From Chrysoperla carnea (Eukaryota > Arthropoda > Insecta > Neuroptera > Chrysopidae), in the NCBI RefSeq assembly GCF_905475395.1, contig NC_058337.1, positions 71,444,368-71,508,367 on the forward strand: 64,000 bases of DNA, read 5' to 3'. The number at the start of each line of letters is the position of its first letter. Position 1 is the stretch's first letter. Below the pieces are notes generated by a model. It was not told the DNA's origin, did no database searches, and worked only from the letters and a program-made list of their open reading frames with translations. Below are positions 1 through 64,000 of the stretch, piece by piece. Position numbers and translations under genes: made by a program.

Positions 1-1331
1 AAAAAATTAAAAATTTGCTCATCAGTAATACACCGGATAAAAAACTTCTAAGAAATTTCTTCTTAAAAATTTAATTCTTTATATCCCTGTATTATCCAAA
101 TGTGTACTAATTCTTAATAGAAGAAATTTACTTGGTTATAGCTTTTTGTTTACGCGGATGACATGTTTTTTAATGATTGATATAATAGTGTAACCACCCA
201 CTGCCGGAATATCTATGGATAAGACACAATGAATAAACGTTTCTGTTTAGGTGAGTATACTTACAGACAAATTCTATGCCACATTTTTTAACATTTAAAT
301 TTGGTACAAAATTGGTGTAATGAATCTACTTCTGAATTCTGCATTGGTCTACTAGTACGTTAAAATGTAGATAACAATTTAGCAAATTATGTTATATAAG
401 GTTGCCTATCAGCAATTACCGTAGTGGCAAATTGGCTGGCAGTCACGAGTTTTTGAAGTTAGTTTGACTGCCAGCCTAAGAATTTAATACATTAATGTAC
501 ATGAAATCGAAGCTTTTGTAACATACAATCAAAAAATATAGGGCTGTTTTATATAACTAAGTCCAAATCTCAGTCACCGAAACCAAAAATAAGGATGTTA
601 TAAGTTTGACCGCTGTGTGGGTCTGTCTGCCTGTCGGTGGCATCGCAGCTCTAAACGGATGAACCGATTTTGATTTTGATTATTTTGTTTTAAAGATAAT
701 TTAATGGAGAGTGTTCCTAGCTATGTTTCAAGTGAGAGTCTAGGGTTCCGTACTCGAAACATTTGTCGCGGTTTTTTTAAATTTTGTAAATTTCATTTTT
801 TAGATAAGTGAAAAAAGTTGTAAATTTCTCAAGAACTAAAGGGTTTGACAGTTTGAAAGCCAAAATTTCAAAACTAAGTTATCCGAAACTTAGGATGGTG
901 GCGTTATATTTCATTTAGAATGTTAGCTACTGTATAAAATACATGAAAGCACATCAAAAATGTAAATACATATTAAATACTAGTTATTAAGTTTTTCAAC
1001 GATTACTGTGATCGACTTTTTTTTATAGTAGTTTCTTTACACCTATTTCGGGTCAAATTGAAATGTTAAAAATTTTGACTCCGAATTTGTCCATACGTAA
1101 ATTATATTTACCTAATCAGAAGCTTTTATTGTAATATCTTATCCACAGATATTTCTTAGATTATAAGTTTTGTCAACTTTATCAAATCTAGCATTAGGTA
1201 ATAATCAATCTAGATTACCAAAACTATTTTTCACTGGAAATTCTTAGGACATGAAATGTTTTAAATGTAAATATTAATAAAATGTATTTAAGAAAAATAA
1301 AAAAATTTTGATTTGTAATTATTGATAACAG
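1..1331 (+). other. Intron upstream of the SCYL2-like terminal exon, with a repeat fragment
   Basis: A+T-rich and without convincing exons. Positions about 585-770 hold a dispersed insect repeat (GTTTGACCGCTGTGTGG, then TCTGTCTGCCTGTC, AAACGGATGAACCGATTTTG and GGGTTCCGTACTCG). A second copy of the same family lies at about 52895-53060. Confidence 0.5.
585..770 (+). repeat. Dispersed repeat copy 1 (GTTTGACCGC...AAACGGATGAACC family)
   Basis: Shares with 52895-53060 the ordered blocks GTTTGACCGCT, TCTGTCTG, CTAAACGGATGAA and GAGTGTTC. The block order and spacing are the same in both, so this is one repeat family. No ends or target duplication could be defined. Confidence 0.6.
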
Positions 1332-1759
1332 GCCTTATACATCAAGCACCTAGTTTAGAACCATTGCAGCCAATGTCTTCCACATTAAATCCACAACAAA
1401 TATCAACAGAAAAATTTAATGCAAATGTACCAACAAATACAAATTTCACGTCCGTTGGCTCAACATGGAAAGATTTGAATATTAATATCGATAATTTATC
1501 ATTATCAAATAATCGTAACAAAAATGCAAATAGTCAAGCGCCAACAATGAATCAATTGGCAACAAGTAATCCAACATCACCAATAAATCAACCTCGTTCA
1601 TTACCAACGTTTCAAGCACCAGTAATAGCGCAACAACAATTTATGGGTGTTGGTGTACCACAACAACAAAATATTATTCCTGGATTGTATCCAACAGGGT
1701 TTAATCAAATGCAACAAACACAGTTAAATCAACAAATGCATTTTCAAGCATTTAAATGA
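1332..1759 (+). CDS. SCYL2: Last exon of a probable SCY1-like protein 2 (SCYL2) gene, partial
   Basis: This is a 3'-terminal coding exon. An acceptor (TTGATAACAG) precedes it, the first two bases complete a split Gly codon, and TGA closes the frame at 1757-1759. The roughly 142 residues are low-complexity, rich in Asn, Gln, Pro and Ser, with a short ordered motif (TWKDLNINIDNLSL) about 45 residues in and a Met/Gln-rich end (QQMHFQAFK). Disordered C-tails of this kind, with clathrin- and adaptor-binding potential, are typical of SCYL2/CVAK104, a pseudokinase of coated vesicles. The assignment rests on recalled resemblance of the tail only, because the kinase-like and HEAT regions lie outside the window. 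Another Asn/Gln-rich trafficking protein is possible. No perfect AATAAA follows; an ATTAAA near 1843 may serve. Confidence 0.5.
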
Positions 1760-4700
1760 TATTCTGATGTTTTTTAATTTTATTCCTTCAGAAAGAGGGA
1801 ATATTTTTAATTTATTTTATTATAAAAATTTTTTTTTTCTTGATTAAAATGGATTTTATCTACTTTTTATGTCTAGGTGAGTTTGTTGAATTTTATTTTG
1901 TAAATACAATCAGATAAATATATAAATGAATATACAGGAGATAGTAAGAGTTTCCACCAAAATTGAAACAACGAATCAGCACAAACAGACATTTCGAACT
2001 TTGCAGGCCACTACGTTAAAAGGTGCTTTTATTTCCCCTTAAAAACTATGTAACAGAAAGTGTAATTTCGTGTAACGTAGAATGTAAAATCTTAAGGTTG
2101 TAATACTCCTTTCAATAGCTTCATGGTATGTATAGTTGTAAAAAAAATCGATTCTTGTAAAGACAATAACATTACTGTAGGGTGGTCTCTCTGATATCGG
2201 GTTTTTGAATTTGAACTCACACTTTTCGTAATAGAAAATCAAAAAGCTTTACTGAAAAAGAAAGGTGATTCTATGATGCCTTTTATGTATCAAAAATAAT
2301 ATCCTTCCATATAATAAACCGAATAAATTTTATTTAAGCATTATACAGATTTTCAGTTTGGGTGAAAGTAAATCGAGATTGATCGGCGATTTAATTCACT
2401 AGTGTTTCAATTTTAGGTGGAAACGTTTATTCATAGAGATTTGTGAATTTAAATCGATTTTTTTAAAAAATTCGTATGGGCAATTTTGTATCTTTTATTT
2501 TATAGCCTAATTATAAAGTGCAAAGTATTTATATTTCATATCAAAGCTGGAAGAAAAAAAGTTTTTATTTTGTGTAAATATTTTTCCATATAAAGCCTCG
2601 TGTACATTAGTATGTTAGTGCAATAAATATAAAATTTTTAATTATAAAAATTTATACACATGCGAAAAATCGTTCCGTATTACTTTCTATTATTTTTAAT
2701 TTTTACGAATGTAAACTTGGCTTTGATTGTAAATCAAAATACAATAGAGACAGGGGACTTTTATTAAAAAAAAAATCGATTTATATACTTTGTACTTTTC
2801 ATTGAGATATTCTTATGCTCAAAAAAAAAAAAAAAAGTTTTTTGTTATTGAGAAGAAAATATTTATAATAAGAAGAAGTCTATGAAGATAATATATAGTA
2901 TATAGTTCTTCCATCACACGTCAGTACTAATTGAATTGATTCACGAATCAATTTTTACATGCGGAATAGAAATAATTTTCAATATTAAAAAAAATTAAAT
3001 ATTAAGTCAGAAAGATGGTTGTTCAAAATTCTAAGAGAATGGATTATAGGTTCAAAATTGGTTGGTGTACATGCCGTTAATTTCAGTTTATAGGGATTTA
3101 ACATCTGTTTATAATCTGACAACAATACTTTAGAATACCAAAAATACGTGTAACGGCTCTGCTAAACCTTTTAACACCATCATAATATTATCTTTAAAAG
3201 TGAAGAAGCTAAGTTTTAATTTAGAATAAGATGTAATAAGACAAGTTTATCTAGTATTTTGAGCTTGAATCCTTAGCCGTGGCTTCATTTAACCATAAAC
3301 GATCATCATGAAAGACAATTTCTACACCTGTATCTGTTACGTAATTTTTGAACGATCGTCTCTTAGGCTATGGGTGTAAAATATAGTTTAATTAGATTAT
3401 AAAACGCTCATTTTTGGGGTGCTGGGTGATTGTTTTAATTTGCACATAATTTTTTTAATGATAAATTTATTTTGATTATTTTGCAAATTCCACATTTTAA
3501 AATTTTATTACGACGTGTATTTTTACCCACCTAAGTTTTGCGGCGGTTGCAAATAAGAATAATATTAAAATTTTTAAAAACCATACAAAATTTTACTTTT
3601 TTTAAATAATTAATGATAATACTTTATTCGTATTGAATATACCAGAAAAGTCTATTCTATAAATGTTTTATACGAAATGATAGCTATAGTTAAACTTTTC
3701 AATTTCGGTTATGGCTTTTACGAAATTTGCAAAATAATCTAAAAATATTTTGAGAAGAGCAGCTAGTCTTTTTTCTATTAAAAAAATATATTTTTGTTTT
3801 ATAAAAAAATCCGATAAAAATAAAATATTTATAATTTTTTCTTTTATGCCAAAGTTTATTAAACAGAAATTTAATTTCTATATACATATTATTTAACCCT
3901 AAACATAAAACGTTTACTACCAAGGCGGGGATTCATACATTACGGATTTATTCAAACGGATAATTTTTTTAAAATAAAATTATTTTCGTTTTCTTTCGTA
4001 AGCACAAAAGTTGTTGTATTATTCTCAAAAATATTAATGAGTTATCGCAATTATTTCATTAAAAATATTAATACACAATCATTCTACGTGTACTTCTCGC
4101 GCCCGTGTTCTTTTATTTCGAAATATTATTTACTGGTGTAGTATTATTTTCCTATCACCTTATGGCTAAACCTCGAATAAGTTTCATCATAAATCTAGCT
4201 ACATTTTTCATAAACGACCTTTTTCTGTAATAATTGCGATAATTTCTTGTTATCAAATAAGGAACATTCCATAAACAATAATTATTTAAAAGACATGAAA
4301 TTTTTTTAAATATATTTTTTAATTATTGAAAAATGGGTAAAATATAATAATTATTTAATCCTCACTAAATATAATTTACATCCAAAATGCATTTCTGAAA
4401 AACTACTTCGATATATTATATCAACTTTCGATTTATAGTTATAACAATATCTACTTAGTTCTAAACTCGAGAACACATATCAAATATGAGACCACTTCCC
4501 ATTTTCTGCTTGGATGTAAATCAAATTTATAATTCAAAAAAATTATTCTGTATGGCGTTCGTAGTTAGAGGTAGTTTTTTAAAACATTATAGCAACAGCT
4601 AATCATATTTGAGGTGTCAGAGAAATTAAATAAACAAATTTAGCACAACAACAAATTTAAATCACAAAGAATTTAACTTTCTCCTCATAACAAATTATAC

Positions 4701-5005
4701 ACTTTGTAGATCCATTATCTTATGTTCTTATTCTGTGTAAGTATTGCTGCATTATTTATTGGATTGAACACAGAACATGGAATTGTGCTGTTTTGTCTCT
4801 ATTGGTGCTTCTAGGACAAACCTAGATACAACATTTACAGCAAGTCGGTGGCCAAGAGATTAATATATCTGTGTACTATGCAAAAAATAGTGTATAGAAA
4901 TGCCCCAATGGGCTAATTTCATTAAGTTAAGTGGTAGATTATGTTGCATTCAGTCACTCACTCGATAGAGGGTTTTGGAATTTATAATAATCTCGATAAA
5001 AAATG
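1760..5005. other. Gene-poor A+T-rich spacer
   Basis: Nothing is supported here as a gene. The short open frames lack splice context and conserved-looking composition. A TTTATT at about 4756 is a minus-strand AATAAA that could belong to the candidate exon at 5006-5208. Confidence 0.4.
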
Positions 5006-5208
5006 TCAAGAACGAGTGTGAGCTTTTTTACTTTTAGCTTCTTCGTTTTCTGTCAGATGCTTGCCTGTGACAACACCGATCGTATAATTTATCACATTCA
5101 CTAAAATATTGTGCGCTACAGATTCAAAACATGATGGTGTTGAACAATCACGGAGGCAGGGAGGGACAGCAACTTCCTTGCCTAAATTGTCCAATTTGTA
5201 ATTTTCAC
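5006..5208 (-). CDS. Possible terminal exon of an unrecognised minus-strand gene
   Basis: Read on the minus strand, an acceptor-like CTTTCAG precedes an open frame of about 67 residues ending at a stop at 5006. Its composition is more protein-like than neighbouring random frames: a Cys-containing stretch (PPCLRDCSTPSCFES), a hydrophobic helix-like stretch (NILVNVINYTIGVVTG) and a charged Lys/Glu tail. A minus-strand AATAAA lies about 250 bp downstream near 4756. No upstream exon with matching phase was identified, and the family is not recognised. It may be a single exon of a gene whose other exons lie further right, a fragment of a mobile-element protein, or chance. Confidence 0.25.
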
Positions 5209-7504
5209 CTGAAAGATCGAATTTTGCACGTCTGGGGGATTTTGCTTACGCTTTCGCGAATCCCTCATATTTCAATTATTAATTTAACAAATGACATTTT
5301 ACAATTATAAATTTTATCTGTCCACCATTCTCCTCTTCCCTCCTCCCCTGATCAGCTGATTGGCGACGCTTGTACTGTTGATCAAAAAATCAATTTTGGG
5401 GTCAAATAACGCACATTTTAAAAATAGTATTAATATTTTTCCACTTGATCTCAAAACGTTGCATGGAATAATTTTTTTCGAATCTAAATTAAGAATAATT
5501 TTAAATTAGATTTTATTAATAATTAATTTTTTGCACTGAGGACAATAAAAGAATACATTTATTTATTAAATTTAAGTTGTTTTTTTTTTTTTTTAAATAT
5601 ATGGCTGTTTAAAAGATTAATACTGTGCTTCAGTATACGTCAGATGTTGTATCATAATATCTTATGTATACTGAATTCTCTAAGCTGTTGACTTATAATT
5701 TTAACTCATGTAAATTATTTCTTGTGTTTAGCTATATAAATGGGTAAGAATATGTAAGTTTTTAAATTAATTATGTATTAATTTAATATTTAAAATAAAA
5801 AAATGGGTTGCCAAATATGGTGGGGTACAGGAATTGTGATAATTTAGGTAAAACAAGACACAGGCAAAGTATTCCGTATCTAATAATAGAAAACGAGTTG
5901 AAACTAATTGGTTAATTTTTTGTATGTTTTTTGTTGTTTTATTCATTTTGAATAAGCCTCTTTGCAGAATTTCTGATTAAGTGGTACATTATTCATGCAA
6001 ACTTTACCGCTTGTATAAAGCCGCCAAAACTGGAAAACAAAACAAATTTAAAACACATTTTTTGAAGCAAATTATTGTTATTTGCAATTTTTATTTCCTA
6101 AACTTCAATTTTCGACACCTATTTATATGGTTTTTTGTTACTAAAACCTGTAAAAATAGTTGTAAAATTTTTTTTCAAATAAAAGTTATTTGTTTTTCGA
6201 TAAAAAATAAGAATTCATAACAATTATTATTCTGAGAATTTGCTTATTAAAATTTTCTTGTTGGAATCTTTCTTCTTTTTCAACATAGAACAATAATCTG
6301 CTTCCAAAAATACATAGTCCCATTTAAAAAACAAAGTTGATCTTTAAAAAAATAAATACAATATTTCCCTCAAAACAAGCCGATACATGTTTTTGCGTTT
6401 TTTGATTTTCCATTTAATTTTTGAAATGTAACTGGAAATTTTAAAAACATCACCTGTATATACGAGTAAAATCAACGAATAAATAAGTAGATAGCGTAAA
6501 AAAATTGTCATTTTCAGCCAATGGAAACATTTTAATAAAAGTGATCAGTAATTAACATAAAAATTAAAATTTTTGTAATATGCTGTTATTTTCTTTAACT
6601 TTTAAAACTCAAAAAATACATAAACATGTGTACCTAGTGCGTATTCGTGTTCATCCTAGATTATAATCAGACAAGTTGAATTTAATAACACATCATTCTT
6701 ATGTCTCGATTTAAACCAAGTGTTTCTTTAAATATATGTTGCCAAACTATTGTAAATTGTCTTGTCTTGCACGAAACCTGTACACAATGTATAAACGATT
6801 TATATGGAATAGTAAAAAACAAAATTTGAAAGTAATTTTATTTATTCTGTGTGTAATATTTTTAATAATAAGAAAAGTGTATATTATTTACGATGCTACA
6901 AAACTATGGCTACGTTCCAAAACTTCTCTCTATTCTGAATTTAACTCAGAGTTATAGTTGTACCCAAGAGTAAAATAACGTTCAAAAACTTTACAGATTA
7001 TACTCTGGACTTTACTTTTACTCTTTAAATATTCGTTCAAAAAAAAAAAAAAAAAAATCATCTATCTACAAAATCTCAATTTTGATAGTGTATGTGGGAA
7101 TTGTAATACAGTTATTTTAGCTATAATTAACCATAACTAACTGCACTAAAATAAATTAACTATATTGAAATTTCAATAGCTAACGCTATCGAATTCGAAA
7201 TTTTTGTAGATTGGTTTCTTGCAGATTGTTACGTTTTTTGAACGAAAGCATATCCATCACACTAAAAAGATAATTTTAAACTCTGGATTAACATACTCTT
7301 TTGTCTCTACCAGAGTCTAGTAGTTTTGGAGCGCAGTCTCATGATGGTATAGTGTTTAGTATATAAGTATTATATAGATGGTGTAGCAATACTTAGAAGT
7401 AATATATGAAATAAAATACTTTTGGAACAAGAGGTCACGATCTAAAAACTCTCTCATAGAATATCTCTGTTTTAATGCATAAATTAGACATTGTTTAAAT
7501 ATGT
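5209..7504. other. Gene-poor spacer
   Basis: A+T-rich with homopolymer runs (T run near 5580, A run near 7039). No gene, RNA gene or defined element could be supported. Confidence 0.35.
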
Positions 7505-8104
7505 ATATTAGTCGCATCAATGAATGTTTTTACTCGGGACTCCTCAATAACAGCTCCGATTTTGATGATTTTTTTTTTCAAAATGATTCTTTTTGTATAT
7601 TATTTAAAATAACATTGCAGAGGGGGAAATAATTTGCAGGGGTAATAGGCAATGTCGCGACTTATATATCGACGCCCAGCCTAAATCGCTAATGATAGAA
7701 GTTTGAAATTTCGAGTAGATATTTTATACAGTAGGTGTCATATAAAAAAGGATTTTTCGAAATTCATCCCCTAAAAGGATGAAATAGGGGATAAAAAAAA
7801 TTAAAAATTATTTCACCCATAGAATGCTAGATTATCAGCTAGTAAAATGGGCTATAGTTTTTTTTTTTCAAAAAAATTAAGGTTCCTTACCAAAAGTAAA
7901 AATCCATTAAATAATGAAATAGCGATTTAGGCTGGGCGACGATATATAAGTTGCGACATTGCCTAGTCGCCCTCCAGATTATTTCCTCCCTCTGAAATGT
8001 TTCTAATTTTAAATAATATACAAAAAAAATCATAAAAATCGGAGCTGTTATTGAGGACTTCTTAAGAATGGCTATTTTATGTATTCCTTTATCCGACTAA
8101 TATC
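7505..8104. mobile_element. Foldback/MITE-like element with ~150-bp inverted arms
   Basis: The left arm (about 7540-7690) and right arm (about 7921-8061) are inverted copies. CCTCAATAACAGCTCCGAT pairs with its complement near 8040-8055, and GCCCAGCCTAAATCGCTA near 7675-7691 pairs with the start of the right arm at 7920. Similarity resumes outside the arms: ATATTAGTCG at about 7505 is mirrored at about 8094-8104, so the element may span the full interval. The roughly 230 bp between the arms has no coding potential. No clear target duplication was found, so the superfamily is open. Confidence 0.65.
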
Positions 8105-8282
8105 ACTCAATGTGAAACCTGTTTCATATTTTTTGGTGTTAGCCCTAAGCTATCCATCCAAGCTATCCAAAATCTCGTAATCAAGGGAATTTAGGTTCAT
8201 ATTTAAATATTAATTTAGATTTAAAATATAATATTTTTTAAATCTATGCTTGGAGCTATATGATTAAAGCTGGCTTAGAACT

Positions 8283-8322
8283 ACAGATTATAGTTTTTTT
8301 TTTAATTAAAAACTATAATCTG
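8283..8322. repeat. Short palindromic element, copy 1 (ACAGATTATAGTTTTT)
   Basis: ACAGATTATAG plus a T tract is followed after a short spacer by its complement ending CTATAATCTGT. The same arm sequence recurs in the palindrome at 25689-25732, which indicates a small mobile hairpin family rather than chance. Confidence 0.55.
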
Positions 8323-9610
8323 TGCTTAGAACACAAATAAAAGTTAGCCAATCCGGTTAAATGTACTGTTGTCGGTTTAATACTGCAGAGCTATTGTGAA
8401 AATTGTGCATAGCTTAACTCTTTCTCCTTAAAAGTTCTCGAGAAATTCCTCACTCGTTTTGTTCCGCCACCTATGATTCTGAATATACTATTAACACTTG
8501 ATGTATCTAAGTGCTATATAGGTATTAAAAAAAATAGTATGCTATATATTTTGCCAAGAAATAGGACGACTCAAATGCAATTGGAACAAGGTTATTTAGA
8601 TCTTTAAAAAAATTAATGTAGTCTATGATGAATGTAAAATTCAAAAGAGAAAATTGCACAATCTTTCGCTAAAGGAGAATATAAAACTTAACCAAATAAA
8701 AGTCGATCTACGCATTTCAGTGAATTATCTGTTATCAATAGGCATAGAAATGCCTGAAGAGTATTGAAATGTCGGGCTATCACTTCGTCGCATTTGTGTA
8801 ATCGTATGTATTACTTTACAAAAAAGTTTCTTTACTCAACAAAACGTTAGTTCCAATGGTAATTATTTTTCACGATATTGAACTGAAGTTGCCGTACGGC
8901 CACTGAAATATGTAGATTGATCTTAACTCGTAATGAAATGATACATATATTTTATAATAACCAATGGTACTAATTAATTTTAAAAGTATAGTTCTTGGAC
9001 TAGACACTATATCCACATTGTTGATCGATATAATCACATTATTTCAATTTAAAAAATATTTAATCTAAACATAGATATTCAATGAGTTAGAGTCTTGTGT
9101 CATGACTTCTTTTAGTACAACGTGCATATATCAAAATAAGTGAAGATAAACTAAAGCCGTAATGGCAATGTCGCTAACTAGGATTAATTGAAACAAATTA
9201 GAATCAAAATTGATTTTACAAGTCAAATATATATTTAGAAGTACAATTCGTACTTTTGAAACTGATCGCGGCACAAAATATCTTCTAAGACTTAGTCTTT
9301 ACTCAAATCTAATTATTTATACCGAATACTCAAGGAGTGAAAAATAATTAGAAAGTTTTAAATTGTATGTGGAACGGATTCAAATCAAAATTGGATTCCA
9401 ACCTTGATAATGTTAATAATATGCACTTTCATTTTAATTTTTCTTTTGTTGAAACTGGAGAAGAAACAATAAGGATTCGAAACGTTTTTCCTAATAATAG
9501 TGTATGTATTAGCTTTAATATTGTTCCAAGCAGGCTCATGTGAATTTGATATAAAAGAGCTTTGAGTAAAAATTATAAAGTTTGTAAAACTTTTAATCCA
9601 GGAAATATAT
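8323..9610. other. Gene-poor spacer
   Basis: A+T-rich, with no coding exon, RNA gene or element boundary that can be supported. Confidence 0.35.
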
Positions 9611-9979
9611 AATAAAGATCGAACTTCGAAATAATTCCCGGAAAGCTGGATTTTTGCATGAATCTTCTATTTGTGGTTCTAAACAAAATTCCAATCTTTT
9701 TAAAATGCTTATTTCATTTATTTTCTTAAAAACCGTTAATCTCACGAAAAAAAGGTAATTGTATGTTATTTGTAGGAAATTTCCTAATTTACAAATTTTA
9801 TAATCATTATTTTTGTCGATAACAGTGGCCGTTAACGAGAAATCATATTTTGTGATTTTTGACCCGGATAACTTTTGTAGCGGCATTCGGATTGATGGAG
9901 ATTTTTGGGAGCCACAAATAAAATGTTCATGCAAAAATCCAGCTTTCCGGGAATTTTTCCGAAGTGAAATGTCTTTATT
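9611..9979. mobile_element. Foldback element with ~70-bp inverted arms
   Basis: Left arm about 9611-9680 and right arm about 9907-9979. ATTCCCGGAAAGCTGGATTT on the left is matched by its reverse complement near 9935-9955, and AATAAAGA at the left edge by TCTTTATT at the right edge. Open frames on both strands here are by-products of the arms. No target duplication could be fixed. Confidence 0.55.
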
Positions 9980-10748
9980 CTATGTATTTATAAAAATAAT
10001 AGTAAAAAAAAGGAATAAAAATGCAAAAAGTCGGAACAGTGACAGTTCAAGGATAAAAACATTCCAGTATCCCGTGTTAATAAATATATAAGCATAAATA
10101 AATACCTACTCCATTCACATGTATTTATTTAGTTCAATACGTCATATTGATTGTAGTAGAACTAATCTATGTAGCAGAACTAAATTATGAAAAACAAATT
10201 GTAACACAAAAATATTTGTATTTATACAGATTTTTTAATATATGCACGTTGTGAAAACATTCTTTAAATATTTAAATAAATAGTGTGTAGTTGGATTCTT
10301 ATGAAATTACATAATGAATTGTTGATAGAATTTTTAACGAATCAATATGTATACTATATAAAAATATAATATTAATTAATATAAGTAAATATATTATTAA
10401 TTGTGCCTTATTGAATGGGACAAGTGTTAAAAATAATAACAAAAAGATATAAAGGCAAATTCATTGAAGAGATATTTAAAATGGTTTAATTATAAATACA
10501 AAAAAAATAAAAACATATTAATGAGAAGATTGTAACTGATAAAATTGTATATTTCTGTATATATTTTGTCCATACTTAAATAAAAATCGATACTAAACCA
10601 ATGATTTTGACTGAATATATTTGGTACTTCACGGTTTACACTGTATCCTGTTTTTATTATTTTTCCTAAGAATATGCTTTTTTAAGAAATAGCTGCGAAT
10701 ATAGAAAAGAGAATTACAACTCTTTTGAATACAACAATTTTTTTATTG

Positions 10749-11260
10749 TAGATAATATCTTTGGACAATTTGTCTCTTTCATTTAAGTGATAACATATTT
10801 CGTAAATAAGGACAACAAATCTCCCATTTATGTGGTAACATTTTATTGAACAACCCTGTAAAAAATCTTTCAATTATTTTTATTCCTTAGTTATTTTTCT
10901 CTAACTTAAAAAGAAAATGTAGATAATATCTTTGGACAATTTGTCTCTTTCATTTAAGTGACAACATCTTTCGTAAATAAAGACAAAAAATTTCCCATTT
11001 ATGTGGTAACATTTTATTGAACAACCCTGTAAAAAATCTTTCAATTATTTTTATTCCTTAGTTATTTTTCTCTAACCTAAAAAGAAAATGTAGATAATAT
11101 CTTTGGACAATTTGTCTCTTTCATTTAAGTGACAACATCTTTCGTAAATAAAGACAAAAAATCTCCCATTTATGTGGTAACATTTTATTGAACAACCCTG
11201 TAAAAAATCTTTCAATTATTTTTGGTCCTTAGATGTTTTTCTCTAACTTAAAAAGAAAAA
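10749..11260. repeat. Three head-to-tail copies of a 171-bp tandem repeat
   Basis: TAGATAATATCTTTGGACAA starts at 10749, 10920 and 11091, an exact 171-bp step each time. The copies are nearly identical and include GTGGTAACATTTTATTG and AACAACCCTGTAAAAAATC. The first copy has a few extra differences, and the third diverges at its end (TTTGGTCCTTAGATG). The period resembles satellite monomers of nucleosomal size, but there are only three units here. Confidence 0.85.
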
Positions 11261-11553
11261 AAAGCAAACAAAAAACAAATTTTTGCAAACAAATGCCTAA
11301 AGACTCTATTTTCAATTGACATTATTTATTGGCAAACAATTGTTTATAATAAAATTGACACCTCCTTCTATCTTCTAACTGAAACTTCAACAAACAAAAT
11401 TAGCTTTGGAACGTTTCATTCGGCCTAACAGTTTTTGCACTAAATGCCTGAAAAAAAGTTGTTAACTTTGGGTAGGCCTCAAGTGTCTGAGTTTCTTATC
11501 CGATCGAAATCTGCTTAACGAAAATCGAAAGAGTTAAATATCAACCTTATTAT

Positions 11554-11772
11554 GGCCCATTTCGAAGTGTAACCTTGCGTTTGTTGTTACGTAAAACAAA
11601 AAAAATAGCAAATTTCTCGTTAAATATCAAATTTTTGTTGTATTTCACTTGTAAAATTTTGATATAACAATTATACCATCTGTTTTAGAATAAGTTTGAT
11701 GTTCAACGAGAAATTTGCTATTTTTTTGTTTTTCGTAAAAACAAATTCGAGGTTACAATCGCGAAATGGGGC
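11554..11772. mobile_element. Inverted-repeat element with ~65-bp arms
   Basis: GCCCATTTCG at 11555 and ATAGCAAATTTCTCGTT near 11606 are mirrored by AACGAGAAATTTGCTAT near 11705 and CGAAATGGGGC at 11762-11772. The interior is about 80 bp. It is non-coding and lacks a defined target duplication. Confidence 0.55.
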
Positions 11773-13472
11773 ACAACTCGGGTCTTTTTTTAATCTTTGG
11801 TTTTCTTAACACTTAGTAAATTTTAAAACCGAATTTCGTTAAGTTGAAAATTGGTTGAGAAATTTAATTTTATAATTATCTCCACTCTCCATTGAATTGC
11901 CTTTTTCCCTAAAGCTTTTTCCAAATTGAGCCGATTTGGAAGATCATCGCCAATTTCTTGTTTTTTGGGTACGGAACAAAGACTTTTCAATTCTCTATCA
12001 ACCTTTTTTCTGTTCATTAAAGGTTGCTTAAAGCATACTCTATAGGTGAGAAAATCGGCTAACTGAAAAGTCTTCATAAGCGTAAAATAATAACACGCTC
12101 TTTGATTACCTACGCTTAGCTGTACTTTTGATGATTGACAATTTATTATCATATCAAGATTTTTTGATTGTTTATTTTGGGTTTAAATTACCACATTTCG
12201 ATTAAAGAAATGTTAATTTTTCACAGGAAAATCATCAATATTTTTATTTAATTGATAAAAATTTTTTTATATCAGAACCCCTTATTTATTTTAAATTGAG
12301 GATTGGACAAGTAAAGCGCAAATGATATGTCTGCACATAAATTTTCAGTGTTCATTTGGTTAGTTTACAACAAATCGTGCCACTTTCGACGGCTGTGTGA
12401 AAATATTCAAGAAAAAAACACATTTGAAATATATTTTGGTGGAGTACTTATGTGAAAATTAATTAAATATTAAGAATATACAGTTTATTTAATTATTTCA
12501 ACTTGAATTTTTATTTTTTTAAATAAGAAATTACATTTTTTACCATCGAACGTGGTTTAATTATTAACAAAATATATATTTATTTAATTTTAAGTCAATT
12601 TGTTTTATAAAAAAATCTGCAAATACGGATGTATCATAATAAGGGAGGATGCATAAAAAGATAGGATTTTGAAAATCACTCAAGTTTTAAAATTTTAGAA
12701 TGTTATAATAGTTTGTGACTTTCTGAGTCTAGTCCTCACAGGCACGAGATATAATTATACATTTTTGCATAGATTTAAGGTACTATTAAAATAATCCACA
12801 TAAGCTACCTCAAAAACTTTCCATTATTTCCTTTCGAATCAATGAAGGCTTTGGTTCAGAAAATCATGAACTACATGCTTAACTTTTGAGTGAGGTCCAA
12901 AATTTTATCTTTTGGGCGCCCTTCTTTTTTAATTTCGAATAAGTAAATCTGTGAGAAGACCCTTTGATAAACTCATTATCAAAAACATACCATTCAACAG
13001 ATATTGCAGTAGCAGAAAATTGTTCATTTTCTTATTAATTCGAAAATTCATTATGACATATTGTATTTTTCTAAATATAAGTGAGAAACTAAAAATGCAA
13101 TGAAATGGCTTCATTAATTCTATTTTTTGTATTAAATTTTTTTTGAATGGAGGCTTTTATTTTCTCAAAATATTTACTGGCTAAAAATGAACATAGAAAA
13201 ACATAGTTTTTCTATGAATGAATTCGATTCAACAAATGCAAAAGCACACTTATTTGTAACATTTAAATACGGTTTTTCTATGAGTGATTATTTGAACAAT
13301 TGAAACTGAACAAAATTATATAGTTTAAACTTAAATCTACGTTACTTTTATTTGATGACTATCTATTTCAAATATCTTCCAAAAATTTGGAAAATCAGAC
13401 ATTATTATTGAGGAAATTATTAAAAAGTAATAAAAATTCAATTTCATCTGAGATTAAGAATTAGAATTAGTT
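11773..13472. other. Gene-poor spacer downstream of NOP56
   Basis: No supported gene. Minus-strand open frames near 11823-12152 and 12929-13114 have no splice or homology support. Confidence 0.35.
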
Positions 13473-13570
13473 TATTTTATGTTGGACCTTACAGACAAAG
13501 AGAATAAATAATAATATATATATATGTAATATTATTTATTCTCTTTGTTTGTAAGGTCCAACATAAAATA
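13473..13570. repeat. Near-perfect ~98-nt hairpin carrying the likely NOP56 poly(A) signal
   Basis: TATTTTATGTTGGACCTTAC begins the left arm, and GTAAGGTCCAACATAAAATA ends the right arm. The stem continues through AGAGAATAAATAATA to an AT-only loop. On the minus strand the right arm reads AGAGAATAAATAAT and supplies AATAAA about 220 nt past the NOP56 stop, the nearest such signal. It is either a small MITE or a structured 3' end. Confidence 0.75.
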
Positions 13571-13759
13571 ATCCAACTCTACTTTTGAATGTGAAAACGA
13601 TATTTAACCCTAACTTAAATTCTAAAGTTACAAATTAATAAATTCTCATAGAATCTAAACAAAATCATGAAATCAATACCAAAATTTGTTGATTTTGATT
13701 TCACAAGTTAAAAAAATGTTCAGATTATATGAAATAGTTAACAAAAAGAACAAAAATTA

Positions 13760-16138
13760 TTAATCTTCATGTTTCTGTTTTTTATTTTTCTTCTTTTTCT
13801 TTTTCGGAGGTTCCTCTGTTACACCATTTTCTTCAGTTACACCATTTTGATCACCATTAAGTGTATCATCACCATTTTGTTCAATTGATTCATCTAAGAC
13901 TTCAGCTTTACGTTTTTTGTTCTTTTTCTTCTTCTTTTTATCTGGTGATGATGCTATTTCATTCTGAATCGCCGTTGAAGCTTCTTCTAATGCTTCTTTC
14001 ATAACATCAATATTCTTTTTAGGTATGTCACCAGTTTCATAAAATTTCAAACGATCTTCAACTTGTTGTCGTAATTTTTCACCAAATATATTTGTTGGAA
14101 TTTCAGCAAAGCAATCTATACGCGAAGCAATTGAACATTTATTTGCTAAATAACGTGAAATACGTCCTTTGTTTTTAGTACCAGCACGTCCGATAAACGT
14201 TGAATGGAACAACAAACCATACTTGGGAGTGTTGCCGCGTGTTTTTAAAGCTCGAAACAATGCCTTTTCAGCACCTAAGATCTGTACAGTCGACGCTGGA
14301 TACTTAGCTAAATTTGTTAATGAACCAGCATGTGATATTAAACGAGCACCAACTTGATCGCCAATTAATGTTGCTAAATTTGGTGCAACCGCTTGCATTT
14401 TTGTACGTAAATATTCAGCTAACTGTTTACGATAATCAGCTAATGCAATTACACGTGAGGCAAACATTTCAATGTTGATTAAGTCTACAACACTTATATC
14501 CATACCCATACTGGATCGGGAAGCATCCAATATGGCTTGAGCTTTGGCACTATCCATAACAATCTCTTCTAAACCTTCCAATGATTCGTCGGTTAAATCT
14601 TTACGATTTTTTATAAATTTAGCTACTTTTGCAAACATATAATTTTCAGGAACAATTTTTACGAGTTCTGGGAAATGATAAGAATACCATTCTCTGCAAT
14701 ATAAAATAAAACAATTTATTATAATTTTTAATAAAATCTATAATATTTTATTTGCTCAAAATATTATGTTGAGTTCATAAAAATTTACTAAACTATCGAA
14801 TTTTGTATGTAAACAAGTAATCTTTTTCTAATTTTAAAGCTCTACACAATAAAATAAAATTATTAATTATTTTATTATTAATTAAATTTTGTAGTTTGGA
14901 GAAAATTATCTAAATTGAATAACACAAACAGGGAAGACAATTTAACTAAAAGCGACAAAATTATTTTTAAATTATAAAATTTGTTTTATGTAAAATTTCG
15001 ATTAATCCTCAATGCGACAATAAATATGTGTTTCGATGACAATTTGCTAGTAGATGCAATAAGTGCAATTTGCACCTGAAAGATGTTACTTGTCGATAAT
15101 TTGGTGAAAATATTAAAGAAAGTAAGTTTATTCAACTTCAAAAATAATATTTGCAAAAATATTTGAAATAAACAAAATTAGTACACCTAAAAAGTAAATT
15201 TCTAAACCTAAAAGGAAAAAAATTCATGCACCTATGACATTTTCCAGATGTTTATTAGGTTGTAAAAACTTGGTAAAAAAAAATCGACCTCCCAGGGCCG
15301 TAGCCAGCCCTCATTTGGGGGTTGAGGGGTTTTAATCAGTTTTTTACAAATTACAAAAAACTATGCATCAAATAAAAGTTCAAGCTGAAATAATTGTGCA
15401 CATTTTCGTTTTTTTTCGACTAGCTTCAAAATTGCCCGAGATAGGAAAGTCTAGTTCTACAATACTTAAAATTACAATCGAAATTTGCCTTACCTTATCC
15501 GCATTGAGAAAGTGTTCACGTCCTTATCAAGTTGATCCAACAATGCAATTGATTGGATAATCATATTATCAACCCGATTGACGTTGAACTTAACTTTTGC
15601 ACGAGAATAAGAATGTCCCAGACCAAGTTGAGCAACACCAGAACTTTTTAAACTGAATCCTTTCACCAAATGATGAAAATGAAATCGTACACCACGTATC
15701 ACTTCTGGGACAACACCAACATGGGTACAAGTAATGCCAAGTGCTTCAGTAATGCTAGCACCCAATTTTGGATCCACCACACCCAATGTGATTTTTTCTT
15801 TCTTACTTGACTTAGGTACCGTTAAATCCAAAAAAGTTTGTAAATCATCTGGGACAATACCTTCTGAAATAGCATTGATATTTTCTAATGCAGAAATTGC
15901 TGTTTTAAATGGTGAAAATCCAACTAATTTCACAAGTGAATTAAATCGACTTAAGTCATTTACAGATTGTTCCAATTGTGGTAACAAGATGCTAACTTCT
16001 TCAAATTCGGTGACGCGAAATATAGCATAGCCTGCTGCATGTTCGAATAGAACAAATAGTTTTGACTAAAAATAAAATTGTTTTGATTATTTAATAGATA
16101 ATTCAAAAAATATCTTAAAAATTAAGTAAACTTACCAT
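13760..16138 (-). CDS. NOP56: Nucleolar protein 56, box C/D snoRNP core protein (3 coding exons)
   Basis: NOP56 is a core subunit of box C/D snoRNPs, which guide 2'-O-methylation and processing of pre-rRNA in the nucleolus with fibrillarin, NOP58 and SNU13/15.5K. Coding exons on the minus strand are 16136-16138 (ATG only, then GTAAGT), 15494-16065 and 13760-14693; phases fit and give 502 aa. The N-terminal NOP5NT-type domain starts [13 protein letters not shown]. Then come [20 protein letters not shown] and [18 protein letters not shown], and across the last junction [13 protein letters not shown]. The Nop domain follows with the signature [14 protein letters not shown] (about residues 245-258), [20 protein letters not shown] and [20 protein letters not shown]. 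The tail has Lys-rich stretches (near 445 and at the C-terminus) typical of the family. Length matches the usual 450-600. It is not NOP58, because the snoRNA-binding region and the basic tail fit NOP56. The gene is divergent from TAF1B. Confidence 0.96.
14694..15493 (-). other. NOP56 intron 2, with a hAT-like terminus
   Basis: An 800-bp intron between the CTTAC donor complement at 15489-15493 and the GCAG acceptor at 14694. NOP56 introns host C/D snoRNAs in several animals, so the minus strand was checked for a TGATGA C box followed by CTGA; none was seen. CAGGGCCGTAGCCAGCC at about 15293 resembles the end of the hAT-type element at 40755. Confidence 0.5.
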
Positions 16139-16488
16139 TTTGTCAACGTTTTTTGTTTATAAATTGTTATTTTTTAATTTCTTAATGGTCACATGTGCTT
16201 TAAAATTATTTACAAATATATAGGTTATAAAAAGAACACTTGCACATTTGCGTTGTTGTATGTTGTATGTAAAATTTGTCCACATGCGCGTTAGAACACG
16301 CGCTCTAACTGTTTTGTAAATATGGAACTAAACTTTGGTTGTTTCCTTTTTTTAAATAACCCAGTTTAATACAGAGCCGCAGTCATTGAGGGTTTATATT
16401 TATAAAATTAATATTAAATTTATGTCGGGAAATAAAAATATGTATCTACATTAGAAAATCATTTGTATCTAAAAGTGTTTATTATTAA

Positions 16489-16494
16489 CACGTG
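16489..16494. promoter_or_regulatory. E-box CACGTG upstream of NOP56
   Basis: A palindromic CACGTG lies about 350 bp upstream of the NOP56 start codon, within the NOP56-TAF1B spacer. A CACGCG at 16297-16302, about 160 bp upstream, lies inside a small palindrome (GTTAGA...TCTAAC). Myc/Max-type factors bind such boxes at ribosome-biogenesis genes in animals; function here is inferred only from position. Confidence 0.35.
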
Positions 16495-16714
16495 CACAAA
16501 TCGTGATAGACAGCGGCTTGTATTTAGGAACGGACGTACTATTCTTCTACCTATGGAAAATGGAATATTGAATTTATGGATGACCTCAAATGTACACAAA
16601 ATAAAAAAAAATTAAAAACATTGTTATATTACGATAAAATTAATTCAATACCCTTGACCTAAACTCGGCTAGATTCTTCCAAACTTATGTAAATTTACTT
16701 TTGATGAAATTTTT

Positions 16715-17371
16715 GAATAAACAATTGACTGAGTTAATTGTTGAAACACTCTGTAAAAATAATAACGAATATCAGTGAATGCATTATTTTTAATAAAATA
16801 GAAAAGTTATTAGTATTTAGTTACAGTATTTTTAGAAAACACATTCTATATATATTTTTTTTTTTTTTTTTGAGTCATGATTTGAAATGAATTTTAAACA
16901 ATAAAATTTTGAACTGAAAATTAACTCGTTCGTTATCTTAATTTTATCAGATTACTTTGGTTTGAAATGAGAATCATAAGACTCACTAGTTGAAACTACC
17001 TAAAAATTTTCAATTCTCTATATTTTTTTATAGTTTTGAAGAAAATATGGACACCAAAGTTTTGCATTAATTTTGCGTCCTCATGGTAAAACAATGAAAA
17101 TTTTGTTACGAAAAAATATTTCGAACAAAAGTTGTTTATTATTTTATAAGGAATATTAACTTGTATATTTTTTACTTGTACAACTTTTGTTATATTTCTT
17201 ACGGTTTACAAGATGGGTCCTACGGATATATCTTTTTTCGTTTTTGAGTTTTCGTAGTTGAGTTTTCGTTTTATGAGGTTGTTTGTATAGCATCAATATT
17301 TCTAAGCGTTACAAACCTGGAACTAAACTTAATATACCTTGATGTATTTCATATATGCGGGGTATCAAAAT
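16715..17371 (+). repeat. Dispersed ~0.65-kb repeat family R, copy A (near full length)
   Basis: Starts with AACAATTGACTGAGTTAATTG and ends with ATTTCATATATGCGGGGTAT. Internal blocks shared with other copies include CAAAAGTTGTTTATT, ATAAGGAATATT, TTACAAGATGGGTCCTACGG, TCTTTTTTCGTTTTTGAG and AAGCGTTACAAACCTGGAAC. It fills most of the NOP56-TAF1B spacer. No coding capacity is visible; the superfamily is undetermined. Confidence 0.7.
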
Positions 17372-17549
17372 ACGATAATAGTGCTATCTATATTTCATCA
17401 ACCCGAACATTTTAAAAAGACGTCTCAATTTTCAAAAATAAATGTTTTCAAACATGGTTTTCAAAGAGTATGGACATGTGTGGTTATGTTATTATTATGG
17501 TATATATTGTTTTTCGTAAGAATGGTGCATGTATCTAAGTTGTATTGAA

Positions 17550-20500
17550 ATGAATGTAGTTTGTCGTGTCTGTGGAGGAACAGATTATCATCTGGAAGGT
17601 GGATTATATTATTGTGATGAATGTCAGACACAAACTCAAGAATTACGTGAACAAATTTACGATGATGGTGACCGTACTTACTTAAATACAACTAAAATTA
17701 CTATTCGTAAAAATGATAATGATAAAAAGGGAAAATCTAAAACTTGGACTACTTGGGAGGGCTATAATATCATTTTAAAAGGGCTAGTGGATGAGTTAAT
17801 CAATTTAGGGGCTCCATCAGAATTAAAGTTAACAGCATTTCAACTATGGGCTGCTTATTTAAGTGCTATTAAAGTGGCATTTTTTGCCCAAAAAGAAGCT
17901 GATCTACCAAGATTGTCAGCAGCATTTCGACCACAGTAAGTTCGAAAATTATGTTAAAAACAGCATGTGATTAAACACATAAGCTAAATTACTATTCACA
18001 TGCACAAAGTTATCATTAATGTAAGCCTACGAGTGTAGCTAGTAATCAATCAGCCGTAGCGTCATTTACTATTTTTTCGAAAAGATATGCGGACACGATC
18101 GTGTTTTTAGTGTGATTCTCACGTTAAGACAATTTGGAGTAGATAATTACCGTGAGTAGAATATTTTCTACCCTAAAACAGAATAAGTTTTTTGAGGAAA
18201 AATTAATAGTTTTTCTCTCTGATTGCGTTCATTCACTGATCCACGGGTTGGCCATACCTTTAAGGGGACCGAGTTAGCACGGGTCTGCAAGTTTTTTGGC
18301 TTTTTGGTTAATCTTGTGATGACGCCCATGCACTGATCCTCAGAAAATCAGAGAAAAGTTAAGGTATACCAAAGTTAAAAAAAACTTAGATAATATTCTG
18401 TTCAATTTAATTATATATTCCAAATTATGTTAACGTGAGACTCACGATGAACACACGGTAGTGCATCTACTCGAAATTATGTTAACGTGAGGCCCACGGT
18501 AAACACGATTGTGTAAACACAAATTCGTGTAAATTATCTAAGATATAAACGTACTAAATATTTCCGTTCTAGAACTCTTGAAATAGAACCTTGTAGCTTT
18601 ATTACTCTTGTTTTAGTTTTTTCATCAATTCCTCAAATGTGTTCGCATTTCGGTAAATAGTTATATTTCAATAACAGCTTGAATAATTATCATAGTTCTC
18701 AGAAATTGTAGTTTGTGAGTGGAATATATTTTCTCCAAATATACAGACAAGCATGTCTTTAGTGAAACTATTATTATATGTTACGAAAAATGTTTCAATT
18801 TTTTTAAAAATATTTTCCATGTTTTTGTCAGATAAATTTTGTTGAAGCTCTGGATAACAAAAATATATTTGACTTGGATTCAAAGTTACAAATTCAAGAA
18901 AAAAAGCTTATTTATAGAACTGAAGAAAATGAATAATATGATTTTTTTTAATTTTAGTGATGCCCAAGCTATTTATAATTTTGGTCACCCCAAGCTAAAA
19001 AAATCCAAATCCAAATCCAAATCGTCAGTAATTTCTACAGACCCAGATTCAACTTCGTTACACGAAAAAATATCTCTTAGCCGTCGACGAGGAATTACTA
19101 AGGTAAATTTTTCAAGTGATTCTCCTTTTATACCCCCTGCCACAAAACTAGCTATTCTGTCTAAACACACTTATTTAAGAGCAAAGTTAAATCAGCGATT
19201 ATATTAGGAAGAAATTTGTACAATTTTTGAGAGTCTATTACTCAATAATAACTATCATTTTAATTCATAACTAACCGAATGGATTTTCAAGGAAAACTCT
19301 GAGTCAGTTCGCTCATTTTCATGTTAAGATTGTGCACTCCAAAAAAAGCTCGCAAATAAAATAAAATTGAATTGTTTTGTTGTGGTAAAAATTCTTAAAT
19401 TTACTTTGAGATATAGCGAGTGTATCTAAAAATTGTCTACATTGGTGAAGTTTCAGCGAGAAAATCAATGCGATTCATAATTATTCGTTTATGAGATAGA
19501 TTTGAGACAGAAGAAACTATCCTAAATGTCCCCAAATATCATTCTAAAATACCACGATAGTTCATTAGCTTCACAAGAGAAAGAGAAGTTATTGACAAGG
19601 CAAGTCACTAATTCGGCTGGGGTATGTCAAATGCAATGTCCATAGCCCAAGATCAGCTACACTCGAAGAATTGAAAATCAATTATCAATTTCAATGTTAC
19701 CATTGAAAATCAATGTGTCCAAATACCAATTTTCAAGAATAAGGAAGTTTTGGATTTCATCGCTCATATTATGAGCTTTTACATTCAATTTAAATTATAT
19801 GTTTTTAACTTTTAAGAATTAGGACAATGATAGAAACATAAAAGACCATAAATTATATTGCCATCTCAAAAACGGTTAATTTAAGGGGAAAAAAAGTATA
19901 AGAATATTTGTTCTTAATTTTAAAATACATTTTTAATGTAGTTTGTCTTGCAAATTTAAGTATTTCAACTCATGCAAACACAAAAATTTTTTTTTTTCTA
20001 AATTCCTTATGTTTTTCGAAGTTATGTCACTTTTAAGGTGAAAATAAAATTTCAAGCTAACTCATTTTAGGCAAGCCTTAAGTTTGAAATCCTGCGCTCG
20101 ATTTGTAGTATGACTTATCGCGGATGACAGCTGTCTAACTATTGCGATTTATGAGATACAGGCAGACTGCTGTATCGATAATAAGGTTCCGTTGGTTATT
20201 CTTCGGGTACGGAACTCTAAAAATTATCAGTAGATTGAAATTAAAGAATATTGTACTAGTAAATTTAATCCATTCCTCTCACTATAAACTTTGCCACTAA
20301 CACTACATTTCAACCGAATAATAAGTAAGACTTGTTTGAAGTGAAATCATCAAGAAATCATATTTATGGCATGTAGTCAAAAATTAATTAATTTGTTTTT
20401 ATAGAGAGCTTTAATTCGAGCTGATTATGAATCGTCAAAACCAAGTGAAGATTTGGATAGTATGACTGAATACTCAGCGACATCTAAATCTGTGTCATCA

Positions 20501-23500
20501 AAGAGTTCTACAGCTTCCATAAAATTGAACTTTAATAAAAAAGCACGTCAACTAAAATTAAAGAAACTTTCACGCCGACATTTAAAAAAACATACTTACG
20601 ACGATTTGCCGTGCCATAAATTTACAACTTCTGAAGTATCTAGCAGTTATCTACATAGCCCGTATCATTTATCCATAACAAAGCTATACGGAATTTTGTA
20701 TTTAGCTTTGTTGATTTGTAAATCAGATATTTATATTTCGGATTTACTTCGTTATATCCAAGAGGGACATTTGAGCTATGACGATTATAAACATTTATTT
20801 CCCGAAGAGATGGCTATGGATGAAAAATACCAAAAATTATTTGAAATAAATCGTAAATTATTTACAAATTCATCGTTAAGATCATTAGTCGCAAAAATTG
20901 CTCAACTAATTGGCGTAAAATATATTCCATGCCCTGATATTGAAAAATTATGTCTACGATATGTTACGGAATTGCAGTTGCCAGGTAAAGAATTTAGTCG
21001 TAATTTGCTTATAGTTTATTTCTTTTGTAAATATGGACATCCACTCAGTTAAAATTTTTTTTGTATTATTTTAAAATATTCAAATTTTGTTTTTTTTGCA
21101 TCGTGTTTGGTGCCAAGCAAAATTTGTTTTGATTTTTCGTCCATGGGCTTAAAAACAGGTTTTCTAACCTACAAAATTCTGGAGCCAGATTCTTTAATTA
21201 AAATTTCGAATTTTTTTTTTTCTATGCGGCCTTTGATCTCTGAAAGAATGGCTATTACATGTAGAAATTTACGTAATTAACTACGATGAATGATGAAAAG
21301 CAAAAAATATTCCCAAAAAACTAAGCAGATACAATTTGAATTTTTTTTTCAATTTCCTATGCTATCTTTGATTTCTGAGATAACGGCTATTGTTTATAAA
21401 ATTAACGTAGTTAATTTTAACTCTATGAATTGCATTAAAAATAACAAAATTTTTCATCTTAATAATTTATCATAAATTGACTTATAAGGGGCAATAAATA
21501 TGCTCCTTTAATTAAATACAAGGACTATTCGGAAAGGGAAGATGGCCAAGCCGATCTCTTAAAGATCACTCAAAAAAAAATTTAAAAGGCTTTTAAGAAT
21601 GTATTGAATTAAAAAAATAACTTAAAACGTTTGTAATTTTCACAATATTTATTAAGTTGTGGCAGATTTTCCAATACGGTAAAAAAGACTTTTTTAATCA
21701 ATACTGAGCGTACAAAATATTTTTAATTCGAAAAAAGAAAGAAAGTAATAAAATAATTATAGAGGATTGATTGAAGTTGCCTAAACCCATTTTCCGTTCT
21801 CTATACGATCTTTAGTTCACCAGCTATCGATGATAAAAAGTGACTTTTTCTTCAATAGCTTTTTTCTTAGATATCAAATGTCGTATAGAAACAAAAAAAA
21901 TCAAATTGGAGGTAATGAATCTCTGTTTAAGTGACTCCAGCGTTGAGTAGACTAGAAAATTTTTTAGAGCTCTGTACCTAAAGACAACCAAAGAAATCCT
22001 GTTACTAAGACTCCACTGTTCGGCCGTCTGTCAGTGGGCTGTATCTCATAAACCTAAACAGTTGAAATTTTAACAGAATGTGTATTACTATTGCCAACAG
22101 CAACCATGCAAATTTTAAAAAAATTTAAAAAATCAAATTCAGTTTATAGTGGCAGCCATTTTCATATTCAATGAAAATGGCCGCCATGTTATATCTTGTA
22201 CCATGGAGGTTAGAGAGAAGGAGAACGATTGCTACGCGCTAAAGCATTAGCACGCCTGTCCCTGAAAATTCGTCGGTAAGTAGTATCTGCGAAGTTAGCT
22301 GTTTATGAGTATAAGCAGATGAAATTACTTGCATAATGTACAAATTTAACGACAGCTGCTTTTATTTTATTTTGTCCGTATTTCTGGGACACTATTTCCT
22401 ACAGCGATCGTTCTCCATCTTTCTAACCTCCATGTCTTGTACGATGATAAAGATCCTTTCATGTGCGAGCCCGATTCGCACCTGACTGGTTCTATTTTAA
22501 GCACATAATAATGAGTGCCGGAACTATGATTATATCAGGACGTTAAGTTCATTATTTTGAATAAAAAATTTAACTTTTTTATTTTTAGTTGATATTATGC
22601 ATATAATATTACATTTATTAAAATTGGATCCACCAAATTTACGATTCAATCGAAAACGACAATCAATTCCAAATTATGAAGGCCGTGCGATGGGTTACAT
22701 TTTATTCTCATTAAAATTATTGTTCGTACTTGATGATTATACTGAACACAATATATCAAAGTTATCAAAGCAGTTAACTAAGGAAATTAATGATGAAATA
22801 TGCCATACACAATTTTTTAATTGGGATAAATGGGTAGAATATATTGAATGTCGTAAAATATTTATTGCCGATTATCATTATCCTACGCATATGAAATATT
22901 TTCCTTATTCTGAAAACACTGATAATATTCATTTATTTGTTGATTACTGGGAAAAACAAAAAAATAAAAATGATTTATATCAAGAAAATATTTACAACAC
23001 AAAATTATACACGTACAGAAAAATTTTTGAAAATTTAAATTCAAAATTATCAACAGAAAGCAAAAAAATTATTGAATTTTCCCCAAATTCTTCAACACCA
23101 TTAAATTCAGCAATGAATAAATTAAATGAAACATTGGATCAAATTCCATCAATTCTTTTACAAAAATTTTCGGAGTTTCAGATTGATTTCATTACAAATC
23201 CTTCAAAATTTATTGAAGATTATAATTTGAATGCTAAAATTGTTGATAATAAACTTTCCGAATTATATTTACCACTTCCAGTATTTAGTTCTTCAGCATA
23301 TAAATTCGATGAAAAAACTATTCCTTGTAAAATAGTGCCCAAATCACAAATAATACCCGAAGGAAAAAAATTGAATAAGGAAAAAAGAAAAAATTTTTAT
23401 AAAAATGACGAAGAAGAGTGTGATAAAGGTTTAATATCATTGTATGAACCGTATACTAAATATTGGATTGAAGCTAGCCTGCTTGCACATGAAAATTTAA

Positions 23501-23736
23501 AGGGTCATTTTGAGTATGTGGAAAAACATTGTTTACCGAAAAGTTTTCAGTGGTTGTTAAAAGAATGTGCTCAAACTATTAATTCAACTACGAGAGAGTT
23601 ATACCGAGAATTAGTAATTATTGAAATACATTTAGGAATACTTTTGCACAAAGATATTAAAAATAAATATTGTGAACAAAACAAAAATAATCGATACTTT
23701 AATGCATTGTTAAGAAAAGTTCAAAACGAATGGTAA
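17550..23736 (+). CDS. TAF1B: TAF1B, RNA polymerase I SL1/TIF-IB subunit B (4 coding exons)
   Basis: TAF1B (Rrn7/TFIIB-like) is the SL1 subunit that bridges Pol I and the rDNA promoter in the nucleolus. Coding exons are 17550-17935, 18958-19102, 20405-20984 and 22589-23736; phases fit and give 752 aa. An N-terminal zinc ribbon has Cys at residues 5, 8, 22 and 25 (CRVCGG...YYCDEC). It is followed by the characteristic TTWEGYNIILKGLVDELI and KLTAFQLWAAYLSAIKVAFF (about residues 70-116). Exon 3 has a basic Ser/Lys linker and then the cyclin-like region (ITKLYGILYLALLICKSDI). The exon 3-4 join yields LPVDIMHIILHLLKL, which fits the family better than reading on past the CAG|GTAAAG donor. GYILFSLKLLFVLDD follows. 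An in-frame ATG at 17529 would add seven residues; 17550 was chosen because the zinc ribbon then starts at once. The C-terminal part is Asn/Lys-rich. Poly(A) signals repeat near 23865-23885. Confidence 0.9.
18093..18514. repeat. Inverted-repeat element in TAF1B intron 1
   Basis: ACACGATCGTG and TTCTCACGTTAAGACAATTT at the left are mirrored by AAATTATGTTAACGTGAG and ACACGATTGTGT at the right. A partial direct duplicate of the right arm (ATGTTAACGTGAGACTCACG) sits just inside at about 18425. Non-coding; no clear target duplication. Confidence 0.5.
19103..20404 (+). other. TAF1B intron 2, with a repeat fragment
   Basis: No coding exon was needed between the AAG|GTAAAT donor at 19102 and the TATAG acceptor at 20404. 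At about 20090-20220 lies a minus-oriented fragment of a common insect repeat that ends in TTCGGGTACGGAACTCTAAA. A related + oriented copy is in intron 3 near 21965. Confidence 0.5.
21965..22190 (+). repeat. Insect dispersed repeat fragment in TAF1B intron 3
   Basis: Reads GAGCTCTGTACCTAAAGAC, then CGGCCGTCTGTCAGTGG and CTGTATCTCATAAACC. This is the pattern of the widespread insect repeat that begins with a GGTTCCGTAC-like end and a CCGTCTGTC block. It is inverted relative to the intron-2 fragment at 20090-20220. No ends were defined. Confidence 0.45.
22202..22434. mobile_element. 233-bp non-autonomous element with 8-bp target duplication
   Basis: The terminal inverted repeats are CATGGAGGTTAGA and GAAGGAGAACGATTGCT on the left, against their complements at 22404-22434. 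They are flanked by a perfect 8-bp direct repeat TCTTGTAC at 22194-22201 and 22435-22442. An 8-bp duplication is the hAT hallmark. The interior is non-coding. It sits in TAF1B intron 3 and should be spliced out. Confidence 0.8.
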
Positions 23737-25688
23737 ATGACTAAATCGGAATTACTGAAGATCGGAAAACTGAAAAGTGCAAATCAATCTTGTAAATGCA
23801 ACCGGCTGAAATTTACAGTCATTCAACGATCTAATAATTGGAATTATTCATTACTTGTAGATAAAAAATAAAATAAAATAAAATAGTGGCCGAAAATTTA
23901 CAGAAAAACAAGTTCATTAACTTCTTGTACATGAAATTTATATTATATAACATGTGATATTAAAGACAAAAATAATAAAAACTTAAACGAAAATCGTATA
24001 AGAAATATTAAAAAAAGGTTCACACAAAGCGGTTGTTAGCAAAAATACATGTAAAAATAACGTGAATTTGTTAAAAAAATTATGTTTTTTTAAAAATTAT
24101 TTATAAAATTTTGTTAATAGATTTCAAAAGCTGTTCTGAAAAGGAAATACAAAACAGTGATTTAAAAGACTGTGTAAAAAATAACTCGTAAAAATATAAC
24201 GTCCGAGATATAATATATTTTGAATAGTTTGTTGCGCATTTTCATTTAATATTATTTATTTTTATATAATAAGGTAATATTAAAATCCTTCAAAACAAAA
24301 AAAGAAAAAAAACTATTTTTTTTGTATCTGGATGAGGCGACTATGATCCATTTTTGTACTAAATTTCAAAGTATACACCGATAACTTCGAAGTAAATTGT
24401 CTGTGATGAAATTATCCTTCTGTGATAGCTATTTTCAGGACAAACAAGAAAAAATTAACGTTTTTTATAATTTTCGTGTTTTATCACTTTAAATTGATCG
24501 TTTTTTAAAGATTACAATTTCCATAATTTTAATTGAAAAAGTATGGTTTTGAAAAGTTTTTATGATGGAAAAATCTACTGTTTTGTTGAAAATAATAATT
24601 TGTCAGAGAGGTAAGTATTTTAATTTTTATTATATACAATAAACTGTATTCAATAATTTTGAAGAATTCACTGAAACAACGCTTCTATACATTGGAAATA
24701 GAATTTGATGTTGGAGTATTTAACGTCGTTCGAAACGAAATGAGACCGAATAAAAGTGATAGTGTAGATGTACATATATCAGTAAAAATATGAACGCAAA
24801 TCTATACTCTCTCGAAGAGTCTCATTTCGTTTTGAAGGACCTACAGCAAGCAACATACAAAGAAATTGAGAATTTCATCTGAGAGGTTCTTTCGAGAATT
24901 ATTGCTTTATGGACTTAAGTTCCTCCCATTGATGGATACTAGGATAGGACTCCGATGACGTTTCTATAGATTTCGTAAAACTCTAAAACACAAAATTATT
25001 TAATTTTTATAATACATTATATTTTTTTGTAAATAATAATAATAATTCAGTCTGTATAGCTGAAATTCATCGATTTTGAATTAAAAAAAAAATCATTAAT
25101 GCAATCTAATGTTAATAAATTATGCGAGTCCTAATTAAATTTTTGAGAATCCGCAGAAAAAAAAAGCTGTGTTTCTGGGAAAGAAGGCAATAAGGGGCAA
25201 TTAATAGGCAAAAACGTCTTTATATAACATATTCTTACATATCTTTTTTTCGATGACGACCTGTCTGATTTTTTCTTCCCGAATAGATTTCTAATAGACC
25301 AAATCTGTTTTTGTTTATTTGCAATTGGCGAAAGTTGGCGCGAATTTATAACTGTTCAATCAGAGGGCGTTTTTATACCCGAAATGAAAATTATTATTTA
25401 TATTTTAAGATGTGAGACGAAATGTTTTATGAAGTTTGTTTTTTCCTCACTAGTTACTGTCCTCCAAATTCAAGTTTTTTCAAATTTCATATAAACCGAT
25501 GACTGTCTATCACTTGAATTACTCGCTCATCTTTCATGGCAATAAAACGTGTGTTATGCCGTGATTAATTTAGTATTCCGTACTTTTATCGCTATCGTAG
25601 AAAGGTAGACACATCGTTAACTTTGTATGCAGTGGGCAGCGCTCGACGTTGAGCACATTACGCTCGATGAAATAAAAAAAACCTGCTC
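23737..25688. other. TAF1B 3' flank and spacer to SPEF1
   Basis: AAATAAAATAAAATAAAATA at about 23866 offers overlapping poly(A) signals about 130 nt past the TAF1B stop. A small inverted pair (ACGAAATGAGAC near 24737, GTCTCATTTCGT near 24819) is the only other structure seen. No gene is supported. Confidence 0.45.
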
Positions 25689-25732
25689 CACAGATTATAG
25701 TTTTTAATTTACGTAATAAATTATAATCTGTG
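25689..25732. repeat. Short palindromic element, copy 2 (CACAGATTATAG...CTGTG)
   Basis: CACAGATTATAGTTTTTAAT is followed by a short loop and its imperfect complement ending ATTATAATCTGTG. It shares its arm with the palindrome at 8283-8322. CTGCTC occurs near both edges but not exactly adjacent, so no target duplication is claimed. Confidence 0.55.
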
Positions 25733-25936
25733 ATCTGCTCCTAACATGCTCTTTAATGATTACTGTCTGCTATCAAGATAAACAATTTCCTTAGAAACCA
25801 AATTCGTGAATTGTCAAATGAAATTCACATTTAATATTTACTATCAGTTTTGTTTATACAATTTTTTAACTTCATATTTTTTAAATCTGTATTATTTTTA
25901 TTTTTTAACTCTAATATATTTAAAATATACCATAAA

Positions 25937-28900
25937 ATGGTTGACTTATGTGAATTGCATGCATGGATCGATACACATTCATTTTCACGACCAAAACGTA
26001 ATTTAAATCGTGATTTTGCTGATGGAGGTAAATTTCTCATACGAGTTAAATTTGAAAACATTACAAATAGCTGACGAGGTTATCGTATGGATTTTATAAG
26101 AATTGTTAATGCCACGATTTTTGAATAAAAAAATATTGAACATATTAGACCAAATCAAAATGGGGTAAATTTGTGGCAAAATTAGTGATCATCTGTACTC
26201 AGGATTTATTTGGTATATATTTTAAGGACATGCCATGGAAAGCGTTTGAAGGCTGGATTACAATTTTTTACATTTACGCATACTTATTTTGTACTGAAAG
26301 TGAAATTTGCGGCAAGATCGGATGAAGAGATGAGCGTCTACCATGTGAACCCTTAAAGTTTCAGTAAAAGCAACAAATCTTGTTAACATGACTTAAATAA
26401 GTCTATAACTTTTATCTTTTTATTCATATTTGGTGTAGATATTTAGGTAAAATTAGCGTATATAGAATATACAATTTTAAATTGAGCTCCTTTATCTTTC
26501 GGGCAGAACGTCAAAACTTAACTTAGTTAAAAACTTTACCAAATATGTTTATCGTTGTCAAACAACGTTGTTTTCTTAAGAATTTCCAGGACACACCTTT
26601 GAAACAGATTATTTAAATTTTTATCAGGATTGTCTTCAGGGAGTGAAGACTTTATGTACGCTAGTATAAATTTACCCTTTTTTGGTGCGGCTTCTTTGGT
26701 TCATATAATAAAGCTACACGATCAGTTGGATTAAAGCGCTTCTCAATACTTAGTATGTACTATAAAAGTTCCTGTAATATTCCAGCCCATTTAGAGTGCT
26801 TTTCAATAATGTTTATGCAAATCCTTTAACAACACAAATGAATATTCCTATGGTCGTATCATATTGCTTAATTGACACTAAATTCATACGGTGTTCTCTT
26901 AGGTACAAAATTTGTAAAACCAACATTTGATCAAATATATTTATAGTCCATTGAAATGTTACAATTTTAGGGCCGAACTGAACATTTTTTGGGAGGACGC
27001 GATTTTATTTGTGGGACATGTAGGGGAGGTCAATACAACCTTAACCCCAAGTTCCTGGGGTTGGCGCCCTTGTCCCCCGCCCGCCATCTTGAAAAAAGGG
27101 GTGGAAACATATTTTGCTGTATCTCGTAAAATATTGATTTCTCAAAAAATTTGCAAAGACATAATTTGTATGTGACTTTTTGCGATAAACTTAAAATTTA
27201 AAAAGTTATGAGCAAAAAAGTAACAAAATCAAAAATTTCTTTTTTTGCTTAATAACTTTTTTTCTTGCCATTTTATCATAAATTTAGGTGAGGGCAATAT
27301 TACAGAGAATACGTTTATGAACATTTTCCCGCAAATTTTATTAATTTTTGTTAATTTTTAACGTAGTTACAGCGCTCCAATATCTCCGACTTAATCATAT
27401 TATCAATCAGTAATTAAAATAGAATAGCTAGCTATCCCATTCTACTATTCTTCGATGGTCCAGGTTGTCGTTCAGATTCTCCAAGTTGTGGCTTAGATTC
27501 TCCAGGCTGTGGCTCAGATTGTAATTCAACATCGAATGTGAAGGTTTGAGGAATGACAGGAGTTAAAGTTGGAGTCATCGTTGGTAATTCTTCTTCAAAT
27601 TCATTTTCTTCCATGATTGGACCTGGTGATACACTCGGAGACTGTGGAAACGGGCTACATCCTGTGTTGGCGGAAGCGATGATAAACTGAATGAAACTTT
27701 TGTTACTGTTTTGGAGAATCGTTTGTATCACAACTATATGTAGCACAACTAAAATAATAGCATGAGGAAGAAGAAACAGCTTATTAAATATGTTATTAAA
27801 AAACGAGAGTATGGTAAACATGTTGTTTTGGTCGAGTTATCATGCGCATTGATAAACTCGGTCAACTTTGGAGCGCTGTAACTACGTTAAAAATTAACAA
27901 AAATTAATAAAATTTGCGGAAAAATGTTCATAAACGTATTCTCTATAATATTGCTCTCACCTAAATTTATGATAAAATGACAAGAAAAAAAGTTATTAAG
28001 CAAAAAAAGAAATTTTTGATTTTGTTACTTTTTTGCTCATAACTTTTTTAATTTTAAGTTTATCGCAAAAAGTCACATACACAAAATTTGTAGCCACGAC
28101 AATTTGCTACAAATTATGTCTTTGCAAATTTTTTGAGAAATCAATATTTTACGAGATACAGCAAAATATGTTTCCACCCCTTTTTTCAAGGTGGCGGGCG
28201 GGGGACAAGGGCGCCAACCCCAGAAACATGGGGTTAAGGTTGTATTGACCTCCCCTACATGTCCCACAAATAAAATCGCGTCCTCCCAAAAATGTTCAGT
28301 CAATGTAACATTTCAATGGACTATTAGTTTTATTAGCTGAATTATTAAAGTATCATTATCCAAATTTGGTTGAATTACATAATTACTCTCCACAAAATTC
28401 GTTACAACGAAAAATTGATAATTGGGAAACATTAAATCGTAAAGTATTAAAAAAATTAAAATTGGGTATTACAAAAGCAATGATGGAACAAATTGCAACA
28501 GCACATCCTGGTGCTATTGAAAAAGTGCTAGCACGCCTTAAAACGAAAATTGAACAAGAAAATATGTGTAAACGTGATAAAGATGATGATTCGGAGCATT
28601 CAGATATATCCGAAGTAACAGGTAAACATATTTCATAGAGAATATTATAAGGTAGAAATAACAAAGTAGAGGAAACGGTTAGTTACGAAATAAAACTCTT
28701 GATTTGCGCCTGTTGGCGAAAGCAGCGGAGTTATGTTATACTTATAAGCGTGATTGACAGGTAATTAATTTTTTATAATCCTTAGATGAACGAATTATGA
28801 ATTAGTCTGCATAATTAACCAGATAGCATTTAAAATCTTAAATATCGATATTTTCACAAATTATTCTTTAAATTGTAAGGAAATGGTTTCTTAAACATAA

Positions 28901-31675
28901 ATTGATTATATTTGAACAAAAATTATTGAATTAAAAATTTATATATTATATAAAAGGCATGGTCTCATTAGGAATATCATAAAATATGAGAATAAAAGTC
29001 ACTTCAGAGTTATCGTGGAATACTGAATTATTCGTGAGGGTCGTATATACAATTGTACAACACCCTGAATTACGTGTTTTGTACCGTACGTATTAATAGG
29101 GGAGCCCAAGAGGGGATTTGTGCAATAACTCGAGCGCGTCAAATTAATATATGCGCTTGGCCCCGGCCCTTCATGAGCTTCAACACCGCTCATCTCTCAA
29201 ACGAAGCAACTTTTTACTAAGGTTAGTTTAGCTAAATAGACTTAATTTAAGGTGTATTATACGTAGTTGAGCAATGTCCACATATATAGAAACAAATGGA
29301 ACATGATTCTCGAATAGTATCTCAATTGCAGAGTTATTATATTACTAATAGACATTTACGCGAATCATTTAAATACTTGTTTTAAGAGTATTGTTTGTGT
29401 TTAGGTATAATGTTTTAACTATAGATATAACGTTTGCATAACTTTGACAGCAATTAAAGATGAGGCCATCATTAATAGCATATTATACACTGGGAACAAA
29501 AGTAAATAATGTCTCAGATCTCATATTCATTGTCATCCGAGGCGAAGCCGGGGTGACATACATGATATCTGAGATATTATTTACATACTCCCGTAATGTG
29601 TATACTAATTTTCTCCTCAACGGAGGCGGAAAGTGCCAACTTTGTTTTGCAAGGCGGACAGAAAGTTGACACTTTCTGCGGAGATGAGAAAAAATATTTT
29701 GCAACTTTTACTTCAATACATTCATATAATACTATGTATTTTTTTTATGTGATTTTTTATGAAATCAAATTTTATAGGAGCATCAATTCGTATCCCAATT
29801 CGTGTTAAAAATGATAATAATGATGAAATGGTTGTAGAACAAAAAATGTCTGTTGATATTATTGCTAGAAAGTTTGAAGAATTGGAAGAGAAAAATGAGG
29901 CTGTTAAAATATTGAATCAGAAGGTTTCCTATGTTCACTCTATTAATAAGAAAAATCTATTACTTTTAAAATTCTACTTTGTTACTCAAAGACTATACAA
30001 TTTTTAACTTAGCGAGACTAAAAAATAAGAAAATAAATTGTAGTTTAAAAAAAAAAAAAAAAAACGGAGATACATGATCAAGGAGAAATTTTGACATACT
30101 TTAAATTGGTATTCCAAACTCTTCTGTTCGAAGTTAAATTCCAATTTTCGACCTTCTCAAACGACCCGATCATGCCGAAAAATAAGAAAAACCTCGAAAA
30201 TTTTTACCTTCTGTTTTTTTCCTATTTTGACCCAGAAGTACTGATTTTACTCAAAAATTTCGGTATTTATTTTTAAACAAGTGAAAACAAACAATTGACT
30301 GAGTTAATTGTTGAAATACCATGCATAATCAGTGTTGATTTCTTTATCACATTACACATACAAACATGTGACACATACATAACTGATAATCAAGTATAGT
30401 ACATATTATAAAATTTCCGCCTAATTGGCGCCCTCACGGGTAAACAGTGATGTTTACGAAAAAATGTTTCAAACAAAAGTTGTTTGATTTTTTGATAAGG
30501 AACATTTTTTACATTTAAACTTTAGTTCTATCTCTAACGGTTTACAAGATGGGTACTATGGCCCCAAGCCCCAATTGACCTATGATGCTCATTTAACCTC
30601 ACTTTTTACGTCCTGAGTACGCTGTCAAAATTTCAGCTCGATATCTTTTTTCGTTTTTGAGTTATCGTGTCCACAGACGGACGGACGGACAACCGGAAAT
30701 GGACTAATTAGGTGATTTTATGAACACCTATGACAAAATTTTTTTCCTAGCATCATTATTTTTAAGCGTTACAAACTTGGGACTAAACTTAATATACTAT
30801 GTATATTTCATATATACATGGTATAAAAAGGTTAAATTTTCAACAATTTGACATAAAATCGGTTATATATTATTATTGATTATAGGACTAATAGTATCGG
30901 AGATATAGCTTTTCAAAGTTTGTCTATTATTTCATGTTTCAAAATTTTAAGCAAAAATCAATTTTGTAAATCGTTATAAAAAATATTCCTTATAAAAAAA
31001 TAAAAAACTTTTGTTTGAAACATTTTTTCGTAAATATCTCTGTTTACCTGAATAGGCGAAACTTTTGGTTCCCATTTTCCCCAAAACTATAAAAGACAGC
31101 GAGTTGGAAATTTGCAGGTAGCTGCAAATAGTAGTCTTGTGAAATATTTTAGAAAAACGAAATAAAACTTCTAGAAAATACTTTCGAAAATTTTTAACGC
31201 CTTCGCGGGTAAACAGTGATGTTTACGAAAAAATGTTTAAAACAAAAGTTGTTTTTTTTTTTTTATAAGGAACATTTTTTATATTTAAACTTTTGTTCTA
31301 TCTGTAACTGTTTAAAGCTGTATCTCCGAAACTATTGGTCCTATTTAATCTCAAATTATTTAAATTTTAATTTTCTTTAAAAATATATACCACAATTTTT
31401 GAGGAAAAACCAGGGTCATAATCATTAAAAACTGAAATAAGATCAAAATTTTCGATATTTTTCTTATTTTTCGGCATGATCCGTCTATTAATGTTTTTTG
31501 GTTGATCGCTTCTTAAATTTATTTATAGGTAGAGCATTTAGATTGTTTAATTCGTTTAAAAGATCAACGTATCGAAGATTTAACAAGGCAGCTGCAAAAG
31601 TATCATAGCTTCGGACAAATAATTAAAAATATTTCATCAAAATCTAAACAAAATTTAATCGAGGAATGTGATTGA
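25937..31675 (+). CDS. SPEF1: SPEF1/CLAMP, calponin-homology microtubule protein (4 exons)
   Basis: SPEF1 (sperm flagellar protein 1, CLAMP) bundles and stabilises microtubules in axonemes and cell cortex. The exons are 25937-26027, 28328-28621, 29778-29923 and 31529-31675; phases fit and give 225 aa. The start has a good context (AAAATGG). The N-terminal CH-like domain reads HAWIDTHSFSRPKRNLNRDF, then across the first junction DGVLLAELLKYHYPNLVELHNYSP and NWETLNRKVLKKL (about residues 8-75), which are the most typical SPEF1 stretches. A charged linker follows, then a C-terminal coiled coil (ARKFEELEEKNEAVKILNQK and LDCLIRLKDQRIEDLTRQL). Length is near the family's 210-240. Oddities: the exon-2 acceptor touches a mobile element, and the exon-3 donor AAG|GTTTCC is weak although the joined frame (NQKVEHL) is sensible. 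AATAAA lies near 31761. Confidence 0.92.
26944..28323. mobile_element. 1.38-kb long-terminal-inverted-repeat element in SPEF1 intron 1
   Basis: The left arm (26944-27380) and right arm (27868-28323) are close inverted copies of about 440-455 bp. Both ends read TAGTCCATTGAAATGTTACA toward the interior. Shared internal blocks include TTTGTGGGACATGTAGGGGA and GTTACAGCGCTCCAA. The right arm has a 30-bp extra segment (near 28090-28118). The flanks are TTA at 26941-26943 and TTA at 28324-28326. The duplication is therefore TTA, or TA if the first two bases of the arm are counted as target; the superfamily (PIF/Harbinger-like or Tc1/mariner-like) stays open. The 487-bp centre holds a 129-codon open frame. 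The right end lies 4 bp from SPEF1 exon 2. Confidence 0.85.
27432..27821 (-). CDS. 129-aa open frame inside the long-inverted-repeat element, unrecognised
   Basis: This intact open frame begins with ATG at 27819-27821 and fills most of the unique centre of the element. The N-terminal third is strongly hydrophobic (PHAIILVVLHIVVIQTIL), like a membrane anchor or signal anchor. The rest is acidic and Pro/Thr/Ser-rich, with two near-identical units (QPGESKPQLGES) before the end PGPSKNSRMG. No transposase motif is visible and no family is recognised. It could be a captured or element-specific gene, or simply an open stretch without function; there is no direct evidence of expression. Confidence 0.35.
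   Translation of the reverse strand: MFTILSFFNNIFNKLFLLPHAIILVVLHIVVIQTILQNSNKSFIQFIIASANTGCSPFPQSPSVSPGPIMEENEFEEELPTMTPTLTPVIPQTFTFDVELQSEPQPGESKPQLGESERQPGPSKNSRMG
28622..29501 (+). other. SPEF1 intron 2, 5' part
   Basis: Between donor ACAG|GTAAAC and the hairpin pair. A G+C-richer patch at about 29090-29210 (AGGGGAGCCCAAGAGGGG, GCTTGGCCCCGGCCCTTCAT) stands out from the A+T-rich background and may be part of a mobile element, but no ends were found. Confidence 0.35.
29502..29584. repeat. Pre-miRNA-sized hairpin 1 in SPEF1 intron 2
   Basis: GTAAATAATGTCTCAGAT at the left pairs with ATCTGAGATATTATTTAC at the right, then TCATATTCATTGTCA with TGACATACATGA, around a loop containing GAGGCGAAGCCG. 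Length is 83 nt with few mismatches. It may be an intronic miRNA-like hairpin or part of a MITE. Confidence 0.55.
29609..29697. repeat. Hairpin 2 in SPEF1 intron 2
   Basis: TTTTCTCCTCAACGGAGGCGG and AAAGTGCCAACTTTG pair with AAAGTTGACACTTTCTG and CGGAGATGAGAAAA. It lies 25 nt after hairpin 1 and ends about 80 bp before exon 3. Confidence 0.5.
30276..30830 (+). repeat. Repeat family R, copy B, in SPEF1 intron 3
   Basis: Runs from AAACAAGTGAAAACAAAC, through AGTTAATTGTTGAAATACCA, GTAAACAGTGATGTTTACGA, CCACAGACGGACGGACGGAC and ATGGACTAATTAGGTGATTT, to ATTTCATATATACATGGTAT. It is the best-preserved copy for the 3' half. Further partial pieces, one inverted (about 30960-31190) and one direct (about 31195-31330), follow in the same intron. 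Confidence 0.7.
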
Positions 31676-31766
31676 AAAATTAAACATAAATAACAATAGG
31701 CTTAAAAAACATAAAACCTTTAGTTATTAATTTTTGTATGTATGTAAACTTGTCTTTTTAAATAAA

Positions 31767-33356
31767 AGTTATGGGTTCATGAATTAAATAATAATCATTA
31801 AAACCGACTAAAAATCGAACTAACTTTTAATAGACCGCGGGACAAAATGGGTGCTTGTAAAAACTGGTAATTTTGCGAGAACTGCAGGTGCAGCGAGCTT
31901 TGGTGTCGAAAGCCGTTTAATTGACCAAGAGATGGAAGTAATGTTGGCTTTAATGGGCGGGCTAAGCGGGAAAGTTTACCAAGTCAGCTAGTCTTAAATA
32001 ATAATTATCAAGCCATAAATATTCATGGAAATATCTTGCTGAGCCTGTACGTGCCTATTATAAATATTGATAATCATCTTTCTAAACTTGCTTTTACTGG
32101 CGCATCGGTCAATTTGACCGAAACCTATTCGATAAGAAAATAGTGGGCTCCTTTAATAGCTTTAGGAAGCAGTTCTGTTATACACGCAGAAACTTTCTAG
32201 TCAATTTGTCCTCTTTCTAGTCTATGGGTACTGAAATACTTCTCAGCTCCCACTGATTGTGATACCGACATGAGAAAACAATGGAGAACAGAAAATATAT
32301 AAATCGAAATTGAAATTCCTCGAAAATAATGAACGTTGTTATTGTTATTTATTTTTTATCGATTTAAGGTTACAAAATAAAGATAATTATTTTTTCTTGT
32401 ATATATCCATAATAAAAGTAGATTTATTGTAAGTCAATGTTAAATTACATCGTGTATAGCGTAGATGATTGTGAAGTCAATAACCTTTCTATAAATATGA
32501 TCACGTAATAAATTATTATTAGAGATTGAATTTTTATGCAATAATAGTAGCTCCATCACACAAAGAGAATGAAGGTTAAAGTCGAGATATCAGGCCTCAG
32601 ATTTCATTAAGCTTTTAATATATTATTTACAGACCTAAAAACATGTAGGTATGCTTTCCACACTTTTGGCTTTCGCCTTTAACATGGTAACGGCTTTAAA
32701 GCTCGCTTTTTTCGTAATTTTGCATATTTAAGTTTAATAAACAGGTAACCGTTTTTTTTCCCTGAAAAAGGAAAATGGGGTGGGGCTATGGTTCTATGTC
32801 AGAAATTCTCACGGAAGTGGAGATATTAAAAAAATTATTTAAGTTCTCATAGCTATGGCCACCGAGATAGAAAAAAGCGTTCAGACCTGTTATTTAAAAG
32901 ATTCAGGTTCAAAACACAGTGTGTAATTTTCTTCATAGCGATAAATTGCAATTCTTTAACTACCAAAATTATATATAGGTGGCAGAAAATAAAAATGGTT
33001 TCAAAGTTGAATTAATGTTGACTCTCCTAATTCTGAATTGGGGGACTCTGTACCTGTGAGAAATTAATAGTTTAACATTCAGTAAAAATGTTATTTTTGA
33101 ATATACCTTTGACACTCGTGTAAGTAGAGCAAGATAGTGCTTTTATGTGTATTATAAGACTTTTCTACTTACAGCGAGTGTAAAAAGTATACGCAAAAAT
33201 AATATCTCTTATATGCGTATGTCGATCGCAAATTTAGTTTATACTTTTTGAATTATAAGCTGGCTGACAAATTTTAGACGTAATAAAATTTTACAACGCT
33301 TATATTAAATTTATTTATATTATTTAAAATGGATGTTATTATTATATTTATTTTTT
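31767..33356. other. SPEF1 3' flank, no gene seen
   Basis: Starts just past the SPEF1 AATAAA. No exon, RNA gene or bounded element could be supported. Confidence 0.35.
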
Positions 33357-33683
33357 ACCCATCCTTGCACCACTAAATATATATGGCATTGCAGGATACT
33401 CTGCATAAGTATTCGAAGCGAATTGCATTAATTAATGCAGATATTTAACTTCCGGTTTCGAAGTTTCCACATTTATTTCAGTACGGCAATTATGTAATTC
33501 GCTTCTAATACTTATGCAAAGTTCGTATCTAGCAACGCCGTACATATTTGGTGGTGCAGGGGTTAAACAGAAAGGGGTGTGACAATCATATTCTCATCTG
33601 TACCGCGTAAAAGTCATGCCATGGTACTTAAATTTACTTTTACATATAGCAGAATCTTTTTCAACATGATTCCTGGTGGGTCA
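33357..33683. mobile_element. MITE family M, copy 1 (left end truncated)
   Basis: An internal inverted repeat pairs CACCACTAAATATATATGGC with GCCGTACATATTTGGTGGTG, and GCATAAGTATTCGAAGCGAA with the complement near 33500. The right terminus (TTTTTCAACATGATTCCTGG, ending GTGGGTCA) matches the termini of the copy at 54527-54964. The matching outer left arm is missing. Confidence 0.6.
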
Positions 33684-35699
33684 TGTCACCCGAAAAATTT
33701 CAGTATGGACTTGTGGTCTATAATGCAAAAGAACGTGGTCGTGAGGTAATAAGAACTGGGTCAATATTGGTTCTAGTTTAGGCAATAGTTATTGAATATT
33801 GGGCCAAGCTTGGAAACCAAGACTGACCCTTTTGTTTTAATATCGAATGATACCATCCTTTCAAGCTTGGATTTCAGATATTCGTTCTAGCCTGGCTTCC
33901 GGTCTTTGCTCAAGCCAAGATACTGCATTTGATATTTGTTACGTACGGTATGGCGTAATGTGAACTGACTTCGAGTTCTAATCAGTTTTTAATATTTATA
34001 TGTATATACATATTACATATCAGCCCTTGCTTGGGGAAAAGAGCTGGCAAATTAATTTTGGTCTAATTTCGATTCCATCGTGTAACTTGGCATTTTCTAT
34101 ACGGGTGCCAGCGATTGTCCTACGACACTAAATTTTTCTATTTACAATTTGGGCAGGATCCTATTTTTCAAATACAAGTGAAGTTGAGTAAAAGCTTGTC
34201 ACATTCAAATTTGATTCGAGTATAATAAACTCAAAAAATAGATATGAGTTTTACTTGACATAAAACTCCAATTTCTACTAATTAAATATCATCATTTCTG
34301 ATGACTGTAAAATGATAATTCTTGGTCAAGGCCTTCTTTTACATTAAAGAAGACACATACATATTATGGTAGTAGTATGGTTGTTTGTTGTATGTGGGTT
34401 TTTAAAAAAACGTGGATAATAAAGAATCAATGTTAATATTTTACAGATTAGGGCATCATGCATATTTCGTGGTAACCAAATAAATGAATCCGATATTTAT
34501 GTCTGTATCAGATTATGTTACGGTTTTATTATTTTTGTACAGTATTCCATTAACACACAGTTTAAAAATATTCTGTTTGGTAGAAAGTTGAAGAATAAGG
34601 TTGTAAATAAAACAGGATATAGATATTTTAACTAGGTTGGTGGACTAGAGCCATAAGTTGGATGTAAACATCTTATTAGAGTTTTGCTATTTGGATGTTT
34701 GGAAGGTTAGTTCTAATTCCAGGAATAGTAGTTTGTTGCATGCACAAGAATGATATGTCAGTCTTGAGAGTCATCCAAAAGGTACAGAAAAAAATTAAAT
34801 TTTTCTTGTGGAATCTCGTTCGGTGGACTACATTGAATATTAACGCAAGAAGTACAGCGACTGATTAAAATCGGGCAAGTTTGACTCTTGGCTGTTCATA
34901 AAACAAAACGCAATCACGTTGTTATACTGAATCATTGTCTTTTTATTGATTACCGTACACTATTGAAAATTTTACTTTACGATAATAATATTAATTCAAA
35001 TCCACCTACTACCATGATTAATCAAAAAAAGGTGATTAAAGGAAAAATAGCCAGTCATGTTTTTGAGAATAACAACGTATATGAAAATTGCGCAAAAACA
35101 AATTTTCCTCTAGCGGTACATGCAAGTGAAAATATTTAGGTGGGTGAACTTTTTATTGTTTGATTTTTTATTACATGCACTGTCAATAAGATTGAAATTT
35201 AAGAAATTTACTGAAGGTGGTCGGTAATTTAAATCATACAGTAATTTAAAAAAATATATTAAAAATTTTTTAACACTCCAAAAAATAGTCATAAAAGTGT
35301 GAACCTCATGTGAACATCCCTGTATACAAACTACCTTAATTTGTATATGGGATATCCCGAAACTACCGTATTAGAAGTGATGTAAACGACAAAATTCCAA
35401 GAAGAAAATACCTTTCCAGTTTTTGATCCGATATCTATTAACGAGATCTATTAATTTTCAGAGTTAAGAAATAAGTCAGAAAAACTATAAATAATTTCTT
35501 GGCAAATTTTATTTTCCTTAAGAGAAGTATTCAATATGATTAAAGTAACACTTACAACTATTAATTTTTCGAAAACGTGAAATGTTTTAAATTTTACTGA
35601 TTAATTCTGAAAAACTCAGAAAAAGTCTTACTCTTATTTTATTTTGCTAACTATATTTTCATAAAATCTCTGATTAATTCTGAAAAAGTCTCTGATTAA
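33684..35699. other. Spacer, no gene supported
   Basis: An 83-codon open frame at 34888-35139 has neither splice support nor recognisable sequence. No other structure was seen. Confidence 0.35.
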
Positions 35700-35719
35700 T
35701 TCTGAAAAGGTATCTGGTG

Positions 35720-36015
35720 CCCACGGTAAACGGTATCCCGAGTTTACGAGGAATTCGTTAAATAATCAGTCCAAACTCATTACTTGGTACCCGGGTTACT
35801 CAGGGTACCCGAGGTATCCTTGGCACTCAAAAACTCCTGAGTAACAAGTTTGGAATCATTTTCATCATTATTAACGGTTAATTTAAAATGCAAATTATTT
35901 ATGCAAATTGCATATTTTTAATTTCTAATCAATTTTGGCCACAAAATTTTCTGACGCTCAAAACGAATCGAATGCAGAAACCGCATTCAAATTTGATTTA
36001 TTGTTCAAATTTTTC
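35720..36015 (+). repeat. Repeat family N, partial copy
   Basis: Shares GAGTAACAAGTTTGGAATCA, ACAAAATTTTCTGACGCTC and GAATCGAATGCAGAAACCGC with the right half of the element at 53236-53690. The stretch 35738-35825 also contains short self-complementary GGTACC-type motifs. Confidence 0.5.
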
Positions 36016-36702
36016 GAATTCAATCGTTTCTGCGACTAATTCGCGAATATCGGAGATAAACGTTCACATTTGCGAATGTACAAAATACAACATTCGGTAC
36101 ATTACACTAATATCTAGATAAAAAGTGTCCAGTTTACTTTCCACCAACAACATATAAGTAGATTTTATGCGTGTAAAATTTCATAAGTGTAACGGTACAG
36201 GTTTATTTTTAAATTGTCAAGTATATAGAAAAATTTAGAACAATTAAATTTTGCAAAGGAAATGATAAATTACTTCCTTCACACGCATTCTTTGGTTTTT
36301 ATTGAAAACTATATCTTTTTTTTTTTGGAATATATGATTTGATTTTCATTTATTTAAGTACTACTGTTAAGGCTGAATTCAAATATCAATATTTCGTTAG
36401 AATTTCTTTTCTGTCTCTTTAAAATGAAAGAAAGCTAAAAATGATCATTTGATGAATTTGTTTGTAAATATTTTATTGAATGATGAGTCCTCAAAAATTA
36501 CTAAAATTTAAAATGATTGAATATGTATTACTTACTTTACTTGTGTATCGCTGGATCTTATCTCCGTTACAGACGTTATAAGAGGATTGTGGTTTTAGAA
36601 GATTCAGCAAGCGCAAGGGAGGGGTTTTGGTTGTCAAATCCCTCCCCCATATTTGACATAATAAAATATTCTCTAATTAGAGTTAGAGGTAAAAAGAGTT
36701 TT

Positions 36703-36773
36703 TTGTTTTTTTTTTTTTTTTTTTACTTGATGACCTAACATGATGGGCAAAAGTTTGACCCCCCCCCCCCCCC
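36703..36773. repeat. Adjacent poly-T and 15-nt poly-C tracts
   Basis: A run of T near 36703-36724 is followed by 15 consecutive C at 36759-36773. An 11-nt C run also occurs inside the hAT-type element at 41270, so this may mark another mobile-element end. No inverted partner was found. Confidence 0.5.
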
Positions 36774-37084
36774 TGGATGATATGCGCACGAGCCTGTCAG
36801 CCAACATTTTTTTGGATTCAGTTATTATAATTAAACGAAACAAAATAACTAGATATCTATGAATATTATTCTGTTTTACTTATATTGTATCTTTAACGTG
36901 TTACATTCAGAAGTCCCGTTATGAAAGTGAATTGAATATTTCAAGAATTAAAAATATGTTTAATTTAATACAACATTATACATTACAGGTATTATAAACA
37001 AAATATCATTGGAGTTTCCAAAAGCCCTACCTTTGATTTGTTCTAAATTGTTTATAAATACGTAATATTTAATACAGATTAGTA

Positions 37085-37435
37085 GTTACGCACCCGCTTC
37101 GCTGGAGAATTTCAACAATAAAACCAAGGACTATCGCGTTATGGCCTTAAATTCACTTACCCTCAGCTATTTCCCATTTTGTTCACAACTTCAAAGTTTT
37201 CAAAGTTTTGGTGCGGAACTCTAACTGTTTTTATGGAATGAAAGTAATATAAGGTATTTTACCTATTTTCCCGGAATAATGTTCTATAAAACACATCTAT
37301 ACCAAATTTCAAGTATATGTATACAAATAAATTTCATGCAAATCCATTCTGCCGTTTTTGCGTATTTGAGTTATAAACAACCAAACATCTAAACATACAA
37401 ACTTTCACATTTATATAATTAGTCGGACTATAGTA
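37085..37435 (+). repeat. Dispersed insect repeat with a LINE/SINE-like 3' end
   Basis: Begins CACCCGCTTCGCTGG and ends CAAATCCATTCTGCCGTTTT, TTGAGTTATAAACAACC, CACATTTATATAATTAGTCG. This pattern is common to short interspersed elements in many insects. Related 3' ends lie at about 61200 and 63560. Confidence 0.55.
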
Positions 37436-37961
37436 GTATGTAAATGCAATCTAAATTCCTTTCTCGATTGAGCTTTAATTAAAAAATATCTTTATTTTGA
37501 AATTTAACGGAAATTTGGCAAGCGTCAATGTTAGGTATATGATAATCTCAAATTTTTTAAGAGCCTTCAGAATCATGGCCAATCTTACATATTTTATTTA
37601 CAAAAGTTTATTTTAAAATGTTTTACAATAAACTTTTGAATTAGAACTTGAGAGTGCTACTGAAGATATGGCACAATATAAATTCAATATGGCGACCACC
37701 AGGCGCTATATTGTGAAAAAGAAAAATATACAAATCGACGAACTATGCCCGTGAGATATCATTGAATAGTTTAAATAGACAAATCGATTGACTTAATGAT
37801 CATTGAAAACGGCTCACGCGTTTGACCTCTAGAGTGCGTCAAAGGACCAAATATACACACTTACATAGGCTGAAAACGAAAGTCGATGGACTATGGTAAG
37901 TGGGGTATCGTTGAATCGGTATTTAAAAATTCGACCCAAAAAGTGTTAAAAAAATTAATTT

Positions 37962-38170
37962 GTAAAATCAAAAAACAACTGCGTTAAATATAAACAGGAA
38001 GAAAAAAACAAGTCCAGCAGTTTACATAGCGGTTCTAATAGCCGGCACCCTTTATTGGGGATATTTGAGCCGATCTAAATGGGTCCGGCTGTTAAAAACG
38101 CTATGTAAACAGCTGGATTTGTTTTTTTCTTTTCACTTTTCAGTTAACGCAGTCGGATTTTGGATTTTTA
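37962..38170. mobile_element. 209-bp hairpin element
   Basis: AACTGCGTTAAATATAAAC, GAAGAAAAAAACAAGTCCAGC and GTTTACATAGCGGTT pair in order with AACGCTATGTAAAC, GCTGGATTTGTTTTTTTCTT and AGTTAACGCAGTCGG. A loop of about 30 bp lies between. Non-coding; a MITE or large hairpin. Confidence 0.65.
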
Positions 38171-39300
38171 AATTCGATATTCCGACTCTGATGGTATATA
38201 ATCATATATTATTGAACAGATGATAAAAATGATAATGGTTTGCATTGACTATTTTCAATTTTTAGAGAGATACACGTCCCCAAACTGAATTTTTTTTGCA
38301 TATTACGTTTTTGCAGGACATAAATATCATATCATTAAATCAAAATATTTCTTTTGAAGAATCAAGAAAGTCTAAATAGATTAAATAATCTAAATAGAAT
38401 ATTTCTTGAGGGCATTCTATTAAATTAGCAAGTTTTGTCGAAAAAAATATTTTATTTTTTTTTGCGAAACGAATTGTGACTTATGAATACTTTATTAAAT
38501 TACTTAATTTTATGATAAATTTTATATTATGAGGGAGGGACATACAATAAAACAAAGAGAGTGACAAAGAAACATACAATAAAATTAGGTACCTATATTT
38601 TTTAATAAACATTAACAATAATAATAACTTGAAACAAAATTTTGTAGGATTATTTAATATTTTTCTTACGGTTTAATGATTTTGTATACCTGTTCAAAAA
38701 AAGTAAGTTTTTATAATAATTATTTAGTTTAATCTTCATAGCTTACTTACTTACGTCTTTTTCTAAAAGTATGTTCACACCTACACAATTCCAAATTAAT
38801 AATTAAATATTAAATTAAAAATTTTTAATAAAAATTAACTTAAATTGATAGTTTTAAAATTTTAATTTACTAAACCATTTATTTTTAACCAAACTTTTCC
38901 GAAAGTTTTATTTAAATTTATGGAATTATCATAATTATAATGAGGTAGAAATATTAATGGCGTTGCTATCTAAATGATGACGTTTCAGCCAGAAATATCC
39001 GAAAGTATATTAAAGCTGTACCTATGGTTTTTTTTTTGGGAGCATCTTTTAAGCAAAGAAGGTACAGAAGATCAAACTGATCGCAATTCAAAATATCTTA
39101 TAAGACTTAAGTACTTCTAACTCTAATCTAATCAAATCTATCTAAATGATTCAACAGTACCTATCCGAAAATCGACAAGGAAAAATAACGTCTTGTGGCT
39201 CAAGTGGTCCGAGAGTTCAGTTCAGTATAAATACGAATTATATTTGTCTAAAAAATTGTTCCAGTATCCAGTATATAGACTTTGATGAGTCTAATAAAAA
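38171..39300. other. A+T-rich spacer
   Basis: No gene, RNA gene or bounded repeat could be supported. Confidence 0.35.
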
Positions 39301-39917
39301 ACAAGTGAAAAAAACAATTGACCGTGTTACTTGTTGAAATACCCTGTAAAGAAAATGTTGAATGTCAGTGCTTGCATTATTTTTAATAAATTAGAAAAAT
39401 TTAAAAGATCAAGACAATTATGGCGGCCTTTCTGCCACCATTTATTTGGTTTTCGAAAATTCTCGAAAGTATTTTCTAAAAATTTTTTTCATTTTTCATG
39501 AATGTTTTACAAGATTACTAGTTGAAGTTACCTGCAAATTTTCAACTCCCTATCTTTTACAGTTTTGGAAAAATGGATTTATACTAAACCACCAAAGATT
39601 TATACTAAATTGTACCTTCACAGGTAAAAAGTGATGTTTACAAAGAAATGTTACAAACAAAAGTTGTTCATATTTTTATAGAAACATGTTTTACATCGAT
39701 ACTTTTGTGTTATCTCTAATGATTTAGAAGTTGGGTCCTACGCACTCAAGATCTAATTGACCGATGTTGCTCTTTTATGATCTTAAACACTGCACTTTTT
39801 ACTTCCCAAGCATGTAATAAATTTCAGTTTGATAACTCTTTTCGTTTTTGAGTTATCGAAAACTTTGTTTGTTGCATAAATATTTCTAAGCGTTACAAAC
39901 TTGGGACTAAAATTAGT
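39301..39917 (+). repeat. Repeat family R, copy C
   Basis: Starts ACAAGTGAAAAAAACAATTG with GTTGAAATACCCTG. It includes ATTATGGCGGCCTTTCTGCC and AAGTGATGTTTACAAAGAAA, and ends near AGCGTTACAAACTTGGGAC. The 5' half is well preserved and complements copy B. Confidence 0.65.
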
Positions 39918-40754
39918 AAACAAAATTTTGTGCCTTTTCTGCTTAGAAAAACTTTGATTACTAATATGTGCAAAACTATTCAAAATAGAAAAAAAAAGTT
40001 GTATTATTTACTAATTTAAAATTTGGAAAATTCTGTAAAATTAAAAATTTCGTATTTTGCACAGGAACCGAGGAAACCGCGGTTGAAAAGTTGCATGTGT
40101 TTTTGTATGTTTAAGACTATCATCTTAAACTTCTTTTTAAAAATTTAGTGATTTGAAATCATTTAAGAAAACGCTAGAAAGATGTAAACGAAAATCGCAC
40201 GATGGTAAAATATACCTAAACCAAAGTTCAAAGTTTGTGTTTCTTGAGATAGAAATATTTTAGTCTTACCAACTTGGTATTGTACATATCGGCAATCGGA
40301 AAAAATATACTCGGAAAAATAGATCGAAAATTTTATAGAAACCGAATTTTGTTGTAATTACGAGTTGGTTGAGTTGAGTTTGTGGATTCACAGAAATTTT
40401 TTTCGATCTATTTTTTCTTAATTTCGCACATATAAGAAGTAAATATTTACCAATATGTAAATGACCATTTCTCTTAATTATGAGTTTCAGTTATTATTAT
40501 CAGTTTTATAAATGGTGATCTATTTTATTATCTATTCATATAAAATTTTTGAGTACTAAAACTTCCTTTCTACCATATTAATTTAATTAACTATAATATT
40601 GTAGTTTATTTTTTTAACAATTAAAAAATATGTCTGTGGAATGAAGTAATTTGCAATTACTCTTCAGGGTTATATTAAAAGGAATAAAACATTATTTAAT
40701 AATTAGGAATTTTATCAAACACAAAAATTTAATTTTTAAAGACGTTGGTTCATG

Positions 40755-41299
40755 CAGGGCCCGATCTAGCTATTTTGCCGCTCCGGGCAAAAATAATATT
40801 TGCCACCCTTTACATAACATATACGGGGTGTTTTAAATGGACATATGTTTGAAACTCGATAAATAAATTTAATCGAGGAAAATTCTTCAAACGAAAAATA
40901 TTAGTTTCAAAGGGGCACATTTTATTCCGGCATCGAATTCGATTGGTTGAATTAAAACCTCACTCTGATTCATAAATGACAAACATCAGACGACCGCTTT
41001 AAATTAGAAAGTTGTTCTTTATAAATACGGAAACATTTTGTGGTTGAAACATTTTTTTGTAGACCGAATAGTTTAAACAGTTATTGATAGCAAAAATCTA
41101 GCTTTTTGTGCGATTTATTCATTCAATTGATCTTTATAGAAAAACGCAATACTTTTATTGGATTTATTTGAAATTTTTTTCGAAGAGTGCCTAGATTTCG
41201 CAGAAACAATTATACAAAATAAAAACTTGGATACGAAAAAAGAACGTAAAATTTTTCAATCTTTGTTTGCCCCCCCCCCCTTTCCTGGATCGGGCCGTG
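40755..41299. mobile_element. hAT-type non-autonomous element, 545 bp, perfect 8-bp TSD
   Basis: The left end is CAGGGCCCGATCTAG, and the right end is the complement of CACGGCCCGATCCAG. The flanks are GGTTCATG at 40747-40754 and GGTTCATG at 41300-41307. A CAGGG-like terminus with an 8-bp duplication is diagnostic of hAT elements. The interior lacks a transposase frame and includes an 11-nt C run at 41270-41280. Confidence 0.85.
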
Positions 41300-41565
41300 G
41301 GTTCATGAGACTTATGATGATTGAGACTTGAAATTTTTACCAGTTAATAATAATTTAAACTTTTAACTCTAATTTCACCAAATTTTTAAATTTATTTAAA
41401 AACATACTGTTTTCCTACGAACGCACGAAGCAAACAGGTTGGTAAACAATTGTCCTTAACATTGTTTTTCAGCCTTGAAAACAGTCATTTTTGTGTTATT
41501 TTCAAATTAATAACCTGCATATGGTTTTTAACGATCTGTTTACGAAAAAATAACACTAAATCTTT

Positions 41566-41755
41566 TTGTTTAATTTTATGCATCAATCTAAAAACAAATT
41601 TCTCCCAAAAATTTCAGTTTTTTATTTGTTTATAATTTTGCACACAAGTCTAGTGCAGCTATATGGACATCCATCGAAATATGCCTTGGTATCCCCTAAT
41701 TTGTTACACAATGCTAAAAATGGTATTGAATGTGGTTTCATGAAACTCAAATTGT
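41566..41755 (+). CDS. Candidate first exon with signal peptide, unrecognised
   Basis: An open frame reads from an ATG (in-frame ATG codons at about 41578 and just before) through a Lys-containing head and a hydrophobic core (VFYLFIILHTSLVQL). It continues with YGHPSKYALVSPNLLHNAK and CGFMKLK, ending at a good donor (AAATT|GTAAGT) at about 41755. This is what a short secreted-protein first exon looks like. No downstream exon with matching phase was found in the next kilobases, and no family is recognised. The antisense strand also has a 123-codon frame over the region, which weakens the case. It could be chance. Confidence 0.25.
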
Positions 41756-42894
41756 AAGTGAACAGACAGGCATTGTATTTTATTATCACAGAAAACATAA
41801 CCAACGAATTGATATATTTTATGAGCCATAATAAATGTTTACCGTTTGAATACACCTTTACAAAAATATAATGTGAACCATTCGTATTGAAACAAGTAAT
41901 CGGTAGAATGTTGGTAGGCATTACACGTTGGGTATATCTATACTTACAACAGAAATGGGGCTTTAGTTTCTTGACGATGGTCTTATTATACACTAAACTT
42001 AAATAATAATAATACTTTTGGTAATACTTTTTTTTTATAATAACACATTCATGAAGAAGATTTATTATTTTTTAAATCTTTATGTTATGCATAATTTTTT
42101 ATTAAATCATTTTTAAAAAATAAAACAACAGTAATTTTATTTAAATCGAATTGGGATACATAAATACACTTTTTTTTTATAAATTTATGTACACAATAAA
42201 ATAATAACGAATTTTTTAATTGATAGTGTAAGTGATTACTTAATTGTTGTTTGGAATTCATTGTTACAGTGTGTTTAAAAATTGATGGTGGCTTTTCATA
42301 ATGCTAAGGTATTTTTAAGTTTGTTTTGTTTGTTTACCTTTTAATTTTCATAAATTTTACCCATCACGACAATATAGATACCTACAATTTTAACTTATTT
42401 TACTTTTGGACCAGAGAGCCGAATTGTGAACTAAATTTTGAAAAATAAACTCAACTCAGATGCCTATAAAAAAATTTGATCATATGCGTGTCTTTGGAAA
42501 TAAATTAAATAGATCGTACTATGTTGGTGGTAAATTATGCTGCCCCATTTTTCTTGCTTTTGCCTTGGAGGGGGCTGAAAATTATTTCAGGATTGAATGA
42601 GATGAAGGTTATGAGTGGATAACATATCGAAATTCAATCATTCAAAATTAATATGCTTATCCCCTCACTTTAGTCATCATTGAAATAAGCGACAAAATAA
42701 GGCACCCTGGTCTCTCACCATCTTACGGTCTAAAAATAACAATTAATAAGGTAGAAACAGGCATATCTATAGTAGCTATGATATGAGTCTCCCACACCGG
42801 TCAGAAAAAAAGACCCTGAGCTTTTAATGAAATTAAATGAAAAATTAAGGTAGATTATTTGAATTGTCGATATTTTTAACATTTAAGGAGGGTG
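41756..42894. other. Spacer, no gene supported
   Basis: A G+C-richer patch at about 42535-42600 (GCTGCCCCATTTTTC) and GACCAGAGAGCC near 42410 suggest mobile-element debris, but boundaries could not be set. Confidence 0.3.
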
Positions 42895-43201
42895 ACTCGC
42901 CAGTAATAGAAAAAAATAAATTAGTAGATAATGATCCGAATTTTTAGTATGTTATAGTTCACGAAATATATTATTGTATAAAACAAAAATTTGGGTATCT
43001 TACCGTTCAATTAAGAGAGTTTTTATTAATTAAAAATACACTAAATAACATAACCATCCTCATAACAGAATGTTATTTAGTGTATTTTTAATTAATAAAA
43101 ACTCTCTTAATTAAACGGTAAGATACCCAAATTTTTGTACTATAACATACTAAAAATTCGGATCCTTATCTACTAATTAATTTTTTCTATTATTGCCGAG
43201 G
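42895..43201. mobile_element. ~300-bp near-perfect hairpin element
   Basis: The arms of about 130-150 bp are almost identical in inverted orientation. AAATTTGGGTATCTTACCGT, AATTAAGAGAGTTTTTATTA and ACACTAAATAACAT on the left each have their complement on the right at 43064-43140. The outer blocks GATCCGAATTTTTAGTATG and ATTAGTAGATAA are also paired. The left arm carries about 27 extra bp (TTCACGAAATATATTATTG). The loop is only about 15 bp. No certain target duplication was found. Confidence 0.75.
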
Positions 43202-44968
43202 GACCTTCTTTAACTGTCGCAACACTTTGGCAAAAAGAGCTTCCGGAAAAATCTAAAATCTTGGTATGGCGGATATTGGGGAGGGGGATAACGTAATTAC
43301 TGCCTCCGTCCAAAGCAGAAAATAATCAGAAAGAAATTGTTAATTTTTTACCTTTAATTTGTGTATAACAATTTAACGGTCAAAGATAAAAATCGCTTTA
43401 ATTAACTAAACGACGTATTTTGTTAAAATCTTAATTTTTTAGCTTTTAACATTTTTTCGTCCGACACACCGTTTTTTTTAACAAGCTAAAAAACATCAAA
43501 ACAATGAAAATTGCCGCTCAAAATCATAATTTTTAACAATGAAGCCCATGGTTTACAAATTTTTGTTGTCACCATCGTATTCAGCTCATTTTTATATAAA
43601 AATAGTCAATAAACTAGTCTCTTTAAATTTCTGACTGAAATGGCTAATTCTCCCAAATAATGTAGGTATATATAGGTATTTTAGAGTGATTAACTTCCAA
43701 TAAGAGCAATTATCAATAAATTAGCAAATAATTATGAACATTAGATAATTGAATACGGTTTTGTTTCCTCCAGTAACCGACATTGATAAATGTAGTTCAT
43801 ATTTTTGATCTGACTAAATTATCTTGTTCAACTTAGTTAAATAATTGTCGTTGCTGAGAAAGCTTTTATGTCTTATTTTCTCATTTATATTCATGTGGAA
43901 GTACTCTATTTTTGTAATACCTACTGCAAAAGTTTAATTTTTCGAGAGTAGTGGTATAATGGTAAAAAACTTCCAATCTATATACCTACAATCACAAAAT
44001 AATTCTATCTTTACTCATGCGGAACTGTGTAAGTAGTTTATTTCTAAATACCTACTACGGAATTTTAATTTTCGAGAGTGGTATAACGGTATGAATTTCT
44101 CTCATCTGAGTTGACATCTGAGTTTAATAATGTTTTTCTGATACTATTGTGTCTCCACGGCACCAGAATGGAAAAGCAAATAATATATGATTTATTTATT
44201 TTTTCAATTTCTTTTGGGAGTAGTACATTTTAGATTTTTTACACGGTGTTCTTAAATGAATAGGTCTTATATACTCACATTTGAACTGAAATCGACCCTT
44301 TAATCAACGAATCAACTTTATTATTGTCTGAGTTAATTGTTGATATACCGTGTATAGATAAAATTTTTAGTTGACTTGACATCTTTCTTTTTTGAAGATC
44401 CTGGATGTTTAATAAGATTAACTACCCGAAATTTTGTATTTGCAGCCATGGAAATGTATACACCGACTTATTACTATCTGACCCAAGAATTTTAAGAGAG
44501 CTTAGACCGAATGGAATAACTTCTTTTTAGGGTGACTTTATGGCTTCATAGAAGTTTTAACACAGGGGTCGAAGAAAAAGAAAGAAAACATGTGGATTTA
44601 CTTTCAAAAGTATATGCTAATAAATGGACAATTTTGGCCAGATACATTATTTGATCAAATTTTACTAGTCTCTTTCCTATCAAAATGGAAAAATTTGCGC
44701 TCAAATGAAAGACTATTGCGCTCAACTTTTTGAACCATAATCTTCAATTTTGTACGATGATTCCCGTGACATCTGGATCGACAAAATTCAACTTTAGCGA
44801 AATCGTATTTCCGGACAGTGCACCAAAAATTCACTCGAAGCACTCGATATTTGCATTGAAATTGCGTTTCCAAATATATACCAAATTATTACTTATTGTT
44901 GTTGTTTACTTATTATTATGCATACGATATTTACATCATGGTCTATTCGATTATTTTTTGTGTCTAGA
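43202..44968. other. Spacer with a short fragment of repeat family R
   Basis: The fragment TGAGTTAATTGTTGATATACC at about 44330-44352 is family R. The 82-codon frame at 44730-44978 and its antisense partner are not supported as genes. Confidence 0.35.
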
Positions 44969-45040
44969 ACTCGAATAGCGTAATTGGTAGGGCGCTTGAC
45001 ATGAATCCAAGAAGTCCGGGTTCGAGTCCTTATTCGAGTG
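44969..45040 (+). tRNA. tRNA-like sequence (pseudogene or SINE head)
   Basis: A 7-bp acceptor stem pairs ACTCGAA with TTCGAGT. A box A (TAGCGTAATTGG), a foldable D arm (GCGT...GCGC) and a perfect box B (GGTTCGAGTCC) follow, and a T7 run after the 3' end would stop Pol III. The T stem is poor (only about three pairs), and the anticodon loop lacks the invariant T33. A functional tRNA is therefore unlikely and no isotype is given. It may be the tRNA-derived head of a SINE. Confidence 0.5.
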
Positions 45041-47552
45041 TATTTTTTTCAATTCTCTTTAAATAATATACCAAATTCTTCGTAAATTAGCCTCATTTTG
45101 CCTGTGATAATCTGCGACGAATGAAGAACGGTCCTTTTCAATTTTTCGTCAGCTCAAAATATACCTTAGATCGATAATACCTGAAGAGTCGGTACGCACA
45201 GAGTTTTAGAAAAGTTTTTTCATGTACCTCGAAGAATTAACTTATTGAAAAAATAGTGCCTTTATTTCTATTCTTTTTTATTTTTTGCTTTATTGAGTTT
45301 CATTATAGGTAATAAAATTATTTGCATTTTATTTTATAATTGTTTTGGAAATCGATTTTTAGACTACAAATCACTTGTACATTTTATCAATTTATTTTTA
45401 ACGAATACCTAACTAAAAAATTGATTGATATAATTTTTCTTTTTGTATAATTGTTTACTAGGCAAGACAAAAAAAGTTTTATTTTTTAATTATTTTGAAA
45501 TAAATTTAGTACATTTTATTTTTTAATTATTTTGAAAATTATTTTTTTAATTAGGTATAAATTTTTACTTTAAATCTTTATTTATTTATTTCTAAATTTT
45601 ATAAAATAAATCTAATTTTAGTTTAAAAAAATAAATTTTTGTACACTTATATTAGTTGTCCGCAATTTAGTAATTATTGCCTATAAAAAATAATCATTTT
45701 TCATATTCAAAAATTAATTATAATGTGTAGTTTAAGTCAGAAGAGGTGTGTGTGTGTGTGTGAGTGTATATATATTCTTACAGAAATTCTTTATCAGTTG
45801 ATTAGAAATTGCAATCAATTGTTTTAAAATTGATTACTGTAAGCTACTTTTCATTTGTATAACAATTTACTATCTTAGCACCTACATAAAAATTTATTTC
45901 CTATTATTTTGTATGCTTCATAAATTTTTAGTCGTATATCTTCTAAAAAAGTTGGACTTGTACCATACTTGTACTGCCGATCAAGTAGGGGTGGGGATGT
46001 GCTATGAATACATTTAGACATCTCCAGAGCCCCCAGTTCGAACGAGATGAAGTTCAGTATGCAGGCTTCTTTACTACCTAGATAGAACGATGTTATATAA
46101 TTTCATTAATGTGAAGGGGATTTCCGAGGGAAAAATTCCATTTCTTTCGACCTTTTTATAGCTGATTGAGAACGAAGCTTTGATTTGGAAATTTTTTAAT
46201 TTAACTTTATTTCGCGTCGGTTGATAACAATCCTATCATTCTAGCATGAATACAACAGCACAATTAACAATCAAGCACTAAAAATGCAACTAGGCCAAAC
46301 ATTTTTACGGGATGTTGTTGAGTAGGTTTTGCACAACATATAAAAATTTTATTCATATTAAAAATTTGTTTTTTCATACACTTTTTGAAGAGTGAAAATC
46401 GTAAAAATCGCGTTTTTTCGAAGATTACGAATTTTTTATTTGGAAACTGGAGGGTCTATAGAAAAATGCCGAATAACATTTTTTGTTAATTTTGATCACA
46501 ATTATATGATAAAATTTTTTCCGAAGCGATTCGGTCAATATTATTTATTTGTTTAAATAAATTTAGTTTAATCAATATCCTACCGGGTTATCCACTGGCA
46601 ACCTGTAGTTTTATGTTCAGGAGCATTTTAGCGGATCTATTTATAAGATAACAAATATGTGATTATTTTTAATTATCTATTCAGTAATCTATACAGATAT
46701 GTTGAGGTATTTATTTACTCTTTTATTTAGTTAGTTTTTTTGGTACAACGGTACATACAATTTTATTTTATTTTAAAAAACATGTTTTGATACTACTGTA
46801 ATTTATTTATATAGGCACCACAGGTTTATCAAGAAAAAAAATAGAAGTAAACATATAGCCAGACAACAGTCTTTATTGACAATCGTAACAAATAAATTAG
46901 ATTATTTTATTAAATCTCCTTTTTGTTATTTGAAAAATTTAATTTACCGTTTTAAGTAAGTTAAGACGCTCCAAGTGGCGCCAAATAATTTATAACATTT
47001 TAAATTTCAAGTAATTATAATGAGACCAAATAAATAATTTGCATATGTAGTAATAAGGGCCACAATGTATTGCCGGAATAAATGTTATTACTTGATATTT
47101 ACGGTATTATGTATAGACTGGGAGATGGTGACGTATTTCCAAAAATACTAAAAAATATTGAGGCGTCTATAGAGACTATTATATCAATTTCTTTTTTAAA
47201 CTTACACATCAGAAATTTGGAAATCTAATTGAATTTATCTATTCTGCTGCTTGAAATAATAATAATAATTATTATATTAGTAATAATTTTATTTAAAAAA
47301 GGCTTTTACAACAAAAATATACAAAGCTTCTGAGAGTGCAATTAGAAAAGTAGATGATATGGAGCTATTTCAGCTAAATATTCTTTTAATTTCATTTTAA
47401 ACTGATCTAGTTTAACCTCTGATTGGATTTCATTCAGTAATCTGGGTACAATTTGAAACCCGTATACACCGGAGTTCTTTCAAAGAAACTAGTTTTGTGA
47501 GCAAAAAGGGTAGTTAAGCTGGCACTGGCATTCAACATTTTCTATACATATT
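45041..47552. other. A+T-rich spacer with a GT microsatellite
   Basis: (GT)n spans 45745-45762. Nothing else could be supported over this stretch. Confidence 0.4.
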
Positions 47553-48330
47553 TCAACAATTAACCGAATTAACTGAATTATTTGTATTAACTTTTTTTTC
47601 TTTCATATATACTAACAATTTATGTATATAAATACCCCAATAAGTTAGAATCTTGTGTTTTATAAATAGATTTTTGCAAGTACTTGTACTGCTTGTCTGA
47701 AAGTAATTCTTTATAATCCGATTTTGGGCTTTAAAGATTCTATTCGATTCATTGCTAAGTCCCCACATTAGAATACCGTATTTAATGTTTGACAATACAT
47801 TTATTAAAACTCTAATTTGAACGCAAATGCCGCTTAGCTTTTTGCATAAGAGCGTTATTAGTGGAGAAAATTTTAAATTTTGATCTATGATTATACGGAT
47901 CTAAAAATCTTGTTTGATCAACATGTATTAGATCTGTAAGATCCAGAGAAGTAAACGTATGATCAGGTTTTAATTTATAGTTTACGACACAGGGTTTTTC
48001 AAGGTTAACTATAAGCTGATTTTTATTACAAGAATTTTTAACATTTGGATTATCCGTTCTGTTACCAACTTTGCATCGTCGATGTTTTTGCCGCTCACTA
48101 GAAAAGTGACATCATCTGCGTACATAATAAATTTGCCAAATGTGTTCTTTTAAATCATTTAATGTAGGTAACAGTTGAACAGAATAGGACTCAATATAGT
48201 TCCCTGTGGTACCCCAATGTTTGTAAATTGGGTCTTAGATCGCCACCATTCAAAGTACTTCGTGCATTCATTTGCATAAATTTTTTCAACAAAAATTCCT
48301 GCTGGTTGGAATAAAATATTTGATTTTTAT
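47553..48330 (-). pseudogene. Degraded non-LTR retrotransposon reverse transcriptase fragment
   Basis: Reading the minus strand in order, there is a GVPQGTILSPILF block (about 48180-48216), then the catalytic YADD with VTFLVSG (48100-48125), then the C-terminal block typical of LINE polymerases (IKYGILMWGLSN and IFKAQNRIIKNYF) in an 80-codon frame at 47553-47795. The order matches RT motifs B, C and the connection/thumb region. The frame is broken several times and neither endonuclease nor 5' end is visible, so it is a dead 5'-truncated copy. The clade (Jockey-, CR1- or RTE-like) cannot be set by eye. Confidence 0.75.
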
Positions 48331-48811
48331 CAAAAAAATTACTTACTTACTAATAATTTTCTCTAAAATTTTTAAAACACCGATATCTAACAAGTAAATT
48401 GAAAAGAAATCATATTGAGTTTTCATTAATGACTTGTCTACAGCGACCTTCGCAAAGTTAAGACAGATCGATAAACGTAAAAATCGTCCAAATTGTTGTG
48501 TTTGCCCTCGCGTTTGATCTCTGGTGTGTGTAGACTGATAAACACATTACCAAACCTTTGCGTCCGCGTCGCGCAGTAGGCTGAAAAGGGAAACACTCAA
48601 TTGTATAAGCAAAGACACGAGTTAGAGATACAGATAATAAAATTATAAATTGGAATTTTTTGTAATGAAGTTGATTGTAAATAAAAAATATTATGCATAT
48701 TTGCGTAACAAGCATAAAAAAATACTAATTAAAAAATGAATTAAAAAATGTTAAATTTCTGTCATTAAATCTAAAAAAATGTAAACTGAAATTAATGAAG
48801 GCACTTCATTT
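48331..48811. other. Spacer
   Basis: A short G+C-richer stretch (CCTTTGCGTCCGCGTCGCGC, about 48557) is unassigned. No gene seen. Confidence 0.3.
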
Positions 48812-49424
48812 GTATACCCTGTAAATATGAAATATGTATATATCATGGTATACTAATTTTAGTCCCAAGTTTGTAGCGGTTAGAATTATTGATGATACGG
48901 ACAAAATTTTGGTATGGGTGCCATAAAATCACCTAATTATTCCATTCCCGTTTGTTCGTCTGTCTGTCTATCAACACGATAACTCGGAAACGAAAAAGCT
49001 AAAATTTTTAAAGCGTACTCAGGACGTAAAAAATTTTAAATGTAAATAATGTTTCTTATAAAAAAATTAACAACTTTTATTTGAAAAATTTTTTCGTAAG
49101 CATCATTATTTATCCGCGAGGACGCAAACAAGGACAAGACTTTGGTGTCCATTTTTTCCAAAACATTAAAAGATAGAGAGTTGAAAATTTACAGGAAAGT
49201 TCAATTACTGGTCTTGTGAAAGATTCTCGTAAAACGAAGAAATTTCTAGCAAATACTTTCAGTTTTTAAAAACCAAAACAAACGGCGGCCGAAAAGTCGC
49301 CATAATTTATTGGTTTTTTAAACTCTCATAATTTATTAAAAATAATGCAAGCACTGACATTCAACACTTTCTGTGCGGGATATTTGCACAATTTACTCTT
49401 TCAATTGTTTGTTTTCACGTGTTT
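48812..49424 (-). repeat. Repeat family R, copy E, inverted
   Basis: On the minus strand this is the full family order. The 3' end is at about 48812 (TATACCCTGTAAATATGAAA), then GTCCCAAGTTTGTAGCGGTT, ACCTAATTATTCCATTCCCG, GTCTGTCTGTCTATC and GATAACTCGGAAACGAAAAA. The 5' end is near 49424 (CAATTGTTTGTTTTCACG). It is the longest single copy apart from A. Confidence 0.7.
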
Positions 49425-49657
49425 AATATCTATTTTAATATTAAATTTATCAGCTTATCAGTACATAATTAGTTAAAAGAACGCACTTAATTACTAAACG
49501 ATCAAAATGATTGTCGTATTCGTATGTTATAAATTCTTGATTACAATCGAGCTTTTAACTTCACTGGAAAATTCAAAAATTTGCAATTTTTCAATGAGTC
49601 ATACATTTGTAGCAATTGCATACCACGTAGTTTTTCGCAACTTAGTTTTTATAATAA

Positions 49658-49832
49658 AACAAGTGAAAACAAACAATTGGCTGAGTTAATTGTTGAAATA
49701 CCATGTATATACAGTGTTGATTATTCGATCACATTACACATATACCTATACATGTCACACATACAAACTGATAATCCCATATTAATACTATAAAATTTGC
49801 ATCTAATGTGTGCCCTCGTGAATAAAAAGTGA
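49658..49832 (+). repeat. Repeat family R, copy F (5' part only)
   Basis: AAACAAGTGAAAACAAAC, TGAGTTAATTGTTGAAATAC, ACATGTCACACATACAAACT and GTGCCCTCGTGAATAAA match the first 170 bp of copy B; the rest is missing. Confidence 0.65.
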
Positions 49833-50102
49833 TTTTCGATTAGATAATTTATAAATGCAATTTATGGTAACCAAAAATTTATCATTTGATTTAATTAAGC
49901 TCATTTATAAGTCTAACTCGGTATAATTGGATACTCCACTTGGGTGTATTTGAAAATATTCGATTATTCGTCCCCACTTTCTCGCTCCACCTTTCCACCC
50001 CGCATGAATGAATGTTAAAAATAGATAAAAACAATCCTTGAAGCTGAAACTTATCAATATTTGAGCTTAATCGATGCACAACTTTTTAAGTTTTTGAAGT
50101 AC

Positions 50103-50218
50103 CTCACTGTCAGAAAAAGTGCCACAGTTAAAACATTCTAAGCGTACGCATCATATGTTATGTTATATAATAGTAACACTTAGAATGTTTTAAAACGAGC
50201 ATTTTTTGTGACATTGAG
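50103..50218. repeat. 116-nt hairpin
   Basis: CTCACTGTCAGAAAAAGTGC and TAAAACATTCTAAG on the left pair with CTTAGAATGTTTTAAAAC and TTTTTTGTGACATTGAG on the right. The loop is AT-rich and the stem has a few mismatches. A miRNA-like hairpin or small MITE. Confidence 0.55.
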
Positions 50219-52550
50219 TATACATTATGCATGTGTTATACATAAAAATCTTCCTCTTGCATCACTCTATCTATTAAATAAGAAACGCATCAAAATCAGT
50301 TGCGTAGTTTTAAAGATCTAAGCGTACATAAGGATTAGAGACAGACAGGCAAATTGAAGCGACTTTGTTTTATACTATGTTGCATTGATTTCATTTCTCG
50401 AGATACTCTAGAAATCCTGGTCAAAAAAGAAACCCTAAATATGAATGGCTAATCTTATAATTTCTATAATATTTCAAAAATATATACTTATGAAATTTTT
50501 GATTCATAATAATTCGTGGCAGAACAAATTATATGCTTATTTACAAACAATAAATATAGGAGAAGTGGTAATGAATTTTTAAAATTTAAAAAAACTATGA
50601 CACATCTCAAGCATAATATTATGATGATTACGCGTTTGTTGTTAGACGAAGAACATGGTTTTATATTAATATTACATGATCATATGAAGAGATCATTTAA
50701 CTCTCACCGCTCGAGCTCGCTACAAACCATTTTAAACACATATATTTTAGTACATTCACATTTGCTTTTGAATAATAAATTGAATTGAAATCATTTTATA
50801 GGTAATTAGTATTAAGAATTTTGCGGTTCCAAATAAAATATAATACAATTATTTAATACTTTTGTTTGAAAATTATGAGCAATGGGTTTTTTTTTATAAA
50901 AGTGTGTCAATTTTACGTGAATGTAATATTAATAGAAGCACTGAAAAAAAAATTAACATAATGACAACTTCATCCCGAAGTTGGCCGTTTCATATTAAGG
51001 TAAAAATACTTACTTTTAAAATAAATACTTTCAAACCATTTCCTAGTGATTGGAAGTACAGCTAAATATTTGTATTTACAATAGAATAGGATTGAAATTA
51101 AAATATGAATTCGTTGATACAAAATCACTGAAGTTAAATAAACAAAATCATTACTTCCATGAAAGAGATTGATTTTAGTTTAAAATCATACATTTTATTG
51201 ATGGGAAATAAAATTATACTTAGTTAGAATATATAAATAATCGTGTAAATAAAGCGAATCGATGAATTAAAAGAATATTTCTTTGCGTTTGCTATAAATA
51301 TAGGATTTGGTTACTACGAGCACATACCTGTTATGTTTAACCAATATGCGGTTGTCTCAACTTCATGAAGATTGTTATTACCAGTTTACAGAGATTTTTA
51401 AATAAATTTATTGATCATTTTTATAATATTTAACATATTTTTATAAGTATAACACCCGTTATAACGTCATAAATTTAATTTTAGAAAAAAAAGTTTAAAG
51501 TAAAAAGTTTTAGGAAAGTAGATTTAATAGTTAAGTTATAAGCATTTTATTGTTTAAACAAATATAAGAAGACATATCGGTCAAATAGTCAATAAGTAAA
51601 TCGTCATGATCGTATAAGTCATAAACGGTTAGTGATACAAAAAAAATTAGTTTAATTATCTACAATAAAGGTTATTACCATTTTTGGTCTAAAGTGCACG
51701 GTTATGGAGATATAGCCTAAAACGGTTTTTACTTCCCTCGCCTATTTTTGTAAGGTTTTTTTGCATTTACATTTAGTACGTGATACTGAACCTATTTAAA
51801 TAATAAAATACCTACTGTAATTTAATGCAGAAAAAAATTCTCTGTAGTCCCTTACCTCAGTAAGGGCCCTATGACTGTCAAATTTGTATCACATTTGGCC
51901 TTATGATCGATCGTATAAAGTTTATATGATAAACGATCATCATTAAAATCATAATTTTTTAGACCGAATTATTCATTTAGCGTATCAAAAAAATTATAAT
52001 TCGAAATATCATACATATTTATTTTTAAATAGCTTTTTGTGTGTTCGGTAAAATATTACGAAGTATTTATTACATCTAATAGTAAAGTATTTATTGTACG
52101 CTAATTGATGAGAAAAGATTGTCGACATGCGCTGTACACATATGGATCAGTATATCAATATATCAATAATATTACTTATTATGTAGGTAATAAATATTTT
52201 TTCCGGGTCCGTACACAATAAAATTAAAGAAATACAATTTAGTTCAGATTTCTCTTAATTAATTGCTGTTTATTTGTAAAAAAAAATTTGATATCTAATA
52301 CGACAATTTATATTAGAAAAATTAACAAAAGTATCTGACGTTATGGGGTATTGATTGATTGATTGTTGAGTTCTTAATTTTTCAGATATTTTATCCAAAA
52401 GTAGAAGAAAAATAATATGATATTTATGAAGTAGTAGCTAGCTTTGCATTCGTTACTTACAGATCAGAATTTAGTGACGTGAACGAAAATATAAATTTAT
52501 TATGATATTTTATTTCAAAGCATATCCAATATAACAATATTGTAAAAATG
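50219..52550. other. A+T-rich spacer, no gene supported
   Basis: Open frames at 50516-50788 and 50862-51065 have no splice context or recognised motif. Confidence 0.35.
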
Positions 52551-52572
52551 TTGTGTACTATATAGTACACAA
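52551..52572. repeat. Perfect 22-bp palindrome
   Basis: TTGTGTACTAT is followed directly by its exact complement. A half copy (AGTACACA) follows at about 52585. It could be a dimeric protein site or chance in an A+T-rich region. Confidence 0.5.
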
Positions 52573-52894
52573 ATGAACAGCAATAGTACACATGCTTACT
52601 ATACACACAAAATTATCTTAAATCTAGTGTTCTTTTCTAGATTTAAAACACTTGTTAATAATACAACAAAGCACAACCTCTCCTATGCTCTCCATGTTAA
52701 TTATACGAAATTTAATTAAATTTATCTCGAGTAGAGACGATCAATCGACTTCAAATTTTTATGGTAATTGTATTATTATATTCTTAATAAGTATAATTAA
52801 ACTTAAAATTTTCTGTCGATATGCCCATAGCGGAACAACAGCCTTAATGTTAAAAACATTGTACGCAAACTTATTTTTAACCCGCGGCGCAAAA

Positions 52895-53060
52895 AAAGGT
52901 GTTGTAAGTTTGACCGCTCTATGTGTGTATCTGTCTGTCTCATCGTAGTTCCTAAACGGATGAATCAATTTTTGTTTTCTTTGAAAGGTAATTAATGAAG
53001 AGTGTTCTTGTCTAAGTTTCGAGAAAATCGGTCCAGTTTCGAGAGAGCTACAAGGTAAAA
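52895..53060 (+). repeat. Dispersed repeat copy 2 (GTTTGACCGC...AAACGGATGAA family)
   Basis: GTAAGTTTGACCGCTCTATG, TATCTGTCTGTCTCATCG, CCTAAACGGATGAATC and GAAAATCGGTCCAGTTTCG follow the same order as the copy at 585-770. This copy adds the GAAAATCGGTCCAG block. Confidence 0.6.
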
Positions 53061-53235
53061 ACCGCATTAACTTCAGTGAAATATATTTTGTATCTCTAGA
53101 TTCGGTTTTACATGCCAAGAATATGTACAAACATACACAAAGTTTGTTATTACCTACTTATTAATGTAAATCTTACTTTGCCCCAAGCAATCCCTAATTA
53201 GAAACAAGCAAATTAGACCTTTGTTTACTTATATT

Positions 53236-53690
53236 CTAGTCGCGGAAACGAAGCACTGAAACTAGAAAATTTGAAAAATTAAGACGGATTTGAATGCGGT
53301 TTTCAGCATCCGTTTCGTAAGAGCGTCAGGAAATTTTATATAATCAGTTGAAACTCGTTACACGAGGGTTTTTTAGTGTCGCTGAACACAAATATCACGA
53401 CAGAATTGGTCACCGAGGTACCTGGTGCCCCATTCTGTTGCGATATTCGTGTTCAGCGATACCAAAAACTCCCTAGTAACAAGTTTGGAATCATTTTCAT
53501 CTTTATTAACCGAATTGTGAATTTAGTATATTTACGGTTAATTTATTGATTTCTTATAAATCAATTTAGGTCACAAAATTTCCTGACGCTCTAACGAATC
53601 GAATGCAGAAAACCGCATTCAAATTTTTCGATCTTTGACTGTTTCTAGTGTTTTGTTTTCGCGACTATTTATTCTGAGACAAGCAGTTTC
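53236..53690. mobile_element. ~450-bp foldback element of family N
   Basis: AGTCGCGGAAACGAAGCACTG, GGATTTGAATGCGGTTTTC and GAGCGTCAGGAAATTTT on the left are mirrored by AAAATTTCCTGACGCTC, GAAAACCGCATTCAAAT and TGTTTTCGCGACT on the right. An inner pair (GTCGCTGAACACAAATATC and GATATTCGTGTTCAGCGA) closes the structure. The right half is shared with 35720-36015. No target duplication is certain. Confidence 0.65.
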
Positions 53691-54526
53691 TAAACGTAAA
53701 GTTGTAGGTTTATATGTTTTATATTAAATACAGTAATAACCAATTGCCAATTTTCTTGAACTTTAATAGGATGACTGAATTTATGTACAAAGACATGTTT
53801 ATATTTTTTATTGTTTATAAGAACTTTAAGAATTTTGTAATATGGAACCATTACGTTACGGTTTAATATTGACCTAAGTATAATTTTTATTTCAATTATT
53901 TGTGTTAAATCTACTTAACTGTTTTTATTATTGTACTTTGGCTTTGTGTATGCTATAACTTGTACTTCTTTCTGTACAGTTAATATTATATCAATGAACA
54001 TCATTATTATATCTATCAATTTTATTTTTAAAATCAATATTATCTATCAATTATAAATATTGAACTGCGATTATGCTAATTATTATAACAGTTAGTGATA
54101 CGAAAACTAATACATAGCTGTTTTTATACACAATAATTCAGACTAATTATATACCAATTTAGGACGCATTTTGGATCGATTTTGATTATGCTACAGTTTG
54201 TTACAAGTACAACTAATATATTTTAAATTGTGGATTGTCATGCCAATGTGTAGAAAAAATTCAAGATCTACAATATTGCCCGAGTTTAAATTCCTGCAAA
54301 CTTCATTTTTTTTAATTTTTTTTTTAAAAGTACGTTTCCTATACTTGTCCAATGATTCACATAACTTTAGAATCCTGCTCATATTTTATCTTATGAAGCA
54401 TACTATTAGTTCTGGAATAAAGTCTACATAAGTAGATTTTGCAAGTCTTCTCGCATACTTTATAAAAGATCCCAGATAAAAAATAAAAGACTACAAGAAA
54501 CCCATGTTAAAATTTTTCGAGTTTAA

Positions 54527-54964
54527 TGACCCACCGGCAATCACGTTGAAAAAAATTCTCCCGTATGTAAAAGTAAGTTTAAGCACCAACCCGTCAGTTT
54601 TTCGCGGTACGGGTGAGAATATGAATGTCACACCTCTGCACCAGCAAGTATGAAGCGAATTACATAAATATCGTACAGAAATAAATCCCGTAACTTTGAT
54701 ACCGGAAGTTAATAAAATTTTTGAGCTCACTTCAATTTCCTAAGCCCTACGTGAATTATTTCTGTACGGCATTTATATAATTCGCTTCAAATACTTATGC
54801 AGAGCTAGTAACCAGCCACGCCGTACATATTTCCTGGTGCAGGGGTGTAGTATTCAAGAGTGTGGCATTCATATTATCACCTGTGCTCATCTGTACCGCG
54901 CAAAACTGACGCCATGGTGCTTAAACGTACTTTTACATATACGAGCATCTTTTTCAACAGGATT
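54527..54964. mobile_element. MITE family M, copy 2 (both arms present)
   Basis: TTGAAAAAAATTCTC, ATGTAAAAGTAAGTTTAAGC, GTCAGTTTTTCGCGGTAC and CACACCTCTGCACCAG on the left are mirrored on the right between 54838 and 54964. An inner pair (GCGAATTACATAAATATCGT) encloses a short centre with ACTTTGATACCGGAAGTTAA. The outer left end TGACCCACC equals the complement of the right end of copy 1 at 33683. Confidence 0.7.
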
Positions 54965-55385
54965 AGAACAAATTCGTTAAAAATGTTTTGCAAAATAATA
55001 AATAACAGTTTTATTTTTCTCTTTAATAGGTTTTCAATTTTTTTTGTTAACTTTTGACCATCATGTAGAGAACCAACGATTTTTTTGAGACAAAGTTATG
55101 GTTTTGACAAATATAAATTGTGAGATGGATAAAATTTTTTTGTTATTTTGAAAAAGTTTGATATACATACGCGCAACCTTGGTTTCTCGACAAGCAAGGA
55201 TTTTATGGAAGAATCACTTTTTGTCGCAAAATTTAAAAAAATAGCCTTTTTTCCTTCGGGTAACTGAGTGGGCATACTGTATACAATTAAATATCATGTT
55301 TACTACACAGGTATAAGTGCTTTATAATAGAAAATTTCTTCTCGGACCGGCGGACATATACAAGGTGGATCAAATTAATATATTA

Positions 55386-56036
55386 TGGCTAAGTTTTGTA
55401 ATAATCCAAACAAAAAATAACTTTATCAACAGTTACAAAGTTTGATGAGGGATATCATGTTCTCTCATCAGATTGGACTTAATTATCAAGGTTGCTTTAA
55501 TAGTTTAATAGTCAAGTTAGTTCCCAAAAAGTAAGAGATATAAATAGAATAAAACTTTAAATTAGAAAGTTGATCCTCATAAAATAACTAGCATTTTTAT
55601 TAAAAATAGTTTTTTTTTTAAATCGTTAACTTTCGGAGGAAATGCAACTTAAAATTAAGTCATAATTGCATTTAATCGAAAGAATTGTAGGTCAAAAAAT
55701 TGTAGGTAATAGACACAGGCGAATGTCCTCTATTGCTCTTGACAACTTTTGGATAAAACATTTTTCTGTAGCTAGTTTTTTTTTTCGATTAAATGCAATA
55801 ATGATATATTATTAAGTCGCAAATTCTCGGAAAGTTAGCGGTTTTGGACAAAATGTTTTAAATAAAAAATATTAGTTTTTTTATCAGGATCAACTTTCTA
55901 ATTTCAAGTGACTATTAAAGCAATTCAGAAAACAATAGGTCCAATCAGATGTCAGAAATGATGTCCTCGATCAAACTCCGCAATTTTTGTTTAAGTTATT
56001 TTTTGATTGGTTAACTACAAAACGAGCTGTTTTAAG
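55386..56036. mobile_element. ~650-bp foldback element with ~250-bp arms
   Basis: CAAAAAATAACTTTATCAAC, AGTTTGATGAGGGATATCAT, AAATTAGAAAGTTGATCCT and TTAACTTTCGGAGGAAATG on the left have inverted counterparts between 55800 and 56020. Arm similarity is patchy, so the element is older than the one in SPEF1 intron 1. Non-coding. Confidence 0.6.
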
Positions 56037-56978
56037 GCGCCATGTAGCATGCAACATGGAATCTGGACAAATTTAATTGAACTTTGTGCAACGTTGTCGC
56101 ACGCCTACAATAAGCAACACTTTACAACAAATATCGAGCCACATATCGCCCAGTGCTGCTTCAGTGGAATTGCGCCTTTAGTCATTGTAGTTTAGTAGTT
56201 CAGCTTAAATGTGTCTAAAGATCGTTGTCTAATAATTATGTAGATTAGCGTCCAGGCTAAATCAAGTGATGCAAAATTTAGAATAGTTTTAAATTATTAC
56301 TTAGTTTTTTAAAAACACCCCTTGAATAAAATATGTTAGTACCTATACAAAAAAAAAATAATAATACTTATATAATAAATATAACAATTTATTATGATTG
56401 TGACTGTGCCCTACTATAAATGATTTTGCCCCGTTATTTTATGTATAATAACGGGTTTTCATTTGCACAAAAATTAAAGGTAGTGTTGATACAATACGTA
56501 TATTATGCTCCTATATAGAGGTATATATTATTTTGACATTATTTATGTGTAGGATAGGATACCACATACCAAAGAAATGAATCAATTACCAAAAACTTTT
56601 TTATCAACTTTCTTTCCAAAACTTTTTTTTCTTTGAAATAAATTACTATTTAAATCTATTTTTGCAAGTTTGTATTATAGTTTATTGTTTAATTTTTTTT
56701 TTTAATATATTGACTTGAATACTCTAAACAATGAGCTAGCAAATTCCTTAGAACGGTTTTTTCGATCGAAAGTCGCTCTAAGGAATCTGTTTGAAAGAAA
56801 AAAAAAAAACACTTATATGGACGTTTCCAAAAAAAAATAGTGTATGCAATTATTTGATAGTTCAGATCCTAAATTTGGAAAACAACTTTTTGAGGTACAC
56901 ACTTCGTAAACATGGGGGATGTATTCGTAATATTATCAAAAACAAAAATCTAAAAAAGTTGCACAAAAATTTGCCCCG
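56037..56978. other. Spacer
   Basis: A slightly G+C-richer start (to about 56195) encloses a 62-codon frame without support. The rest is A+T-rich. No gene seen. Confidence 0.3.
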
Positions 56979-57376
56979 GTTAATTGTTGAAATACCATGT
57001 ATAGACAGAGTTGATTACGCAATCGTTTTTTTTACGTCATGTAAGTAAAGAACGATAGTCACTCTTAGTCACAGTCATGTATATTTAACACGATTGTGGT
57101 GTCACATACAAATAACTGATATTCCGATAGAATATATACTATATAATGTTTTAAACTAATTTGCGCTCTCACAGGTAAACAGTGATGTTTACGAAAAAAT
57201 GTTTAAAACAAAAGTTCTTTATTTTTATCTATAAGGTACATTTTTTATATTTAAACTTTTGTTCTGTATCTAATGGTTTAAAGAAGACTCAAATGGACTA
57301 TGTTGCTCATTTTGGAACTCAACCTTACTTTTTACGCCCTAAACACGCTATAAAAATTTCTTGGGAACGTCCTTAA
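56979..57376 (+). repeat. Repeat family R, copy G
   Basis: GGTTAATTGTTGAAATACCATG, AAACAGTGATGTTTACGAAA, TATTTAAACTTTTGTTCTG and TTTTTACGCCCTAAACACGC match the middle of copy B in order. The first 30 bp and the 3' third are absent. Sits 350 bp upstream of the secreted-protein gene. Confidence 0.65.
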
Positions 57377-57724
57377 ATTCCCTCAAATTTCGTGATTTTG
57401 TGTTTCACAATATCAAAGATGTACCTAAAGACGGGAAAAATTTAGAAAATTCTACATATAATGTTACAAATATAATCATCAGGCCTGGACTTCTTCCCGA
57501 AGTAATTGAACCAAGCCCTCAAAAAATAACATGAAATACTATTGTTAAAAATTTCTTCAGCTATTTCTGAAACTGTCAAGATCTCAACGAAAGAGTTTTT
57601 GCTCTCTCTCAAAATATTTAGGTAGTCTGAGTAGTCTGAGTAAAAACCGCCAATTTTAAATCGGCTAAGCAATGCCGCCATAACGTAATATCTAACAAAT
57701 AATTTTTTAATTTTTTACAGAAAG

Positions 57725-60700
57725 ATGACGTCACGAATACCAGTATATGTAATATTAGTAGCATGTAATTTAATACCTTTCGCATCACAAAATATAATAA
57801 ATAATAATATCGACGAAGAACCAACAATCGATAATATTGCACAAGATTTCCTTAAAAATAGTGAAAACAATGATCTTTTACAAAATATACTACAATCAGA
57901 GAGTGGCAAACAATTAGGTGGCATGGTTATGGAGAACCTTTTAAAGAGTGGTGGTGGTTCAGATTTACTATCTGGTTTGGGTAGCATGTTAACAGACGAC
58001 AAAGGTGCATTAGATTCAAAAATGTTGGGTAGCATGTTAAAAATGTTTACCGAGAATGCATCAGATGACTTAAATGCTGGTCGACCAACACGTAAAACAT
58101 CATCGAACGAGCCATCTTTAAATGGTTTAATCAAAGATTTTACGGGAGACTTTTTATCAAATGGAAATGCTATGTCCTTATTATCCTACTTACCAATGTT
58201 GATGCAAACAGTTACGTCATACACAGAGGAAGATATTCATAATCATGAAAGTGAACATGCGTCCCATTCGTGGCTAGTACCACCAGTGTTGGAAAAGGTC
58301 CACATTTTTTGGGATCACTTTACACAATCTGAATTAGGTAAATCATTGTATTCACAATTTGGAATTGGAAAAATTTTAAAGAATTTTGCCGATAAAGACG
58401 GTAACTTCAATTTTGATCGATTTGTTGAATTAATGGACAATCAATCATTCCGACGGTATTGGATTAAGAAAGCAACAAGTTCTTTGGCTGATATTATTAG
58501 CTATTTTGCTGATCCAATGATTCAAAAAAAGTAAGTGTTTCGTTTAATCCAAGGAAAAACTGTTTAAAGACTAAAAAATATTTTATAACAGACTTAAATG
58601 TGATTTGTATTGAGTAGAGTAATTGTAAGCAAAGCAGAAAGTATATCCTCAGATGATTTTCCCCAGTTGCAAACGCTTTGAGGCTTTTTGAATGTGTTTA
58701 GCCCGAAACGGTTGAACTCGTATATATTGGACCTTGGGTCGCTTAGTAGAATTCAAGTACCCATTTAGATAATTTTTCAGTCTCTTTGTTCCCATCGATT
58801 GTTGACCGTCTGGGCTCCCAGCCAATAATGACTTTGGTATGTCTACCCAGATTATTAAGTGATTCTAAGCACTCCAAAATAGTTTTGGGGTTTATTTCAG
58901 GTTAATTTAGCGCTTTGACCGCAGCTTGTTATGACATACTCTTCAGCTTGGAATATCAAGCCGTATTTATATGCTGCCAGCCTATAATCATATAATACAA
59001 AAAATATACATCCAAAAAACCATCCAAAAATTTTTTTCGATTTAATCAAAGGTTTGCTATGAGACTTTTTGAGAACTATTTCCCATCTGTAGCCGAAAAT
59101 CTTAAACTTTCGCCTTAGCTGCAATAATTATAGCTCATTCAAATTTGTGAAGTGCCTCCATTGTCATAGTTGATGTCGAATACATACAACTTGTAATACT
59201 ACTAGCTTCACTCTGGTATTTGGTCCACCACGCTGGTTTTTTGTTTTTGTCCGCTTGACCACATTAGGCGCGGAAATGATCGAGGCTTTATTCCAATTCA
59301 GGTAGCAAATGTTTAAGATTGGAGTTTTATGGTTAATTTCATCATTTTGTTGTGATACGCCTCTGAATGGTATGCCCCTTTGAAGAATGTTTCCATTCAA
59401 GAATCATTCCTTAACTTTTTGCCTCTCCATCAAAGCCCTGCAGAGTCTTTGTTTTCCAGTAGAGGATTTTATAGTGACTTATACTTTCTTTATTTTAGAG
59501 AGAATTGCAGGTGAACTAGTAGTGCCCTCACCTCTAGTTGAGTCTCGAACATTAGCTTAATTAGTCAGAATTTTATCGTACCCCAAAATTCGTACGGCAG
59601 ACAACCTTAGTAGTACAGAATGCCGAAGTCTTCTTGGAATTTTGGTTTATTGAAAAAAATGGTTAGGAGAGTTTTCCTTCCACGCCCCCTTTTGATCCGA
59701 AGTACCGAGCTTCAATCAATCAGTAAGGTGGTACAAGTCGATTAATTGCTCCTATCCGCTGCCGGCAGGTATAAAGGTTAAATAAAGATGTATAATAATC
59801 GGCCTCACCAATATTTTTTTTAAATTTTTCCTAAATGCGCTGAGTTAATTGTGGATCTAAAAATATGTTCAGTTGAAAATTATCCCCAGTTTCATATTTA
59901 ATTTACCTTGTTTAACGTTTTGATTGATTTTTTTAGGTATTTTACGAATGTTATGTTCTTAACCAATGGATTCTTAAAAGCACGTGGTTATCCAAAACAA
60001 GTATTGTTTGACACAAATCGCCCAACAGAATCAATATCAGCATTTTTAAGTTACTTCACAAAGAAATATTTCTCATATAAAATGGATTTCACGGAATATG
60101 TGCGGCCAATTGTCAATTATGTTGAGGTATTGAGAATGAAGACTTAATATATTTTATTTAAAATGAATTACGATTTAAAACAAATGATAAATAGTGGCGA
60201 AGAGGAAGTCTATGTATTATATAAGAAACTGAGCTCTTCCCTCATATTATTTCTGTAATACCAAGCTAATTAAACTTACAATTTAGCAAGTTAGCAAGTT
60301 AGCAAAGTATCGATGTCAATACGATGAAAAACTTAATATCTCGATTACGTAAATAGCAAGTCATTCAAAAGTTACAAAATTACTAATAGACGCACCAACG
60401 ATTGTATATAAAAAGAAAGATATAATTGCTGATTTTGTTTTTTTTGTTTTGCAGGCTTTAATACAAATGGCACAAGATCAAAGTAATGCATTAAAACGTG
60501 GTATTAGCACACATTCAGTGGCTGATAAAATAACCGACATATTAAATATGGAATTTATTGAACCAATATTACGTGTATTTAGAGCGTATCGGTTTGGTAA
60601 ACGTGTTCCTAGATGTGATAAATATGTGATGTGTGTAATCAATCAAGAGGACCAAAACAAAGATAAAAATAATACATTGATGAATATACGATTAGGTTTA

Positions 60701-60805
60701 AGTAAAATATCTAGTTTTCTCGCCAGTTGGTTCTTAAGTTCACATACAAATTCATCATATTGGTCATTATATCAAGCAATTACGCATAGTGATAATGCTT
60801 GTTCG
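57725..60805 (+). CDS. Secreted protein of unknown function (3 exons, 3' end not found)
   Basis: Coding exons are 57725-58530, 59937-60126 and 60455-60805; phases fit and give 449 residues so far. The ATG lies 4 nt after an acceptor (TTTTTTACAG at 57720), so a 5' untranslated exon lies upstream. Residues 1-22 form a signal peptide (VYVILVACNLIPFASQ). An acidic, Leu/Gly-rich, probably helical region follows (LGGMVMENLLKSGGGSDLL), then KVHIFWDHFTQSELGKSLYS. After the first junction comes YFTNVMFLTNGFLKARGYPK. The last exon has RVFRAYRFGKRVPRCDKYVMC, FLASWFLSSHTNSSYW and NACS before a strong donor (TCG|GTAAGT). A few Cys near the end suggest disulphides. I believe such proteins occur across insects, but I cannot name the family or a function. 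Codon-like composition and clean junctions make the gene secure. The last exon may lie beyond the window. Confidence 0.8.
58620..59750 (-). pseudogene. Degraded LINE fragment (RT end plus RNase H) in intron of the secreted-protein gene
   Basis: This intron segment is richer in G+C than its surroundings. On the minus strand a 75-codon frame (58897-59124) contains GLIFQAEEYVITSC, which fits the IFQAE-Y-I block of the RNase H domain of I/R1/Jockey-type LINEs. Upstream on that strand, 59164-59400 has an open frame, and nearby fragments resemble the end of an RT domain (an S-M-EALHKF-like block). Frames are broken by many stops. The assignment rests mainly on the RNase H motif and on domain order. 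Confidence 0.45.
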
Positions 60806-60824
60806 GTAAGTTATTTATTTATTA

Positions 60825-61290
60825 TTATACAATCTACTGGGCTTAAAAGTAACAACCACCGCTTTATAACCTTCAGCTTCTCGTGATCTCACTTATCCTC
60901 CTTCCATAACACTCGAAGGGATTGTTTTACACAGCTAACATACATGCACAGTTTTCATACACATATACGCATTTTTTTTAAGTGTAAAATAATTCAATGA
61001 GTATATCAGAAAAAATGGCTATGAATTTATTTAAATTAATTTTTTTATTTAATTTTTATAGAAATCTTTAATTTAGGGTTCAAAATTATGATCATAGATG
61101 GGGCAGTAAAATGTCAAATTCAATTTAATTTTTTTTTTAAATATATCTTTATAAATTATAGTGCATTTATTATTCTGATGTATGAGCTATACTGTTGTAC
61201 AGTTTCATTCAAATCCATTCGGTAGTTTTTGCATGAAAGCGTATAACTAACGAATATTTATAGGGAAACATATAAAATATATAGGTTTAA
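60825..61290 (+). repeat. Dispersed repeat family S, copy 1
   Basis: Shares with 63240-63640 the ordered blocks CTGGGCTT, CCGCTTTATAACC (here) versus CTGCTTTATAACC, GATCTCACTTATCC, GAAATCTTTAATTTA, GGTTCAAAAT, GGAGCAGTAAAATGTCA or GGGGCAGTAAAATGTCA, TCTGATGTATGAGCTAT and TTCATTCAAATCCATTCG. It starts 20 bp after the last identified exon of the secreted-protein gene. Confidence 0.75.
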
Positions 61291-61735
61291 ACAACCCGTT
61301 AAATTATGTATAGAGGCAATCATAGTCAGTATATAATCGGGATTTTAAGAAAAGAGTTCAGGACTTAAAGAATAAACAGCCGAATTATTGTAACTCTCAA
61401 ATGACATACATGACATGTCCTGTATGTTTAAAATAAGTATCTATGGGTTAGCAGTTTTAATTAGTTTGATATATTATTCATTCATCTTCACAAAATTTCA
61501 CATTTGTAATATATCAGTATCAGGATTAGAACGGGATTTGGATCTGGATAGGGGTAGGGGTTACATATCAGGATATAAATTAATTTAATAATACTTAAGC
61601 ACTAATAAATTCAAGTACAATTACAAAACGCTTTAATAAAATTAAAAAAATTAACAACAAACCCAATTTTATTTAAAACAATTTCTACAAATAAGTTTAC
61701 GATAAATTTTTCCAAATTATTTTTACAATTTTTTA

Positions 61736-62079
61736 TTAGATTGTATTATCATAAGTCATTAAATCCATATTAAAATTTGTTATACCTCTATGACGGCTAT
61801 TTTCCTTGTAATCATCCTCATCATCTTCAGATTGTTCGGTTTCGTCAAGTTCTTTAATTGGTAAACAATTAATCCTATTAATTATACTACGACGCTTTTT
61901 AATTTCCATTTTCGGCCTTGATTTTGTTCGACATAATTCTAACGAAGCCTCTTCATTGGTTACTTCATTATCGTTTTGATTAAACATTGATGGTCCAACT
62001 AGTGCCAAAAAACGTTCATTTAATTGTGCGTATGTTGTGTCCACAACATCATGTACGGGAGATCTAACATTGGTTGGAA
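61736..62079 (-). CDS. Terminal exon of an unrecognised minus-strand gene
   Basis: On the minus strand an acceptor (TTTTTGTTACAG) at 62080 opens a frame that starts with two bases of a split codon. It encodes about 113 residues to a TAA at 61736. The first part reads NVRSPVHDVVDTTYAQLNER, then FLALVGPSMFNQND; a basic block (KSRPKMEIKKRRSIINR, possible nuclear signal) and a strongly acidic tail (DETEQSEDDEDDY) follow. A minus-strand AATAAA lies at about 61667, 70 nt past the stop. Composition, acceptor and poly(A) signal support a real last exon. The family is not recognised; a nuclear protein is a fair guess from the basic and acidic blocks. Upstream exons were not found before the window end. 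Confidence 0.6.
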
Positions 62080-62084
62080 CTGTA

Positions 62085-63239
62085 ACAAAAACAAAACAGT
62101 AAATTATTTAGTTAAGCCATCTTTATAAATTTATAAAGGACATACGTTGATACATTTTATAATCAGGATTGCCAGATCTCACGTTTAATAGATACGAAAT
62201 AATATTTTGTAAAGGACTCTGCCCGCATTAATCTTATGGGAATTGGGTCTCGTTCAAATTTGTTCATATTGCGTCATCCTGATCAAAATTCTCAATGGGC
62301 ACGATGATCCAAATGAAAAAATTTCTAAGCTATGCGCGTTGGAATGTTAGTCATTTTGATAAATGTTTTGAAAAAATTATAAAAAAATAATATATTTAAT
62401 AAATGTTTTGAAAAATTTTTTTAAAGTGTGCGGGTGTTTTTTTAACTATATGTATGCCTGCAAGTGTAAAATTACGCACACTCACAAATTAACTCAAAAA
62501 ATTGCTCGCGTTATGAGCAAATTTAACCGAAACCAAATTCCCTTAATATTTAGTGCGGGATCCTTTGTAGAAACTTCTATTCAGGTTTTTGCAAAAAAAT
62601 TTTCTCTGTAACTATAAAAGACAGGCAGTTGAAAATTGTTATGTAGCTTTGGGTTGTTGGTCTATCTCTATAGTACTTATTTGCATTTGGATTTCTCAAA
62701 AAAACTCCCCTTTTCTCCTTTCTTTCCTAATAAACCAATAACTTAAAATTCACTACCAAACATGAATCTTGTATCTTCTTAATTCCGGAGAAAAGCTCCG
62801 AAACTGCGAAACATAGAAGGTTGCCCATCGGTATGCAACTTTGCTTTGTTGGTCTATAGTGCCTAATCGCATACTAACATTACTATAACCTTTCTGATAA
62901 TATTAAGAGGGTGAAATCGGGATAATTTTCCCAAATTTAAATTCCGTAGTTATCCATTAATCTTAGTCATAAAAGGGGTCAACCTCGGTGTCGAAATCTA
63001 TCGGAATAAGCTAAATATTTGTACAAACCTTTATTTTGACAGTACAAATGTAGTCTCTCAAAAGTCTCATGTGCGAATGTTTTTGAAATAGGGCAGAAGA
63101 ACGAAGCGATATTATCGGAGTTTTTATGAAAGATCGGATGGTATTCTACGAGCATGACTTGATTGATACTGAAGCAAAATATCACACCGTTTGCTACAGC
63201 AATTTTTAAAGCCAGACCCATCTCTAATAAGAAAGGTTC
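62085..63239. other. Probable intron of the minus-strand gene, with debris
   Basis: Two loosely similar segments (GTTGGTCTATCTCTATAGTA near 62656 and GTTGGTCTATAGTGCCTAAT near 62850) suggest an internal duplication of a repeat. A minus-strand 80-codon frame at 62979-63221 is not supported as an exon. Confidence 0.35.
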
Positions 63240-63640
63240 ACCAAGCCCGCTGCACTGGGCTTCAAAGTAAAAACCACTGCTTTATAACCTCCACCTCTCT
63301 TGATCTCACTTATCCATTAAAAGTTTTCAATTTTTTTAAGTGTAAATTCATTGAGTATATCAGAAAAGATGACCATGAATTGATTTACATTTACTATTTT
63401 TAAAGAAATCTTTAATTTATGGTTCAAAATGATGATCTTAGATGGAGCAGTAAAATGTCAGATTAAATTTAATTTTTGTTGTTGTTGTTGTTGAATATAT
63501 CTTTATAAATTATAGCTCATGTGTTATTCTGATGTATGAGCTATTTTGTTGTACAGCTTCATTCAAATCCATTCGATGGTTTTTGCGTGAATGCGTAACA
63601 AACAAACATCCTTACTTTTACTTTAATAATATATAGGGAT
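63240..63640 (+). repeat. Dispersed repeat family S, copy 2, with a GTT microsatellite
   Basis: Second copy of the family at 60825-61290, same order. Where copy 1 has a T tract near 61125-61140, this copy has (GTT)n at 63478-63493. The 3' part (CAAATCCATTCG, GTGAATGCGTAACAAACAAA) is of the common insect SINE/LINE-tail type. Confidence 0.75.
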
Positions 63641-64000
63641 AGAGATGGGGATAGAAGATCTTGAAGTGTATTAGATTGGGATTCACGATTGATCTTGGGC
63701 GAGAATTTTACCCTCTATAACTTTTTTAAAGATGTAAATACGATTGAAGGTAAAGAAACCGAGATATTCTCAAAAAACTGATTTTTGCGACGTCTGACTT
63801 TAAATATTTAAGGACGTTGACACATGACCATATGTGACTTTTGTGACACTATCAAAATACATATTTATACAAGAATTCAGCTTATTTGGCATATTGAAAT
63901 CGGACCCATAAACGGACAGACAGAATTTTGATGGTATCATTTGCAGAGTTTGTTTAATATTTTATTTCGATAAGGACACTAATTGATTCAAGATAAACGT
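63641..64000. other. Window end, no gene seen
   Basis: GACAGACAGAATTTTGATGG near 63916 belongs to another dispersed-repeat type. No exon could be supported. Confidence 0.3.

Follow-up and report, generated by a model that had tools for sequence, protein, structure and literature searches.

A long-armed, non-autonomous DNA transposon abuts the splice acceptor of SPEF1 intron 1 in Chrysoperla carnea

In a 64,000-nucleotide stretch of the Chrysoperla carnea genome (here called the window), we found a 1380-bp long-inverted-repeat transposon at the 3' end of the first intron of SPEF1, no more than 4 bp from exon 2. Its 3-bp target duplication, TTA, supplies the A of the acceptor AG. Both points had been made in a first-pass annotation of this DNA, and the element boundaries and the sequence bear them out. 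We lean toward an account in which a non-autonomous element with arms of ~440 bp, probably of the AcademX type, entered the last bases of the intron between the branch/pyrimidine region and the acceptor's G, the TTA duplication kept a TTAG by exon 2, and splicing would continue by one or both of two routes. On balance we judge this account as a whole, by either route, somewhat better than an even bet, the splicing outcome being inferred from sequence.

SPEF1 lies on the plus strand, and its four exons join into a single intact open frame of 225 codons. The product matched PDB entry 2ee7 (sperm flagellar protein 1) at 1e-33, with a CH domain recognized by Pfam CH_2 at 1.7e-34. A protein search of the 559-Mb genome returned two matches, both exons of this same gene, and no second SPEF1 match. 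The placement of exons 3 and 4 leaned also on features of SPEF1. The gene model is as follows:

25937-26027, plus strand: SPEF1 exon 1, coding part (MVDLCELH...FADG and the first base of the V codon), from translation, in-frame joining and Pfam CH_2
26028-28327, plus strand: SPEF1 intron 1, GTAAAT ... TTAG, from sequence and in-frame joining
28328-28621, plus strand: SPEF1 exon 2, from in-frame joining
29778-29923, plus strand: SPEF1 exon 3, donor GTTTCC, placed by frame
31529-31675, plus strand: SPEF1 exon 4 including the stop, placed by frame

The junction of exons 1 and 2 reads DGVLLAE where 2ee7 has DGVLVAE, and AG 28326-28327 is therefore the acceptor that yields the conserved SPEF1 protein. 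The acceptor side of the intron thus stands as first annotated; the donor side needed correction: with 26027 as the last base of exon 1 and 26028-26029 as the donor GT, the intron runs from 26028 to 28327. Exon 3 appears to have an unusual donor, AAG followed by GTTTCC (29919-29929). Neighboring genes in the window are NOP56 (13760-16140, minus strand; PDB match at 1.6e-113 for its last part) and TAF1B/Rrn7 (17529-23736, plus strand; Zn_ribbon_RRN7 and Rrn7_cyclin_C domains).

The coordinates given earlier for the element, both TTA copies, the acceptor AG and the start of exon 2 were reproduced by direct inspection and repeat search:

26941-26943, no strand: left 3-bp target duplication TTA, from flank comparison
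26944-28323, no strand: non-autonomous long-inverted-repeat DNA transposon, 1380 bp, from repeat search and a terminus and target-duplication scan
26944-27380, plus strand: left arm of the element, from repeat search
27381-27867, minus strand: unique center, left over from the C-terminal coding part of a longer transposon and bearing a private deletion of ~150 nt, from copy comparison
27868-28323, plus strand: right arm of the element, from repeat search
28324-28326, no strand: right target duplication TTA, its A shared with the acceptor AG, from sequence and flank comparison
28326-28327, plus strand: acceptor AG giving DGVLLAE, from the PDB match and in-frame joining

Both ends of the element consist of the 20-bp repeat TAGTCCATTGAAATGTTACA. 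Repeat search recovered the inverted arms in three paired segments: 26943-26963 with 28304-28324 (100% identity), 26986-27170 with 28108-28292 (98%) and 27167-27380 with 27868-28081 (98%). The arms are ~440 bp long and mismatched at 3.6% of 439 aligned sites, in line with the earlier description of them as nearly identical. Their indels are unequal: the left arm lacks 29 nt, a private deletion of the window copy, and the right arm lacks a GGGCCGA stretch near its end, an absence shared by all 12 same-orientation copies. Homogenization of the arms within the window copy was considered and rejected, because each arm is nearer to the arm of another copy (1.8% and 1.3%) than to its partner. The sole listed frame of at least 90 aa inside the copy, 129 aa long, had no Pfam match.

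Elsewhere in the genome, the element terminus was matched 102 and 95 times (197 places) at no more than one mismatch, and the reversed pattern 0 and 0 times; the same structure at many places argues against an assembly artefact at SPEF1. Identical 3-bp flanks were found for 37 of the 41 copies with both termini. Twenty-five of 27 came from a first scan of 36 loci (the window and L013-L047), from which nine loci lacking a termini pair under the criterion used were excluded; the other 12 of 14 came from a second scan, whose pairs were chosen among the first 100 of the 197 terminus places as having two listed ends. Identical flanks are lacking in four copies: L038, L039, L064 (AAA/AAG) and L079/L080 (AGC/ACC). 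One of these (L039:670-2528) is flanked by the reverse-complement triplets CTT/AAG rather than by direct repeats, and by eye holds a foreign stretch of ~0.5 kb. Among the 37 exact duplications there are 18 different triplets, with an A+T content of 86% against ~71% for the window. The family thus has no fixed target motif and leans toward A+T, and special targeting would therefore be unnecessary for hitting TTAG at an acceptor. Most first-scan copies are of similar size (17/27 within 1.3-1.6 kb).

Compared with 11 other same-orientation copies, the window copy carries 17 substitutions, 14 of them private, and two private deletion regions, of 29 nt (left arm) and about 150 nt (center). Six indel events scored for this copy reduce mainly to these two regions, and the P of 0.05 that six would give was set aside. 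Five opposite-orientation rows (L015, L016, L021, L022 and L025) were omitted from this comparison, as their ~0.24 divergence reflects orientation; likewise, within-arm divergence is inflated for L027, L034, L038, L039 and other short or interrupted copies, whose arms are shorter than the stretch compared. With so few private changes, the copy is too young for decay of the gene to be expected, and we rejected the intact SPEF1 frame as proof of working splicing. A coarse search for a second acceptor-edge insertion found none; it took in 15 open frames of 75 codons or more lying no further than 400 bases from 26 copies, with Pfam run on 2 of the 15. One copy (L037, 1973-2041) begins ~70 nt 3' of what is presumably the donor of an exon for an AMP-binding enzyme, which places the family near a donor elsewhere too, and ~230 nt separate another (L018) from an exon with a match to the insect OS-D family.

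To reconstruct the empty site, the element and one TTA were removed. The joined sequence, ...catttgatcaaatatatttag before the junction and TTTTATTAG after it, is acceptor-like, and the insertion therefore fell inside an existing 3' splice site, parting its G from its branch/tract region. With TTA duplicated, exon 2 still has a full TTAG at its edge, and its own sequence is thus unaltered. Four features bear on how this acceptor might be recognized; of these, the competing AG and the second in-frame AG are absent from the first-pass annotation:

26921-26943, plus strand: region that probably held the original branch point and tract; together with one TTA and the next G it reads ...atatatttag, the empty-site acceptor, from flanks joined by script
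26945-26946, plus strand: competing AG of the element terminus (TAGTCC), from in-frame joining; predicted paired, with unpaired probabilities of 0.01 and 0.00
28304-28309, plus strand: TGTAAC, branch-point-like, with A at 28308 (19 nt from the AG end) and paired should the hairpin form; from fold and acceptor comparison
28335-28336, plus strand: second in-frame AG (ttttattag), from in-frame joining and Pfam

The old branch region holds the branch-like motifs CCAAC and TTGAT, with A at 21 and 14 nt from the AG end. The first-pass annotation held that the branch point and pyrimidine tract must now come from the element's own arm, and that this arm is weak. Pyrimidine content does not bear out the second part: at positions -20 to -4, both the present acceptor and the empty site have 9/17 pyrimidines, against 8, 12, 10 and 12 of 17 in a small reference set of four introns (SPEF1 introns 2 and 3, NOP56 introns 1 and 2). 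The mean over all 2574 YAG sites of the window is 8.5, so pyrimidine content hardly discriminates here. T content over the same positions is lower (6/17 at the present acceptor; 8 at the empty site; 7 to 12 among the reference introns). Nor does the arm appear obligatory as the source of these signals, since pairing of the arms would bring the old region 26921-26943 beside the AG.

The predicted fold of the element is far more stable than expected from its composition, with a minimum free energy of -798 kcal/mol versus a mean of -302.5 (sd 9.5) for 20 dinucleotide shuffles. In a fold of the 2707 nt that run from exon 1 through exon 2, 26946 paired with 28321 at a probability of 0.9999, and the stem was predicted to extend to its ends through 26944-28323 (0.94) and 26943-28324 (0.62). 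The fold thus agrees with the earlier proposal of a possible long duplex in the intron RNA, terminating next to the acceptor. It also places the old branch region beside the true AG, an arrangement that would restore the original acceptor geometry. In the same fold, the true AG is itself largely paired, with unpaired probabilities of 0.17 at 28326 and 0.31 at 28327; the old tract pairs with 28326-28334 about half of the time (0.46-0.63 unpaired over 26934-26941), and the arm's TGTAAC is buried. If the transcript stops at 28323, positions 26923, 26930, 26935 and 26940 of the old branch and tract are mostly paired (unpaired at 0.03-0.10); in seven shorter transcripts, with ends between 27100 and 28290, the competing AG has an open A (0.84-0.93) and a mostly paired G (unpaired at 0.08-0.38). 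The empty-site AG is itself predicted to be paired, and these accessibility predictions therefore carry little weight.

From these elements we propose that correct splicing would go on at AG 28326-28327 and perhaps partly at AG 28335-28336, which, if used, costs Val-Leu-Leu and lowers the CH_2 score from 118.1 to 103.3 bits. That one or the other of these proper AGs is the main outcome seems likely to us. By route (i), the arms would pair, the 1.38-kb insert would be held out as a stem with the competing AG buried inside it, and the old branch would again lie beside the AG. By route (ii), before or without pairing, the element's TGTAAC would serve as a branch point 19 nt upstream. Both routes may operate. 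An active role of the hairpin in splicing we hold to be doubtful. Unlikely, too, is the stronger proposal that the insertion compensates for itself, its own duplex burying the left AG and returning the old branch to the recreated AG, such that a 1.38-kb insert would be splicing-neutral; in a transposon-rich genome, such a coincidence somewhere would not be surprising.

Route (ii) could also act alone, and the probability we give to this narrower reading overlaps that of the whole account. The terminal repeat, read outward as TGTAACATTTCAATGGACTA, would then hold a latent branch point and tract, a 3' splice site would be made wherever G follows a target duplication whose last base is A, and the long duplex would be uninvolved. 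At SPEF1, the A of GTAAC lies 19 nt before the AG end with no AG between and 9/17 pyrimidines, and the 20-nt terminus is identical at 16 of the 17 right ends listed; GTAAC, however, is one position off CTAAC, T makes up only 6/17, and the predicted full-length fold leaves no part of the site unpaired. We regard this reading as tenable, short of an even chance. Rather less probable is that the insertion is damaging, with the old branch and tract directing splicing to AG 26945-26946 (ttatag), or with exon 2 skipped, and SPEF1 reduced or lost in the sequenced individual; the element may then be a rare allele. The competing AG lies 2 nt 3' of the original acceptor AG position and precedes the true one, and its site ends in ATTTATAG, identical to the last eight bases of the SPEF1 intron 3 acceptor. 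Its use would give DGVH and then a stop, and skipping of exon 2 would keep the frame and remove most of the CH domain. Against such damage, the competing AG is predicted to be buried in the stem, its use would yield an exon of 1675 nt, barring a donor within the element, and SPEF1 is without a second genome match and its frame is otherwise intact.

Two further explanations concern what the element might do rather than how the acceptor survives. The near-perfect intronic duplex of ~440 bp could be diced and silence the transposon family in trans, and the 197 terminus places would offer targets; any transcribed copy would be equivalent, however, with nothing specific to this site, and we consider such a siRNA source improbable. 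Creation of the intron by the element, in the manner of Introners, is very improbable: the target duplication does form part of the splice site, as in the Introners described in PMC9860276, but 916 bp of intron lie 5' of the element. Such a gain requires a new intron in coding sequence; here the joined flanks give an intron end and no continuous exon, and we rejected it.

Longer copies suggest the class of the element. Two of them, L042 (1771 bp) and L043 (2231 bp), retain more coding sequence, and the L043 frame used as a protein query found 136 matching stretches in the genome, 13 of them inside open frames of 1464 to 1551 codons. A relative of ~5.9 kb (L058/L059/L060/L081; G000:C6:21972200-21980500 and C1:128648800-128655260) has a 1551-codon open frame, stop to stop, begins with TAGCCCAGTC, is flanked by target duplications ATT and TAT, and is identical at the two sites compared. 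These identical copies, together with the strong matches in long open frames, suggest recent activity of an AcademX-like transposon. Domain matches to the L043 frame fell below curated cut-offs: Pfam 5_3_exonuc_N at E 0.046 (13.9 bits versus a cut-off of 34.3), Pfam Zn_dep_PLPC at E 0.03 and the NCBIfam 5'-3' exonuclease at E 0.021 (14.1 versus 305). The C-terminal region has an invariant SGC-TT core across three aligned frames and a cysteine-rich tail. The 1480-aa protein of the ~5.9-kb relative matched DUF4674 alone in Pfam (E 0.79), and a PDB sequence search for a nuclease domain with this protein or with a three-row profile gave no match. PIF/Harbinger elements duplicate TWA; we rejected this class, since TTA and TAA each occur only 3 times among the 37 exact duplications, which span 18 different triplets. 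The nuclease of AcademX elements is XPG-like. As described in PMC10045372, AcademX elements combine a nuclease with target duplications of 3 or 4 bp, and duplications of this length flank 37 of the 41 copies and the ~5.9-kb relative. On its 3-bp duplications, and with a C-terminal region in longer copies that is weakly nuclease-like at scores below the cut-offs, the element is probably a non-autonomous AcademX-type transposon.

Should the hairpin rescue the acceptor, its ~440-bp stem would offer a natural test in an animal of the limits to which RNA structure can extend the distance from branch point to AG, and would help explain the survival of some transposons at exon edges. If self-compensation were true, foldback elements with long arms might, as a group, be better suited to such sites than transposons of other kinds. 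If there is no hairpin rescue, the site would show clearly how a target duplication can preserve a splice site, or else how a cilia gene came to have a damaging allele. A related stem precedent is reported for adenovirus E1A (Chebli 1989, cited in PMC7969005).

As a transposon, the element is a further member of an already known kind. It is short and non-coding, with terminal inverted repeats, a target duplication and many similar copies, and in being non-autonomous, with inverted repeats and numerous similar copies, it resembles MITEs and foldback elements without notable difference. With AcademX and Academ elements it shares the 3-bp target duplications; the longer copies and the ~5.9-kb relative encode a weakly nuclease-like C-terminal region, and the length of the relative is near the mean of 5565 bp reported for bivalve Academ elements in PMC10294476. 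Unlike AcademX elements, the window copy is internally deleted, non-coding and long-armed, and its family's nuclease match lies under curated cut-offs. As in Introners and other splice-site-co-opting transposons covered in PMC9860276, the target duplication contributes the acceptor AG; in contrast to them, the window element struck an existing intron and made no new one. According to PMC12350175, a stem within the branch-point-to-AG interval can shorten the distance and hide wrong AGs, with precedents from yeast, and canonical splice-site intervals are depleted of stems, which there show no correlation with the fraction spliced. Unlike the stems described there, the stem at SPEF1 would be a recent transposon duplex of ~440 bp, with a putative use in splicing.
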